Source: Corynespora cassiicola (Eukaryota > Ascomycota > Dothideomycetes > Pleosporales > Corynesporascaceae). From it: a stretch of DNA of 64,000 bases. This document shows positions 1 through 64,000 of this stretch, one piece after another; position 1 is the first letter of the stretch, and every line of letters starts with the position of its first letter. Position numbers and translations under genes: made by a program. Where the stretch lies: positions 620,001 through 684,000 of the forward strand of contig JAEUWY010000019.1 of NCBI GenBank assembly GCA_022059125.1. Direction: 5' to 3'. The notes under the pieces were generated by a model. That model saw only the letters and a program-made list of their open reading frames with translations, was not told the DNA's origin and searched no databases.

Positions 1-1
1 C

Positions 2-97
2 GGATGGATTGGTTTCCAGCTCGCAACTCTCGATGAGTACTCCAGCGAAGCCGAGATCACCAGCAACAAATGGCTTTTGATGGATATGGAGGTTTAG
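2..97 (+). CDS. 3' end of an unidentified protein gene, cut by the window edge
   Basis: Reading from base 2, an open frame of 31 codons runs into a TAG at 95-97. The peptide is well mixed and ends in WLLMDMEV, which looks like a true C-terminus more than chance. No family can be named from this little sequence. The gene would be convergent with RAD3. It could also be a chance open frame, because 31 codons is short. Confidence 0.35.
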   Translation, partial: GWIGFQLATLDEYSSEAEITSNKWLLMDMEV

Positions 98-471
98 AAG
101 CTCCAACGCGGAGCGCGTGTGCTGTGCTTGTGGTGGTTGCCAGTCTTGGTTGTTTCCCGTGCATTTTTTTGGAGAGATTTCTTGTCTGTAATGTGGCCGA
201 TATCAGGATGGCACCAGGGAATGGTGGGTCATGTGGCCTTTGTATCTTTCTCTCAGGAGTCGCAGGAATATGGTACTGAGCAACCTCTCAGTCATCCATA
301 GAAAAGAGCTAGAATATCATGTGTGCATTTTACATCACTACCTAGCTACTGAACAACCTTCCATCGAAGTATCTAATTGTTACGGCATGTGAGAGTAGCG
401 AGAGCTAGTTATCGTCTTCATCAAGTACCGGCCATTTCCACCCTTGAACGCCATTAATTCCGTGAACCTGT
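98..471. other. Intergenic gap between convergent genes
   Basis: This stretch holds the likely 3' untranslated regions of the truncated gene on the left and of RAD3 on the right. Short open frames at 70-301 have no recognisable content. No RNA gene or repeat was seen. Confidence 0.4.
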
Positions 472-2985
472 TTACCCATGGATCTTTGATCCAGCATCGG
501 AAATCCCACCCAAGTCTGCCATAACCTCATCCATGCCTTCGCCTCCGTATTCGTCTTCGACTTCCATCGCATCAGCACGTCCCTCCAGCTGCCTCGTGGC
601 CGGGTTGTCTGTGCCGGTAATGGCCTCCATTTTCTTCTTGGCTTGGTGTGCCTCGAGCTCCTCGGGGCCCCATGAACTGTGTCCCTCCTGCTGCGATCGG
701 CTCCAAGGGATGCTCATCTCCCGTAAAAAGGCTTTTGCCTGTGAAACTGCCTGGTCGACGGACAGCTTGGTCGACTTGGTATCCATGGCCATCTGGATCC
801 ATTTGGGTAACTGCGTAATCTTCTTCCCAAAACGCTTGTCAGCAAGCACCATTATGCCGTAGTCGTCTTTACCACGGATTACACGCCCCAGGCACTGCGC
901 TGCATGTCGCATGGCATCAAATGAAAGGAAGTCGGCCTCTTTGATGCGGTACGTCTCGCGTAGAAATTCAAGCCGCGCTTTCAAGATTCGGGACTCGGTG
1001 TATTGGTAGGGCACACCCATGCACAGCACGGTGCGACCATAATGATGATCGAAATCGATGCCCTCTGAGACTTTGCCTCGCGCCACACAGAGCAGGACCG
1101 CGCCGCGGCCATTGTTACATGCCGTGCGGAAGGTCTCGAGTGCAAGAGAAGTTTCTTGGGCGTCAGGCGTTTCCACGAGGATGAGTTTGTATTTCCAGAC
1201 AGTATCGAGAACGTCCATGCCTTGCCACATGGATATGATGCTTTCCATGTAGAGATACGAAGGGAAGAAAACGACCACCCCATCTGGGGTGAGTTTACAA
1301 AATTCGATGAGGAGGTTACCAAAGTTGCGAATGACTGGCATATCGTTCCGGTGCTCAAATTGTGACGTGACTTGATTCTGATCGCTGCCTCGGTCGACAA
1401 TCATGGGAAGAAAGGTTTTCCGCGTCAACGTCATAGTAAACGACTCTTGGACGACCGTGTTGAAGTTCAGCATGCGCGGGTACATGTCAAGAGGAGACAT
1501 GGTGCCCGAGGTAACTATGACGGAGCTAAAGCGCTCAAAAACGGGCTTGATGGCAATAGCGGCATCTAGGCAAGTGAAGTGCAGGACTGGATTTGGGACC
1601 GTCGCTGTTGCCGATTCAAAAGGTTCAAGAATCAGTAAAAAGCCCGTCTCATAGGTGGCGACAAGGGTAGCAAATGTGGCGACCTCTTGTAGCGGCTGGT
1701 AGTCCTCGATGTTGGTAAGCTCCAGGGTTCGTACAAGGGAGGTCAGACGTTCGGCACAGAATCTCAAGGGTTTGCGTTCGATGAAAGTCAACTCCCGCAG
1801 GTGGCTAAGGAAGGACGGCGGCGTTTCTGATATGACATGTAGGACCTTCATGCGCGTCTTCAAGTACTCGATGAATCGCTTCAAGAAGGCTACAAAATGT
1901 TCCGCTCTCCTGATGTTGCCGGGGACTGCCTCCTTGAGGAGATCGTCCGGGAGGGCAGGGTTGGCCATGAAAGCGTTCTCATCCCTGGCCTCATCGGCGG
2001 CACGCAGCCCCTCAACCAACTTTGCGTATTCGTTTTGCAGTTTCTCGGCGTCGGTCGTTTTCATCTCAGTGATCCTTCTATCCAGGTTGTTCACCCCCCG
2101 GGTAGCTTTTCGCAGTGAATCCTCAGTCAGGTCGATGCTCAGGGACTCGATGCATACATTGTCGATGTTGTGGGCCTCGTCAAAAACGACAATGCAATCT
2201 TTGGATAGTTCTTTGGAAACTCGTTCGGCAATCTTGGGGTCGAGCAGATAGTGGTACGAGTAGATGATGACATTGCAATATGGCATCATGCGGCGAGCGG
2301 TGAAGTAGGGGCATTGCTTCTGCTGCTCGCCATATCTGAGCATGCCTTCGAAGGTCCACACGCCAGGCGGGATCAGATTATGCGGCTCAAGCAGGTCGAG
2401 GTTATCGTGGTACACGCAGAGCTCGACGTCTTCGCCGCGCTCCTTTTTTTCCTTGACAAAGCCGGCCGTGAGGCTTCTACACCGCGCATCGACCACGGTA
2501 CCACTCTTTTCCCGCTTAACGGAGGGGTGCAGGCACAAGTTCTTACGGCTAGTCAGGCCCAGTCCGCGGAAGTCCTCCTCGTAGCCCAGCTGCTCGGTTC
2601 GATAGCTCATGAGAGCCTTCAGCTCGGCAAGGGCCTTTTCGATCTCGGACATGGTACGCGAGCAGTAGATCAGCTTCCTTTTCTCTGGGTGAAACAGCTG
2701 GTAGGCGACGATGAGCGACAGCAGCGACACGGTTTTGCCCGTGCCCGAAGGCATCTCGAGGACACAGTGGCCGCCAGCGTCCAAGGTGCGCTTGAGGTCG
2801 CACATGTAGGCATATTGCTCAGGGTAAACCCTAGGGTAGGGGAAGAGCACGGGGAGTTCACTGCAGCACGTGAGTACGTGCACCAAGCGCGGCCGGGGCG
2901 TGAGGCAGCAGCCACGTCGGCTGGGGCGGGGAGAGAGGCGATGGCGGGAGGGCAAACGGCGGGCTTACTCGATGAAGAACTTCAT
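472..2985 (-). CDS. RAD3: RAD3/XPD 5'-3' DNA helicase of TFIIH
   Basis: ATP-dependent 5'-3' helicase subunit of TFIIH, acting in nucleotide excision repair and transcription initiation in the nucleus. Exon 1 is 2985-2969 (MKFFI and part of codon 6). A 108-bp intron with GTAAGC...CTGCAG follows, and exon 2 is 2860-472; the join restores the family N-terminus MKFFIDELPVLF. The product is 801 residues (yeast Rad3 has 778). Visible motifs are Walker A SGTGKT at about residues 44-49, the DEAH box in VVFDEAHN near residue 235, and the iron-sulfur cysteines in NLCLHP, DARCRS, ELCVYH and KQCPYF between them. The C-terminal helicase motifs are VARGKVSEGIDF and QCLGRVIRG. The start is chosen at 2985 because the longer unspliced frame begins inside the intron. 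It is head to head with LTN1, with 348 bp between the starts. Confidence 0.96.
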
Positions 2986-3333
2986 GGTGGCGCGCCCGTG
3001 TCTCTCCCGGGTGATACGGGTGCGGCCGGTGGTGCTGAGAGAGGCGCTGGCCTTCGAGAGGCGTGAGGACGGAGCACCTTCAAGGCTGCGATGATGGGCG
3101 AGAGACGCGCTAGCCGGGCGGGCGGCAAATGCCCGGCGCTAGCCTCGCGCCCCACCCAGGCACCACCGCGCCCACCACGCCCCTCTACGGTTTTCGTCAT
3201 CGGCCACAGGTGACGATTCCCGAGTGCGGCTCTTGTTCCTTCTTCCCTCTTCCCTCTTCCCTCTCCTTCGCCACCTCACCACTCCACTCCGCCACTCCGC
3301 CGCCGCTCTCCTGCCGTTGACTGCTCGCCCGCC
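2986..3333. promoter_or_regulatory. Shared divergent promoter region RAD3/LTN1
   Basis: This 348-bp gap lies between the start codons of RAD3 (-) and LTN1 (+). A pyrimidine-rich run of tcttccc and tcttccct units (about 3238-3262, plus strand) lies upstream of LTN1, as is common near fungal transcription starts. No TATA box was seen. A bidirectional role is inferred from the geometry only. Confidence 0.5.
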
Positions 3334-6300
3334 ATGAGCAAGCGCCAGGCCAAGTCGCAGGCCAGCAGCGCGCGGGCTGCCTCCAGCGCCCTCGGGGCCC
3401 CCTTTGGTGCGCCGCCATCCGCCTTTGGCACTGCGTCGTCGCAGCTGTCGTACGTCGCCGAGCCGCCCGACCTCTCGTCCATATCCGACGCCAACGTCGG
3501 CGTGTGTTTCAAGAACTTGTCCAAGAAGGACAGCACCACCAAGGCGAAGGCGCTGGAGGACCTGCATGCCTACGTGTCGTCGCTGCAAGAGCCGGTCGAG
3601 GAGGGTGTGCTCGAGGCCTGGGTGGGTTCAGCGCCCACATGTACCCTGGACAATGTAGTAATCGAAGGCTATACAGATCAAAATATACCCCCGTACCTCA
3701 ATAGACAATGCCAAGTCTGTCCGCCAGAGTGCCCATGCCCTGCACGGCCTCGTGGCCGCCGCTGCAGGCAAGCGCATCGCCCGGCACATGCCCAAGGCCG
3801 TTGGTGCATGGCTGTGCGGCCTGTACGATGGCGACCGCTCCGTCGTCGAGGCCACGCAGAACTCCCTGCGCCTCGTCTTCACCACTCCGGACAAGATTCA
3901 GAGCATTCGGAGAGTCTACCAGCTGCCCATATTGGAATACTGCCGCGACGCCATTGACAAGGAGAGTGCTCTGACCTTGAGCGACGAGCGCACAGTCAGC
4001 CCAGACGATGCCGCGGCCAAGTACAGCAGGGTCATCTCTGCCTGTCTCTCTCTCGCCGGCAGTTTGATCGCCAACCTGCAGCCTGGCGAACTCTCCAAAT
4101 TCCAGTCCCACTACGATGGCCTTCTTGCCGATGGCAAGCTTTGGGCTTTTGCCTCCCATTCCGATGCATCCATTAGGCGCTCTCTGCATCGCTTTCTCAA
4201 AACTTGCTGTTCCAAGCAGCCAGATGCTGTCCGCCCCAACCTCGAAGCGATCAGCAAGTCGTACCTCTCAGTCGCCTTGAACTCTGACCAAACAAACTCC
4301 GCATACGATTACCTTGATGCTCTTGCATTGCTGTCTTCTACCCATCCATCTGTGTGGACCGAGCACTATACAAGCAAGACGGCGGTTGAGAGACGGTTGC
4401 GGCAGTTCCTGAAAAGGGGATCCCAGGCTGCCACCCGTCAATTCTGGCATCGCTTGGTCGATCTCTTCAGGGCACTTCCACCCGGTGCGCTGCCCAGAGG
4501 TGGCCCCGATGCTGCCGAGCTCTTGAGTGCCCTTCACGGAGGAATTATCAGGAAGGACGAATCGCGACTCAGTCTCGAATCTGCATGGATCGCCTATCTG
4601 GAGATAACCGCAGTTGTTTGCCATCGTCTCGCCGAAGAGGAACAACGCAGAGTGTTAGATGAACTAGTGCTGCCTATCATATCACAATACTTGCGCCCCT
4701 CGCCAGAGTACGTCGACTGGACCATTCCGAATCATTCAAGAACGATAGTCACCAAAGCCGCGACCGTCAGCGTTGTCATGTGCTCGGTTTTGCGTGAGCG
4801 GTGGGCTCTGTATGCTCATGATTTGGTGGATGCTATCAAGACCTCAGCCCCAGAACAATCCAAAGATCACGCAGCATCACAGAACGCATTGGCCCAGCAG
4901 GCAACGCGTTTGGCACATCTCCAGAACTTCGTCGTGCAAGAAGATACATTTGCCCCTCTTCTTTCCATGTTTACTGAGACATGCTCTTCCATCATTGATG
5001 AGGCCATCAAAGTCGTCGAAGCCCGCAACGGCAAACCTTATGGGGCAGCTGCTACCATTTGGGAGTTCCTGCATCACCACAACTGCCGTACCCTTCTGGA
5101 CAGCAATACCATCCAGGGATTGGAAACTTTTGTCCTCAACGCAGTCCCACACCTCATTCTCTCACCATCCTCACTTTACATAGTGGACATACTATATGCC
5201 TTTATGGAATCTACAATCTTCGAGGATTCTTGGCGGACAGCTCTTGAGGCTATCTTGCAGGAGGACGATTCAACGACTAAGGAAAAGGCTCTAGGAGCAC
5301 TTCTGAAGTCGTCTAAACTTCCTACTTCCTTCGATCTCGCCTTGACGAACGTTGCCTTGCAGAAATACATCATACTCACTGCCCAAAAAGCAAACCAAGG
5401 CCTCCTTGAATGGGAGACATTCAATCTTTTTCTTCAATCGCCAATCCAGGTAGTGGCTTCTTCAACTGCCGATGAAGTTCTTACTAGCCTGGCACTGTCA
5501 CTCTCGGTTTCTCAGCAAGCGCCATTCGCACTACAAGGTCTTCGGCAGATTATGAAACAGAATCCATCAATGCTCAAAACCTTCCTATCAAAACCACAGG
5601 GTGCCAATCTGCTTCAGACCTTGCTCCTAGCCTCAGAATCAGCTGATGAAGATATTTCCCAAAGTGCAACCGCGGTCAATACATCCATCCAGACTATGCT
5701 CTCCGCCGCGTCAGACACGAAGCAAATCTTCGAGCTAATCCACCGTGGTCTCCGGGAAGCCACTCAAACATCTGTTTCGGTGGAAACGTTGATTGACCTT
5801 GCGAGGCAGCTTGTCCGGCCCACAGACGGTTGGGAGGGGATGAGAGATGTCCTTCCTCTTGTTGAAGATTGGGATGCTGCCTTGTCTCCTTTTCTACAAC
5901 TAACACCGAACCCTTCGCTCGCTATCACCGACTGTCTAGGAGGTGCTGTATATCTCCTAGATTTCAACCAAACTTCTCACCAAATAAATGTTTCCCGCGA
6001 TCTCGATGGGTACTCGGCCGCATATCGTATAGCCCAATATGTGGCGAGGTTATTCAAGAGCGGAGACTTGTTGAGAATCGAGGAAGTGCCCTCAAATGTC
6101 TGTGCAACACTTGTTCGTAATATCTCGCTCACTGTTCAGCTTGTCAGCGACAACCTCGGCCTTGCTGGCGCGAACCAACTTTGGGCGGCTCACGGCCCTG
6201 ACGTTGAGGCAGATGCCATGGGTTTTCTGGCCGATGCCCGTTCACTCATCAGGCAGAATCTCAGGCAACTTAGTAATGTCTGGACAGGCTCTGGTGGTGA

Positions 6301-8300
6301 TACTTCACTATTGTCTTGGGCCTTAGAGCTCTTGTCCACCATCGATGCGGACGTATCGGTTACCGCATACTACATGGCCCGTGCGTACGGCTCGCTTGTA
6401 GCTGATGCTATCGACGTCCATGGATGGAAAAGTTCCGAGAATGCCGAAATTCAAGGCACTTTGGGTGTCTTTCGCAAAAACAAAAATGATTTGGCTTTGA
6501 TCGCTTTTCTACATGCCTTCAAAGAGCCGCTTGCTGCCGCAAGAGCCTGCGAGAGAATGTGTAACGAGATTCTAGCCAACCTTACAGGACTGGACATTGA
6601 ACTTAAACACATAGACTGTCTTCAACAGCTCGTTATTCTCAACAACCTTCTTTACGGCCAGGAAAAACTCGCTGAAAGTATTGCCAAACAACGATTGATT
6701 TTCTTCATCAAGCATGTCATTCCGTGGCTCCAACAGCCTACCATTAGCCTATCAGTACGTGCTGAGCTTTGCCGCGCTCTAACCGTACTGCTTCCTCTAA
6801 TGAGTGACATATATGGAGAACACTGGCAAGAGATATTGCATGTGCTAGTCACAACCTGGTTATCCGCAGGTGATATCGATGAGTACAAGCCAGGAAGGGA
6901 TAGCTCGATTCCCTTTACACATGCATCGCTTAAGTTATGTTCTCAGCTCCGTGTACTGGCACATGCCGAAGAATCAAACGATGATCTGCAGGACGCTTGG
7001 AAAGAGATGGAAGGGAATATTGGGCATGGCTTGGTCGTCCTCCTAAAACATTCACAGCACTTCCCGGACGATTTTCATCAACCACTCAAGATGCTCAATG
7101 ATGTATTAGCACGACAAATTTCCAATATACCCCACCAGCTCTCAGAGTCGAGCGAAGAGCTATATCAGTTGTTGTATGTTGAATCTCGACCAGTTCAGCA
7201 AGCTGCGTTCGATATTCTACACAAGCAAATCCCAGCGGCCCAGGAGCAGATTTCCATTGACACTGTACTCGAGAAGACAACTGCCCGATTACCGGATGAG
7301 TTGCTTTCTCTTATTCTCGAGGCGCCCACTATGACCACATTAAGCGGTACTGAGTTTGAACGTGGTGTCCCTCTATCATTACGAGGCTATCTGTTGAGCT
7401 GGTTGTTGGTTTTTGATCATTTGGAACATTCATCTTTCAAAGTGAGGAATGACTACATCGATCATCTCAAACAAGGCGATTATTTGCCTGACTTGCTAAA
7501 TTTTGCCTTTGCATTTCTTGGCCATACCAGCAACAGACCTGTCGACATATCCAAATTGGATATCACCACATATACAGCCGAAATCGAGCCTCCAAAAAAA
7601 GATGCGCAGTGGCTATTGACGCACCTGTACTATCTCTGCCTTCGGCACATCCCGTCCCTTGTAAAGAACTGGTACATTGACTGCAAATCTCGACCCATTG
7701 CTGTTACTCTTGAACCTTGGACACAGAAATATGTAGGTGCTTGACCACGGGCCTACCGGTATAATACTGACTAGCGTGCAGATATCGCCTCCGGTTATCT
7801 CAGCTGCCATTCAATCGGTTGCAGAATGGGCTACATCCCAGGCAGAAACAGAGCCAGACTCGCCATTCATGGTCAAGGTCTCCCCTCGCGCTGGGGAAAT
7901 AACAGCTTCATACATCGTGGACGAGCAAACAATGGCCATGCGAATTCAACTTCCTCCTGCTTTCCCACTTGCCAATGCGCACATTGAAGGCATCAACAGG
8001 GTGGCAGTTAATGAGCAGAAATGGCAGTCTTGGCTTCGCACATCATTAGGTGCGATAACGATCTTCAACGGGAACCTCATTGATGCCTTGACTACATTCA
8101 AGAGAAACGTTGATGGGGCCATGAAAGGCCAGACTGAGTGCGCTATCTGCTACAGTATCGTTGGAAGCGACCGGAAGTTGCCGGATAAACGATGCCAGAC
8201 TTGCAAAAACTTGTTCCATGGATCCTGTCTATTCAAGTGGTTCAAGACAAGTGGAAGCAGTTCATGTCCTTTGTGCCGAAACAACTTCAACTATGGGTAA
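3334..8300 (+). CDS. LTN1: Listerin E3 ubiquitin ligase (LTN1/RKR1)
   Basis: RING E3 ligase of the ribosome quality control complex; it ubiquitinates nascent chains stalled on 60S subunits in the cytosol. There are three exons: 3334-3621, 3677-7732 and 7782-8300. The introns are 55 and 49 bp, both GT-AG; intron 2 has a clear CTGAC branch site. All joins are in phase 0 and give 1620 residues, between yeast (1562) and human (1766) listerin. The N-terminal listerin domain is recognisable (CFKNLSKKDSTTKAKAL, then KIYPRTSIDNAKSVRQ across intron 1). A long helical HEAT/ARM-like middle follows. The C-terminal RING has the pattern C-x2-C...C-x2-C-x4-H-x2-C...C-x2-C, from CAIC to CPLC at about residues 1570-1615. 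No in-frame break was seen. Confidence 0.95.
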
Positions 8301-9696
8301 AATGGAATGGCAGGTCAAGTAGGTCGATTTGAATCTCCGATATTCCTTGCCTTCACAACATCACTCGGATAAGCTGCTTCTGCTAGGGGGCTTATATCGG
8401 CAACAAATTATTCCAGTTGATTATGTTTGGCGAACTGTATCGAGCTTTCGTTGGTAGCAGTGGGTCTTGCGCGAGGAAATCTCTCAACCCACTAGCTGTG
8501 GTGCAAATGACCATGTTCTAGCATCATGGCTTGACTTCACGTAATGGAAATCGCCTCCTGAATCAGTATTCCAGATTGTTCACAGGAAAACCCTGACTGA
8601 TCGAATAGATACCATTCGTCGGTTTGGTAGCCTTCTTTGGCACGAGCTTCTTCGCAGTAGCTAGTAACTCTTCAAAGCCAGGCTGTCGAATCGTAATCCG
8701 ATCAATATTCTAGCTTGCTCAGACTGAAACAATACTGTCCTTTAAACATCCACTTAGCGGGGTCGAGTTGCAGTATGCCGACTTCGCCTGACTTGCCCCT
8801 TATTTCTATGCAGTATATATGCGTGGAAACGCCTACGACCCGATGACTGACTGCACATGGATCTTGTGCAATGCACTGATTGATTTGGGACTGTCATTAA
8901 GCTTCGCGCGTCCATTTTTCCATCACAAGATGATAGCACTTTCAGGTAGGCAAAGGCATGAAATGTCGATCTTGTCGGTATTACATCTCTATAGGGAAGC
9001 ATGACGCGCTAGTTCCGGTCTGCAGCCTTGAGGACTGGATTTAGTCTTAGTTTTCATAGTAGCATCGCTGAGTCTGACTAAGATGACTATTCGGACACGC
9101 GGTGGCAATGAGCGAATAAGCACTCACGAACAATCAACGGCCCGACTCGATTACACGCGGACGCATCTCGTGCACAAAAATGCCAGTATACTCAAGGGTA
9201 TGCTGCTGAGTATTCTCTTCTATGCATGTTGGTGTCTTTTGGCCCCCGGCGTGTTCCGAAGAAGTACTTTTTACAAATAACTCATTGAAACGGTACCCTC
9301 AAAACAATTGTAATGCAGCTAACTAAACATGTTGTTGACTAGTGTCGCATGTCGAAAGATACTTTCCATGTTCGAATATCGGCTCATAGAAAACGTGATT
9401 TGCGGCACAGTCATGAAGTGGATGGCCGGCTCCGTGGTCATGATGTGTATAACTCACCAGGATCAGACTACACCAAGTGGACCTGCTATGCCCTGCGTGA
9501 CTCTGTCGCCTGTGTTTTTGGACACAAGAGCCTGACTTTCCATTTCATCTTCAGGTGTTTTCTTGGACCGCTTGTTTACTGTTAAAAAGATTGATTCTCT
9601 TTGGTCTCTTGTGCTTTTCCACCTTTGCTACATATCCACTCCCTTGATTTTTGCATAACCTGCCGCTTTTCTCCACTACCAACTCATCCCTGCTCA
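8301..9696. other. 1.4-kb intergenic region without a recognisable gene
   Basis: Only short open frames of up to about 80 codons occur, on both strands, with no recognisable domain and no consistent splice joins. The right part presumably holds the promoter and leader of the GH5 gene; the 100 bases before its start are pyrimidine-rich. I saw no tRNA cloverleaf and no repeat. Confidence 0.45.
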
Positions 9697-11020
9697 ATGA
9701 TGAGACACAATGTTTTGGCTATCCTATTAGCCACCTTGTCGAGCGTAAATGCCTGGCTCCCAATGGATAGAGGCCTCTTTGAGACGTCCATATCGATAGG
9801 GAGAGGCCGCAGTGTGATGCGTTCATTATACAGCGGCAAGATACGTGGTGTCAATCTCGGGTCATTATTCATAATAGAGCCCTGGATGGCTTCTCAAGAG
9901 TGGGATTCTATGGGCTGCAGTGGCAGCCAGTCAGAATTCGATTGTGTCATGAAACTTGGACAGGAGCAGGCCAACTCTGCTTTCAGGAAACACTGGGATT
10001 CGTGGATAACGGCCCAGGACCTTGACAGGATGAAAGAGTATGGACTTAATACCATCAGGATTCCAGTGGGATATTGGTCAGTAATCTTCTTGCCATAGGT
10101 TTGCATCATCTGACCTCTCTAGGATTGTTGAAAGCACAGTCTATCGGGACAGTGAGCACTTTCCACAGGGGGGGCTGGAATATTTGGATCGACTTGCAGG
10201 CTGGGCAGCAGACAGAGGCATGTACGTCATTCTTGATCTGCATGGAGGGCCGGGTGCGCAAGAAGCTCGCCAGCCGTTTACTGGGCAGGTACGTTGCCAT
10301 TGCCCACGATTGTCTTTGTGGTGACCATCTGACTTGTTCCAGTATGCGCCCGAGGCAGGATTTTTCCAGGGATATCAGTTTGACCGAGCTTATACTTTTC
10401 TTCAAACAATGACCCAACGGATCCACCAGAATGCTGCTTATCGTACGACTGGCATGATCGAAGTCATCAATGAGCCCGCTCGCGGTCATTCCAACCTGAT
10501 TTCGGAATTCTACCCAACAGCATACGACAAGATCCGTCAAGTCGAGAGTTCTCTTGGCATAGAGGCTAACAGTCAGCTAACGATACAATTCATGGATGCT
10601 GCATGGGGTGCAGGAAGCCCAAGAGACGGTATAGGTGGGCGAACCAATGTCGCTTTTGACGACCACCGATATCTCAAATGGGCGCCTATAGAGCAGAGCA
10701 AAGCATCCTACCTTGCTACCTCGTGCAGGGACAGCTTTGGAGAAGGCAACGATGCGCTGATTGTGGGCGAGTGGAGTCTTTCTGTCGACACGGCCGTGGA
10801 ATGGACTGCTGAGTGGGACCCTACCAAGGAGGAGAATAAGGGATTCTATAGGCAATGGTGGGGGGCACAAGTTCAAGCATATGAAAAGAGGAACGGTTGG
10901 ATATTTTGGAGTTGGAAAACACAGCTGGGAGGGGACTGGCGATGGAGCTACAGCGCAGCTGTTGACGCAGGCGTGATTCCTAGAAACCCTGACGAAGCCA
11001 GCGGTTTGGCAAGATGCTGA
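9697..11020 (+). CDS. Secreted glycoside hydrolase family 5 glucanase (probably endo-beta-1,6-glucanase)
   Basis: Retaining beta-glucanase, probably secreted and acting on fungal wall beta-1,6-glucan. Exons are 9697-10076, 10123-10288 and 10343-11020; the introns are 46 and 54 bp with GT-AG ends, and the joins give 407 residues. The N-terminus has a signal peptide ([19 protein letters not shown]). GH5 hallmarks are [15 protein letters not shown] near the start, [10 protein letters not shown] across intron 1, [10 protein letters not shown] in exon 2, the acid/base glutamate in EVINEP and the nucleophile glutamate in VGEWSL. The WxSGCxxS-like spacing after EPWM and the overall layout fit the fungal GH5 exo-1,3/endo-1,6 group. 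I favour the endo-1,6 subgroup, with moderate certainty. A second ATG follows the first directly. Confidence 0.88.
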
Positions 11021-11547
11021 AATAGACTTGGATTTTTATGTTCATTGTTGAATTTGAAGAATATTAGCTAAAGGTATCGGGTGATACATGTGGGAACTGA
11101 GTACTACAGGAAGCGGTTGTTTTGCAAATGTCCGACAAAGCTGGACAGCACCATCCAGGGGGTATCTTGTGTATCGTCCGGCATTAGATGTACATGCAGT
11201 GTTGTCCTACAAATTACTGAAATTTCTCATCTTGGAAAATATGCAATGAACAACCTGGTGACTAATGGTTTGAGGCGAGGGAATCGAGCTTCTCTACCAC
11301 ATCAGACCTGTGACGACGAAGCTTCACATGTTGCGAAGACATACCCTACTACCCCGACAGTACTCTACAGCGGTACAGACCAGCCTCCTACGCAACGACA
11401 AACAAAGTCCAACCCTAGGCATTTAGAGGATGGCATCGCCCATCTATCAGAAGGGGCAGGCAGCATTGAAGGACCACTGAGGAAATTGATTCAACGATTC
11501 AGCCCACGACAGCCAGCTTTCTTATTGTCTACCTTCAAAATACGCGA
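11021..11547. other. Intergenic region downstream of the GH5 gene
   Basis: A 196-codon open frame (11081-11671, +) covers this stretch but has no recognisable motif and a composition typical of chance frames. I do not call it a gene. It could be a 5' exon or leader of the possible coding region that follows. Confidence 0.3.
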
Positions 11548-11878
11548 ATGGTATGCGAAAACGCCAGGAGTATTTCTTCGCTCGAACCACAGATTGCAGT
11601 CTTGCAAAAGGACGTGGCGGCTCTCAACAAGCAGATGGACGATTCACAAGGATTTATCGACATGGCTGTAACGCACTCGAAAGACAGGCTTCAAGTCAAA
11701 GCCATGACATTGTTTTGTTCCTGGCTCATTGGTCTCAGTGTCACGGTAAGCGGAGCCAGTACATATGCTGGTATTAGCTTGCTACTATTGGGGTTGCAGT
11801 CGATTAGCCTGCCTACGCAAGGATCGTGCGGCGAAGGTGCTGAAAGGAGACAGGAAAACCCCACGAGCCTTGGCGTGA
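11548..11878 (+). other. Possible coding fragment: coiled coil plus hydrophobic segment
   Basis: The frame beginning MVCENARSISSLEPQ has a heptad-like stretch (LQKDVAALNKQMDD). An amphipathic part and a hydrophobic segment (AMTLFCSWLIGLSVTV) follow. This resembles C-terminal parts of fungal CorA-like or NACHT-associated proteins in layout, but no signature is conclusive. A good 5' splice site (gtaagc, 11745) and 3' site (ttgcag, ending 11801) could remove a stop-free segment and keep frame. The 5' end of such a gene was not found. It may be a gene remnant or chance. Confidence 0.2.
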
Positions 11879-12217
11879 AGGTATCATTGTTGCTTGTCGG
11901 AACTATGCGTTTTAGTAGAAGTTTGTTGTTTGGCCGTAGATGCCCAGGTACTCGATGCGCAATGGACGGCATGTGCCGACGGCCGTGGATTGGGGATGCT
12001 TGGCGGTGGCGAGCCGGCACGAGACACTCGTTGCTGACGGGTGGCCAGCCAGGCCGAGACAGATCCAATCATGCCAATCATGGCCCCGTCCTGGGGCGGC
12101 CGCACAATGCACGCAGCGTCATGGTCACGGGAGGGCTGGTGGATACCCCGCCCCAACGAGGGCGATGCGCGACTTGTGCGGAGCGCCTGGGCTGCCGCAC
12201 AATGAGCGCATACGAAG

Positions 12218-12226
12218 TATATAATA
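12218..12226 (+). promoter_or_regulatory. TATA-like box upstream of the metallothionein gene
   Basis: The run tatataata lies about 123 bp before the metallothionein start codon. A pyrimidine-rich stretch (cttgactcccctctctgtctctcg) lies directly behind it, where transcription could begin. Strongly inducible metallothionein genes usually have a TATA box. I could not identify a convincing copper-responsive element by eye. Confidence 0.5.
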
Positions 12227-12348
12227 CGACCTTGACTCCCCTCTCTGTCTCTCGCAAGCCAACCATCGACATCTGAGCTTCCATCGCCATAACGACCTCG
12301 ATTACCAACCCCAACACTACGTTTACCTAATCAACGGCATCAAGCACC

Positions 12349-12483
12349 ATGGGCAACTGCGGCTGTGCCTCGTCCGGAACCTGCAACTGCGGCTCCAACT
12401 GCTCCTGCGATAGCTGCCCCGTACGAGGCCCCAATCCTTCAGTTTATTTCCACGTAGCTAATCCATCTCCCCAGCACAAATAA
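12349..12483 (+). CDS. Copper metallothionein, 26 residues, one intron
   Basis: Small cytosolic metal-thiolate protein that buffers copper. Exon 1 is 12349-12420, the intron 12421-12474 (54 bp, gtacga...ccccag), and exon 2 is 12475-12483 (His-Lys-stop). The product is 26 residues with seven cysteines at 4, 6, 12, 14, 18, 20 and 23. From memory this is exactly the length and Cys spacing of the Neurospora crassa copper metallothionein, which also has an intron. It starts MGNCGCASSGTCNC. The intron is 3n long and free of stops, so retention would give a 44-residue form with the same ending. It lies upstream of TAAATT and is convergent with the Ctr transporter 245 bp away. The gene is too short for routine ORF finding. 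Confidence 0.9.
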   Translation: MGNCGCASSGTCNCGSNCSCDSCPVRGPNPSVYFHVANPSPQHK

Positions 12484-12728
12484 ATTGATTCATGCCTACC
12501 TCTAGTACGAGGTGCCTGTCAGCTTTCACGTGCCTGTCGGCCATCACCTGGGCAAGGATGAGACTTGGTTGTACACGTCGGACGGTACGGTGTTTGGTCG
12601 CCGCGGGCTTGTAATGTCTAGGCATGTTATTCTTTATACAGTGTCGGTTTTTGTTCTCTGTCCATGTGTACTTGCATGATACTACCCGCTCCCGCCGTGA
12701 CGCCATGGATGCCCGCCTTCATCAGCTT

Positions 12729-13440
12729 CTACCCGCAGCAGACAGTAGCGTTCGCCTCCATCCGGTCATTGCCACTATTTCCCACTTTGAATCTCTCCCA
12801 GCCAAAGACGAAGTAGCCCAGATACGCCCCAATGAAGATGCAGATGATGATGTATCCGTTGTAATACATGGCGAGCAGCATGACGAAATAGGCTACCGCA
12901 AACTGTAGCATGTGCAACAGAGCGCGAACTGCTTGTTGCATCAGATTTGGGCGAAAGGAGAGGCTGGTGCCGGACGCTCCGTGGGTGGCCTCAGCAGTCG
13001 ATGCCGGCTTCTTGCTGCCATGGTGGAAGGAATAGGCCGAGTTGACGGCTGGGGCTTCGGCAGGCAGAGACGGAGTGTATTTGTCCACAAGGTAGCGGTC
13101 GTATTCCTTGCCTGCACGACGAAGGCACTCGAGCGACATGACGAGGAGGACTACGCCTATGCAAGATCCAGCAAACATGGCCTTGGAGGTCATGCGCCAT
13201 GAGCTAGCAATGAAGCCTGGTCCTCAATCAGCACCGGCGTTGGTTCGTTGCGCCCCATGGCACCGCCGCATCTCCAGCCAACGTACATGAATCGATTGTA
13301 TTCCAATTCCATAACATTGAAATTTTGCATTCGCTGCCTCCCATGCCATGGTCCATCCCGCCTTGAGTGCTCGACGGCATTGCTGACATTGCTGTCGTGG
13401 CAGTCGCCATGCCGGTCATAGCGTGATCAGAGTGATCCAT
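12729..13440 (-). CDS. Ctr-family high-affinity copper transporter
   Basis: Homotrimeric Cu(I) importer of the plasma or vacuolar membrane. Exon 1 is 13440-13287, the intron 13217-13286 (70 bp, gtacgt...accag), and exon 2 is 13216-12729; 213 residues in all. The N-terminus is rich in Met and His (MDHSDHAMTGM, GGMDHGMGG), as in Ctr metal-binding ectodomains. TM1 begins at the splice (SWRMTSKAMFAGSCIGVVLL). A cytosolic loop leads to TM2 with the copper-gating MxxxM (VMLLAM), and TM3 carries GxxxG (IGAYLGYFVFGW). The C-terminus ends CCG, like the metal-binding HCH/CxC tails of the family. An upstream in-frame ATG at 13497 would add 19 residues of ordinary sequence; I prefer 13440. It is convergent with the metallothionein gene. 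Confidence 0.92.
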
Positions 13441-14745
13441 GCTGCAGGTGAAAGGGGTGATCTTTAGAGTCGGAGAGTGTAGCTTAGGTGTGACCAAGGC
13501 TCAGAGTCGTGCGCTGGAGCGCGGTTGTCGATGGGGGATAAAAGAATAAGGCCATGGAGGACGCCTGGAGAAAGTGGCTCTTGTCTTGGAAGCAACGCAA
13601 ACTTTCTCAACAACCCGACATGAATCGAATGACCCATGGCTACCCAGGTATCCAATCGTCCACCTTCTGGGCTCTCGCGTATCATGGCACTGGAGGTACC
13701 ACGCTGGTCGTGCTGTGGTTGGAGCCACAGTTCAAGCCGTTATCGGCTAGTCGCTCGCGGGCATTTGAGCAAATTACGTTCGGCTGGCTGTCTCTCAACG
13801 CGCCCCTTGCCATATCTCCATCGACTGAATCTCCGCGCGCCTTCCTGTAGCCTTCCAGTGTAAAAGTCCATGTTAGTACCAAAGGTTGTGAAGCTGTCAA
13901 TGGCCATGGACATTCACGGGAGCTCCTGCCTTGGCATTGCCGAGAACTGCGACATACCTAGACACGGCAGAGCCACCAAAACACAATTGGAGGTGCGTGA
14001 GCGCTATGTATGCCTCCCTAGCTTGTCATCAAAACACGTGGTCGGACAGGACAGCGCCCATCCCGATCACTGAGATGGGTGGCGATAGGAACATGGATGA
14101 GAACAGGACCGCCGACCAGGCGCTGGCGCAAGCAACGATTGACCCCCCACACGACTGCAACTAGAATGTCAACGTCGGACAGAACGAAGAGAATGTTGTA
14201 TGCGATAGTCATGCTCCAGTGGTGTGCCTGTGGATCTTGGAACTGGAGGCTCGTTCCGGTGGCTAGCGCATATCCAAGGCACCTCTCGCAGTCCTCTCGA
14301 GGAGTCTGGGAGATCATCATCCTCGGTCATCACGTGCCCACATGCTCGTCGTCACGTGCTATGACGCTGGTGGTCCACAGCCCTGAAGGGCATGACCTCG
14401 GTTTGCCCTGCACCTCCGAGTGTTGCCAGGCGCTCTCTACTCCCTGACCCAGTACCGCAGTAAGCCCCCATGTATATTTGTCCGCGGATGGTTCCGGATA
14501 TATGCCGGCGCGACGACAAGATGGCCATCCGCATGCTGCCGCTTCCGCTCGGGGGAGGAACAGCTTATATCCAGGTGTCTACCGCGCTGAAAAGGCCCCG
14601 CAAAATCATCCTGGAGGGCTCGGGCTTGTCACAGCTGGAGACACCTGCCGCCTCAGAGACCTGAAAGCAACTCATTCACCGTTCGCCGAGTCCATGTCCA
14701 TTGACCCTTCATCAGTAGCATCCGAACGAACACACCAGTTCTGCC
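13441..14745. other. 1.3-kb region without a defensible gene
   Basis: This holds the promoter of the Ctr gene on the left and of the sterol acyltransferase on the right. On the minus strand there are protein-like fragments. One hydrophobic stretch lies near 14120-14220 (MTIAYNILFVLSDVDILVAV). A 57-codon frame lies near 13750-13920 and begins MSMAIDSFTTFG. No set of splice sites joined them into one frame, so they may be a decayed gene or chance. No repeat or RNA gene was seen. Confidence 0.3.
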
Positions 14746-16695
14746 ATGGCTTCGAACACCGGCCATGCTCACACAGCCGCCGAACACAGGCAGTCAGAAC
14801 CCTCGATCACGACCGGCGGCTCGGTGGTGCCGAACCCTTATGGTGACTTCCCCGAGCCACCTGACACGACCAGCGAAGATTCATGGGCGCACGATGCTTC
14901 TTATACCCCTTCCGACTACAGTAGCACAAGCCCGTCACAGCCACATGGAGCCACCGAAGAAGCGAACACATGGAGCACGGATACTACCGCTGTTGCATCC
15001 GATGCGAGCGGAAGGAGGAAAAGCGTGCAGGTCGTCATCCAGGAGTCGGACAAGACGGGACGCTACACGCTTGTCGCCGATGATCCGGAATTCCGTGAGA
15101 TAATGCGGATGGCCATCGAGCGCGAGGCCGCTAGATTGCACGGCACAGGCAGAAGTCGGATACGAGACCTGGCCTTCACGCAGCAATTCACCACTTTTGA
15201 CCGTCAAAACCCTCGCGGCTCGCAGTCGCCCTTTCGCGGCTTTTTCACACTGTTTTGGCTGGCCATGGCATTGTTGCTCATCAAGATCGCAGCGCAAAAC
15301 TACAAGAATCAAGGCTCCGTGTTTGGAAGAGCCGAGATCCTGCATCTGATGATCGACCGAGACTTGGTTTTGATGCTTGCTACGGATGCCATCATGTGCC
15401 TGTCCACGAGTTTTGGATATGTTCTTCAAAAGGCCATTGCAAAACATCTCTTGAGCTGGGGCGGATCCGGCTGGATAATACAGTCATTGTGGCAGATGCT
15501 CTTCACAGTCGGTGTTCTGTGCGTGAGCTTCTATCGCCAGTGGCCATGGACACATACGGTATTCATCTTCCTGCACGATTTTGTACTTTTGATGAAGCAA
15601 CATTCGTATTCCTTTTACAATGGTTACTTGTCGCAAGTCTTGCGCCGCCGCACATTGCTGCAGCAGAAACTCAAGCAATTGGACGCAATCGAGACACATC
15701 AGACTCGCGCCACACCACCGCTTGCGGAAACGACAGCGCTGGACCCCATGACCCCATCTGACGCCGTGCGCTGTCGAGCCATCGGCCCTAAGCACTCGAC
15801 CAATTTGGCCGGGGAGCAAAGTGACATCGCCCTGGTGGCGAAATCAATTGAAGCGCGTCAGCCGCTCGACGATGACCAAGTCCAGACTTTCCGTGGGGTC
15901 TTGACTACCGAGATCACCCTCTTGGATGAGGAACTCCGATCCAAATGCACCACCATGGACAATGTCTACCCAAACAATCTCAATCTTCGAAACTTTATCG
16001 ATTGGACCTGTCTGCCTACCTTGGTGTATGAACTCGAATACCCGCGCCAAAAGAACATCAACTGGTGGTACGTGGCCGAAAAGTTGGCAGCAACGCTTGG
16101 GGTCATATGGATCATGATCATCATCTCCCAGGCATACATATACCCTGTTGTGATCCAAACTGTTTCCCAGAAAGAGGCCGGCATACCGCTTGAGGAACGC
16201 TGGAAGGAGTTTCCTTGGGTCCTCTCCGACATGCTCTTCCCACTGCTCCTCGAACAGCTTCTGGCCTGGTATGTCATTTGGGAATGCGTTCTCAATGCGC
16301 TTGCCGAAATCACTAGGTTTGCAGATCGCGGCTTCTATGGCGACTGGTGGAATTCGGTATCTTGGGACCAGTACGCAAGAGATTGGAACCGGCCTGTGCA
16401 CAACTTCCTCCTCCGCCACGTCTATCATAGCTCCATCTCCGCCTTTCATCTGAGCAAAATGGGTGCTACCTTTGTGACTTTTTTCCTGAGCGCCGTGGTG
16501 CATGAGCTGCTCATGTTCTGTCTATTCCACAAGGTCAGGGGCTACCTATTCATCCTCCAACTCAGCCAGGTGCCCTTGGCTGCCCTTAGCAAGACTAGGT
16601 TGATGAAGGGAAGGGACACACTTGGCAACATCATCTTTTGGTTTGGTCTGTTTATAGGCCCAAGTCTACTCACCAGCTTGTATCTAATTGTATAG
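14746..16695 (+). CDS. Sterol O-acyltransferase (ARE1/ARE2 type, MBOAT family)
   Basis: ER membrane enzyme that transfers acyl chains from acyl-CoA to ergosterol or its precursors, making steryl esters for lipid droplets. It is one exon of 649 residues, as usual for the family. The N-terminal 130 residues are hydrophilic and low in complexity. Multiple hydrophobic segments start near residue 165. MBOAT/ACAT signatures are the FYGDWWN motif at residues 530-536 and the active-site histidine in AVVHELLM at residue 586. HSYSFYNGYL and PTLVYELEYPR are also typical of ACAT/DGAT1 enzymes. ARE and DGAT1 are close relatives; the HSYSFYNGY and YPR motifs favour ARE. The start at 14746 (MASNTGH) is the first ATG in frame. 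Confidence 0.93.
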   Translation: MASNTGHAHTAAEHRQSEPSITTGGSVVPNPYGDFPEPPDTTSEDSWAHDASYTPSDYSSTSPSQPHGATEEANTWSTDTTAVASDASGRRKSVQVVIQESDKTGRYTLVADDPEFREIMRMAIEREAARLHGTGRSRIRDLAFTQQFTTFDRQNPRGSQSPFRGFFTLFWLAMALLLIKIAAQNYKNQGSVFGRAEILHLMIDRDLVLMLATDAIMCLSTSFGYVLQKAIAKHLLSWGGSGWIIQSLWQMLFTVGVLCVSFYRQWPWTHTVFIFLHDFVLLMKQHSYSFYNGYLSQVLRRRTLLQQKLKQLDAIETHQTRATPPLAETTALDPMTPSDAVRCRAIGPKHSTNLAGEQSDIALVAKSIEARQPLDDDQVQTFRGVLTTEITLLDEELRSKCTTMDNVYPNNLNLRNFIDWTCLPTLVYELEYPRQKNINWWYVAEKLAATLGVIWIMIIISQAYIYPVVIQTVSQKEAGIPLEERWKEFPWVLSDMLFPLLLEQLLAWYVIWECVLNALAEITRFADRGFYGDWWNSVSWDQYARDWNRPVHNFLLRHVYHSSISAFHLSKMGATFVTFFLSAVVHELLMFCLFHKVRGYLFILQLSQVPLAALSKTRLMKGRDTLGNIIFWFGLFIGPSLLTSLYLIV

Positions 16696-17342
16696 GGAGT
16701 AGCCAGGCTCTCAAAGACTGCATGGGTACGGCGCCAGCGCGGCGGTATCCGCCCTGACTATCAAATGCAATGCCCTCGTGTGCCTCAGTCTCAAGGAATG
16801 CATACTGCTGTATTGTCCATTACCACGCCTTCATATCTCTCGGTTATAAAGAGCATGCACTTCCTCATTACCCATCTTTGGACCTTCATGCGTCTCAGCC
16901 CTATAAAGTATATCCATCTCGACTATCTGTTGTTATGCCTTTATCAATTCCAGCTAAAAGGATACATGGAGCGTATCCACCTATTATTATGCCTCCACAT
17001 GTTTTGATTATGCCAGCACGTACTTCGCAATCGCCTGTTTATATGCCTTTGTGTGTTTTAGCTATGCAGATACGTACTTCTTAATTGTCTATTAATATGC
17101 ATTCATGTTTTTTGTATGTTGGGGGTACGCGACTCTCCGTTATCCGTGGTTATGAGACGTAACCCCTCCCCCAGGTGATGGAATAAAATACGATGTCTCC
17201 ATGTGTCACAGTGATGAAGAATGCAATTCATTTGGTAAGCAACCTAGGACTTATCAAGCGCCAGCCAGCAATGACTCTACGCCAGTAAACGCCCATTTGT
17301 TGCCATCATGACCTTTTCCAGCATGCCATAACTGAGTGTTGC
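16696..17342. other. Intergenic region between convergent genes
   Basis: The gap holds the 3' ends of the acyltransferase and Myb genes. A degenerate 54-bp minisatellite occupies its middle and is listed separately. A 104-codon open frame at 16770-17084 only follows the repeat and is not called. Confidence 0.5.
16828..17110. repeat. Degenerate 54-bp minisatellite
   Basis: The seed tatgc(ct) recurs at 16934, 16988, 17042 and 17096, that is three times at exactly 54 bp. Shared parts of the units are TATGCCT, GTTTT, TATGCmrG and ACGTACTTC. More diverged copies with a ccttcat seed are seen at about 16828 and 16883. Copies differ by many substitutions but keep length, which suggests an old array. 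54 is a multiple of 3, so a chance open frame runs through it. Confidence 0.7.
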
Positions 17343-18695
17343 TCATTCTGAAGTCTCTCGTCTGGTGCGTCTTCGGATCAACTCGCCGACGGCTCTCAAA
17401 GTTTCATCAAAGGTCTCCTTCTCCTCGACATCATCAGCGAGTTCTCGCACGACGGCTTTCAAATCATCGACTCTCCAAGGCATCCGAATGGCCTCCCAGT
17501 TGACTTCGGCCCACGATTCGATCGAGTACTTCCGCCATTGAAGAGCAATGCACTTCACAATGGCAATCTTATCATTCCAGTCCATCTCAGCGACATCTTT
17601 GTACACCTTACTCTTTTGGAGAGCCTTCCATTTCTGAAGGCATTGGAGGCGACTGCGGGATCCCATTTGGGTGGCGACGGCATTCCAGTCAATGGAAGCC
17701 GAGGTCCAATCGTTTGAAAGGAGACCCGCTTCTTTCCTCGCTTTGATGTCGCTTCTTAGAACTCGCTCAATGGCTTCCTGCAAACGCAACTCCTCTTCTT
17801 CAGAGAACCTCCTGAACTTCTGCTGATTTCCATGTTGGAGATAGTTCCTCCAGCGATCGCGGCAATTCTCCGGCGTCCGTGTGCCCAATATATCACTTAT
17901 GAGCTTCCATTTGGAGTCATGCTCCTCGTGGAGTTTTTCGAGTAGTCTGTCCTCCTCTTCCGACCAAGGCCCCCCTGTGACGTGCGTGTACCTGCGTCGT
18001 ACCCATCGATTGATGGCTGTCCTTTTGCGTGATGGAAGCGTCTCATAAAGGCAGTTCCATAACTGAGAACTCAGATCCTTCAGCTCTTCTTGGTCTGAGG
18101 AGTGACCATAGTCTTTGTTGTTAACCAAGGAGAATTGGATGATGCCAACAAGACGGTCAACATCTAGGGAGTGATGATCTTGAATGTCCCTTAGCTGCCG
18201 ACGTATCATTTCTGCCTCGTCGTTGGTGAATTCGCCGGCATCGCGAACATCAGGCGGGTGCTGCAGCGTGCGTGAGTTCGCAAGCTCAACCTCAGCCGGG
18301 GTGAGGTTATCAGAGGCCAAGTCTTGTCGTTTGCGTCTGGCAATTGAAGGATTGTCAGGGGGTTCTGAGGGTACGCGACTGGGGCTTGCGTTTGGCATTT
18401 GGCGTGATTCCTCTTGGATGGGTTGACTAGGCGGAAAGTTTACTCCTTCATGGCCTTCAATCTTGATGGTGATCTCTTTGCCCTGCTCGGCATCGGGTTT
18501 CCGTCTCTTCTTCTTCTTCTTGCGCCTGCGAGAGTCATCTTGCTCTTGGTCCGTGGGGAGCTCATCGCGACCGCGTTTGGAAGAGGTTGCAGCGGCGGTG
18601 GCAGTGGCAGTGGCAGCAGGTACAGGATCGTGAGAGGGCGGCGGTGAAGCCAGCATCGCCATCGTGGCAAAGAAACCTTCACCCACGATGGACAC
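17343..18695 (-). CDS. Myb/SANT-domain DNA-binding protein, REB1/NSI1/TTF1-like
   Basis: Probable nuclear DNA-binding protein of the Reb1/Nsi1 (RNA polymerase I termination factor) type. It is a single exon of 450 residues. The N-terminal third is disordered, with a strongly basic cluster (SRRRKKKKKRRK, likely nuclear signal). A conserved helical part precedes the first Myb repeat, GGPWSEEEDRLLEKLHEEH...WKLISDILGTRTPENCRDRWRNYL. A second Myb-like repeat follows (KFRRFSEEEELRLQEAI...WNAVATQMGSRSRLQCLQKW). This two-repeat layout with a long insertion is what Reb1 and TTF1 relatives show. The exact orthology is inferred. A second possible start lies 11 codons in (MAMLAS). Confidence 0.75.
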   Translation of the reverse strand: MSIVGEGFFATMAMLASPPPSHDPVPAATATATAAATSSKRGRDELPTDQEQDDSRRRKKKKKRRKPDAEQGKEITIKIEGHEGVNFPPSQPIQEESRQMPNASPSRVPSEPPDNPSIARRKRQDLASDNLTPAEVELANSRTLQHPPDVRDAGEFTNDEAEMIRRQLRDIQDHHSLDVDRLVGIIQFSLVNNKDYGHSSDQEELKDLSSQLWNCLYETLPSRKRTAINRWVRRRYTHVTGGPWSEEEDRLLEKLHEEHDSKWKLISDILGTRTPENCRDRWRNYLQHGNQQKFRRFSEEEELRLQEAIERVLRSDIKARKEAGLLSNDWTSASIDWNAVATQMGSRSRLQCLQKWKALQKSKVYKDVAEMDWNDKIAIVKCIALQWRKYSIESWAEVNWEAIRMPWRVDDLKAVVRELADDVEEKETFDETLRAVGELIRRRTRRETSE

Positions 18696-19639
18696 TGGCA
18701 GATGGACACTGGCAGAGTGTTTTGGAGACGCAGTTGCAGGTAAGTGGGGCAGAAGGTGGAGCGACGACTGGAGCTTGGCGCGTATCTAGGTACTAGCGCG
18801 TCACACGCATCACGTGCTCGCTTATAGACCTCCCCGTGCAATTGGGAAGTTTTATGGAGCCGACACAGCATTAAGTGGCTGTAATTAGAATACGCTAGAT
18901 ATCCGAGCTGGGGTGAGGGACTGTACCTACCGCTACTGAGGCATGCTGCCCGGAGCTTTTTTTTTGGGCTCTCGCGTGGGTACAGTCCTTCCTTTAGCTT
19001 AAGTATAGCTATCTAGCATGATACAATCTTTGTTGAATTAGGAGAGTCAATTATGGAGCCGACAAAGCATTAAGTAGCTGCCGCAAAAACGCAAGCACGG
19101 TGATTTTGTTGAAGAACAAAACTAGTTGATGATGGTAAAGTACAATACTTTTTCTCTGCCTCAGAGAGGCGTGGTGTTTTTCTCTCTAGAAGAGTAGATA
19201 TATCGCACAGCCCACAGAGTATTGAAAGGCTACTATAAACACTCGACTGCACGAAACCAATTGACAAGACGGCAAAAAAGAGAGCGGTACTGATACAGAA
19301 TAAAGGAAACACACGAAAAACTAGCTGAGCACGACAGTGGAGAATGTCCGATCAACAAAAACGTGAGGATCCATCCCCGTAGCCGAGCCTTCGGGCAGGT
19401 TGAAGTAATGCTTCTGACGGCGTAAAAAGCTACAGGCAAAGTACATGATCAGGGCCGGTCGCGACCGGTGAATGTTTTGAATTGCGATATGATCAGAGAT
19501 TCCATCTAGAGCATCTATGTGCAGCCAAGTTGTGGAAGGGAAAACGCCAAAGTGCTATGGATAAATGGCTCCAGGACTGGAGACAGGAGCAGACAGAGAA
19601 GACAAAGAATTAGGACCAGCAGGAGTGGAAATCTATGCT
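18696..19639. other. Intergenic region between REB1-like and carnitine carrier genes
   Basis: The left part is the promoter of the Myb gene and the right part the 3' flank of the carrier. A nested direct and inverted repeat sits at 18852-19080 and is listed separately. Nothing else was recognised. Confidence 0.4.
18852..19080. repeat. Direct-repeat-flanked hairpin element (MITE-like)
   Basis: A 30-bp sequence at 18852-18881 recurs at 19051-19080 with three mismatches, in direct orientation 199 bp apart; both begin ttatggagccgaca. Between them are nested inverted repeats. GCTAGATA (about 18893) faces TATCTAGC (about 19010), and GGACTGTACC (about 18909) faces GGTACAGTCC (about 18979). Together they can fold into an imperfect hairpin. 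No coding capacity is present. It may be a small non-autonomous element or a decayed promoter duplication. Confidence 0.45.
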
Positions 19640-20682
19640 CTACTCGCCATCGCGATCCAACATTTTACTCATGGCCTTTTGGGCGACTTCGACGCCGAGG
19701 AAGGTGGCGGCATTTGCAGGAACGGCCCTTGCCATGGCCGGGCCCATGCCGGGGAAGAATGCTTTGAGGCCTCCGCTCGCATGGATTCCTCTGATGGTGC
19801 CACTAATGGTCGGCCTGCCCTCTGCACTCTGTAAACGCGACTTGATGGTGTCGATGGGGAACACTGGAATCCACATGGCGACGCCTGCAGCACCTCCGGC
19901 GACCATGACGGCAGATAGCGAGAGCTGCCCTGGCTTTCCCGTGTCCGGATCCTTTGGGGTAAGTCTGCGCTTGACCAGCTCGTACGTGGCAAAGTAGCAG
20001 GCGGAGCCGGGGCCGTCGCGGGCCAGTGTCATGGCAGAGCCGCGGAAAACAGAGCGGATGCCACCCTCCTTGTAAAGCTGACGCACGACATCGACACCAC
20101 CCGAGTATTTTGGCTTCTCGCCGGGGGCGAGTTGCTTCTGGCCCTGGATCTGGAGGAGGACCTTGACGCGCTCGAAAGGAGCAGTGATGAGCGTCATGGG
20201 GATTGCGCTGAAGAAGCCGGCGGCGGAGATCTGGGCGACCGAATACTGGCCGTTCTGGACGGTCGAGAAGCTCGAAACGAGCTGCTTTCCAACGTCGTAG
20301 CCCCAGAAGGATACGGCGACTGCGAGTGTCAGCGTGTGGAGACGGGCGCGGGCACGGCGTCTGGAAGGCACTCACACATGGGCGTCACGCCCACCAGGGG
20401 GGCAGAGACACCGGCATACAGTCCCCGAGCTAGGCCCTCGCGCGCGACCGTCTTGCGCACCACGTCCATGGCGCCGCTGTACACACCCTTCTCGGCCGTC
20501 TGCAGGCGGACCTTGACCAGGTCGAAGGGATGGCCGACGACGACGGCGCACACTCCGCCCACGCCGCCAGCGACCAGGGCACGCAGTGACTGGAGCGACG
20601 ACTTGGTGGCTACGACGACGTCCTCCTTGAGCTCCTGCGCCGAGGGCAGGGTCTCGGCCTTGAGGGGGCTTTCAGCGGTCAT
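19640..20682 (-). CDS. Mitochondrial carnitine/acylcarnitine carrier (CRC1/AcuH type)
   Basis: Inner-membrane antiporter bringing acylcarnitines into mitochondria in exchange for carnitine; needed for acetate and fatty acid use. Exon 1 is 20682-20376, the intron 20320-20375 (56 bp), and exon 2 is 20319-19640; 328 residues. The three mitochondrial carrier repeats are clear: PFDLVKVRLQ, PFERVKVLLQ and PIDTIKSRLQ. The motif RGLYAGVSAPLVGVTPMFAVSFWGYD spans the splice and is typical of carnitine carriers, as is FRGSAMTLARDGPGSACYF. The hydrophilic N-terminus (MTAESPLKAETL) fits fungal members. Start chosen at 20682, the only ATG before repeat 1 in frame. Confidence 0.93.
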
Positions 20683-21046
20683 GACGGCGAGAAACTGAGG
20701 AACGGAGGGACGGAGAGACGAGGAGGCGAAGAGGCAAGGAGGCGAGGAGGCGAGAAGACGAAGAGGGTCAGTCTCAAGGCCAGAGTGAAGGAGGGAAAAA
20801 AACGTCGCAAGAGGCCAGCAGCGGTTTCATTGACATGTGCGCGCCCGCCTCCAGATTCCCGGCGCATGGCTGACGTAGGCCGTGTGCCTCGGCAGAACGG
20901 GATCCCCGCAGACCCTGCTCCGTCGACCATCGACCGTCCTCGGTGCGTGCTGCATGCGCCGGTCGAGCGGCATGGTCACTGCATCGAGCACCGCATCAAG
21001 CACTGCGACCCTTCGCCCGCCCGTGTCGTTCCCTGTATCTCAGACC

Positions 21047-21078
<32 letters not shown>

Positions 21079-22489
21079 CCCTCGTCCATATCTGGCGTGC
21101 TGCCGTGGATGCGGGGGCCCTTCTCCCCGTGCCCATCGTCATCACTGTTCGTTCTTGGAGCCCTTTCAAGGTGCCAAGGTCCATCTCGGAAGACTGCCAT
21201 GCCGAGGGTCCAGGGAGGAATCTCGTGTCTTTTGTCGAGTTCTTCTCGAAGCCTTGGGGCTTCCCCAAGGAGCACCCGGTCACTGCATTCATGGTGGAGT
21301 CGATTGAAACCATCCATGCCCCCACAGCCCTGTCAAAGTCGTCGGTCGTCTCTGGAGGTGTAATACATCATCTCTAAGACCAACCAGGAAGGATCCCGGA
21401 ACTGGTCGTCTTATTGTAATCACACGGTGCGTCCCACGACTTGCATCTCATGCACTGAGCGTGCGCCTCGCCGCACTTGAATGGTCAGAACAAGGACCCC
21501 TTTTGGATTGGCTGCTCCACCCACCTTGACACGCCGCAGCTTGCAATTCCCATGGCCCTTTTGGGATCCCGCGTGGGCCCTGTGTTTCCTTTGCGGACCA
21601 TGCTGATATTGTGTGATTGTGACCGCCATGCCTGATTGAGTGGCGCACAGCCATGCCAATCACCATGATGTCTCTATTACTTTCAATGCGGAACAGAGCA
21701 GAGCAGAGCAGAGTGCACCTGTAGGTGGATGTTCACAAACTGGACTGGAAGGTCTTCGACGCCTCAACCGTGCACTTGCATTCGACCCATGGCATCCTAT
21801 GTAGAGCGGCTCGCGGAGCTAATGAATCTTGTAGCCGGCGACTGCCTCAAGAGCAGGCGCCGAATCCTTTTCCTTGACCCACCGCCAGACGCTCAAACAA
21901 GACGGTCGCTGACGACGGTCTACTCTAGACTCTTGGTTGCGATACCGTGACCAAGGACAGATCTACTTCATGTCAATATTAGTGCAGCCGCTGCCTTCTA
22001 GCGCTCATCCGACAAGCCGGTCGAACTACTAAGAGTACCCGGTGCCTGTCGATTCATAACTGCACCAATCTGACGTTTTACCATGGGCATGTTGTTGAGA
22101 GACCGATCAGTATGTTCGTAAGGGAACAAAAAAAAAAAACCTCAGTGCACAGACATCACTACAAGTTCCTCCTCAGCCTGGCGTACGATTCATTGATTTT
22201 CAAATGGCAAGCTTGGAAAACGTGCAGTCATAATTGTTGATTGTGGCATCAATGATGCTCTCTCATCCTCTACGCTCGCTACACCAATCCCCCCGGCTAA
22301 ACTGTACAACATATGAGAAGTTAAATAGACAAAAGACAATACCCAAGAGCGCACCTACTCGTGCGTCTTCTAATTCCTGTACCCCCAAGACTTGATTCCC
22401 TAGATCCGTTACCCAAGAAGTAAAAGTTTTCGAAAGCGCCAACAATGCAAACGCCGTATCAGATCAGCACCTCGCTCTCCCTACGCCGT
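20683..22489. other. 1.8-kb intergenic region without a defensible gene
   Basis: The left end is the promoter of the carnitine carrier, with purine-rich gaggcgagg units on the plus strand (about 20715-20760). It also contains an AGC microsatellite (separate entry), a cagag tandem near 21692-21712 and an A-run near 22129. Open frames of 110-190 codons around 20785-21377 overlap one another on both strands and show only low-complexity Gln, Ala or Leu runs, so I do not call a gene. Confidence 0.4.
21048..21077. repeat. (AGC)10 microsatellite
   Basis: Ten perfect AGC units occur in intergenic DNA. It would encode polyGln, polyAla or polySer depending on frame, but no convincing gene surrounds it. 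Confidence 0.9.
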
Positions 22490-23986
22490 TTAAGCGCTGG
22501 CATAGACCTCGCCAATGGACGAGAGGCCGCTGGCCGTGTTGAGCTGGTTCTCTCCGGTGCCGACCATGAAGTAGGCATAGCCAGCGCAGTTCTCATAGCC
22601 GTCCATGAACTCGGTGACCTCCTTGACAAACTGGGCCGCCTGCTCGGCGGTGGCCGAGCCAGGGTTAAGACCAAACTCGGTGACCCAGACAGGCTTTCCG
22701 TAATCGGAAGAGGCCTTGCCAATGTGATCCTTGAAGCGCTGGACCACCTGGTCGTCGTAGATGTCGTAGAAGTGGATGTTGGCGGCATCCCAGGTGGCGT
22801 CAGGGCAAGCAGTCTGGAAGCGGTCGAGCCAGTCAAGACCCATGGGAGCGGGGCCGTTGGTGACCGAGGGGCCGATGATGGTGACGCCGGGGTGGCTTTC
22901 CTTGATGGGGTTCATGTATTCCTTCCAGGCGGAGCAGGCAGCCTCGGGCGACAGGTTGGCCTGGTCGGCATGGTCAGGCTCGTTGAAGCCCATGACAGCG
23001 TTGGTGCCACCATCCACAGCCGTCTTGACGTTGGAGAGCCACTCCTCGGCAGTAGAAAGAGAGGGCCTGTGCATCATAGGGACATACTCGATGCCATCAG
23101 GAAGCGAACCGCCCTCGGTGGAGCCCCAGTTGTAGGCGAATCCAAACTTGGCGCCAGAGAAGGAGCTGCAAAGCTCAATGTCATTGTATGCAAGACCACG
23201 CTTGGTGCCCGAGTAACCACCAGAGGCAGGGGTGGAAGGCACAGGGGTGGAAGAGCTGGCAGGGGTGGACGCAATGGGAGCAGCGCTAGAAGCAGGAGCC
23301 TCGGAGGTGGGAACAGGCGTCTCAGCAGGAGAGGAAGCGGGGGCCTTCGAGCTGGGGGCCGGGGTCTCGACGGGAGCCTGAGAGGAGTAGACTTCCTCGG
23401 CAGAGGGCTGAGGAGTATTGACGGGGGTCTCAACTGGGGTCTCGGCGGGAGTCTCGACGGGAACCTGGGAGCTAGGCTGCTCTGCGGCAGGAGCAGACGA
23501 TGGCAGGGCGTAGCTCTGAGAGAACTGAGGAACCTCGGGAGCCTGAGAGGTCTGTTCAGCACCTCCGGCAGGGACCGTGACAGTAACGCGGTCGACGGCA
23601 GTCACATAGACGGTCTCGGGGCCACAGACACTGGCGCTACCGGCGGGTACATCGGCAGCACCAACCGAGCTGGGGGCGGCGTAGCCAGCTCCCGTCGACC
23701 TCGAGGCGTAGATGGTCGACACGATGGTCTCGGTGGTGAACTGGGTCTCCAGAATGGTGGTTGTCTTGTCATCGCTGGGGACGGGGACGGGGGCGGCGCC
23801 TGTGCCAGTGGGCTGGGCAAGGGCGGTGCTGTTGTTCAGGCCCCATCCGCCCGTGGGATAGGGCTTGCCAGCGCCGGGGCCACCGTACCCGGCCGAGGGC
23901 TTGTGGAACTTGCTGTGGCCGTACTGGGGGATGGCGGCGGCGGTGGACACCAAGGCCAGGAGACTGAGCTTCATGTGGGTAGACAT
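22490..23986 (-). CDS. Secreted GH128 beta-1,3-glucanase with Ser/Thr/Pro-rich linker
   Basis: Probable cell-wall beta-1,3-glucan hydrolase (Asl1-like). It is a single exon of 498 residues. A signal peptide starts at the MKLSLLALVSTAAA part (Met 5; ATG at 23974 is an equally good start). A long low-complexity region follows, rich in Ser, Thr, Pro and Ala, with ETPVETPV-like repeats up to about residue 260; it is probably O-glycosylated. The C-terminal GH128 core (Pfam Glyco_hydro_cc) starts at KRGLAYND. The expected catalytic glutamates are in GFNEPDHAD (near 334) and VTEFGL (near 437). No GPI signal is seen. A 565-codon open frame on the opposite strand is a shadow of this gene's codon bias. 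Confidence 0.9.
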   Translation of the reverse strand: MSTHMKLSLLALVSTAAAIPQYGHSKFHKPSAGYGGPGAGKPYPTGGWGLNNSTALAQPTGTGAAPVPVPSDDKTTTILETQFTTETIVSTIYASRSTGAGYAAPSSVGAADVPAGSASVCGPETVYVTAVDRVTVTVPAGGAEQTSQAPEVPQFSQSYALPSSAPAAEQPSSQVPVETPAETPVETPVNTPQPSAEEVYSSQAPVETPAPSSKAPASSPAETPVPTSEAPASSAAPIASTPASSSTPVPSTPASGGYSGTKRGLAYNDIELCSSFSGAKFGFAYNWGSTEGGSLPDGIEYVPMMHRPSLSTAEEWLSNVKTAVDGGTNAVMGFNEPDHADQANLSPEAACSAWKEYMNPIKESHPGVTIIGPSVTNGPAPMGLDWLDRFQTACPDATWDAANIHFYDIYDDQVVQRFKDHIGKASSDYGKPVWVTEFGLNPGSATAEQAAQFVKEVTEFMDGYENCAGYAYFMVGTGENQLNTASGLSSIGEVYASA

Positions 23987-26352
23987 GGCGTGAGTGTGAA
24001 TGGCTTGGGAGAGTTGCAGGCTGGCGTATGGGGGTTATGGACGGGGAAAGCAAAGTGCACGTCGAGCGCGGGAATCGAGGCCGACCAGGGCTATTGCAGG
24101 ATTGGCAAAAGTGAGTGTGGCGTCCGGATAGACAATGAATGAAACGAGCGATTGCTCAGAGAGAGTGAACGCAACAGCACCGTGGAGTGAGGGCGAGAGG
24201 GTGGTGGACAACGGCGGGCCTGGGGCGGAAGCGATTCATATAGGAGGGCGGCGGGGGAGGCTTCATAGGCCGGGGCCCTGGCATGTCAGCGGCAGACGAG
24301 CCAGAAACAACAGGCTTTTCTTAGAGGCAGCGTCGCACCAGCAGGGGCGGCCGGGGGGCGGCCGGGTGGGAGGGCCAGCAGCAGGACCAGCAGCCAGCCA
24401 CAGGGGTAGGGCGTGTCGGCGGCCAACCGCAACAGGAGTCGGTTGAGTCGAGCGATCGGCGCGTGTAAAGCTTGTCTCGAGCCCAAGAGCTCAGTGGGCC
24501 ATCCGTGGCGCTGCGCAATTTGACGCCGCATGAAGCCGCCGTTTCAACATCCAGGAACCCGCAGCGCCCGCAGCGCCGGCCAGGAACAGTCAGGAATGGC
24601 CAGGAACAGCCAGGAACAGATGCCAGGGGGGGGAGTGATCGCTGGGCGTAGATGCAAATCGCACGACTTTGTTTTTTTTAGAGCGTTGCGCCCATGCTGG
24701 CGGTCTGGCGGTCATGGAGCTCGTCCTCGACGGCGGCGGTGGCGGTAGAGGGGGAGGAGCAGTCGCCGTAGGCGTGGGGAGGGGGCCTGCAGGTGGGTGG
24801 AGAGGATGCTGGCGTCTTCGTGGGCGATGTCGTGGCCGGCGGCGGGCAAGCGTGGCCCACTCGAGCGGTGGGCGAGAGGGTTCTGCGCGCGGCGGCGACT
24901 CGTCGGAGGAGAGACAGGCGTCGAGGCGTGCAGGCGTAGAGACTGGCAGAGTCAAGGCGTCAGCCAAATGATGCTGCGCTTGGCGAATCGAGCACCACGG
25001 CCGCCTGCTCATCTCCGTCGCTCTGCCAAATCTCTTCTCTCATCCCATCTCATCTCATCTCATCTCATCTCACCGTCCCATCCGTCCCTCGACACGGGTG
25101 ACGTGGGCTGGCTGGGCTGGGCTGGCTGCTGTCGACGTGTTGGTGGTGGTGCTGCTGATGATGACGACGCCGCCGCCGCCGCCGCCGCCGCCCGTGGTCC
25201 ATCCTGCCAGTGGCTGGCACGGCGCATTCCTCTGCCCTGGCCACCCATCCTGACATTATGCTGCCCTCCATATGCGCCAACGGGCGCACGCTGAGAGGGC
25301 AAAACGCCCGGCCGCCGCCGTGCCTCTGTCTCTTTCCTGCGCTTCGGCACTTCTTGGTCGTCTTGGGCCCCGTCGGCCCGTGTGCTATTCTTCGATGCTG
25401 CTGTCGCGTCTCTCCCAGGCCTGCTCCACAGAAAAACAGGTTCCAGATCGCTCTTTGCGCCTCTTCCCCGTGTTGGCCTCCCCACCCTCATCTCTCAACC
25501 CCCGAGGCCTCGCCTCCTCCGACTCGGCACCTCGCATGCGCGAGCCACGCTGCTGCGAAAATCCTCTCCGGCCCGCCCGATAACGCGATAACAGCTTTTC
25601 TAGTACCTGCATAAGCCCCTCGAACAAGCGCCCCCATCATTTCCATCGCACATCACTGTCGCGCAGCCGTTAGCCCCCCTCTCCTCCCCTCCAGTAGGCG
25701 CCGATCGAGGCTGATCTCACTCCGTCGCGTGCTCTGCCTCCACGTGCGGCCCTGCTCTGGTGCTCTGCTATGCTTCCATTGAGTAGGAGAAGAAAAAAAA
25801 AAAAAGTCCCGTGCCGCCGCATCTGTCTGACACACCAAGCCTCCTAGGCGGGCCTACCTCAAGAGCCAGGCAACGAACCACTTCCCCGACCCCGTTTCAC
25901 CCACCAAACTCCCTCTCTCGGCCTCCCCGCCCCATCCCCTTTCAAATTGCGAAACACCCCACATGCTCAGGTGCTCCCCATCACTGTAGCTAGCTGCCGG
26001 CCATGGTCGCATCTAGTCATTCATCAATCATTCATCAAGCAGGGTCGCGCCGCGTCCCTTCTTTTCTTCGTCCATTGAGCCTTGTTCTATCTCCCTTCCC
26101 AACCCTGCACCGGTCAGTCATCACTCCCCTCCCCATCTTCCGCCTCTGCTGCGCTTCTGAGGCCGAGATGCCTGTTCCTTCCACGCTTGCTTGCTCGAGA
26201 GCTCATGTCGTCCCCCCCAACCTCCCTGAGATTCCAACTCCATGTCCATGCAGCACCTCCGGCCAAATGGCCAGCCGAGTGAAACGAGATATATTAAACA
26301 AACTTGGTTGCTCCGTACGCCCCAACCCATCAAACAAGGTGCCTTGTAGCCT
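23987..26352. other. 2.4-kb intergenic region, pyrimidine-rich, without a defensible gene
   Basis: The left part is the promoter of the GH128 gene and the right part the 3' flank of CUL3. The middle has several simple repeats: five catct units at 25046-25070, a GCC run at about 25168-25192 and an A-run near 25795. Many open frames of 60-165 codons occur on both strands, all Arg/Pro/Ala-rich and without motifs. I see no RNA gene. Confidence 0.4.
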
Positions 26353-29015
26353 CTACGCCAAGTAGCGATAGGAATCCATTTTTGCGCCGTCGATGCGCTC
26401 GAGGTACTCGCGCTCAATGAGTGACTCGATGCGCTTCTTAATCATGTTGACCTCGGGTTTGAACTGCCCTGATAGCTGGTTCAACGTTTCGACTATCAGT
26501 TGTTGGTGCGGCAGTTCCTTGCGTTGCCTAGCCAGAGTTAGCCCCAGAACACGTCCTGCCATGGTCCGATAAACCTACTTCATGATGCGCACAACTGCCG
26601 CCTCGATGCAGAACCCTCGAGAGTCATCGTTCTTCTTCTCCGTCTCCCGCCGTTCCCGGTCGCTCTCCACCTTGTTGCCGCTCGACACCACTCCAACCTT
26701 GATCTTGACAAACTTGCCGTTGAAGCCTTCGTTGAAGAAGAACTTGTCCGTGGCCTTGACGTCCTTGGACATGGGCTCCTTGAGCAGGATGCGCGTCTTG
26801 GGAGCCACGGCCAGCGACTGGAGGTTGCGCACGAGCTCGCTGTGCGGAATGTTGGTTTGCGCCTGAATCTCGTCAAATGTCAGATGGCTGCCGGCACCCA
26901 AGTCGTTGAATAGGAGGAGAATCATCATGGCGTAGGTCGAGACGTTCAGGTCGTGCCGGCGCTCCCTAAAGGATCCATCCTTTTGCTGCACCCTCGGGAA
27001 CACCGCCTTGATGTCGGCGGATCCCATGTTGGGGAGCCACGTGAGTTGCCGGCCAGAGTGTTTTTCGCTGTAAAACTGCTCGAATCCCCGCTTGACCTTC
27101 TCCACAGCGGGCGGGAAGTTGCACCTCGGCCGCCCACCCTCGCCGTCGTCACCCGACCCCCCCATCGTTTCCAGCGGCCACGTCATGCTGGTTAGCACGT
27201 TGATGGTCAGTTCGATGCGCTTGGGATCCTTGGCTCCGAGATCCGCGACATGCTTCTTGAACCCGGCGGTGAGTTCCTCGGAGATGGTCATGTCCTTGAA
27301 CATGGCCTCCAGCTTCAGCGTGAAGTTGTTGCCCAGCTCAATCTTCATCTTGGAAATCATTTGCTTCTCCACCTCGTTGCTGATGGACTTGTTCATCAGG
27401 AGCCGGCGGCATAGGTGCTTCTTGTAGTAACGCTCAAAGAGGTCCTTGTCCTGGACGTACCGCAGGAGAATGATGGCCTTGTCCAAGACAATGTCGATTT
27501 CCATCTCCGTCTTGCCCTTGATGCCCTTCTTCATGTTCTCGTCGATGAACAGCGATATGTATTCGGACGAGCGCGGGAAGGTGGGGGAGTTGATGAAGTC
27601 GGCAAAGCTCCTTGTGATGGCTGTCTGGAGGAGGAGGTCTCCTTGGAAGGATTCTTTCCAAATCTTGTCGAATTTGTCCTTGAGAAGCAGCACATCCTCA
27701 ACCCACTTGATGGCGGCAACCGTCTGCTGGTTTAAGCCCTTTTCCTGGGCCGGGGTTTTGCTCTTCTCGCCGGGCTCGACCGAAGGAGCTGCAGGAGGAG
27801 TCTGCGATGCGGAAACGGCGTCGCTGTTGATTTCGGCACCCATGTCTACGATACGCTTTTGCAGCGCACGGCTGACTTCGGACTTCTTGTCATCGACTCG
27901 CGAGTTGAGGTCGTAGACAAGGTTCAGCTCGTCTAGACGATCATTGTCAATCATGTAGTGGACACCACTCTCCATATCCACCAACTCGCGAATGCGGTTC
28001 TTGATGAGCTCATCCTCGACTACTTTCTGTATCTTGGGCATGGTAGTCTCTAGCAGCGTGGACTTGCATCGTTCCTCTTCCTGGTAGATGCGCCGGCGAG
28101 CGTGCTTGCAATATGCGCCGGCGTCAGAATCACGCAGCATTAGCTCCGACTCGTTTCTATAAAAGTCCCTGCTTGTGTCCAGGTATTCCCGCTCAAACGA
28201 GGCATTGTACAGGCGCTGCTCTTCGGCCTCCATGTCGTCCTCGTGCAAGCCCTCCAGCATGTAGACGCACGATTTGATGAGGTGCTTGTCAATGACGTCG
28301 CCGTCGCGTTCCATCTGGATTTGCTCGAGAATAATGTGGTTGAGCAGGGCGAGGACGACTCGGCCGTCGGCAGATGAGATGGGCGAGTGCAGGATCTCGT
28401 CCCTGAAGAGGAACATGGCAGCCGTGTAGATGGAGGGGCGCCTGTTGTCCTGGCAATAGACTCTATCCTGTATGGCATTGACCGTGTCAGCTGCAGGGCA
28501 CGGGAGGCGGGCGGCGGTTTACGTTACCATGTACATCAGGACATCGGCAAGCATGCTCATGCACACCTGGTGGTCACCCCATGCCTGTTTAAGGCCCTTG
28601 AGGAATTTTTCGCCGGCGACGCGGCGCTCGTTGGTGGTGGTGCCGCCTACGCTGTCTGTGGCCAGCAGGTGCGGGGAGAAGAGGGCCTGTATGGAGCCGC
28701 GCACCTCGGACCTCAGCCATTGCTGTTCGAAGCCATGTACTCTCGCGTACAGTTGGTCACCCTTCTTCTTCAGGACAATGCGGTAGGCGTGGCGGTACAG
28801 CTCCTCGTATGACAGCCGCGAGGCGTTCTTGGTGTGGATCTCGCGGAAGGCGGACTCGATGGTAGCCCACGTTGTGTCGAAATCAACGTCGTCTCCGTGG
28901 AGGCCCTGGAGGCCGAGCGGTCGTGTTAGCAAGCGGGCACCGGCAGGGAGGGGGGGGGGGGGCGACTCACCCGTCGCGGCGGCCGAATGCGCTGCCTGCC
29001 TCGCCCTGCGATCAT
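26353..29015 (-). CDS. CUL3: Cullin-3 scaffold of BTB ubiquitin ligases
   Basis: Cullin that bridges BTB substrate adaptors and the RING protein Rbx1. There are four exons: 29015-28971, 28905-28528, 28467-26579 and 26527-26353. The introns are 65, 60 and 51 bp, all GT-AG, and the joins give 828 residues. The N-terminus [15 protein letters not shown] and the following [20 protein letters not shown] are typical of Cul3. The next exon continues [20 protein letters not shown]. The cullin homology domain has the block [17 protein letters not shown]. The last exon is the neddylation WHB domain ([20 protein letters not shown]) and ends YRYLA, as cullins do. Intron 1 contains a run of 12 C on the coding strand. 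It is head to head with ZIM17. Confidence 0.95.
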
Positions 29016-29333
29016 GTTGGCGGCGACGGGATGCCGTTCTGGAAGCCGACCGCAGATGGGGGGGAGGCGTTGGAGGAGGGAGGGTAGACAAGGCGCGGGA
29101 GGCGGAGGGCGACGCAGAGGGCGAGGGAGAGGGAGGAGGAGGGCTGAGGCCGGTTCGCTGGTTGCGGGCAGGCGCCAGAAGCAGATGACGGAGGGTGCGG
29201 CGGTGCCAAGGCCGCGCGTGAATGGGCGTGCGGCGCGGGACTACACCGTGTGAGCCGCAGACGTCGACCCAGAACGTCGACCCAGACATCGACCCAGACA
29301 TCGACCCGACGTCGACCCAGCTGCCGACCCGCC
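29016..29333. promoter_or_regulatory. Shared divergent promoter region CUL3/ZIM17 with 12-bp tandem repeats
   Basis: This 318-bp gap separates the two start codons. At 29262-29330 six copies of a 12-bp unit (crtcgacccaga) start at 29262, 29275, 29287, 29299, 29310 and 29322. The last copy ends 3 bp before the ZIM17 ATG, so the array lies in its leader. A long purine-rich stretch on the plus strand lies at about 29080-29150. Confidence 0.6.
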
Positions 29334-30015
29334 ATGCCCACCGCTCCTCCGTTCGGCCTCCGCTGCGTCGCCCGCTTGTGGGCGCGCGCCCCGCCCGCCC
29401 GCTGCATTCCTACGCCGCGACGCTTCCTGCACGCGCCGCGAACGTCACTACTCACGCGCCCGGCACCCGTTGCGGCCGCCCTCCGCCGTGTCCCCTCCGC
29501 CGTGCGCTGCGAGTCCTCCAGTGCCTCCTCGCCCGCCTCCTCCACCGCCCCGGAGACCCGCCTGGACCGTGACCAGGTCCCGTCCTACGAGCTCACCTTT
29601 ACCTGCAAAGTCTGCAGCACCCGCTCGTCGCATCGCCTGTCGAAGCAGGGATACCACCACGGCACCATTTTGATATCGTGCCCCGGCTGCAAGAATCGCC
29701 ATCTGATCAGTGACCATCTAAAGGTGAGCCTTCGTCCCGTGCTCCTGCCACCGCCCGTCCTTGCCTGACTCTGGCCAGATCTTCTCCGACAAGTCCGTCA
29801 CCATCGAAGACCTCATGCGAGACAAGGGCGACCTCGTCAAGCGCGGCTCCCTGAGTTCCGAAGGCGATGTCGAGTTCTGGGAAGACGGCTCGAGTACCCC
29901 GCGCTCGGCTGCTTTTATTCCAGACAACACCAAGGGCGAGGGCAGGCTGTCTGAGGCTACACCCCCTCGAGACGCCGCAGAGGACGCCACAAACGGCACC
30001 GATTCCAAGACTTGA
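29334..30015 (+). CDS. ZIM17: Mitochondrial Hsp70 escort protein, DNL zinc finger (ZIM17/TIM15/HEP1)
   Basis: Matrix protein that keeps mitochondrial Hsp70 soluble and supports import. Exon 1 is 29334-29723, the intron 29724-29778 (55 bp), and exon 2 is 29779-30015; 208 residues. Residues 1 to about 75 are Arg/Ala/Ser-rich without acidic residues, a mitochondrial targeting sequence. The DNL zinc finger begins [17 protein letters not shown] and closes with [14 protein letters not shown], giving the two CxxC pairs. The segment [13 protein letters not shown] after the splice is also typical. The C-terminal acidic tail is longer than in yeast. Confidence 0.93.
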
Positions 30016-30113
30016 TCCGTCACCGTACCCAAGGAATTCTGTATAATTACTGTAGCATAGAGACGCCGTTACGTACAAGATCAACAAGATCACTTCCCTG
30101 TCCACCGAGCCGC

Positions 30114-30734
30114 CTACTTCGTCAGTACTCTCACAACCCCGACTGCAAAACACCCCCAAGCTGCCACGTCCACCGTGGTCGCCCTGATGCAATGGAACCT
30201 CACCCACTTCTGAACCTCGCTCCTCGCTGCTCCCCTCTCCCCGGCCTCTCCGCCTTGCTGCTTCACGCACAGCCGCATGATGCGCGACACAGGCCCGGCC
30301 ACCAGAGGCACAAAGGCCATGTGTGAAACTGCAAGCAAAGTACCAGCCAGATACCACTTCGTCTCTTTCCCTAGTCCCTTGTTGAATAGTAGTACGTTGG
30401 CAAGCCCCGAATAAAATGATATGCAGTTCAGGGCCACGACCGAGTACACGCCGCTGTTGAACCAGCACGTGAACCAGTGTGGAATTGCGATGTCCAGTGC
30501 AGCCGAGACTTCATTGTCGTTGCACGTTTGAGTCGGGGCTTCTCTCTGGGTTGCCGCCTTCGCGAGACGAGTCGACGTTGGCGCACGCCGTGCGAGAAAG
30601 GATGAAGTTGAAATGTACTCGACCCATGCATGCGCGAGCGAGGCCGTGGTGCCTAGCCAGGGAAGGATGCGCAGCGTAGTGAGTCCCAAGGGGGAGAGGG
30701 AGAAAGAGAGCCCTAGAGTAGTCGCTGTCGCCAT
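30114..30734 (-). CDS. Small integral membrane protein, DUF1772-like layout
   Basis: One exon of 206 residues from the ATG at 30734 (MATATTLGLSF). Hydrophobic segments lie near residues 20-40, 105-130 and 145-165, with another at the C-terminus (VAAWGCFAVGVVRVL). The segment AGTLLAVSHMAFVPLVAGPVSRIM resembles the last core helix of DUF1772/anthrone oxygenase-like proteins, but the match is weak. No catalytic motif is seen, so the function is unknown. A longer in-frame start at 30854 adds unlikely sequence. It faces ZIM17 tail to tail. Confidence 0.65.
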   Translation of the reverse strand: MATATTLGLSFSLSPLGLTTLRILPWLGTTASLAHAWVEYISTSSFLARRAPTSTRLAKAATQREAPTQTCNDNEVSAALDIAIPHWFTCWFNSGVYSVVALNCISFYSGLANVLLFNKGLGKETKWYLAGTLLAVSHMAFVPLVAGPVSRIMRLCVKQQGGEAGERGAARSEVQKWVRFHCIRATTVDVAAWGCFAVGVVRVLTK

Positions 30735-31157
30735 TTTCCACACTCGGTTTCCGTCAATCCCACTGCAATGAGATGTCAAAGAGAGCATTTCACGACAGCA
30801 TGTCTTGTGCAATTGTTGAAATGCGCCCGAGCCGACACTACCGGTCTGTCGCATCTTTATATGCCACTAGGCGTCCAATGCTCCAATGTTCCACTGCTCC
30901 ACTGCTGCGCCACACTGGTGGTGACATTTCGACTGAGCATCAGGCCATCCGCCATTCCCTAGGTATTTCGCTTCCTCCACAACGCGATCCCCGGCATCAC
31001 CGCTCCAGGCCTACTGGACCGAGAAGGATATCGTCATATATATATATATATATTTTATCAAAGAAATACATAAATGAATAAATGTAAAGATTCAGTGCGG
31101 CTTTTGATCCTAGGAAAGAAGACGCCATGCAATGCCCGTACCACTGCCATCAAACCG
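30735..31157. other. Intergenic gap with an (AT)9 run
   Basis: The gap lies between the start of the membrane protein gene and the end of UTP20, both on the minus strand. It holds a perfect AT dinucleotide run at 31036-31053. Nothing else was recognised. Confidence 0.5.
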
Positions 31158-34100
31158 TTACCAGCCCCGCCGGCGTCCCTTGTTCTCCGCGCTCTTCTCC
31201 TTGCGCCTCTGCTTGCCGACCTCATGTCTCCTCTTCTTCTCTTTCTGATGCTTCTCAGGCATGGTAATAGCTTCGATCTTCCTCTTCTGCCTTCTTTCTT
31301 CGCGTCTGCTTTTGACGCCCTTCTGCACTTCGCCAATGACTTTGAGATACTCGGGCGTGCCCATGCGTTTTTGTAGCACATCCATCACCTCGCGTGCCTT
31401 TTCAACAAGGCCCTTGTAAGCATCGTTGAATGTCGAGTCTGTGGAGCGTGGGACGGTAGTGGCTGGGTCCGCGAGCGTGGAGAGTGTCGTTAGGAGATGC
31501 GGAATGGCTGTGTTGAGCGCATCTATAGGCAGCTTGGTGCACAACGTTTCTACCAGAGTCATCGTAGCACTCTTTGGATACAGTGAAGAAGCCTTCATGA
31601 TCTTTGTCTCGCGACGCAAAAGTCCGGAGAGGCGCGTCATGAGACGGTGAATGGCCGTTGGGGCGTGGCCTGCATGTTGCTTCCGGGCCGCCATGGGTGG
31701 AGGCGAAAAGCCGCCCCATTCTCCTCCCTGAGACGAGTCACCTCCTTGCTCGACAAGAGCCTCATCAACTTCATCGTCATCATCCACTTTTTGCCAGTCC
31801 CAGGTCGCCCCATTAGCACCAAGGCAGCGCGCCAGGAATGCCAGGTTGCGAACACTCTGCGCACAAAGCTCCTCTGTGACATTGGGTGTGTTCATATTCC
31901 TCAGGAATGTGTTTGTCAGTTGGATCATTGCATCCTCTGTCAGTCGCAAGCCGCGTGAGCCTTCTAGTGGAAGCGTGCCAAGGCCATGTTCACCGTTTGT
32001 CGTAGCCAAATCGGCAAAATACGAGCCCATCAGTTTCGTGGCCGTCAATTTGACCCAGGCGTGTGGGTATGACGCACACGATTGAACGACAGACCAGAAG
32101 GATGACTGTTGTGCCGACAACGTAATATCTGGCGATGCTCTGCTAACCTTCGAATATACGGTTAGGGAGTAGTAGATAAGTTCCCAGTCATCATCATTGC
32201 GCCTCTCCATGCATGCCTCCAACGTTGACTGTAGTTCCCCTAGGACAAACGCTAGCTCCTTGGGCTTTGGTTCTGCAGCTTCCAAGTACAATCCCCAGCA
32301 TTGGATCCCTAGGCGCTTTAGCCCGGCATCCTCATCTTGCTCAAGCCAACTGCGAAGGTCAGAGGTGACCGACTTCAATCTTTGCGAGTCCGCGCGTTCA
32401 AACAGCTTCTTAAGAAGTGCACCAGCCATCGTACGGCAGTCGCTGGAGTCGTCGTTGGCCATGGAATGGATCAATGGTAGGAACATCATTCCTAGTACGT
32501 CTTGAAGGATGTTGTCTCCCACCTTGTTGAGGATAAGATTGAGAGCTTCCATAACCGACTGTCGTCCCTCAACATAGTCGTAGCGCAGGTTCCGGATCAA
32601 AAACTCCACTTGTTTAGTAAAGCGGTTCTTTGCTTGTGGGTATTCCATTAGAAAGTGGAAGTAGTTACTCCTAGCGAGATCGCGAGCAGACCTTGTTTGG
32701 TTGGTCACCATCATAGTAGCAACCTTATCCATGACTTCGTATATCTCTGTCATGACGATTTTACGATTCATGATGGACTTTAAAAATCCGAAGGTTACTC
32801 CTTGACGATCGGGCTCGTCGAGATCCGGGAGAATGCGTTTCAAAAGATGCGCCAAGTCTCGTTCCTTGACTACGACATTCGGCCTTTCACGCAGTACTGC
32901 CGATATCATCTTCAGTGAAGCCTGCGCAATCTCCGTGTTCGAGGATGGCGCGCCCTTGATGATTCGCACAGCCTCGGCAACGTAGACTGGGCAATCATTG
33001 TCCAGCTCTTCCATGGGGACCCGAATGATGGTGGTTAAAAGCCGTATTGCGGCTATTTGGACTTCTTCTTGGCCTTGAACCATGGCGTCTCCCATTAGAG
33101 GCAAAAAACCAGCGAGATTTTGTCGTGTCTGGAGTTCCTCGTGTTTTCGTAGTACCGTTCGTAATATATCCAGACTGAATCGCGTGATCTTGTAGATGTA
33201 GGATGATGAAGTGAGCCTGGCGCCAGATTTAGCGGCTCCCTTGAGGTTCACGAGGTATCTCTTATTGCGGGGGTCCATCTTTTTGGTTTCGGCTGAAGCT
33301 TCTTGAGTCTTGTATACTTCCTGGATCAATTCGTAGCAGAAGATGAGTATGTCGCGGTCCTTGACTGTTGGGTTTTGAAGGACACCAAGACCAATGCGCC
33401 GTAGCAGTTCGTCAATCTTCTGTACCATTCTTGCGTGCAACTTCTCGAGAAGCAAAGACTTGATCGGCAAAACGAGATCCACCAAATGCTTGGGAGTAGC
33501 ACATCGAGCGACAATATCCAAGGAATCGAAACTTTTACTACTCTTGACTTCTTTCATCTTGCTGATATAGTCTTCAGCGTCCTTTTCCTGACCGGTGACG
33601 CCAAATATATCATCCATGATGACGTCGACAATCTCAGGAATGCAGTAATCGAGGTCGCCAGGTTTCATTTGCTCTGATAGCTTGACCAGAATGTGATGTA
33701 GAGTGAAAGATAGAACATGGAGTTGGTAGCCGCGCTGCAATGCCGTGCGCAAAGCTTTTAGGATAAATCCCAAGTACGCGGGGCCAGTAATGACAGTAAT
33801 GTCTGCCAAAGTATTGCGAGACATATCTCTGCCATCCTGAGAGCGACTTTTTAGGATGTGGCAAATGTCTAATAATACAGCCGGCAACCTAGCTTCAATT
33901 TCAGCTTGTGGAAGTACTAGAAGAACCTTGGTCACCGCAATGGCTATAGGGACTCGAAGGCTCACGGTTGATTCATCTTTCTTATGTAGGAAATCGGTCA
34001 AGCTGGGCAAGATGTTGTTGGTGACATCGGCAGTTAGCTTTTCTTGCTGTGGGAGGGTTCGCGAAAGTGTAGGTTTTGGCTTATCCACATCCATGGTGCC

Positions 34101-37100
34101 ACCGTCTTCCTCATGGCAGGCGATGTCCCCGACAGATACGGATGCACTGACTGAATAGCCCACAACGTATCCTTTGGTACGTCCGGCTTGATTCAGGCCA
34201 TCCATCAACCCTGCAAGGAGCTTGATAATTGTCTTTTGCATGTCTTCTTTGCTGGCCAGGTAACCGATGTACCGTTTCAGCAGAGATCGAAACTGTGGCC
34301 ATTCTAACCATTGGGAAAGAGCTGATATGGTCCTGATCGACTCTCCTGCCAGATTGTTTGCAGACTCGTCTTCGGCCTTGTTGAATATAAAATGCTCTAC
34401 CAGGGGGATCAAAAAGTGATAGATGTTGACGCCCTGGAGGTCAGCGGCATTGGAGGCTAGTCTGCGAAGAGCACGCAATCGACGATGGCCTTGTATATGA
34501 AGCACGTTACCGAAGAATGAGGACTCCTCTTCGGCTGAAAGGAGCACATGCAGGTCGGCAATCGGAGGCCAGTCCGGATAGGCATGTACCAGCTGAGAAA
34601 GTACGGCCAAGAATTCCACGCGTACAAGCTCTGAAGCTTCTCGCATTCCATGCTGTATACTTGGGAGAACAGCATCAGAGAGCAAGCTCTTGAAGCTCTC
34701 TTTTCCGATCGATGCTTGAATAAATCGGCGGAGAGAGAGGGATGCATTTATACGAATGCTCAGCTCATCATTATCCTTGATGTAAAAAAGCATGTTGTAT
34801 ATCAGAGGTTTCCATTGCGTGATGGTGAAAGACGTGTACCGCTCGTCATTGATGGTGTTGAATGCAGCCAAACGGCGATCAAAGTCCGGTTCATCTAGCC
34901 TAGATGCCGAAAAGGCATTCAAATCTTGGCAAAGTTTCGCCATAATCTGCAAGTCTGTTTCGTATTCGGAGAGTTCCTGTACAATTCTGCAGAGGATGTC
35001 GCGAGTTGTTCGATCTTGGGAATGAGAGAAAAGCGAGCAGACCGAATCGAAGAGGACAGGGAACAGTTCTTTCAAATCCTCGCTGTCACAGCGGGGGATG
35101 AATTCCAGCAGTATCTTTAACAATCCAAGTTTAGTGTGGGCGTTTACGCGTTTGGATGGCTGCCGGAGAAGGAAAGTCGCAATGTCAATCATCCTACGCG
35201 TCTCCAAAGAGCCTGCTACATGAGGAGCCAACTCTGCAACAGTGTGAACCCCAGATTCGAGAAGATCCTTCCCAGGACTTTTTTGTAGGAGATCACCGAC
35301 ACGAGATAGTATTGCATCTGTGTAAGGAGATAACACCATGGAGTATGTGCGGTTCCTCGATAGTCTAGCTCCAGTGGTTTCGCCAGTAGCATCAACAAGA
35401 GCGATCAGATTTCGAATCACATCGTCAAGAACGAATCGCTTGACTTCCTCCTTAGCGGATGGAACCAGAAGACAGTCGATAATCTTGGAGAGGACATCTG
35501 AGTTGTATTCTACCAGGAAGTGGGCAGCAAAGGGCGACTTGGACCAGGCGGAAAAGAGCCGAAGAAGGCCGGAAACGGATTGAGCGGTTTCGATGGGAAA
35601 GTGCTGGAGCCTAGGATTCACAACCTCTTGAATAATCACCTGGGCAAAGCTATCCCAAGCAAATTCCGGATAGCTTTCGAATAAGATGGTCAAAGAATGG
35701 AGAGCGCGTTGCCTGATAGTCTTGAACATGGAAACCTGGACGTTTTGACTGCCTGCGGACTGATCTTCCGGTGATGTTTGACTGGAGGACAAAGAACGGA
35801 CAGCCCTGATGAGGCAGTAGAGGAGCGGCTCGACAATAGCAGGTGCAAGGGCTGACAAAGAATTCCTCAAGATACTGAGCATGTCCTCCAGCATGTTCAG
35901 CAAACCAACTTGTTTCCGGGCACTAATCAGCTCCTTGTTGATATCAGCCTCCTTCAATTCCCCATTCGAAAGAAGAGAGATATTGTTCAGCGGACCAAGT
36001 GCAATGCTCAGAAATTGATGCAGTGTAGTATCTCCATATCGAGTCAAGGCAACAAAGACTGCCTTTCGTTTCGCTTCCAACCCTTTCTTTCCGCTGATGA
36101 CTCGTCCGTACAGCAAGCGAAGTAGAACGGGCAGCAACTGCTCGCGATGGTGTTCCTTGATCGTGCTCTCTTCTCGATCGACGCTCAGGAATACTGTCAG
36201 TAAGTCATGGAATCGAGCATCGTCCAGTAGATTGAACAAATTCTCCTTGTACTCAGAGACGGCCGGCTCTTTCCAGCTTACGATTCCTGTAAGGGCCAAT
36301 TTTTGTATCTCCACATCGCCATTTCCCACGAGGACTAGAAATGCGTTGTACACATCTGCGGATCGAGACAGTCCCTTCAGGTTGGTGAATTGGGAGAACA
36401 GGGAAAGCAATGCTTTTTGGTCTTTTCTGGTCCATCGCATGGGCGATAGGTCCTGGTCTTCATCCTCAGGGGTGTCGCTCACGCGTTGATCCAGTGCCCA
36501 GTCAAGGAGGAAAGGAACCAGGTAACGAGCTCTTTGCTCTGCTACTTTTGGCAACGCGTTCAGCACGCGGAGAGCCTGGCTCCGGCTGAAAGTGTTGGTA
36601 AATGGCATGATGGCATGGTGCGCTTCAAACGCAAGACTGAGCTGCTCACAGAGACCGCTCGAGTCAGCCAAATGCTTGGAAAAAGAGTCCTTGAGTCGCA
36701 TAATGTTGGTGCATTCAAACTCTGATGCGTATCGGCGTTTCTCCGGTTCAAGCATATTGCCAGCAAAAGGAGAATGTACCTCGGGCTCGCGAAGCCATTC
36801 AAATGCAACCCGCAAAACGTGATCTTTCCCTTCATCTTTTGTGCTTTCGCACATTGACTGGAGTGCAGAACATGCATCTTTCCATACCGATGTCAATCTG
36901 ACATGCAGCAAGCCAAAACAGAAGGTAGGCAAAGCTTCCCCAACCCACTCGTCATTGCATGTTTTTGGATACTCTTCGGCAAGCTTCATGATTCGCATGG
37001 CGATAGATCGTTGGTTCTCCAGGTTAGGTGGCGTCTGTTCAATCATCATAGCTGTGTTAATAATGTTGTGGAGTTCCTCGGTTCTGCCAGCGATAACCTC

Positions 37101-39092
37101 AAGGATGCCCAGGGCAGCAAGTCGCATGTCATGTGAGGGCGAGCCTAGGCACTGCATAAGTGCCTGCTTGAAAGGTTCCTTAGCCGACGGTTCCAGCTGA
37201 AGCCGAGTCTTGTCCTTCTCAGCAAGAGAGAGCAAACTCTCCCAGTAGTTCAGCAAATGACCATAAAGCCCCGCTACTTTGCACAAGGAGGGCCATAGGT
37301 TCATAAGTGGTTCTTGCAAATCACTATCTTGAACCAAATACTGAAAACCATTCCCAAGCGCCAGTTTGTCGTCCGTTGAGGGCGTTGTTCCGTCATTCTT
37401 GGATATTGCACGTTGGAGTGCTTCGTAAAGATGTTTCGAGATTTTGCGCTTGGTTTCTGGGGAAGGGACGAGAACTTCCATGGCTTTGAGTATAATGTTA
37501 CATTCGTATGAGATTTTAGCCAGGTCTTCATCTGAGTGGCAGGACTTGCTTAGTTCTTCAAAAGGATGGGCCATGATGTCCTGCCAGCGAGCTGAAGGTT
37601 GTATTGAACTTCCCAATATGGAACTGTTGCGGAAGAGTGATGGCAGAACTAGGCAAAGTTCAGTGCCGTACTCATGAGCTTTCTGGGAGATGAATCTGCG
37701 TATTGTCAGCAAAAGTTTAGCGGGCAAAAATGGGCGGGGTTGTTACCTCTTCAAATATGGAAGCAGAAGTGTTTTGAACCTTTCCGCACCGAGATCTGAA
37801 AATAAGTTGCAGAACGATAAAAAATATTGTTCCCAAGTGCCGCTTGACAAGGCCTCTATGAGCTGTATGTGGAGAATAGCAGTATCCATGGGGCAGTATT
37901 GGAAAACGGTTGCCACCAAAGAGATGAAGTCGTGTAAACTGGCTTCATCCAGACCATCCACGTTAGCCGATAGTGCTTCTAGAGATTGAAGCACGGGTTG
38001 CCACTCTGCAATGCGTGAACCCCTTCGCACACCACAGGCAACGAGAAGAATCCGAGAGGATAAGCCAAAACATGCCGTGCATGATGCGCTGTCTTTTGTT
38101 TGAACCAGCAGAATGTCCAAGAGTGGAGCAAAATTCTCCGCGTCGGTATGGTGGATGATAGCTGTGATGGCGCCGACGGTTATAGGTTCCAGAGGCGGCA
38201 CACGGTAATTTGCATAATCCTCGTGGTATGTCTGAGCTAGTAGCTCTTGCAGGACCGCAGCAGCACTCGAATGAAGACCTCGCTGGACACCTTTCATGGA
38301 GTCTACAAAGAGAGCTAGCAGGCCATGCTGGAATTCGTACTCTTTGCCGGAGCCTTGGGTTTCTTCCACGTGGGTTGAAATGTGCCTGGTTATCAACCTG
38401 AGCGGCGTCTTATCTCTGGAATAGGCTGCGCCGGCCTTGCGAACAAGAAAACTCAAGGATTCGGCGGCAAAACGAGTCACAAAGCTCTTCTGGTGGTCTT
38501 TGCCGAGTAATGGGGCCATCAAGTCGAAGAGGGGCCTCAGGTCTGGGACCAATAGCCTGGACAAATACTTGAAGAGCCAAGCGAGACATGTAAATGCCCA
38601 CTCGATCACCTCAACATCGTGATGCTTCGCAGCCACATGCGCCACAGTCCTGACGGCTTGTTCGAAGTGTTTTTCAAAGCGAACCCCAAGGTCATGGGCA
38701 AAGTGGGCCATGAGGCTCAACAGTGGCTCTTCACTATGTTTGTCGCCTTTTCCGATGTATTCTACGAGAAGTTCGAGGATGCGATCGCTGTGGTGGAGGA
38801 CCTGCGGGAGGCTTTCGCATAGCGGTGCAGCTTGACGTGCAAAAGCAGTGAAGACCTCAGAGATATTGAGATCCCGCCATTCGAGGAGCGAGTCCCTGAA
38901 GTACGAGAAGGTGGTGTCGAGCTCGGCATCGTCGAGAATAGCACTGCGGCCGCGGCGGACAGGCTCGATTTTGAGCTTTGCGATGCGCTGGGAGAAGGAT
39001 TCAAAGACATGTCTGCGCGACGAAGCGGTGCCGCCTTTGGTCTTCTTGGGGGGGCGCGTTTTGGCAGCGGGGCCTCGCGACATGGCGGCCAT
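31158..39092 (-). CDS. UTP20: UTP20, U3 snoRNP/SSU processome component
   Basis: Very large HEAT-repeat protein of the small-subunit processome, needed for 18S rRNA maturation in the nucleolus. Exon 1 is 39092-37747, the intron 37696-37746 (51 bp, gtaaca...acgcag), and exon 2 is 37695-31158; 2627 residues (yeast 2493, human 2785). The join restores LLPYLKRFISQKAHEYG. The N-terminus is basic, followed by HVFESFSQRIAKLKI, typical of the family. A DRIM-domain stretch lies near YLVPFLLDWALDQRV. The protein ends in a Lys/Arg-rich nucleolar-type tail (EKKRRHEVGKQRRKEK). The start at 39092 is preferred; in-frame upstream ATGs have poor sequence. It is head to head with DRN1. Confidence 0.94.
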
Positions 39093-39331
39093 GGCTTGTG
39101 TTCTGCAGCGGCAGTCGAGTGGGACGAGGGCAGAGAGTCGCAGAGAGTCGTAAAGTCGCAGAATCGCCATTCCATCTCCACATATTTTTTTGGTGCCAAG
39201 ATTTCGCGGGCGCGGATCCAACTCACCGACCGCCGACGCGCCGACACGGCCCGTGCGCCAGACCTCAAAAGTTCCCGGCGTGCCAGTCTTGCGCCTCGTG
39301 CCCTGTCGCCAGATCAGCTCGCCATCGTACT
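39093..39331. promoter_or_regulatory. Shared divergent promoter region UTP20/DRN1
   Basis: A gap of 239 bp separates the start codons of two RNA-processing genes. An 8-bp direct repeat cagagagtcg/cagagagtcg occurs at about 39128-39148. No TATA box was seen. Confidence 0.45.
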
Positions 39332-41029
39332 ATGGCATCTAAGATGTGAGTATGTGTTTCAACGTGGATCTTGTGCCCTGTAACGTATATGAGCCAAGCT
39401 GACATGCCCACCAGTGTGGTAGTAGGCGACGTAGACGGTCATTATCCTGCCGTCTTCCAGAAGCTTTCCTCCCTCCATGCAAAGAACGCCTTTGCCTTTG
39501 CCATTGTAGCAGGCAATCTATTTGCCAGCCCTTTGCTTGCAACAGAAGGAGACGAAGCAAATGTGCAGGCACTCATCAGCGGCAAGATCCATGTTCCCTT
39601 CACCACCTATTTTGCTCTGGGCAGTTATCCCCTCCCTTCTGCCATTGCGGAAAAGCTAGACTCATCCGATGGCGAAGTCTGCCATAATCTACTGTTCCTC
39701 GGCAAAAGGACTACCATGAAAACCTCTGAAGGCGTCCGCATCGTTGCCCTCGGTGGCGTGCTGGACTCTAATATCATTGCCGGGCAGTCACGGGACAAAT
39801 ATCTACCATACTACAGCGAGACAGATGCAAAAGTCCTCCGAGGAGCGTCCAACGCTGACATTCTCATCACGACTGAATGGCCAGAAGGCATTCAAAAGAG
39901 ATCAAAGGTCGACTTCAGTCCCGAAAAGCAACCACAGTCGCAGCAATGCCTCGCTGATCTCGACGCTACCCTTAAACCTAGGTATCATTTTTCCACTTCG
40001 GGGAGTACTTTCTACGAACGAGAGCCTTTTTTCCATCCGCCTAGCGATGAGACCGAAGGCCTCTACCCCGTCACACGCTTCATTAGCTTGGCGTCGTACG
40101 GTAACCTCAACAAGCAGAAGTGGATATATGCCTTTTCCCTGGACCCAACTGCAAGCCATCCCATATCGCCCCCTTCTGGCTCGACGGCCAGTCCTGTCTT
40201 CTTCTCGGAGCGGAAACGACAGGCACCGACACATGGCGAATCAAGTCTTATCTACGACGACGGAAGTCGCGGGCGGCGACCAAACAAGCGCCGTCGAGGA
40301 GAGCACCGAGGCCCAATCCAAGCGTCGGAATGCTTTTTCTGTCTTTCCAACCAAAACATTGCAACGCACCTGGTAGCTTCGATTGGCGAGAATTCGTACC
40401 TGACGACGGCCAAAGGGCCCCTCTCGGAATCATCGACGTTCCCAGAACTAGGGTTCCCGGGCCACGTGCTGATGATACCGTTTACGCATCAGCCCACGCT
40501 GGCAGCGATGGAGGAGCAGGATCGACAGGCAACTTATGCCGAGATGCAGAAGTACAGGACGGCAATGAACAGCATGCTGAAGTCAGTGGGCGGCGAGCAG
40601 TACGGCTCGGTCACGTGGGAAGTCAGCAAGTCAAGCCTTCCGCACACGCATTGGCAGTACATGCCTGTCCCGGCAGATCTCATCCGAAAGGGCCTGGTCG
40701 AGGCGGCCTTCAGAGCCCTGGCGGAGAATCTCCGCTGGCCGTCTTTGAGCAAGGAGGACGTGGGCGACGGATTTCAGGAGACGGGCGATTTCTTCCGGGT
40801 GTTGCTGTGGGAGCCCAGTGGCGGGGAGGGGGGCAGCGTCAGTCTGGTCATGCGGTTCGACGAGAAGATCCGTTTCCACAACCAGTTCGGCAGGGAGGTT
40901 CTGGCGAAGCTCCTGAGACTCGACAAGAGGCTGGACTGGCGAGACTGCGGGCAGACGCAGCAAGAAGAAGAACGGGATGTGGCAAAGTTCAAGGAGGCAT
41001 TCGGGGCGTTTGATTTCGCGGCAGACTAG
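39332..41029 (+). CDS. DRN1: CWF19-like protein (DRN1/CWF19L1), lariat debranching regulator
   Basis: Homologue of yeast Drn1 and human CWF19L1, which associate with the debranching enzyme and late spliceosome. Exon 1 has only 14 nt (39332-39345, MASK and part of Ile). The intron is 39346-39414 (69 bp, with a GCTGAC branch site) and exon 2 is 39415-41029; 542 residues. The start reads MASKIVVVGDVDGHYPAVF, the expected N-terminal metallophosphatase-like fold. The CwfJ C-terminal domain 1 begins ECFFCLSNQNIATHLVASIG. The HIT-like histidines are in LPHTHWQYMPVP, and CwfJ domain 2 follows. A basic patch (RGRRPNKRRRGEHRG) separates the halves. Without the tiny first exon the gene would appear to start wrongly at 39371. 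Confidence 0.92.
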
Positions 41030-42357
41030 GCTTGGCCGACAGGCAGGCAGATGTGCTGGGCTGTAGCGAACAGTTAGCAAGCAATACGAATGTCGGGCCC
41101 TCGTGCGTTGTGCCTCTGTGCGAAGCACGCCCGTGCCGTCTGGTGTGGTCTTTGCTGCGGTGCCTGGCAGGACTCGGCCGACAGCGACACAGAACTACTC
41201 AAAACGGAATGTGCAAGAAGTGCCGTGGAATACTCAGCTAAGGGCTCGGCGGCAGGCTAACGAGGGCTTGGTTAGCACGTGCGGGGAAGGTGGTCCATGG
41301 CAGCTCCGTGGGCCGGGCATCAAGATGTGGCAGAGAAGGCATCTGGGGAGGTTTTGTGCTGGCTGCGGCGGCATGCACATGGGACAGGATGGGCCGTGTC
41401 TGGGAGGGTGAATGCTCGCGTCTTGGCGTTGCCTCTTCGAGCCAAGAGAGACGTCTGGCTGTAGCTGCTCCAGGGCTAGCAGCTTGGCAGGGCCAGGCCA
41501 CGTGACGGGCAGCCGGCTGCGCGGTGCCTGTGCCTGCGTCAGCGACGTCGCCCGCGGGCAGCTGGGCTGGGTCTGGCGGATCAAGACAGCCGGGCAAGGC
41601 AAGCGTCGGCGGAACTGGCTGCGCACGTGGGCGATTGTGCGCTGAGGAACGGCCAGGACGGCCGGCGACCCAGGTGGGTACCACCTATACCACTGGCCAC
41701 CACCGGCCACCACCACTCGCCATCACCACCATCCTCACCACCACGCAGCCGCACGCCGCCCGTCGATTCGCTCCGCCCGGCGGGCTCTCTTCCTGGCGGT
41801 TTCCTGGCGGTCGGTCCCGCCGTCTCACATACAGCATACAGGGCCAGCAGCCATTGCGATCTACATGGACCACATCCCCCCGCCGCCAATGGGACGCCGC
41901 GATAAGAGCACTCGGCCTCCCCTCCACCGCCGCCCCCGCCACGCCCGCAGCGCCCGCGGTGCAATCTTCGGCAGCACCCAGTCAGCGCCCCGAGTGCTGC
42001 ACGTAGGCCGGTCCCGAGGCCCTGTAGGGAAGCTACTTGGCCAGCGAGGGGATCTCCAGGCACACTCGCAGCCCTGTGCAGGCATGCGCACCTTGGCCTG
42101 CGCCTTCGACCTTCCGCTTCGGTGCTGTGTAGAGCGATGTCGCAGCCAGCTGTTGTGTAGTGCGGGCGAGCTGCCAGTCGATGGCCCAGTCCGCCAGCCC
42201 GTGGCCCTTATCGTTGGCATGGACGCTGTCTTCCGTGTCTGTACAAACCTCCGGCCCCTCGTGGTATATAAGGACTGTGGCGAGGATCGTCGTACCGTGT
42301 CCATCCTGCAGCCCGGCTTCCTTTGACTCCCGTATCCCATCCTCCTTCTCCGCCGCC
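41030..42357. other. 1.3-kb GC-rich intergenic region
   Basis: Open frames of 60-160 codons overlap on both strands without motifs, as expected for GC-rich DNA. A cca/cac-rich stretch lies at 41685-41745. The right end is the promoter of the nuclease gene, with a TATA-like tatataa at about 42263-42269, some 90 bp before its ATG. No RNA gene was seen. Confidence 0.45.
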
Positions 42358-43092
42358 ATGAAGTGCCTCCTCCTTGCTCTGGCCTCCACCGCCCTGGTGT
42401 CCGCCCTCCCCGCTCCGCTTGTGCCTCGCGCCCCTCCCGGCATCCCCACCACCTCGGCCGCCAGGTCCCAGCTTGCTGGCCTCACCGTCGCTGCCCAGGG
42501 CCCTCAGACCGGCTACTCCCGTGATCTGTTCCCCCACTGGATCACCCAGAGCGGAAGCTGCAACACGCGCGAGGTGGTCCTCGCCCGCGACGGCACCGGC
42601 GTTGTCCAGGACTCGTCCTGCGCCGCCACCTCGGGAACCTGGCGCTCGCCCTTCGACGGCGCCACCTGGACCGCTGCTAGCGACGTCGACATTGACCACA
42701 TGGTTCCTCTCTCCAATGCTTGGAAGGTATGGGCAGCCGTGTACCTACTACATCTGTGCACAAAGACACTGTGCTAACTGCCTGCAGTCTGGAGCCGCAT
42801 CCTGGACCACGTCCCGCCGCCAGGCATTTGCCAACGACTTGACCAACCCTCAGCTGATTGCTGTGACGGACAACGTTAACCAGTCCAAGGGTGACAAGGG
42901 CCCGGAAGACTGGAAGCCGCCGCTCAGTACGCCATGCCCCGCCTCATCCTACGAGAATGCCACACTGACTAGCCTACAGCCTCGTACTACTGCACCTATG
43001 CTAAGATGTGGGTAAGGGTCAAGAGCGTGTACTCTTTGACCATTACCAGCGCTGAGAAGAGTGCGCTTACGAGCATGTTGGACACTTGCTAG
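42358..43092 (+). CDS. Secreted HNH-type nuclease (DUF1524/GmrSD C-terminal domain)
   Basis: Probable extracellular nuclease used for nucleic-acid scavenging. Exons are 42358-42726, 42788-42926 and 42980-43092; the introns are 61 and 53 bp, and the second has a CTGAC branch site. The joins give 206 residues. A signal peptide (MKCLLLALASTALVSA) is followed by a short propeptide ending in an Arg (PLVPRAPPG). The DUF1524 HNH core is visible as DVDIDHMVPLSNAW, where the first catalytic His lies. Then come ANDLTNPQLIAVTDNVNQSK, with the Asn, and GPEDWKPPL followed by SYYCTYAKMWV, the typical C-terminal part. The cysteines suggest disulfides of a secreted protein. Intracellular relatives in bacteria are restriction proteins, but the fungal secreted group is well known. 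Confidence 0.9.
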
Positions 43093-43822
43093 TTCCTGGA
43101 TTGATCGGCTAGAACCTGCTAAGCTGTCTGCTGCTGTCTGTCCACCACACTTTGACACTCTGTTACATCTACCACGAGTGTTATTAAGAATAGTTATAAA
43201 CTACACAATCGTAAATATAATGCCAAGTAGTGTATATGATGATTTGTATGTGTGTGAATTCAAGGCATATGTTCCACATTGTTTCCTTAACATACATATA
43301 GGCTAAGCAGTGGGGAAAAATAAAATGGTCCGTTGGCGCGCAGCCCTGTAGCAATTGTCAAGCGACTTGTAGCGAGCCCATGTAGGAATGTGGGAGGGCA
43401 TGGATGGTAGGATGGTAGGATTTGGCCCCGCCCCCGCCCCCGCCCCCAACGCCAACAGCCGGCCTACCCCAAGTACCTCACCGACATCCATGGCTCAATC
43501 GCGTCCACTCGCATCTGCAGACCCAGTCATGGGGCTCCGCCAAGGGGCGAGGGAACCGCCGCCGAACCTCAGGGCGGAATTCCCGGACGACGAGCGGGAG
43601 CTTGCCGTCCCAGCACGGAACCTAATTTGTCAGGTATCTGCGAAACGACGAGGCCCATTTGTCAGCGGCGCCACCCCAAAGCACTTAAACGGCCTTCGCA
43701 GGTACCGTGGACGGCGAGCCACGCCCACGTGTGCAAGCAGGTGCATGTCCTAGATCCCCTCGCCATATACTATCCGATCCCTCCAACTCGACGCCGTGGC
43801 TCTCAGACCAACCCTCCGCAAC
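43093..43822. other. Intergenic region between nuclease and DsbA-like genes
   Basis: The left half, behind the nuclease stop, is AT-rich. Further right are four ccccgc-type units (about 43424-43447) and a short ggatggta duplication near 43403-43417. Nothing gene-like was found. Confidence 0.45.
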
Positions 43823-44570
43823 ATGACAAACTTCGACATCAAGATCGTGTCGGACACGGTGTGCCCGTGAGCTCCCCTCCCCCTCCTGCCCTGGCGGCAG
43901 CGCAGTCATCGTTGACCGTTGGCCCAGGTGGTGCTATGTGGGCAAAAAGAGACTGGAAAAGGCCGTCGCTGCCTACAAGGAAAATCATCCGGATTCCAAC
44001 GACACCTTTTCCATGACTTGGTACCCCTTCTACCTGCAGCCCGATGCGCCCAAGCAGGGCATCGACAAAAACAAATTCTACATCTCAAAGTTTGGCGAGG
44101 CGCGCGCCGCAATCATGTTCCAGCGTCTCGGCCAGCTCGGGCACACGGAGGGCATCAATTTCAAGTTTGGCGGCAAGACAGGAAACACTCGCGACTCGCA
44201 CCGCCTCGTCCAACTGGGCAAGACGAAAGGCCCCCAGATGCAGACCCGGGTTATTGAGGAGCTCTTTGCCGCCTACTTCGAGAACGAAAAGGACATCACC
44301 TCCAGGGACCACCTCATCGACGCAGGAGCAAAGGCTGGGCTGGACAGGTCCGAAGTAGCGGCCTGGCTCGATCAAGGCAAAGGCGGCAAAGAGGTGGACA
44401 AGGAGGTCCAGGATGCATATGCGCAGAACATCTCTGGCGTGCCCAATTTCACCATCAACGATCGCTTCGAGGTTGGGGGTGCTCAGGAGCCCGAGGCATT
44501 TTTGCAATTGTTCGAGAGGCTAAAGAGGCAAGAAGCCGCCGGCCAGCTCCCTGCGGGAAATACCTGCTAA
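43823..44570 (+). CDS. DsbA/FrnE-like thioredoxin-fold oxidoreductase
   Basis: Member of the DSBA-like thioredoxin domain family (FrnE, 2-hydroxychromene-2-carboxylate isomerase relatives). Exon 1 is 43823-43866, the intron 43867-43927 (61 bp) and exon 2 is 43928-44570; 228 residues. The active-site region reads SDTVCPWCYVGKKRLE and is rebuilt exactly across the splice, giving a CPWC motif. The helical insertion contains HRLVQLGKTKG, and the cis-Pro loop GVPNFTINDRFEVGGAQEPE is typical of the FrnE group. No targeting signal is obvious. Substrate unknown. It is the last gene before the AT-rich island; its stop lies about 190 bp from it. Confidence 0.9.
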
Positions 44571-44690
44571 GCATAGCGCTATATCCTATCAGCCCTGCTC
44601 CCGACACTCTTAGCCATGCCTGTAACTATTATGATGCTGACATATGCAGCTTAGTTAGAACACGTCTTAAAAAACTTATTAACGTAAACC

Positions 44691-44720
44691 ACAAGCGAGT
44701 CGGACACAAGCGAGTCGGAC
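44691..44720. repeat. 15-bp tandem duplication at the island border
   Basis: Two perfect copies of acaagcgagtcggac stand head to tail, followed by a GC-rich stretch (gccccctaagtgccccgccgcgggcc). They sit exactly where normal sequence changes to AT-rich RIP sequence, and may be the unmutated outer end of a repeat. Confidence 0.8.
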
Positions 44721-44759
44721 AGCCCCCTAAGTGCCCCGCCGCGGGCCACCACCCACATA

Positions 44760-47700
44760 ACTACTCTAAAAAAATATTATAATAACTTAATATAAAAAGT
44801 AACTAGAGTATTTATACTATATTTTTACACGTATAGAAGTTATATTTTTATTTTTTATAGTATATACAGCGTGTTTTCATCTGCTAGCTGCTACTAAAAT
44901 AAACTACTTTTTTATACTTTTTTTTATTTAATTTTTTTTTAATATTTTTTAAACTATAATTTTAGTTTTTTTTAACTTTTATTAAAAAAAATTTATACTA
45001 AATCTGTTTTTTTTTTTAATATTTATACAATAGAAAAGTAATATTAAAATAGTTTATGTAAGAATACAGAGCGATTTATCTCTAATACAGTTTAAATACT
45101 ACTTAAAATAAAAATTTACAGAACTAGAAAATAATTATAAATTAAAATTTATAAGTTTTATATAAAAAAATATTTTTAAACTACAGAACTATTTAGAAAT
45201 ATTATATTTTTTTATATTTTTTTTTAAAAGCTTTTATTTCTAGTTTAGTTTAGTACTATTTTAGTTATAAAAAAATAAAAAATTTAAATAGCTAGATATT
45301 TAAATTTAAGTTAAAATTAAGTTAAAAAATTAAAATTAAAATTTAGTTAAAAGTTAAAGTTACGTGCGTAATACTAAAAAGTAAATTTAAACTTTATATA
45401 GATAAAATTTATTATATTACTTTTTTTTTAATTAGATAAATTGTTTTAATCTATTCTAAATTATAGTCTATTTAAAAAAATATAAATATTTTTTATTAGA
45501 AATAAAGTATTTTATTTTATTATTTATTTTTTATTTTTTATATTTTATAGAAAAAAGTATTACGTATTTATATAACTAGCTAAATACTTAAAATATTACT
45601 ATTTAGCTAGTATATATTTAGTACTTTCTACTTTTTTTTATTTATTTTTTATTTTTTAACTATTATATTCTGTAAGTAATTCGTTCTAATTCTAATATTT
45701 AAATTAACTTATTTTTAAAGCTTTTAACTATTTTAACAGCTTTACTTTACTATATTTATTTTAGTTTTATTTAGTACTTTATTAGTAGTTTATTATAAAA
45801 TATATCTGTGCGTCTATCGCGTTTTAGTTAAAAAATATATTATTAATTTTAAATTTAAGTTAACTTTAAATAAAAAGTATAAATACTATATAGCTTAGAA
45901 AAGTTTTTATAAGCTAGTATATATTTAATTTAAAACGTATTCTAAATAGTTAACTAATACTCTATTTTTAAATTTTAAAGTACTATACTAATAAGTATAA
46001 AATATTAATATAGACTGTAAATAATTAAAAAAAAAAGTTTAAACTATATTTTATTTTTTACTACTATAAAAATTACAGCTAAAATAGTTTTAGTAATAGT
46101 TTAAATAACTAAAATAGAGTTAGAGCGTATATAAACTAAAAAAATACTATTAGCTATTTATACGCTTTTAAAAACAGTTTATAAAAATATAAGAAAAAAA
46201 ATTAAAAGTTAGCTAATTTAAAAATAGTTTATTTTTATAGTTTAATTTATATAAATTAAAAAAAAACTACTAATTCTACTAAGTTTTTTTTAGTAAAATA
46301 GTTTTAGTAAACAGGTAAATTAGCTAAAACTCTAATAAAGCTTAATAATAAGTTAGAACTAAAAAAATTAAATAGTAATTTATTTATTTATAATAAAAAT
46401 TAAAAAAATTAGTAGTTAAGCCGGAGGCGGGTCTAATATAAATTCTAAATAAATACTTAATAACTATTTTATACTACTCTATTACTTTACAGATAACTTA
46501 TATTTTCTATTTTATTTTTCTATATTTAAAGCTATTAGTTTAGAAACTAAAAAAATTCTAGCTTATTTAGATACTTATTATAAAACGCTTTAAATTTATA
46601 AAAAACGTTTATAAAGTTAAATATATTATACTATATAAAATCTAGGTTATATCTAATCTAGCTTATTTAGTACTTTAATAATAAAAGTACTAGTTTACTA
46701 GCAAGAATATTTTTAATTTTCTATTTTTTTACTCTATTAATAGATACTTTAATAAGTTTTAGAGTTTTTTATTCTAAAAATAAATTATTTAAGTTTTTAT
46801 AAAAAAATATTTAGTATAAATATATTATAGATTTTTAATTTAAAAAATAATTTAAAGCAGTATAAATAGCTTATTTTTTTTATTATTTTAAAAAAAATCT
46901 GTTTACTATTTAAACAGCTTTTAACTTAGTTTTATTAATAATAAATTTTTAGTTTTTAAATATATTTAATTTTTAATATTTTAATTTATTTAATAGTAAT
47001 AAGAATTAACTTAAACTTATATTTATTTTTAAATTTTTTTAAAAAAAATTTTTATAATTTTTTATATTTTATATATTTAAAAAACAAAAACTAAAATATT
47101 TTAGTAGTTTAGCTTTTTCTAAAGCTTTAAAAGTTTAAACTTTTTTTAATATTAACTCTAATAAAGTTTAGAACTATATAAAACTTAGTATAAAATTATT
47201 TTTAAATTTATATATAGTAAAGTAATTTAAACGCGATTTATTAATAGCAGAAATTTACTTTAGTTATTTTAGTAGTAGCTTATAAATAGTTTTAGTTTCT
47301 AGTTAATATATTAATTTATAATTTTAGTTTAGCTGTTTATTTTTTTTATAGTATACAGTAAATAGTTTAATTTTAATACTAATAATATAATAGAATTTAG
47401 ACTAAAAGTTAAAAATAAACTATAGTTTTTAGTTAAATATAATAGTTTTTAAATATATTTAAATTAGTATATTTACTAAGTAAACAGATAAGCTATACTA
47501 TATATATTAATATTTTTATAATATAAAATTAATACAGCTTATTTAGAAAGTTAATTAATAATTACTAAAATTTAGTTATACTTAGCTTTATTATAAAGAA
47601 ATTTATTAAAATCTATATAGAAATATTATATAAGTTTATTTAAAATAAAAAGTAAATAGATTTTTTTAGCAGTTTAAATTTATTTTAAATATATTTATTT

Positions 47701-49566
47701 ATAGGTAAAGTAGTTTTTTATATATTATTTATATAAATTAATTATACTTTTTTAGTAGTATTTTTAAACTAATAATTAGTAGATTTTTATAGAGCTAAAG
47801 TGTGCAGAAAAAACTTAGTTATAAGTTTTTTATATTAAGTATATAATAAACGTAAAATTTTAAAAAATATATAACTAACATTAATATAATATAAGTCTGT
47901 TCTGTATTTAGTACTAATTAGATAAATTTTTTTATTTTTTTATAAAGTTTAATTAATTTTTTTTCAAAAAAGTATTAATAAGTTTAAAAAAATTAAAGTT
48001 TATAAAATTTTTAAAAAATATTATTTATATATTAATAGTATATTAAGTTTAAACTTTAATATATTTCTAAGCTAACTTAGCGTTTTTTTAAAAATTAAAG
48101 TAATATAGTTTAATTAATATATAAAAATAATTATTACGCTAAATAGCAGAAATTTTTTTTATATTTTATTTATAATAACTAAAAATATTAGCTTTAGTAT
48201 TATTTTTATTTAAAGTATATTTAATACAGAAGTTAAAAAGCGCTAAATTCTCTATTTATTTTACTTATTATATATTAAAAACTTTAGTAGTTATAAAGTA
48301 TTTAAATTATTTATAATTAAAATATATTTAAATTTAATATTTTATAAAAAAAAGATTAGTTTGCTATTTTTTAAAAGCAGTAATAATAGTAAAAAGTTTT
48401 TTATTATATATTTTTCAATTTAGTTTAGAGCTAAATAAAATTTTACTGTAAAAAACGTAAAAATACTATTTTTTATTAGTATATTACTAAAATTATACAC
48501 TTATAATTACGCTATTTAATATATTTATTTTTAGTTTTATAAATAATTTAAAATTAAAATAGTATAGTATTAGAATAGAAAAAAAAGCTTTTTTTAAAGT
48601 TTTAAAAGCTTAGTTATATACTAAAATTTATTTAAAAAATACTATAAAACTTTAAAATATACTAATTAAAAAAGCTATTAAAAAATATTTTAGTATAAAT
48701 TATTAGTAAAAGCTAATAAATTTTAAAACTAATTTTATTTTAGTAATAGTAGTAGATTAGACTTAGTTCTGCAGAGCTTCTATTTTTTTTAAATTTATTT
48801 TTAATTTTTAATTAGTTAAAATATATTTTAAATATTAAATATATTTTATAAAAAATTTAAATTTAGCTATATCTATCTGTAGTTTAGTTTAACGTAATTA
48901 TTTTAAAATAGTTTTAATATACTAAATATAAATTAGTTTATTTTTAAAGTAAATAAAAATATTATTTAAGTATACAATACAGAAGTTATTAAAGTAATCT
49001 ATTAAAATATTATTTATATACTGTTAGAATATAGCTGGACTATTACACAGTCTAAATAAAAAAACTTTATATTTATATATTCTGTATTATATTTAAAAAA
49101 TAGTATATTTTTTACTATTAAAGTTTATATAAATTTTATTAAATATAGTATAAATATTTAATTTTATAAAAAATTTAGTTTTACTGAATTTTACTAGCAG
49201 TTTATTTATTTAAAATATTAAATAAATATTTTTTTAAATAAAAGTGTTTAGTTTATAATAGTTAACGTATACTTTTAGTTTTTTATTTAATTTATAAATA
49301 TAGAGAATAAAAAATATAAAAAAGCTCTAGCTCTGCTTAATAAAACTATATTAAAATTAAATTATTATAAATTTTTAAATAGTTTTAAGTTTTTTAAAAT
49401 TTTACTTATATAAAAAACTATAGCTACTTAAAAGAAATTTTTATTAAAAAATTTTTATAATTATATAGTTAATATAGAAAAAGATAGAGTGCGGCTTTTA
49501 AGTTAAATATATTTTAATAAAATTTATATATAAAAAATAGTTAGTTTAGTATTAGAAAAACAACAG
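44760..49566 (-). mobile_element. Relic A: RIP-degraded Ty3/gypsy retrotransposon (left part)
   Basis: AT-rich DNA in which CA and TG are rare and TA abundant. On the minus strand, conceptual reading with many TAA/TAG stops gives a clear Ty3/gypsy pol. The linker before RT is at about 49.40-49.55 kb. RT motifs of the LRxxVDYRxLN and FGLCNSPATFQ kinds occur at 49.0-49.3 kb, and a decayed YLDD region lies at about 48.97 kb. A thumb/RNase H connection of the type found in one fungal gypsy group is at 48.78-48.86 kb. The integrase region with the DGQTE-like catalytic Glu is at 47.22-47.36 kb. The rest (44.76-46.4 kb) should hold the 3' end and LTR, but I could not delimit it. The family differs from the intact element. 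Confidence 0.75.
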
Positions 49567-49571
49567 TTTTA
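49567..49571. repeat. Target site duplication, left copy (tttta)
   Basis: The five bases tttta directly precede the left LTR and recur at 56383-56387 directly behind the right LTR. This is the normal length for Ty3/gypsy integration. Confidence 0.85.
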
Positions 49572-49941
49572 TGTTAAGGCTGTGCTACAGGCTATGAGCG
49601 AGGCTAGGGAGCAAGTAGCTGCTTGGGTTGATTCTCGGGGATAAGTACTGGTAGGGTCACGTGAGTGAAACGATGTGCGATATGCTGTACGGGTCTCCGT
49701 GTTGGCAGATAGAGCACGATAGGTTGATAGTCAATTCCAAACGATAGATTTGCTAACAAGGTGAACACAATTGTAGAGTACAATTGTGTGGACTATATAC
49801 ATGTGCCTGAGGCTTCTGCTCAGTACTGCTCAGTTGCTCAGTACTGCTGAGCGGACTGATCAACTGAGCACGTCACGTGACCAGCCATGGCGGTGCGACC
49901 CTGTCGGCCCCGTCATTGGCCCACGTTTGTGGCTCATAACA
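49572..49941 (-). repeat. 3' LTR of the intact retrotransposon (370 bp)
   Basis: It begins TGTTAAGG and ends CATAACA on the plus strand, so the 5' TG and 3' CA rule is met on both strands. It matches 56013-56382 with no visible difference. It contains TATATA at 49794-49799, readable on both strands, and a near-perfect palindrome at 49765-49789. On the plus strand it lies directly upstream of the opposite-strand ORF and could drive it. Confidence 0.95.
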
Positions 49942-49954
49942 CTATCCCCCCTCT
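49942..49954 (-). promoter_or_regulatory. Polypurine tract (plus-strand primer)
   Basis: On the minus strand the sequence AGAGGGGGGATAG directly abuts the 3' LTR, as expected of the primer for second-strand synthesis. Confidence 0.8.
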
Positions 49955-49982
49955 AGCCTAGCTCGGTCCTCTGAGCTAACAT

Positions 49983-50594
49983 ATGACGCGCGGGTTTCCC
50001 TCGTTGCTGCCCACTTTCGCAACGATGCCTAAAACACCAACAGTCTCCAGTACCGTCCGCCGTCATCGCCTAGCTGATTTTGTCGAGGCCGTAGGAGAAG
50101 TCATGGTTCAAAAGTGTTCGACTTGCGTAAAGCATAAACGAGTGTGTAAGGTGCATGTTCGTTCCGGAAAGTGCAGTGAGTGTCTGCATCGCGGGCAGCG
50201 GTGCAACATTCGCGTTACTCAGTCCGAGTTCCAGCGTCTTGCTAAGGAGAAAGAGAAATTGCGACAACAGATAAAGGAGTCGCGCGAAGCGCAGGATGCG
50301 GCTGTGAAAGCGCATGAAAAGGCCTTGGAGGACTTGCAGGTGGCGAGAGCCAAAGAAGAGCGGCTTCGTCAACAGATGGACTTGCTCGATCGTCGTGCGG
50401 AGGAGGCCATATCGGTGGAGGAACGAGACCTGGAGGAGCAAGAGCAGCGGGAACGCGAGGCGTTGTCCGAAGTTCTTACTTTCGACGGTCCTTCCGAGGG
50501 TCTTGCTCTTAACCTTTCTCCGAGCACTTGGAGCGCTATCGAGGGTTTTCCCGACAACTTCTGGGAAGTACCCGTGTCGTCCGCTGGTCCCTAA
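49983..50594 (+). CDS. Opposite-strand ORF of the retrotransposon: Zn2Cys6-type coiled-coil protein
   Basis: 203 residues, or 189 from the second Met (50025, MPKTPTVSS), encoded on the strand opposite to gag-pol. Cysteines at 45, 48, 55, 64, 67 and 74 give C-x2-C-x6-C-x8-C-x2-C-x6-C, which fits the fungal Zn2Cys6 (Gal4-type) cluster in every spacing. Lys/Arg residues sit between Cys 2 and 3, as in DNA-binding members. A charged coiled coil covers residues 81-160 (many Glu, Lys, Arg, with Leu/Ala heptads). The tail is acidic and hydrophobic ([10 protein letters not shown]). Only 59 bp overlap the end of pol, so it is not a shadow frame. It starts 42-84 bp behind the LTR. Whether it is translated, and its role, are unknown; DNA binding or structural use are both possible. 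Confidence 0.75.
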
Positions 50595-53500
50595 GTGTTT
50601 GGTCGTGTACGATGTGTCGCCTTTCTTCGGGTATGTTTTCTTTGATTACCCCTGTGTAGTAGTGGAGGTGATTTCGTCTTCGGCTTTCCTTGAGTAGTCG
50701 CTGACAGTTCTTCAGGTTTCGTTCTGGTTCCCAAGTGTTTTCCGAATCTGGGTATCCTTTCCATTTGACCAACCATTCCTGTGCGAAGTGGTTGTCGCGG
50801 AATTCGTCTCGTCCTATCTCGCGGTAGCCTACTAGCGCTTCTACTTCGAATTCGACTTCTTCTTCCGTCTCGTAATGGAAGTGTTCTTGGACTGGTGTTT
50901 CGGCGTCGGCAGGTTCCAATAGTGACACATGGAACACTGGGTGTATTCTAGCATTGGCAGGGAGTTGGAGTTTATAGTTGACTGGTCCCTTTCGTTCTAG
51001 AATCAAAAATGGTCCGACCTTGACGTGATCCAATTTCTTGCTTGGTCGTGTCGTTCGAAGATTTTTCGTGAGAAGATACACTTTATCCCCCCTCTTTAGC
51101 TGAGGTGCCATTTTTCGTTTCTGGTTGACATAAGAAATGGTCTTGCGTTGTGCTGTCTCGATATTCTTTCGTAATTGTTCGTGAAGTTCTCGTAATTCTC
51201 CCGATTTGTCCATTGCTTGACTTGCAACTGGCTTGATTCGTTCTTCCTTAATCCTTGGTAATAGGAGATTTGGGTGTGTCCCGTGTAATGCATAATAAGG
51301 AGATTGCTTCGTCGTTACTGATTCTCTGTTGTTGAATGCGAGTTGTGCCATGGGTAGTAGTGATACCCAATTATTTTGTTTTTGGTTGCTATACATCCGT
51401 AGGTATGTTTTCATGGTCTGGTTTGTTCTTTCTGTTTGACCGTCTGTCTGTGGATGGTATGCCGTTGATAATTTTCTTTTAATTCCGATGGCTGACATCA
51501 GTGTCGTCCAGTAGTTTGATGTGAAGAGTTTGTCTCTGTCGCTGATGATTGATTGAGGCAATCCGTGATACCTAACTACGCGATCCAGAATAACCTGTGC
51601 TAGTTCCGGCGCAGTGTAGTTGTCTCTAAATGGAATCATTTCTGCGTATTTCGTGAATCTGTCCACAACCACTAGGATGGCATTGTAGGGTACTCTGGAA
51701 ACCGGGTCGTGAGACGTTGGTAATCCGGTGACAAAGTCCATAGCAATGTCTGTCCATGGTTTGTCTGGTATTTCTACAGCTTGTAGTTCTCCATATTGAG
51801 CGTGTGTACTGTGCTTGTTCTTTTGACATGTTGTGCATTTCTTGATGAACTTCGCTACTTTGTCTTTCAATCCAGGGATGTCGTACGTTCGTTGTATCAG
51901 TTTGATCGTTTGTTCGACACCTGGGTGTCCGTGCAACGGATCTTCGTGATACTGCTGGATGATGGTTTGATGAAGTTCTTCTGGTACTTGTTGATGTACT
52001 GTCATGATAAGATTGATGCTGCGTGCTGGCCCTAAAGTGCCGTCTGGCGCTTGCTTGAGGATAGCAGCTTCGTTCGTTGACTTGGTTCCTGCGATGTCCG
52101 TCCTTCGACTCAGAGCATCTGCTCTTCCATTTTCTTTGCCTGGTGTGTAGACAATCTTGAATTTGTACTGTCCTAGTTCTTCACTCCATCTGGTATGTCG
52201 TCGGTCTAATGGTTTGGTTGTCGTGAATGTCATTAGATTCTTGTGGTCCGAGTATACCGTGAGTTCTGAACAGCTTTCTGCGTAGATTCTCCAATGCTTG
52301 AGAGAGTCTATGATGGCAAGTAATTCCTTGTCGTGAACATCGTAGTTTTCTTCAGCTCCGCTGAACTTTCTCGAATAGTAGGCAATCGGGTGCCATTTGC
52401 CTTCTTTTTCTTGACTGATGCATGCTCCCATTGCTAGGTCTGATGCGTCTGTTTCCATGCGTAAGGGTTTTCCACTGGTGAAAGATATGAGAACCGGTGG
52501 TGATATGCTTGCTTCTTTGAGTGTCTCAAAGGCTTGTTGTTGGTCTGTATCCCACTTAAATGGTACATCTTTTCTTGTTAATTTGGTGAGTGGTAGTGCC
52601 TTTTCTGAGTAGTGATCGATGAACTGCCTGTTGAAGTTGCAGAATCCTAAGAAGGATTGTATGTCCTTGACGTTCTTTGGCGTAGGCCAGTTCTTGACTA
52701 CTTCAATTTTCTTTGGACTGATCTTGACTCCGTGTCTTCCCACAATGTGTCCTAAGAATTCAACTTCTTCTTTGTGGAATTCACATTTCTCTGGTTTGAG
52801 TCGTAGTCCTGCTTTTCCCAAACATTCCAGTACTGTTCGTACGTGCTGGACGTGTTCCTTGAGGTCCTTGGAAAAGACTAGGATGTCATCTAGGTATGCG
52901 ATGACGAATATGTCTAGGTGTGCTCTCAACACGTTGTTGATGAGTGCCTGACATGTCGCAGGTGCGTTGGTAAGACCGAATGGCATTACAAGATATTCAT
53001 AGTGCCCATACCGCGTCCGGAATGCCGTCTTCCATTCTTCACCTTTCTTCATGCGTATCAAGTTGTACGCGCCTCGGAGATCTAAGGCTGTAAATATCTG
53101 TGCTCCAGATAGCCTATCTCTGAGCTCTTGAATGTTCGGTAGTGGATATCTGTTCTTGATCGTGATGTTGTTGAGTTTCCTAAAATCCACACATAACCGT
53201 AGGGATCCATCTTTCTTGGGAACAAAGATGATCGGGTATCCCGCCTCTGACGTTGATTCGCGTATGAATCCTTTCTTGAGGTTTTCATCGAGGTATGCTC
53301 GTAACGATACGAGTTCTTTTTCCGTTAGACTGTAGATGGGCTCGAAAGTCGGATGCTTTCCTTCCTGAAGGGCTATTTCGCAGTCCCAGGGCTGATGCTT
53401 AGGTAACGCTCTGTCGTCTACCTCTTCTCGAAAGAGTGGTTCCCATTTGCTGTACTCTTCGGGGATTACAGGAGTTGCGCGAGTTGTCTCCAAATCTCTC

Positions 53501-54063
53501 ACTTCTTTGTCCGGTGGCTCCTTGTCGGATCTGGTGGAGTCGACCTTTCTTCTTGAAAGCGTCTTAGTCGATCCCTTGCTGCCTATGTTATTCAGCGTGA
53601 TCTCATCTACCATCGAACGCTGCCGATGCGTAGGTCCCGATGCGATGGCGCACTCGCATCCTATGAACGAAAGCTTCTTTTTCGCCCAGTCGATATATGG
53701 GTTATGCTTTCTGAACCATGGAAGTCCTAAAATGACGTCGTGGATGGCCGTGCCCATGATGTCGAAGGAGATCTCTTCCTGGTGTCCCTGGATGTCCATG
53801 ATGGTCGTGGCTTCTTGATCCATCAATGCTTTTCCTGGCATCTTCCTTCCAGTTGCCGTGTGGAGGAAATAGGGTCGCTCGTGGGCATGCGTTCTTGCCT
53901 TACTACGCTTTACAGCCTGCTGTGAAAGGTAGTTGCGCTGAGCCCCTGTGTCTAATAATGCCTTCATCCAGTATCCATTAAGCTTGACAGGTAGCTTGAC
54001 TAAGTTCTCTGAGTTGGTAGCGCACAATGCCTTGGGTCGATCCCAGGCGCTAAGTGCTGTCCT
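50536..54063 (-). CDS. pol: pol: protease, reverse transcriptase, RNase H, integrase, chromodomain
   Basis: 1175 codons in the -1 frame relative to gag, entered at the slippery site, so no own start codon is needed (the first internal ATG-like start is a TTG at 54027). In order: aspartic protease (LLDTGAQ, about 36 codons after entry); RT with [23 protein letters not shown] and YLDDILVFS; RNase H with [11 protein letters not shown] and HDKELLAI; an HHCC integrase N-domain ending CTTCQKNK; the integrase core with [14 protein letters not shown] and [12 protein letters not shown]. The C-terminal chromodomain reads [18 protein letters not shown] (about 50.70-50.85 kb). Chromodomains of this kind direct integration to heterochromatin, which fits the site. 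All catalytic motifs look intact. Confidence 0.95.
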
Positions 54064-55994
54064 AAAAAAGACTCGTTGCTGAATCCATACAAGCGTTTCT
54101 CATTCCAGTGACGTTCGCAATCATCGTGTAAGCATGTTTGCCAGAGATCTTGCGTACATCTCCTGTTGACTAGCATGTTCGTTGCGAGTTCTTCAGCTTC
54201 GTTCATCCCGGGGAAATGTTGTGATTGTCGTTTGTCCCATAGGTGAGTGTCGCATACATGTGTCTCGCAGTCGAACCATTGATGTTTGCATTCGCGTGGT
54301 TTGGATGGAAACCAGTTTGCGGCCATCTTGTCCGAGTAGTGGATTTGACATTGGTCTTCTCGACAAGAGGTCCATGAGTAAGTTACGTGTTTTGGATTCC
54401 TTGGGTCTAGGTAGTATTGCAGTTCTTGCGTGTTTCGGCTTCGTAGAGGACTTGGAACCGTGTTTGGTTCGCTGTCAGGGTCTGGTAAAACTCCCAGTTT
54501 GATTCCTGAATCTGGTTGATTGACTCGTTCCCATGCCTTGGAACTGCGTCGTTGTCGGCGTTCCTCTGGGTCTTGATTTTCTTTGTCTGAGTCATTGTGC
54601 CTCTTTGTCCGTTTGCGCGTTACAGGTGATTCTTCCCGCCATGCGGGCGTTCTTGTCGAATCTCTCCTGTGTTCCTTAAGAGCTTCGGCCAATTCTTGTA
54701 TTTCTTCGAGGTCCTTGTTCATCCTGAATCGTGCGAGTTCGGGTGGCGTGCTGCCATCGCTGTTTCTTTCGAACTCGTAACTGGCGTCGCTTAGATAGTC
54801 TTCGTGATCGTGTGCTTCGCGAAAGGCTTCTTCTTCCTCGGGGCTAGGTCCTTCAAATTTGACTTCTTTAAGGATGCTCCTAGGCTCCGTTTGAGTGCCT
54901 TTGTCTTGATACTGAACACAATCGAAGAATCCCTCCGTTTCTCCATGTCGCAGTGGTTCGCTGTCGCAGATGAATCCCGTTTTCTGGAATCTGTCTACGA
55001 CGACTTTCCATTCATCGTCTGCGTCGGATTCGTCATCCGGAGTGGTTTGCAATACATTTAGCTGTCGAACGACCTTGTTCTTTGATCGACAGTCTCTTGC
55101 GATGTGGCCTGTCTTTCCACACGCGTAGCAAGTTATAGCCTTGCCTTTAGGCTTGTCGTTTCTCTTTTTGTTACCTCCTCGTCCCGCTTCCTGGATATTA
55201 CCGAGGACCATTGGTTCGTCACCATAGGTGTCACGAGTGAGATGCGTTACCTTGCGTTCAACTCGTTTACCGGTGTTGGCGTTGTAGTACCCTTTGCCAT
55301 AGCTTGGTTTGGTACGTTGTCGGTATCGTGGGTTTTGGTCCTGGCGTAATTCCATACGCAGTTCGTACAGTTTCTGATCGATGTCGATGGACTCATTTAT
55401 AAGTTGTTCAAGCGTGTCGAGCTGAGCTCCAGAACGCATGAGTTCTTCTTTGACGTTGGGTTTGAGTCCTTGGCGGTACATCGTCATAAGTGCCTTGTCA
55501 TCCCATTCCGTGAGGATCGACAGTTGCTGAAATTCGTTGGCGTAGTCAGCAGCTGAAGCCCGTTGTTTGAGATGTTGGATGTCTCGTCCGGCAATTGTAT
55601 CCTTGTTGGCGATTCCGAAGACTTGTTTGATCTTCTCCTTGAATTCATCGAAATCCTCCATCCATTCGTTGACGTCGTCGTTGGCTTCGCCGTCCTTGTA
55701 CTTGATGAGAGCTGGTTTGATCCATTGAAGTGCTTTGCCTCTCATGTACGTGGCTGCGAACATGACGCGTTTCTTTTCCTTAACGTTTCCACCTTGGAAG
55801 TCGAAGAACAAGTCGAGCTGCAAGAGCCAGTCTTCGAGCTTGCTTCGTTCTCCATGGTAGAGGTCAGGTGTTGCTACTTTGATAGAATTGTTGTCTGCCG
55901 TGTTAGGTTGTACGATTGCACCAGTAGTGGCCTTAGCACCAACAGTGCTACTGGTTGGGGTTGAGGGTGCGCGTGATCCTGAAGTGGTACTCAT
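54000..55994 (-). CDS. gag: gag: capsid/nucleocapsid with extra Cys/His repeats
   Basis: 664 residues. A retrotransposon Gag domain ([15 protein letters not shown] to about residue 210) is followed by a CCHC zinc knuckle, [14 protein letters not shown], at residue 289. The remaining 360 residues are unusually long for a gypsy Gag, with acidic and basic low-complexity parts. Near the end come three C-x4-C-x2-H-x3-K repeats, at residues 544-556, 576-588 and 621-633; the last two have one more Cys 7-8 residues upstream (569, 613). The start at 55994 lies 18 bp after the LTR. The last 21 codons overlap pol in the -1 frame. Confidence 0.93.
54017..54069 (-). promoter_or_regulatory. -1 ribosomal frameshift site: T TTT TTA heptamer and hairpin
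   Basis: The heptamer at 54069-54063 is in the exact X XXY YYZ phase of the gag frame (codons end T, TTT, TTA). The -1 frame continues as pol without a stop. Ten bases behind it, TAGCGC can pair with GCGCTA. An inner stem (CCT/AGG and GGG/CCC) closes a five-base loop ATCGA. The heptamer is the one used by HIV-1. The whole signal lies before the gag stop at 54000-54002. Confidence 0.8.
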
Positions 55995-56002
55995 CTTGAA
56001 GG

Positions 56003-56012
56003 GTGTTCACAA
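56003..56012 (-). promoter_or_regulatory. Primer binding site, probably self-priming
   Basis: Directly after the 5' LTR the minus strand reads TT then GTGAACAC. It does not start with TGG, as a site for a tRNA CCA end would. Its complement GTGTTCAC occurs in the LTR at 56202-56209, about 27-32 bases after the TATATA, where the mRNA should begin. This is the layout of Tf1-type self-priming. Confidence 0.55.
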
Positions 56013-56382
56013 TGTTAAGGCTGTGCTACAGGCTATGAGCGAGGCTAGGGAGCAAGTAGCTGCTTGGGTTGATTCTCGGGGATAAGTACTGGTAGGGTCA
56101 CGTGAGTGAAACGATGTGCGATATGCTGTACGGGTCTCCGTGTTGGCAGATAGAGCACGATAGGTTGATAGTCAATTCCAAACGATAGATTTGCTAACAA
56201 GGTGAACACAATTGTAGAGTACAATTGTGTGGACTATATACATGTGCCTGAGGCTTCTGCTCAGTACTGCTCAGTTGCTCAGTACTGCTGAGCGGACTGA
56301 TCAACTGAGCACGTCACGTGACCAGCCATGGCGGTGCGACCCTGTCGGCCCCGTCATTGGCCCACGTTTGTGGCTCATAACA
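56013..56382 (-). repeat. 5' LTR and promoter of the intact retrotransposon (370 bp)
   Basis: It matches the left LTR base for base as far as I could compare. The minus-strand TATATA at 56240-56235 is followed by the palindrome at 56206-56230 and the probable transcription start. A target duplication tttta follows at 56383-56387. Confidence 0.95.
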
Positions 56383-56387
56383 TTTTA

Positions 56388-57806
56388 TCTAAAAAATAGA
56401 AATTCTAAATTTATTAATTAATCTTATTAATAGTTATTATAAAAAATTTATTTTTAAGTTATTTTATTTAAAAATAAAAAATATTAGCAGATATAACAGC
56501 TATTTAAAAATTATAACTAAATTTAAAATAGTATTAAATATTAGTTAAAAAAAATATTTAAGCTAAAAAAATTTAAGTTTTTAAAATTAATACAAATAAA
56601 CTTTTAAACTTTTTTAGTTTTTTATATATTTTTTTTCTATAATATATTTTTATAGAGAATATTTTATTTTATTTTTTAGCTAGTTATAAAAAAATATAAG
56701 CGTTAAAAAATAGATAAAATAGATATATAAAAAAAAAATATTAAGCTAGTTATATAATCCGGTTGTATTCCGTATTTAGTTTAAACTTAAACTTTTTTAT
56801 TTATTTTAAACTAATAATACAGTTCTAAAATTCTAAATTAAAAATAATAAAAAAATAATTTAAAATAGTATATTTATTTAGGCGAAAATAAAAACGACTA
56901 TAATAAATAGCTAAGAATTTAATTAAATTTTAAAAATTTTGTACTTTAACTTTATAAAATAGTTTTTAAATAAATATTTAAAAAATATAAACTAAAAATA
57001 CTATAATAAAAATATTAATAAATAAAAATTTTTATATACTAGTATTAATAAAAAAATATAAACAGATTTTAAGTCTGTTAAAATAAAAAACAAAAAATAT
57101 TAAAAAATAATAGTTTTTTAATAAGTTTAATAAGTTTATATTAAATAAATTATACTTACTGTAATTTAAAGCGGAAAATTTTTCTAAATATTTTTATTTT
57201 TTAGTTAGATTAAATTTAGTTTATTAAAGTTAATCGCGTTTTTAAATTAATTTTATAAATTATTTTTAATAAAAATTTAATTTATTTATAAAAAGTTACA
57301 GTTACGTGCAAAATAGCTTTACTTACTATAATTATAATAGTTTTTTTTTATAGCTAAAGCTGTTTTAAATAGCTTACTAATTTTATATTAGTATAGTAAT
57401 TATAACTCTGCGCGGGTAGTGCGCTAATAAATAATTTTTTTTTTATATAAATACTATAAATAAATTAGTTAGCTTTTAGTTTTCTAAAACTTTATATAAA
57501 ATAAAATTAAAATTACTTTTTTTACTTCTGCTAATAGCAGATATAGAAGTATTTTAGTATTCTATATTATAAAAAAAAAATTTAATATATTATTAAATAA
57601 GTTATTTTATAAAAATTTAAATTTAAAATTTAAAACTCGCAGAGCTAAATTTTTTTTTTTTATATTCTGTTTTTAATAGTAGTAAATAAAAATTAAACTT
57701 TAAAAGTAAAAAAAAGTTTTTTTTATTCTATCTGCAGCTAATAGAAAACTATTTAATTTTTTACTTTTTTATTTTCTAAAATAAAGTATAATTTTAGAAA
57801 ATTAAA
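56388..57806. mobile_element. Relic A, right part: RIP-degraded AT-rich DNA
   Basis: This is the continuation of relic A beyond the inserted retrotransposon, by position its protease/gag side on the minus strand. Base composition and CA/TG depletion match the left part. I could not identify individual gag or protease motifs. A less mutated spot with gcgcgggtagtgcgc lies near 57408. Confidence 0.5.
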
Positions 57807-57808
57807 TA

Positions 57809-59935
57809 CAGTAGGGTGACATTAAAAAAGAGTAATCGAAAAAATAGCACTTTTTAAACTTATATAACTTTTTAACTAAACTAGCTATTTAAAAAAAAAA
57901 GATAAGTTATAGAAAAATTTATCTAACTTTTAATTATAATTTTAAAAAAAAATAGCTTATATAATAACTATAGCTTTAAAAGTTAGAAGAAAAATAGACT
58001 AAAAAAAAAGTAAAATTAAAAGCTAATTTATTTTTTATTAGAAAAATTATTAAAACTTTTTATTTCACGCTAACTATATCTAGTTTAGCTTATGATATGT
58101 AAGCAAAAAACTAGAGCTAGAAATTTAATTAAATATTAAAAAAATAAAGTTTAATAAATAAAGTTTTGCTTATATAAGCACTAATTATATAATAATAAAC
58201 TAGTTAAATTAGTATAAAAATAAATATTTTAGAATTTAAAACTTAAATTTCTATTTTCTCTGAACAAAGACAAGATAGAACCTTAACTCTCAACTTATAA
58301 AGAAAAAGTTAATCTTTTATATAAAGCTAATACATCTATTATAACTATTTCTAATATATTGAATAAAAATAAAAAAAGTATTTATAATACTATACAACGT
58401 ATTAAAAGAAAAAATAAATTATTAAATAGTATAATAAAAGATAGAAATCAGGATAAAATAAAACTATTAAAAAAAAATAAAAGAATTATTAATAGGGATT
58501 TAATTAAAAGCCCTAAAAAAACAAATAAAAGAATATTATTAGAAAATAATATAAAAATATCTAAAAGAAGCTTATAAAGATATTTAAAAGAAGAAAATTA
58601 TAGTACAAATATTAGTACTAAAAAGCCGTATTTAAATAAAAAAAAAGCTAGAATAAAATTAGAATATACAAAAAAACAATTAAAAAATATAGAAAATATA
58701 AATTTAAATAAAATTATATTTTCTGATAAGTTAGTAATAGAAAAAGGTCTAGGTTCTAGATAGAAATATATAAAAAAAAAGAGAAATAAAAGAGTAGGAG
58801 CTGAATTAGCTTTTATAAAATTAAATTATAAGTAAAAAAAAAATTTAAAAAAATAAAAATTAATTAAAAATAATTATAATTTTTTAATTTAATTACTTTT
58901 TTAAAAAAATTAATACTAATTAAATTATAGCTCGAGATATTATTATATTAGTATAAAAAGCTATTTAGATAGGAGTAAGATCAGAATTAGTGTTTATTAA
59001 AACATCTAATTCTAAAATTTTTTTTAATAATACAGATTATATATAAAAAGTATTAAAATTTATTATTAAAAAACAAATAAAACCCGGTTAGTTTATATAC
59101 TTTTTTTTAACTTTTTAAATTAAATATAATATTTAATTAAATATAATTAATTAAATATTAAATTATAAAGTTAATATAAATACTAATTAATTTATAGACT
59201 AGAAATTTTAACAAGATAATTTAAAAATTTATACAGCTAAACCAGTTTTAAAATAGTTTAAAAGAAATAAAATTAAATTATTTAAATATTCAGCTTATAG
59301 CCTAGATCTAGCACCCATAAAAAATATCTAAGCTATATTAAAAAATAATTTAAAAAAATTAAATTCTAATTTATTAGGCAAAAAAAATAATAAAAAAAAT
59401 AATACTTTATTTATAAACGCTATAAATAAAAAATAGAATTTAATTCTACAAAAAATAATAGATAATTATATATTATCTTTATCTAGGCGTTAGGAGGCAG
59501 TTATTAAAGCTAAAAGATATTATACAAAATATTAATAATTTAATTAATTATTAATATATTTATATAGTTTAATTTTTTAAATCTTTTTCTTCTATTATTA
59601 TTATTATTTTTTTTTAGATAAAAAAGTTATATTAAAAACTTATATAAATATATATATAGTATATAGGTTTATAATAATTGAACAAAAAGTAAAAATCTTA
59701 CGCTAGAAAAAAATAAATCAGCTTTTAATTTTACTTTTTTTTTTAGTCTACTTTTCTTCTAACTTTTAAAACTATTATTATTATATAAGCTATTTTTTTA
59801 AAAAAATACAATCAAAGATTGGATAAATCTCTATATAAATTTTTTTTTTTTTTAAATTGCTAGTTTAGTTGAAAAGTTATATAAGTTTAAAAAGTACTAT
59901 TTTTTCGATTACTCTTTTTTAATATCACCCCACTG
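57809..59935 (+). mobile_element. RIP-degraded Tc1/mariner DNA transposon with long inverted repeats
   Basis: The ends are CAGTAGGGTGAC (57809) and, inverted, CAGTGGGGTGAT (59935), each flanked by TA (57807-57808 and 59936-59937). The inverted similarity runs inward about 250 bp, to about 58060 and 59686. Between them the plus strand gives a Tc1/mariner transposase with TAA/TAG stops. It has an HTH region at 58290-58420 (YKEKVNLLYKA then NKKSIYNTIQRIKRK). Near 59215 is a QDN followed by YTAKPV, holding the second Asp. The SLDLAPIKNI block near 59295, holding the last acidic region, is followed by AILKNNLKK. The element is about 2.1 kb and dead. Confidence 0.85.
58285..59540 (+). pseudogene. 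Transposase remnant of the Tc1/mariner element
   Basis: The frame with HTH motif is open from about 58285 to 58577, including a TTG-started 72-codon piece. Later motifs continue with stops such as TAG where Trp or Gln is expected. All stops are of the kind RIP makes. The lysine and asparagine excess comes from mutation and not from ancestry. Confidence 0.8.
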
Positions 59936-59937
59936 TA

Positions 59938-60439
59938 TTTTCTCTGTATTAAAAAACTATTTCTAAAAATTATTAGCTAAATAATAAAGCTTTAAGTATT
60001 TTTAAGCTAGTTTTAATATATATTTCTAAACTTCTACTATATAAACTTACTTAGTAAAATAATAATTCTAATTAATATTAAAGTAATTTTAGATAAAATC
60101 TAGCTATTATAAAAAAGTAATAGTTTTTTTATTATTAAAAAATTTAATTTTAAAAATCTGCTTAAATAACTTTATTTAAACTAAAATTAAAAATAATTTA
60201 GATAGTTATTAGATGCGAGTTAATAGTAATAGTTTTAGCTATTTTTTATTTTAGAAAAAAAAGTCTGCAGCAGTAGTTTTAAGTCCTAATATTTTAACTT
60301 ATAATTATAAAATTTTTACTTTTATTTAATTAGTATAAAAATTTAGTAGATTTTAAATTATTATTAAAAAGTTAAAGCTGTTTTTACAGCCGGCTTAATT
60401 TTTAAATAATTTTTTTTATAAAAATATTTAAAAAGTATA
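59938..60439. other. AT-rich RIP sequence between two dead elements
   Basis: It continues the composition of relic A and may be its gag or LTR end, since the Tc1 element inserted at a TA inside such DNA. No motif could be read. Confidence 0.4.
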
Positions 60440-60875
60440 TGTTATAAGCACTTAGTTAAGCGCCGAACAGTAAAAGCTAAACTAACCAGAGAGCAGAGAT
60501 ACGGAGTTTTAGAGATAATATGTAACGTATTACGTGACAGCTCAGTAGTAAGTAAAAACACGTGAGATGCTTAGTAGTAAGCGCTCAGGAATAAGCACGC
60601 TTAATAATAAGTATATAGGGCGCTTAGTAATAAGCACTAAGGCATATGTATATAGTTCGCACAATTATACTCTATAATTATATTTACCTTATTAGCAAAT
60701 CTATTATTTAGAATTAACTATTAACTTATTATACTCTATTGCTAACACGGAGACCCGTACAGCATATCGCACATCGTTTTACTCACGTAACTCTACTAGT
60801 ACTTATCCCCGAGAATTAACCTAAGCAGCTACTTGCTTTTTAGCCTTACTTATAGCCTGTAGCATAGCCTTAATA
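60440..60875 (+). repeat. 5' LTR of relic B (436 bp)
   Basis: It starts TGTTATAAGC and ends TTAATA (CA to TA by RIP). The 3' 230 bases align with the intact LTR. The 5' part is 66 bp longer and has extra ttagtaataagc-like units, which marks a subfamily. Confidence 0.85.
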
Positions 60876-60893
60876 TTATAAACATCTTTTAAA

Positions 60894-62867
60894 ATAAGTA
60901 CTACTTCAGGATCACGCGTACTCTTAACTCTAACTAGTAGCACTGTTAGTGCTAAAGCTACTACTAGTGTAATCGTACAACCTAACACAGCAGATAACAA
61001 TTCTATTAAAATAGCAACACCTGATTTCTACTATAGAGAACAAAGCAAGCTCGAAGACTGGCTCTTGCAGCTCAACTTGTTCTTCAACTTCTAAAGTAAA
61101 AATATTAAGAAAAAAAAACGCGTTATATTCGCAGCCACATACATAAAAGGCAAAGCACTTTAATAGATTAAACTAGCTTTTATTAAGTACAAGGACGGCG
61201 AAGCCAACGACGATGTTAACAAATAAATAGAAAACTTTAACGAATTTAAGGAAAAAATCAAACAAGTTTTCGGAGTCTCTAATAAAAATACAATTACCAG
61301 ACGAGCTATCTAATATTTTAAGCAACGGGCCTTAGCTGCTAACTACGCTAATAAATTTCAGCAACTGTTAATCCTTACTGAATAGAATAATAAAGTACTT
61401 ATAACAATATACTGTTAGGGACTTAAATCTAACGTTAAAAAAGAACTTATACGTTCTAGAGCTCAGCTCAACACGCTTAAACAACTTATAAATAAGTCTA
61501 TTAATATTAATTAGAAACTGTACAAACTGCGAATAGAATTACGCCAGAACCGGAACCCACAATACAAATAATATACTAAACTAAGCTATAGCAAAAAGTA
61601 CTACAACGCTAACACTAGTAAATAAGTTAAATGTAAGGTAACGCATCTTACTCGCAACACCTATAGTAACAAACTAATAGTTCTTAGTAATATTTAGGAA
61701 TCAGAACAAAAAGATAATAAAAAAAGAAATAATAAGCCTAAAGGTAAGGCTATAACTTGCTACGCGTGTGGAAAAACAGACTATATTGTAAAAAACTGTT
61801 AATTAAAAAATAAAGTTGTTTAACAGCTAAATATATTATAAACTACTCTAAACGATAAATCCGACGCAGACGATAAATAGAAAGTTGTTATAGACAGATT
61901 TTAGAAAACAGAATTTATCTGTAACAGCGAACTACTGCGAAACGGAGAAACAGAGAAATTTTTTAACTGCGTTTAGTATTAAGACGAAAGCACTTAGACA
62001 GAGCCTAGAAGTATTTTTAAAGAAGTTAAGTTTAAAAAACCTAGCTCTAAAAAAGAAAAAGCCTTTTACAACACATATAATTATAAAAAATATTTAAGTA
62101 ACTACGGCTGTAAGTACGAATCAGAAAAACTTACTAAATTTTAAGTCGACAAGAACTTCGAATAGAAATAAAAATTAGCCGAGATTCGCAAGAAAAACAG
62201 AAAAAATTTAATAAAAACGCCTGTATAGTAGGAAGAATCACCTGTAACGCGTAAACAGTTAGAGAAAAACTACAACTTAGATAAAGAAAATTAAAATCTA
62301 GAGGAACGCCGATAACGACGCAGCTCTAAAGTATAGAAACAAGTTAATTAACTAGATTCAGAAATTAGACTAGAAGTTTTACTAGACTCTGACAGCGAAC
62401 CGAACACAGTTCTAAATTCTTTATAAAACTAAAACACGCAAAAACTGCAATACTACCTAAACCTAAAAAATCTAAAATATATAAACTACTTATAGACGTT
62501 CTGCAGAGAAGACTAATGCTAGATCTATTACTCAGATAAGGCAGTAGCAGAATAGTTTCTAAAGAAACTACGTAAATATACGTAACAGTAGTTTAACTGC
62601 GAAACATATATATGCGATATTTACTTATAGAATAAACAACAAACGTAACACTTCCCTAAAATAAATAAAAATAAAAAACTCGCAACAAATATGCTAGTTA
62701 ATAGAAAATATACGCAAAATTTTTAGTAAATATGCCTATACAAAAATTGCGAACGTCACTAGAATAAAAAACGCTTATATAGATTTAGTAATAAGTCTTT
62801 TTTAGAACAGCACCTAGCGTCTGGAATCGACCTAAGGTATTATACGCTACTAACTTAAAAAACTTAG
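60894..62867 (+). pseudogene. gag: gag pseudogene of relic B
   Basis: The start codon ATG is now ATA. The zinc-knuckle Cys codon is codon 289, exactly as in the intact element. The slippery heptamer is retained at 62798-62804, in the right phase. The frame is kept throughout but the region behind the knuckle is 7 codons shorter. Many in-frame TAA/TAG codons prevent translation. Confidence 0.85.
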
Positions 62868-64000
62868 TTAAGCTACCTGTTAAGCTTAATAAATACTAAA
62901 TAAAGGTATTATTAGATATAGAGGCTTAGCGTAACTACTTTTTACAGCAGGCTGTAAAGCGTAGTAAAGCAAAAACGCATATCTACAAGCGACTCTATTT
63001 CCTCTATACAGTAACTAGAAAGAAGATACTAGAAAAAGTATTAATAGATTAAGAAGCTACAACTATTATAGACATCCAGAGACACTAGAAAGAGATTTTT
63101 TTTAACATTATAGACACGGCTATCTACAACGTTATTTTAGAACTTCTATAGTTCAGAAAGCACAACCTATATATTAATTAGGCAAGAAAGAAGCTTTCGT
63201 TTATAGGATGTAATTGCGCTATTATATTAGAACCTACGCATTAGCAGCGTTTAATAATAAATAAAATTACGCTAAATAACATAGACAGCAAAAGATTAAA
63301 TAAAACGCTTTTAAAAAAAAAGGTCAACTCTGCTAAATCTAATAAAAAGCTACTAAATAAAAAAGTAAAAGTTTTAGAGATAACTCGCGCAACTTCTAAA
63401 ATCCCTAAAAAGTACAGTAAATAGAAACTACTCTTTTAAGAAGAGGTAGACAACAAAACGTTATCTAAGTATTAGCCCTAGAACTGCGAAATAGCTCTTT
63501 AGAAAAAAAAGCATCTAACTTTTAAGCCTATTTATAGTTTATTAGAAAAAAAACTTGTAGCGTTACGAGCATACTTTAACAAAAACCTTAAAAAAGAATT
63601 TATACGCGAATTAACGTCAGAGGCGGGATACCTAATTATTTTTGTTTTTAAGAAAGATAGATCCCTACGGTTATATATAGATTTTAGGAAACTTAATAAC
63701 ATTATAATTAAAAACAGATATCTACTACCAAACATTTAAAAGCTTAGAGATAAGCTATTTAAAGTACAGATATTTACAGCTTTAGATCTCTAAGGCGCGT
63801 ACAACTTAATACGCATAAAAAAAGGTAAAAAATAGAAAACAGCATTCCGGACGCGGTATAGACATTATAAATATCTTATAATACTATTCAGTTTTACTAA
63901 CACACCTACAATATATTAGGCACTTATTAACAACGTGTTAAGAGCACACCTAAACATATTCGTCATCGCATACCTAGATAATATTTTAGTCTTTTCTAAA
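62804..64000 (+). pseudogene. pol: pol pseudogene of relic B (protease to RT, cut by the window edge)
   Basis: The protease and RT parts correspond to the intact pol, with RIP-type stops. A minus-strand 67-codon open frame at 63532-63735 is only the shadow of the RT palm region and is not a gene. Confidence 0.85.

Follow-up and report, generated by a model that had tools for sequence, protein, structure and literature searches.

An antisense Zn2Cys6-type gene that appears to be exchanged together with its adjoining U3 in a fungal chromovirus

Results

A chromodomain Ty3/Gypsy element with an antisense gene

The window—the whole 64,000-nucleotide stretch of Corynespora cassiicola DNA analysed here—contains a complete chromodomain Ty3/Gypsy element of 6,811 bp, lying on the minus strand and bounded by identical LTRs. 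The element has the gag gene, PR-RT-RH-IN order, chromodomain and LTRs with a 5-bp target-site duplication (TSD) expected of a Ty3/Gypsy chromovirus and carries in addition an ORF antisense to gag and pol. Its features are as follows.

49567..49571 (no strand): TSD, TTTTA; other copy at 56383-56387
49572..49941 (minus): 3′ LTR, TGTTA...TAACA, 370 bp, identical to 56013-56382
49794..49799 (no strand): palindromic TATATA, a candidate TATA box, where constant DNA meets variable DNA
49800..49941 (minus): variable stretch of U3 upstream of the TATA box, belonging to the cassette
49818..49869 (no strand): five CTGAGC/GCTCAG sixmers in U3, starting at 49818, 49828, 49836, 49847 and 49864
49800..50838 (no strand): variable segment in comparison with type C; compared with type D, its edge on the pol side lies at 50590
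49942..49954 (minus): polypurine tract adjoining the 3′ LTR, sequence identified by eye
49983..50594 (plus): antisense ORF, 203 aa
50115..50204 (plus): Zn2Cys6-type cluster, residues 45-74
50220..50477 (plus): long helix in the predicted structure, residues 80-165, a probable coiled coil that may dimerise
50478..50591 (plus): tail bearing a conserved LSPxTW motif, a candidate region for activation or partner binding
50536..54027 (minus): pol, encoding protease, RT, RNase H, integrase and chromodomain
50686..50850 (minus): chromodomain at the pol C terminus; types B, C and E differ here from type A
54000..55994 (minus): gag, with Ty3-type capsid and zinc knuckle
56013..56382 (minus): 5′ LTR, 370 bp, identical to 49572-49941

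The gag and pol ORFs overlap by 28 bp (54000-54027) but do not share a frame, and TTG is the first codon of the listed pol ORF, a layout suggestive of programmed frameshifting. In the C-terminal part of Gag (54003-54500, minus strand), the zinc knuckle is followed by three spaced C-x4-C-x2-H motifs, each succeeded by x2-[DE]-K and possibly forming a further zinc-binding repeat. The 5′ LTR (56013-56382) contains the identical palindromic TATA, from which antisense transcripts would enter flanking host DNA.

A sequence-only reading of this DNA had proposed a 203-aa ORF at 49983-50594 on the plus strand; this is borne out and the ORF is real and protein-coding. It had been placed between the polypurine tract and the pol end. 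It lies mostly but not wholly between pol and the 3′ LTR: it begins 41 bp from the 3′ LTR and ends 59 bp inside the pol end. No plus-strand ATG ORF of at least 203 aa arose in 5,000 first-order shuffles of 49942-50594, although such a test on 653 bp is harsh, leaving little room for an ORF of this length, and the homologues described below are stronger evidence. The second ATG (50025, MPK...) is aligned with the first residue of most displayed homologues and is probably the conserved start. TATATA at 49794-49799 does lie 226-231 bp before that ATG, as claimed, and is a candidate TATA box common to gag-pol (in the 5′ LTR) and the antisense gene (in the 3′ LTR).

Zn2Cys6 clusters follow the pattern C-x2-C-x6-C-x5-12-C-x2-C-x6-8-C. 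The window protein has this six-cysteine pattern, and its cysteines at residues 45-48-55-64-67-74 (C-x2-C-x6-C-x8-C-x2-C-x6-C) agree with the Gal4-type spacing previously read from the ORF. It gave no match above cut-off to Pfam PF00172, to which weak matches occurred in 14 of 45 members of a second family described below (best E 0.0056), and by its sequence we class it as Zn2Cys6-type, not as a PF00172 member.

AF2 produced a model of the antisense protein with a mean pLDDT of 84.8, confident for the cluster-plus-helix part, in which the zinc cluster is followed by an 86-residue helix (residues 80-165) that is probably a dimerising coiled coil. The two best PDB rows from Foldseek were both Pho7 (E 0.24 and 0.45), while VIA-align placed residues 43-77 on chain 1cld at 1.7 Å over 33 residues; in comparisons of the cluster fold, rows for Pho7, HAP1, PUT3 and 1cld all had low scores. 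Acidic residues prevail in the last 58 positions, 14 D/E to three R, with K absent; W, F and L also occur there.

Homologues and copies in the host genome

Two database searches recovered 163 and 244 homologues of the antisense protein at E ≤ 1e-3. Among the matches listed, the exact Zn2Cys6 spacing of the six cysteines was present in 128 of 132 proteins of ≥150 aa (query included), and an SPxxW terminus in 113 of 132 members of this first family and 72 of 79 of the second. Contigs of about 6-7.5 kb carry many of the homologues, a size no more than compatible with whole elements. Names attached to regions outside the zinc cluster (Sec8, GreA-type factors, syncytin), like scattered weak Pfam names, were set aside as coiled-coil or chance matches. 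Searches of viral_contigs and genome_contigs found no DNA relatives of the antisense gene, so a codon test against other species was precluded.

The host genome (44.35 Mb, 23 contigs) holds 19 copies of the antisense ORF at 100% identity, plus relics with stops; the opposite-strand ORF is thus intact and identical in 19 copies and RIP-decayed in the others. Six further intact elements matched the window copy over 6,811 bp, being identical to it save for a single mismatch in one. All six lie in AT-rich DNA (flank GC 0.13-0.23), and the flanks of the window copy are, by eye, also AT-rich.

From 362 candidates, we scored 91 pol matches. Stops were found in 72, and the 19 without stops were all of the window's type, designated type A. 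An antisense-ORF match lay ≤4.5 kb downstream of 45 of the 91; in 43 of these 45 it was antisense, mostly 1.4 or 1.8 kb away, and the other two were same-strand neighbours. Stop-free type-A copies sit alongside RIP-decayed copies of types A-E, suggesting either that the element burst recently, once RIP had weakened, or that it is newly arrived. One RIP-decayed pol relic with the same backbone starts near the right end of the window (63467-64000+; G000:C19:683467-684867), and its 3′ end (L040) is a type-B cassette.

For type-A relics, we used 12 of 14 fetched loci, leaving out L010 and L018 as apparent duplicates of L009 and L017. Compared with the intact copy over 544-552 bp of the antisense gene, eight of the 12 had no transversions (in 549-552 bp) and the rest one or two. 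Being nearly transition-only, these relics are RIP products uninformative on selection, and a selection test on them was discarded as useless.

Five cassette types on one backbone

Among the 46 pol matches lacking a match to the window ORF, 20 3′ ends were fetched. Five were of type B (L032, L033, L038, L040, L047), thirteen of type C (L031, L034-L037, L039, L041-L043, L045, L046, L048, L049; L043 and L045 interrupted or partial in the fetched piece), one of type D (L044) and one of type E (L050). Since RIP makes transitions only, older divergence was measured by transversions, tabulated for six loci of types B-E against the intact type-A element. Over pol (52000-50900) there were one to four transversions in about 1.12-1.17 kb and over TATA-R-U5 (49572-49799 of the LTR) zero to two in 227 bp, whereas the antisense gene and U3 differed by 24-37 transversions per 100 aligned bases, that is, with no clear DNA similarity. 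The type-A relics, with zero to two transversions over the antisense gene, serve as a control and argue that the cassette is not simply fast-mutating. At least five versions (A-E) of one segment thus occur on a common backbone.

Seed-and-extend blocks on the 20 loci located the edges of this segment. Where the LTR was found in the piece, the LTR-side edge fell at 49800 (C), 49804 (D, E) or 49808 (B), within about 9 bp of the TATA. The pol-side edge ran from 50590 to about 50850 overall: at 50838 in type C, at 50590 in type D and more gradual, down to 50611, in types B and E. The chromodomain accordingly counts among the differences in B, C and E, though not in D. On the 5′ side, four elements had no transversions in 93-101 bp of LTR and three to ten in 762-856 bp spanning the LTR end and gag start, so the backbone there is close, yet has seen some change. 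The 5′ and 3′ LTRs of those four elements differed by zero or one transversion over 435-445 bp.

The antisense gene and U3 are co-inherited. We counted rows with ≥400 bp of cassette query, leaving aside LTR-only and shorter ones and matches of one type to another. The U3 end of the row's own type was reached by at least 30 of 30 for type A, 8 of 9 for B, 37 of 41 for C, 3 of 3 for D and 25 of 26 for E, whose query stops about 60 bp short of the TATA; the six remaining rows were partial matches. Breakpoints inside cassettes are in any case not expected, because the DNA of different cassettes is not clearly similar. Next to seven type-C cassettes, the match to the pol end of the B query continues beyond the type-C edge (in five as far as query position 582-715, in two only to 497-520), which indicates that the chromodomain side recombined separately. 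Between copies that are otherwise nearly identical, the antisense gene and its adjoining promoter appear to have been exchanged as one unit.

A second zinc-cluster family and its codon-position signal

Read through RIP stops, the antisense stretches of types B and C yield a Cys cluster and a charged helix. A B+C profile (A2, 8 rows) found 252 database proteins at E ≤ 1e-3, 120 of them among the matches listed; the six cysteines were invariant in 45 of 45 aligned members and strictly spaced in 72 of 79 proteins of ≥150 aa among the matches listed. Judged by these alignments, types B and C encode a second conserved Zn2Cys6 family, homologous to the first by profile comparison (hhalign probability 98.1, E 1.1e-13). 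In any single frame, the relics themselves retain no more than four of the six cysteines in type B and five in type C, and in all 11 type-C copies printed the first cysteine position is Y, which RIP could have caused. Types D and E gave weak matches to the first-family profile (E 1.2e-7 and 6.2e-5). Named members of both families occur in Sporormia fimetaria and in Cercospora kikuchii.

Between the sister cassettes B and C, transversions by antisense codon position numbered 19, 14 and 35 at 145, 145 and 146 sites of the ORF span common to both (Fisher p 6.6e-4), and 27, 22 and 47 over a wider region (p 1.0e-3), a third-position excess. One sense frame has identical third positions and stop counts do not separate it from the antisense frame; we adopt the antisense reading because the database family was found with the antisense frame, the frame used for the search.

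Short repeats in U3

Five CTGAGC/GCTCAG sixmers lie within 52 bp of the type-A U3, a number reached in none of 500 shuffles, and a sixth at 49971 starts 12 bp before the first ATG of the antisense ORF. Elsewhere, there are three in gag-pol (about 6 kb) and 29 in the 57,189 bp of the window outside the element. In the type-B U3, a GCTTA repeat reached significance in each of the two copies tested. Shuffle tests found no significant U3 repeat in types C and D, and the repeat in type E was not significant (reached in 38 of 500 shuffles). The short U3 repeats of types A and B, two of the five types, are only candidate targets of the protein.

Discussion

That the element encodes a Zn2Cys6-type coiled-coil protein, as first proposed from the letters of the window, is well supported by 19 copies with an identical ORF, hundreds of homologues, a confident model and a codon-position signal. 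We see about an even chance that it is an accessory gene of a fungal chromovirus whose product regulates the element through its own U3 and is exchanged with that U3 as one cassette. Reverse reading of the 3′ LTR, starting at the shared TATA, would yield the antisense protein, which would dimerise, bind its own U3 and raise gag-pol transcription or lift silencing, a role as activator or anti-silencer being more likely than one as repressor. Gene and U3 would then form one specificity cassette, repeatedly exchanged on a constant replication backbone by template switching during reverse transcription. Such switching would move the 3′ end (pol end, antisense gene and U3 up to R) as one piece, and one-piece transfer fits the observed edges. 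Regulation of the element's own LTR gains plausibility because gene and U3 vary together and U3 repeats are significant in two of five types; each protein version may recognise its own promoter, and gene and U3, seen here to be co-inherited, may be co-adapted. The protein might also, as the sequence-only reading suggested, silence competitors or guide integration.

As the main rival, the same protein and target could instead serve repression, limiting copy number and blocking elements with the same U3 in a form of superinfection immunity from which new cassettes escape like heteroimmune phages. At least five cassettes on one backbone would suit this, as would the finding that type A accounts for every one of the 19 stop-free pol matches and that stops occur in 72 of the 91 scored; however, the acidic tail with its W, F and L residues is more like an activation region and a burst of 19 intact copies is unlike tight self-limitation, so that we think repression unlikely. 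There is a slim chance that the protein, with the variable chromodomain, chooses integration sites or binds chromatin while U3 differences hitch-hike. Types B, C and E do have a chromodomain different from that of type A, and the intact copies examined sit in AT-rich DNA, but type D combines a type-A-like chromodomain with another antisense gene and U3, and the seven type-C cassettes with a non-C pol end (that of B in five) show chromodomain and antisense gene to be separable.

Zn2Cys6 is a fungal transcription-factor domain, which invites the explanation that a host transcription-factor gene was captured as a passenger. This is barely credible when length and motifs are conserved in two large families, both with members in S. 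fimetaria and C. kikuchii, and such a gene occurs in several cassette types of one genome. It is also very improbable that the antisense transcript itself is what matters, through small RNA or interference with gag-pol, the protein being secondary: the arrangement is antisense and the accessible text of a review of plant antisense ORFs (aORFs) raises such a role (PMC7264820), but conservation at protein level, hundreds of homologues with conserved cysteines and the third-position excess between B and C point to the protein.

A further and more tentative reading, somewhat doubtful, is that cassettes of Zn2Cys6 regulator plus matching U3, swapped whole, divide one element into classes that do not cross-regulate, the two regulator families being a long-lived polymorphism like phage immunity regions. 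The presence of two deeply diverged families together in this genome and in S. fimetaria and C. kikuchii would amount to such a polymorphism. LTR retrotransposons would then encode their own sequence-specific regulator, one that moves along with its promoter; how such elements evade host silencing or limit one another would become testable, and the cassettes would offer Zn2Cys6-type proteins and promoters as naturally occurring candidates for matched pairs.

In the open-licence literature on fungal retrotransposon antisense genes, Zn2Cys6 proteins and U3 modules, we found no report of regulator-plus-U3 exchange. Antisense accessory genes are already known; as far as these searches show, what is new is that a regulator gene and its U3 are joined in a single cassette that is exchanged. 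HBZ of HTLV-1 is an antisense gene driven from the 3′ LTR that regulates the provirus. We liken the window gene to it as an antisense gene with proposed 3′ LTR expression, although HBZ encodes a bZIP protein and belongs to a retrovirus. The available part of one review notes that the 3′ LTR of HTLV has an antisense promoter (PMC7264820). In plants, the aORFs of Retand, Grande and RIRE2 are, in the accessible portions of the sources, likewise antisense and between pol and the 3′ LTR, with DNA binding predicted for the Retand aORF and a nuclear location reported for that of Grande (PMC11963269, PMC7264820). They share this position with the window gene but belong to plant elements; Retand, as described there, is of a non-chromovirus lineage, and its aORF mostly has a TRP28 domain, not Zn2Cys6.

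Tnt1 is a Copia element. In Solanaceae, according to the passages available, its U3 has undergone modular diversification, the RNase H region being more constant (PMC1838419). A U3 module thus varies over a more constant rest there as here, but those passages mention no linked regulator gene for Tnt1. VANDAL elements are DNA transposons, and their VANC protein is unrelated to ours. The accessible accounts of VANC anti-silencing in Arabidopsis describe sequence-specific action on noncoding target repeats that differ between related elements (PMC5735166, PMC10398659). Both systems have an element-encoded protein; the noncoding target repeats of VANC have candidate counterparts here in the U3 repeats of two of the five types. 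For VANC those accounts show binding, whereas for the window protein we propose it.

The brtn gene of Boty-like elements was reportedly described by Zhao et al. in 2011. The earlier statement that chromoviruses have only untranslated sequence between pol and the 3′ LTR was too strong, since the available text of three papers places this antisense gene there in Boty-like chromodomain Gypsy elements of Botrytis cinerea (PMC7264820, PMC8365987, PMC4227169). That text mentions no cassette exchange with U3 for brtn, unlike the situation here. In arrangement the two are alike: both brtn and the window gene are additional antisense genes, placed between pol and the 3′ LTR of a fungal Ty3/Gypsy element with a chromodomain.
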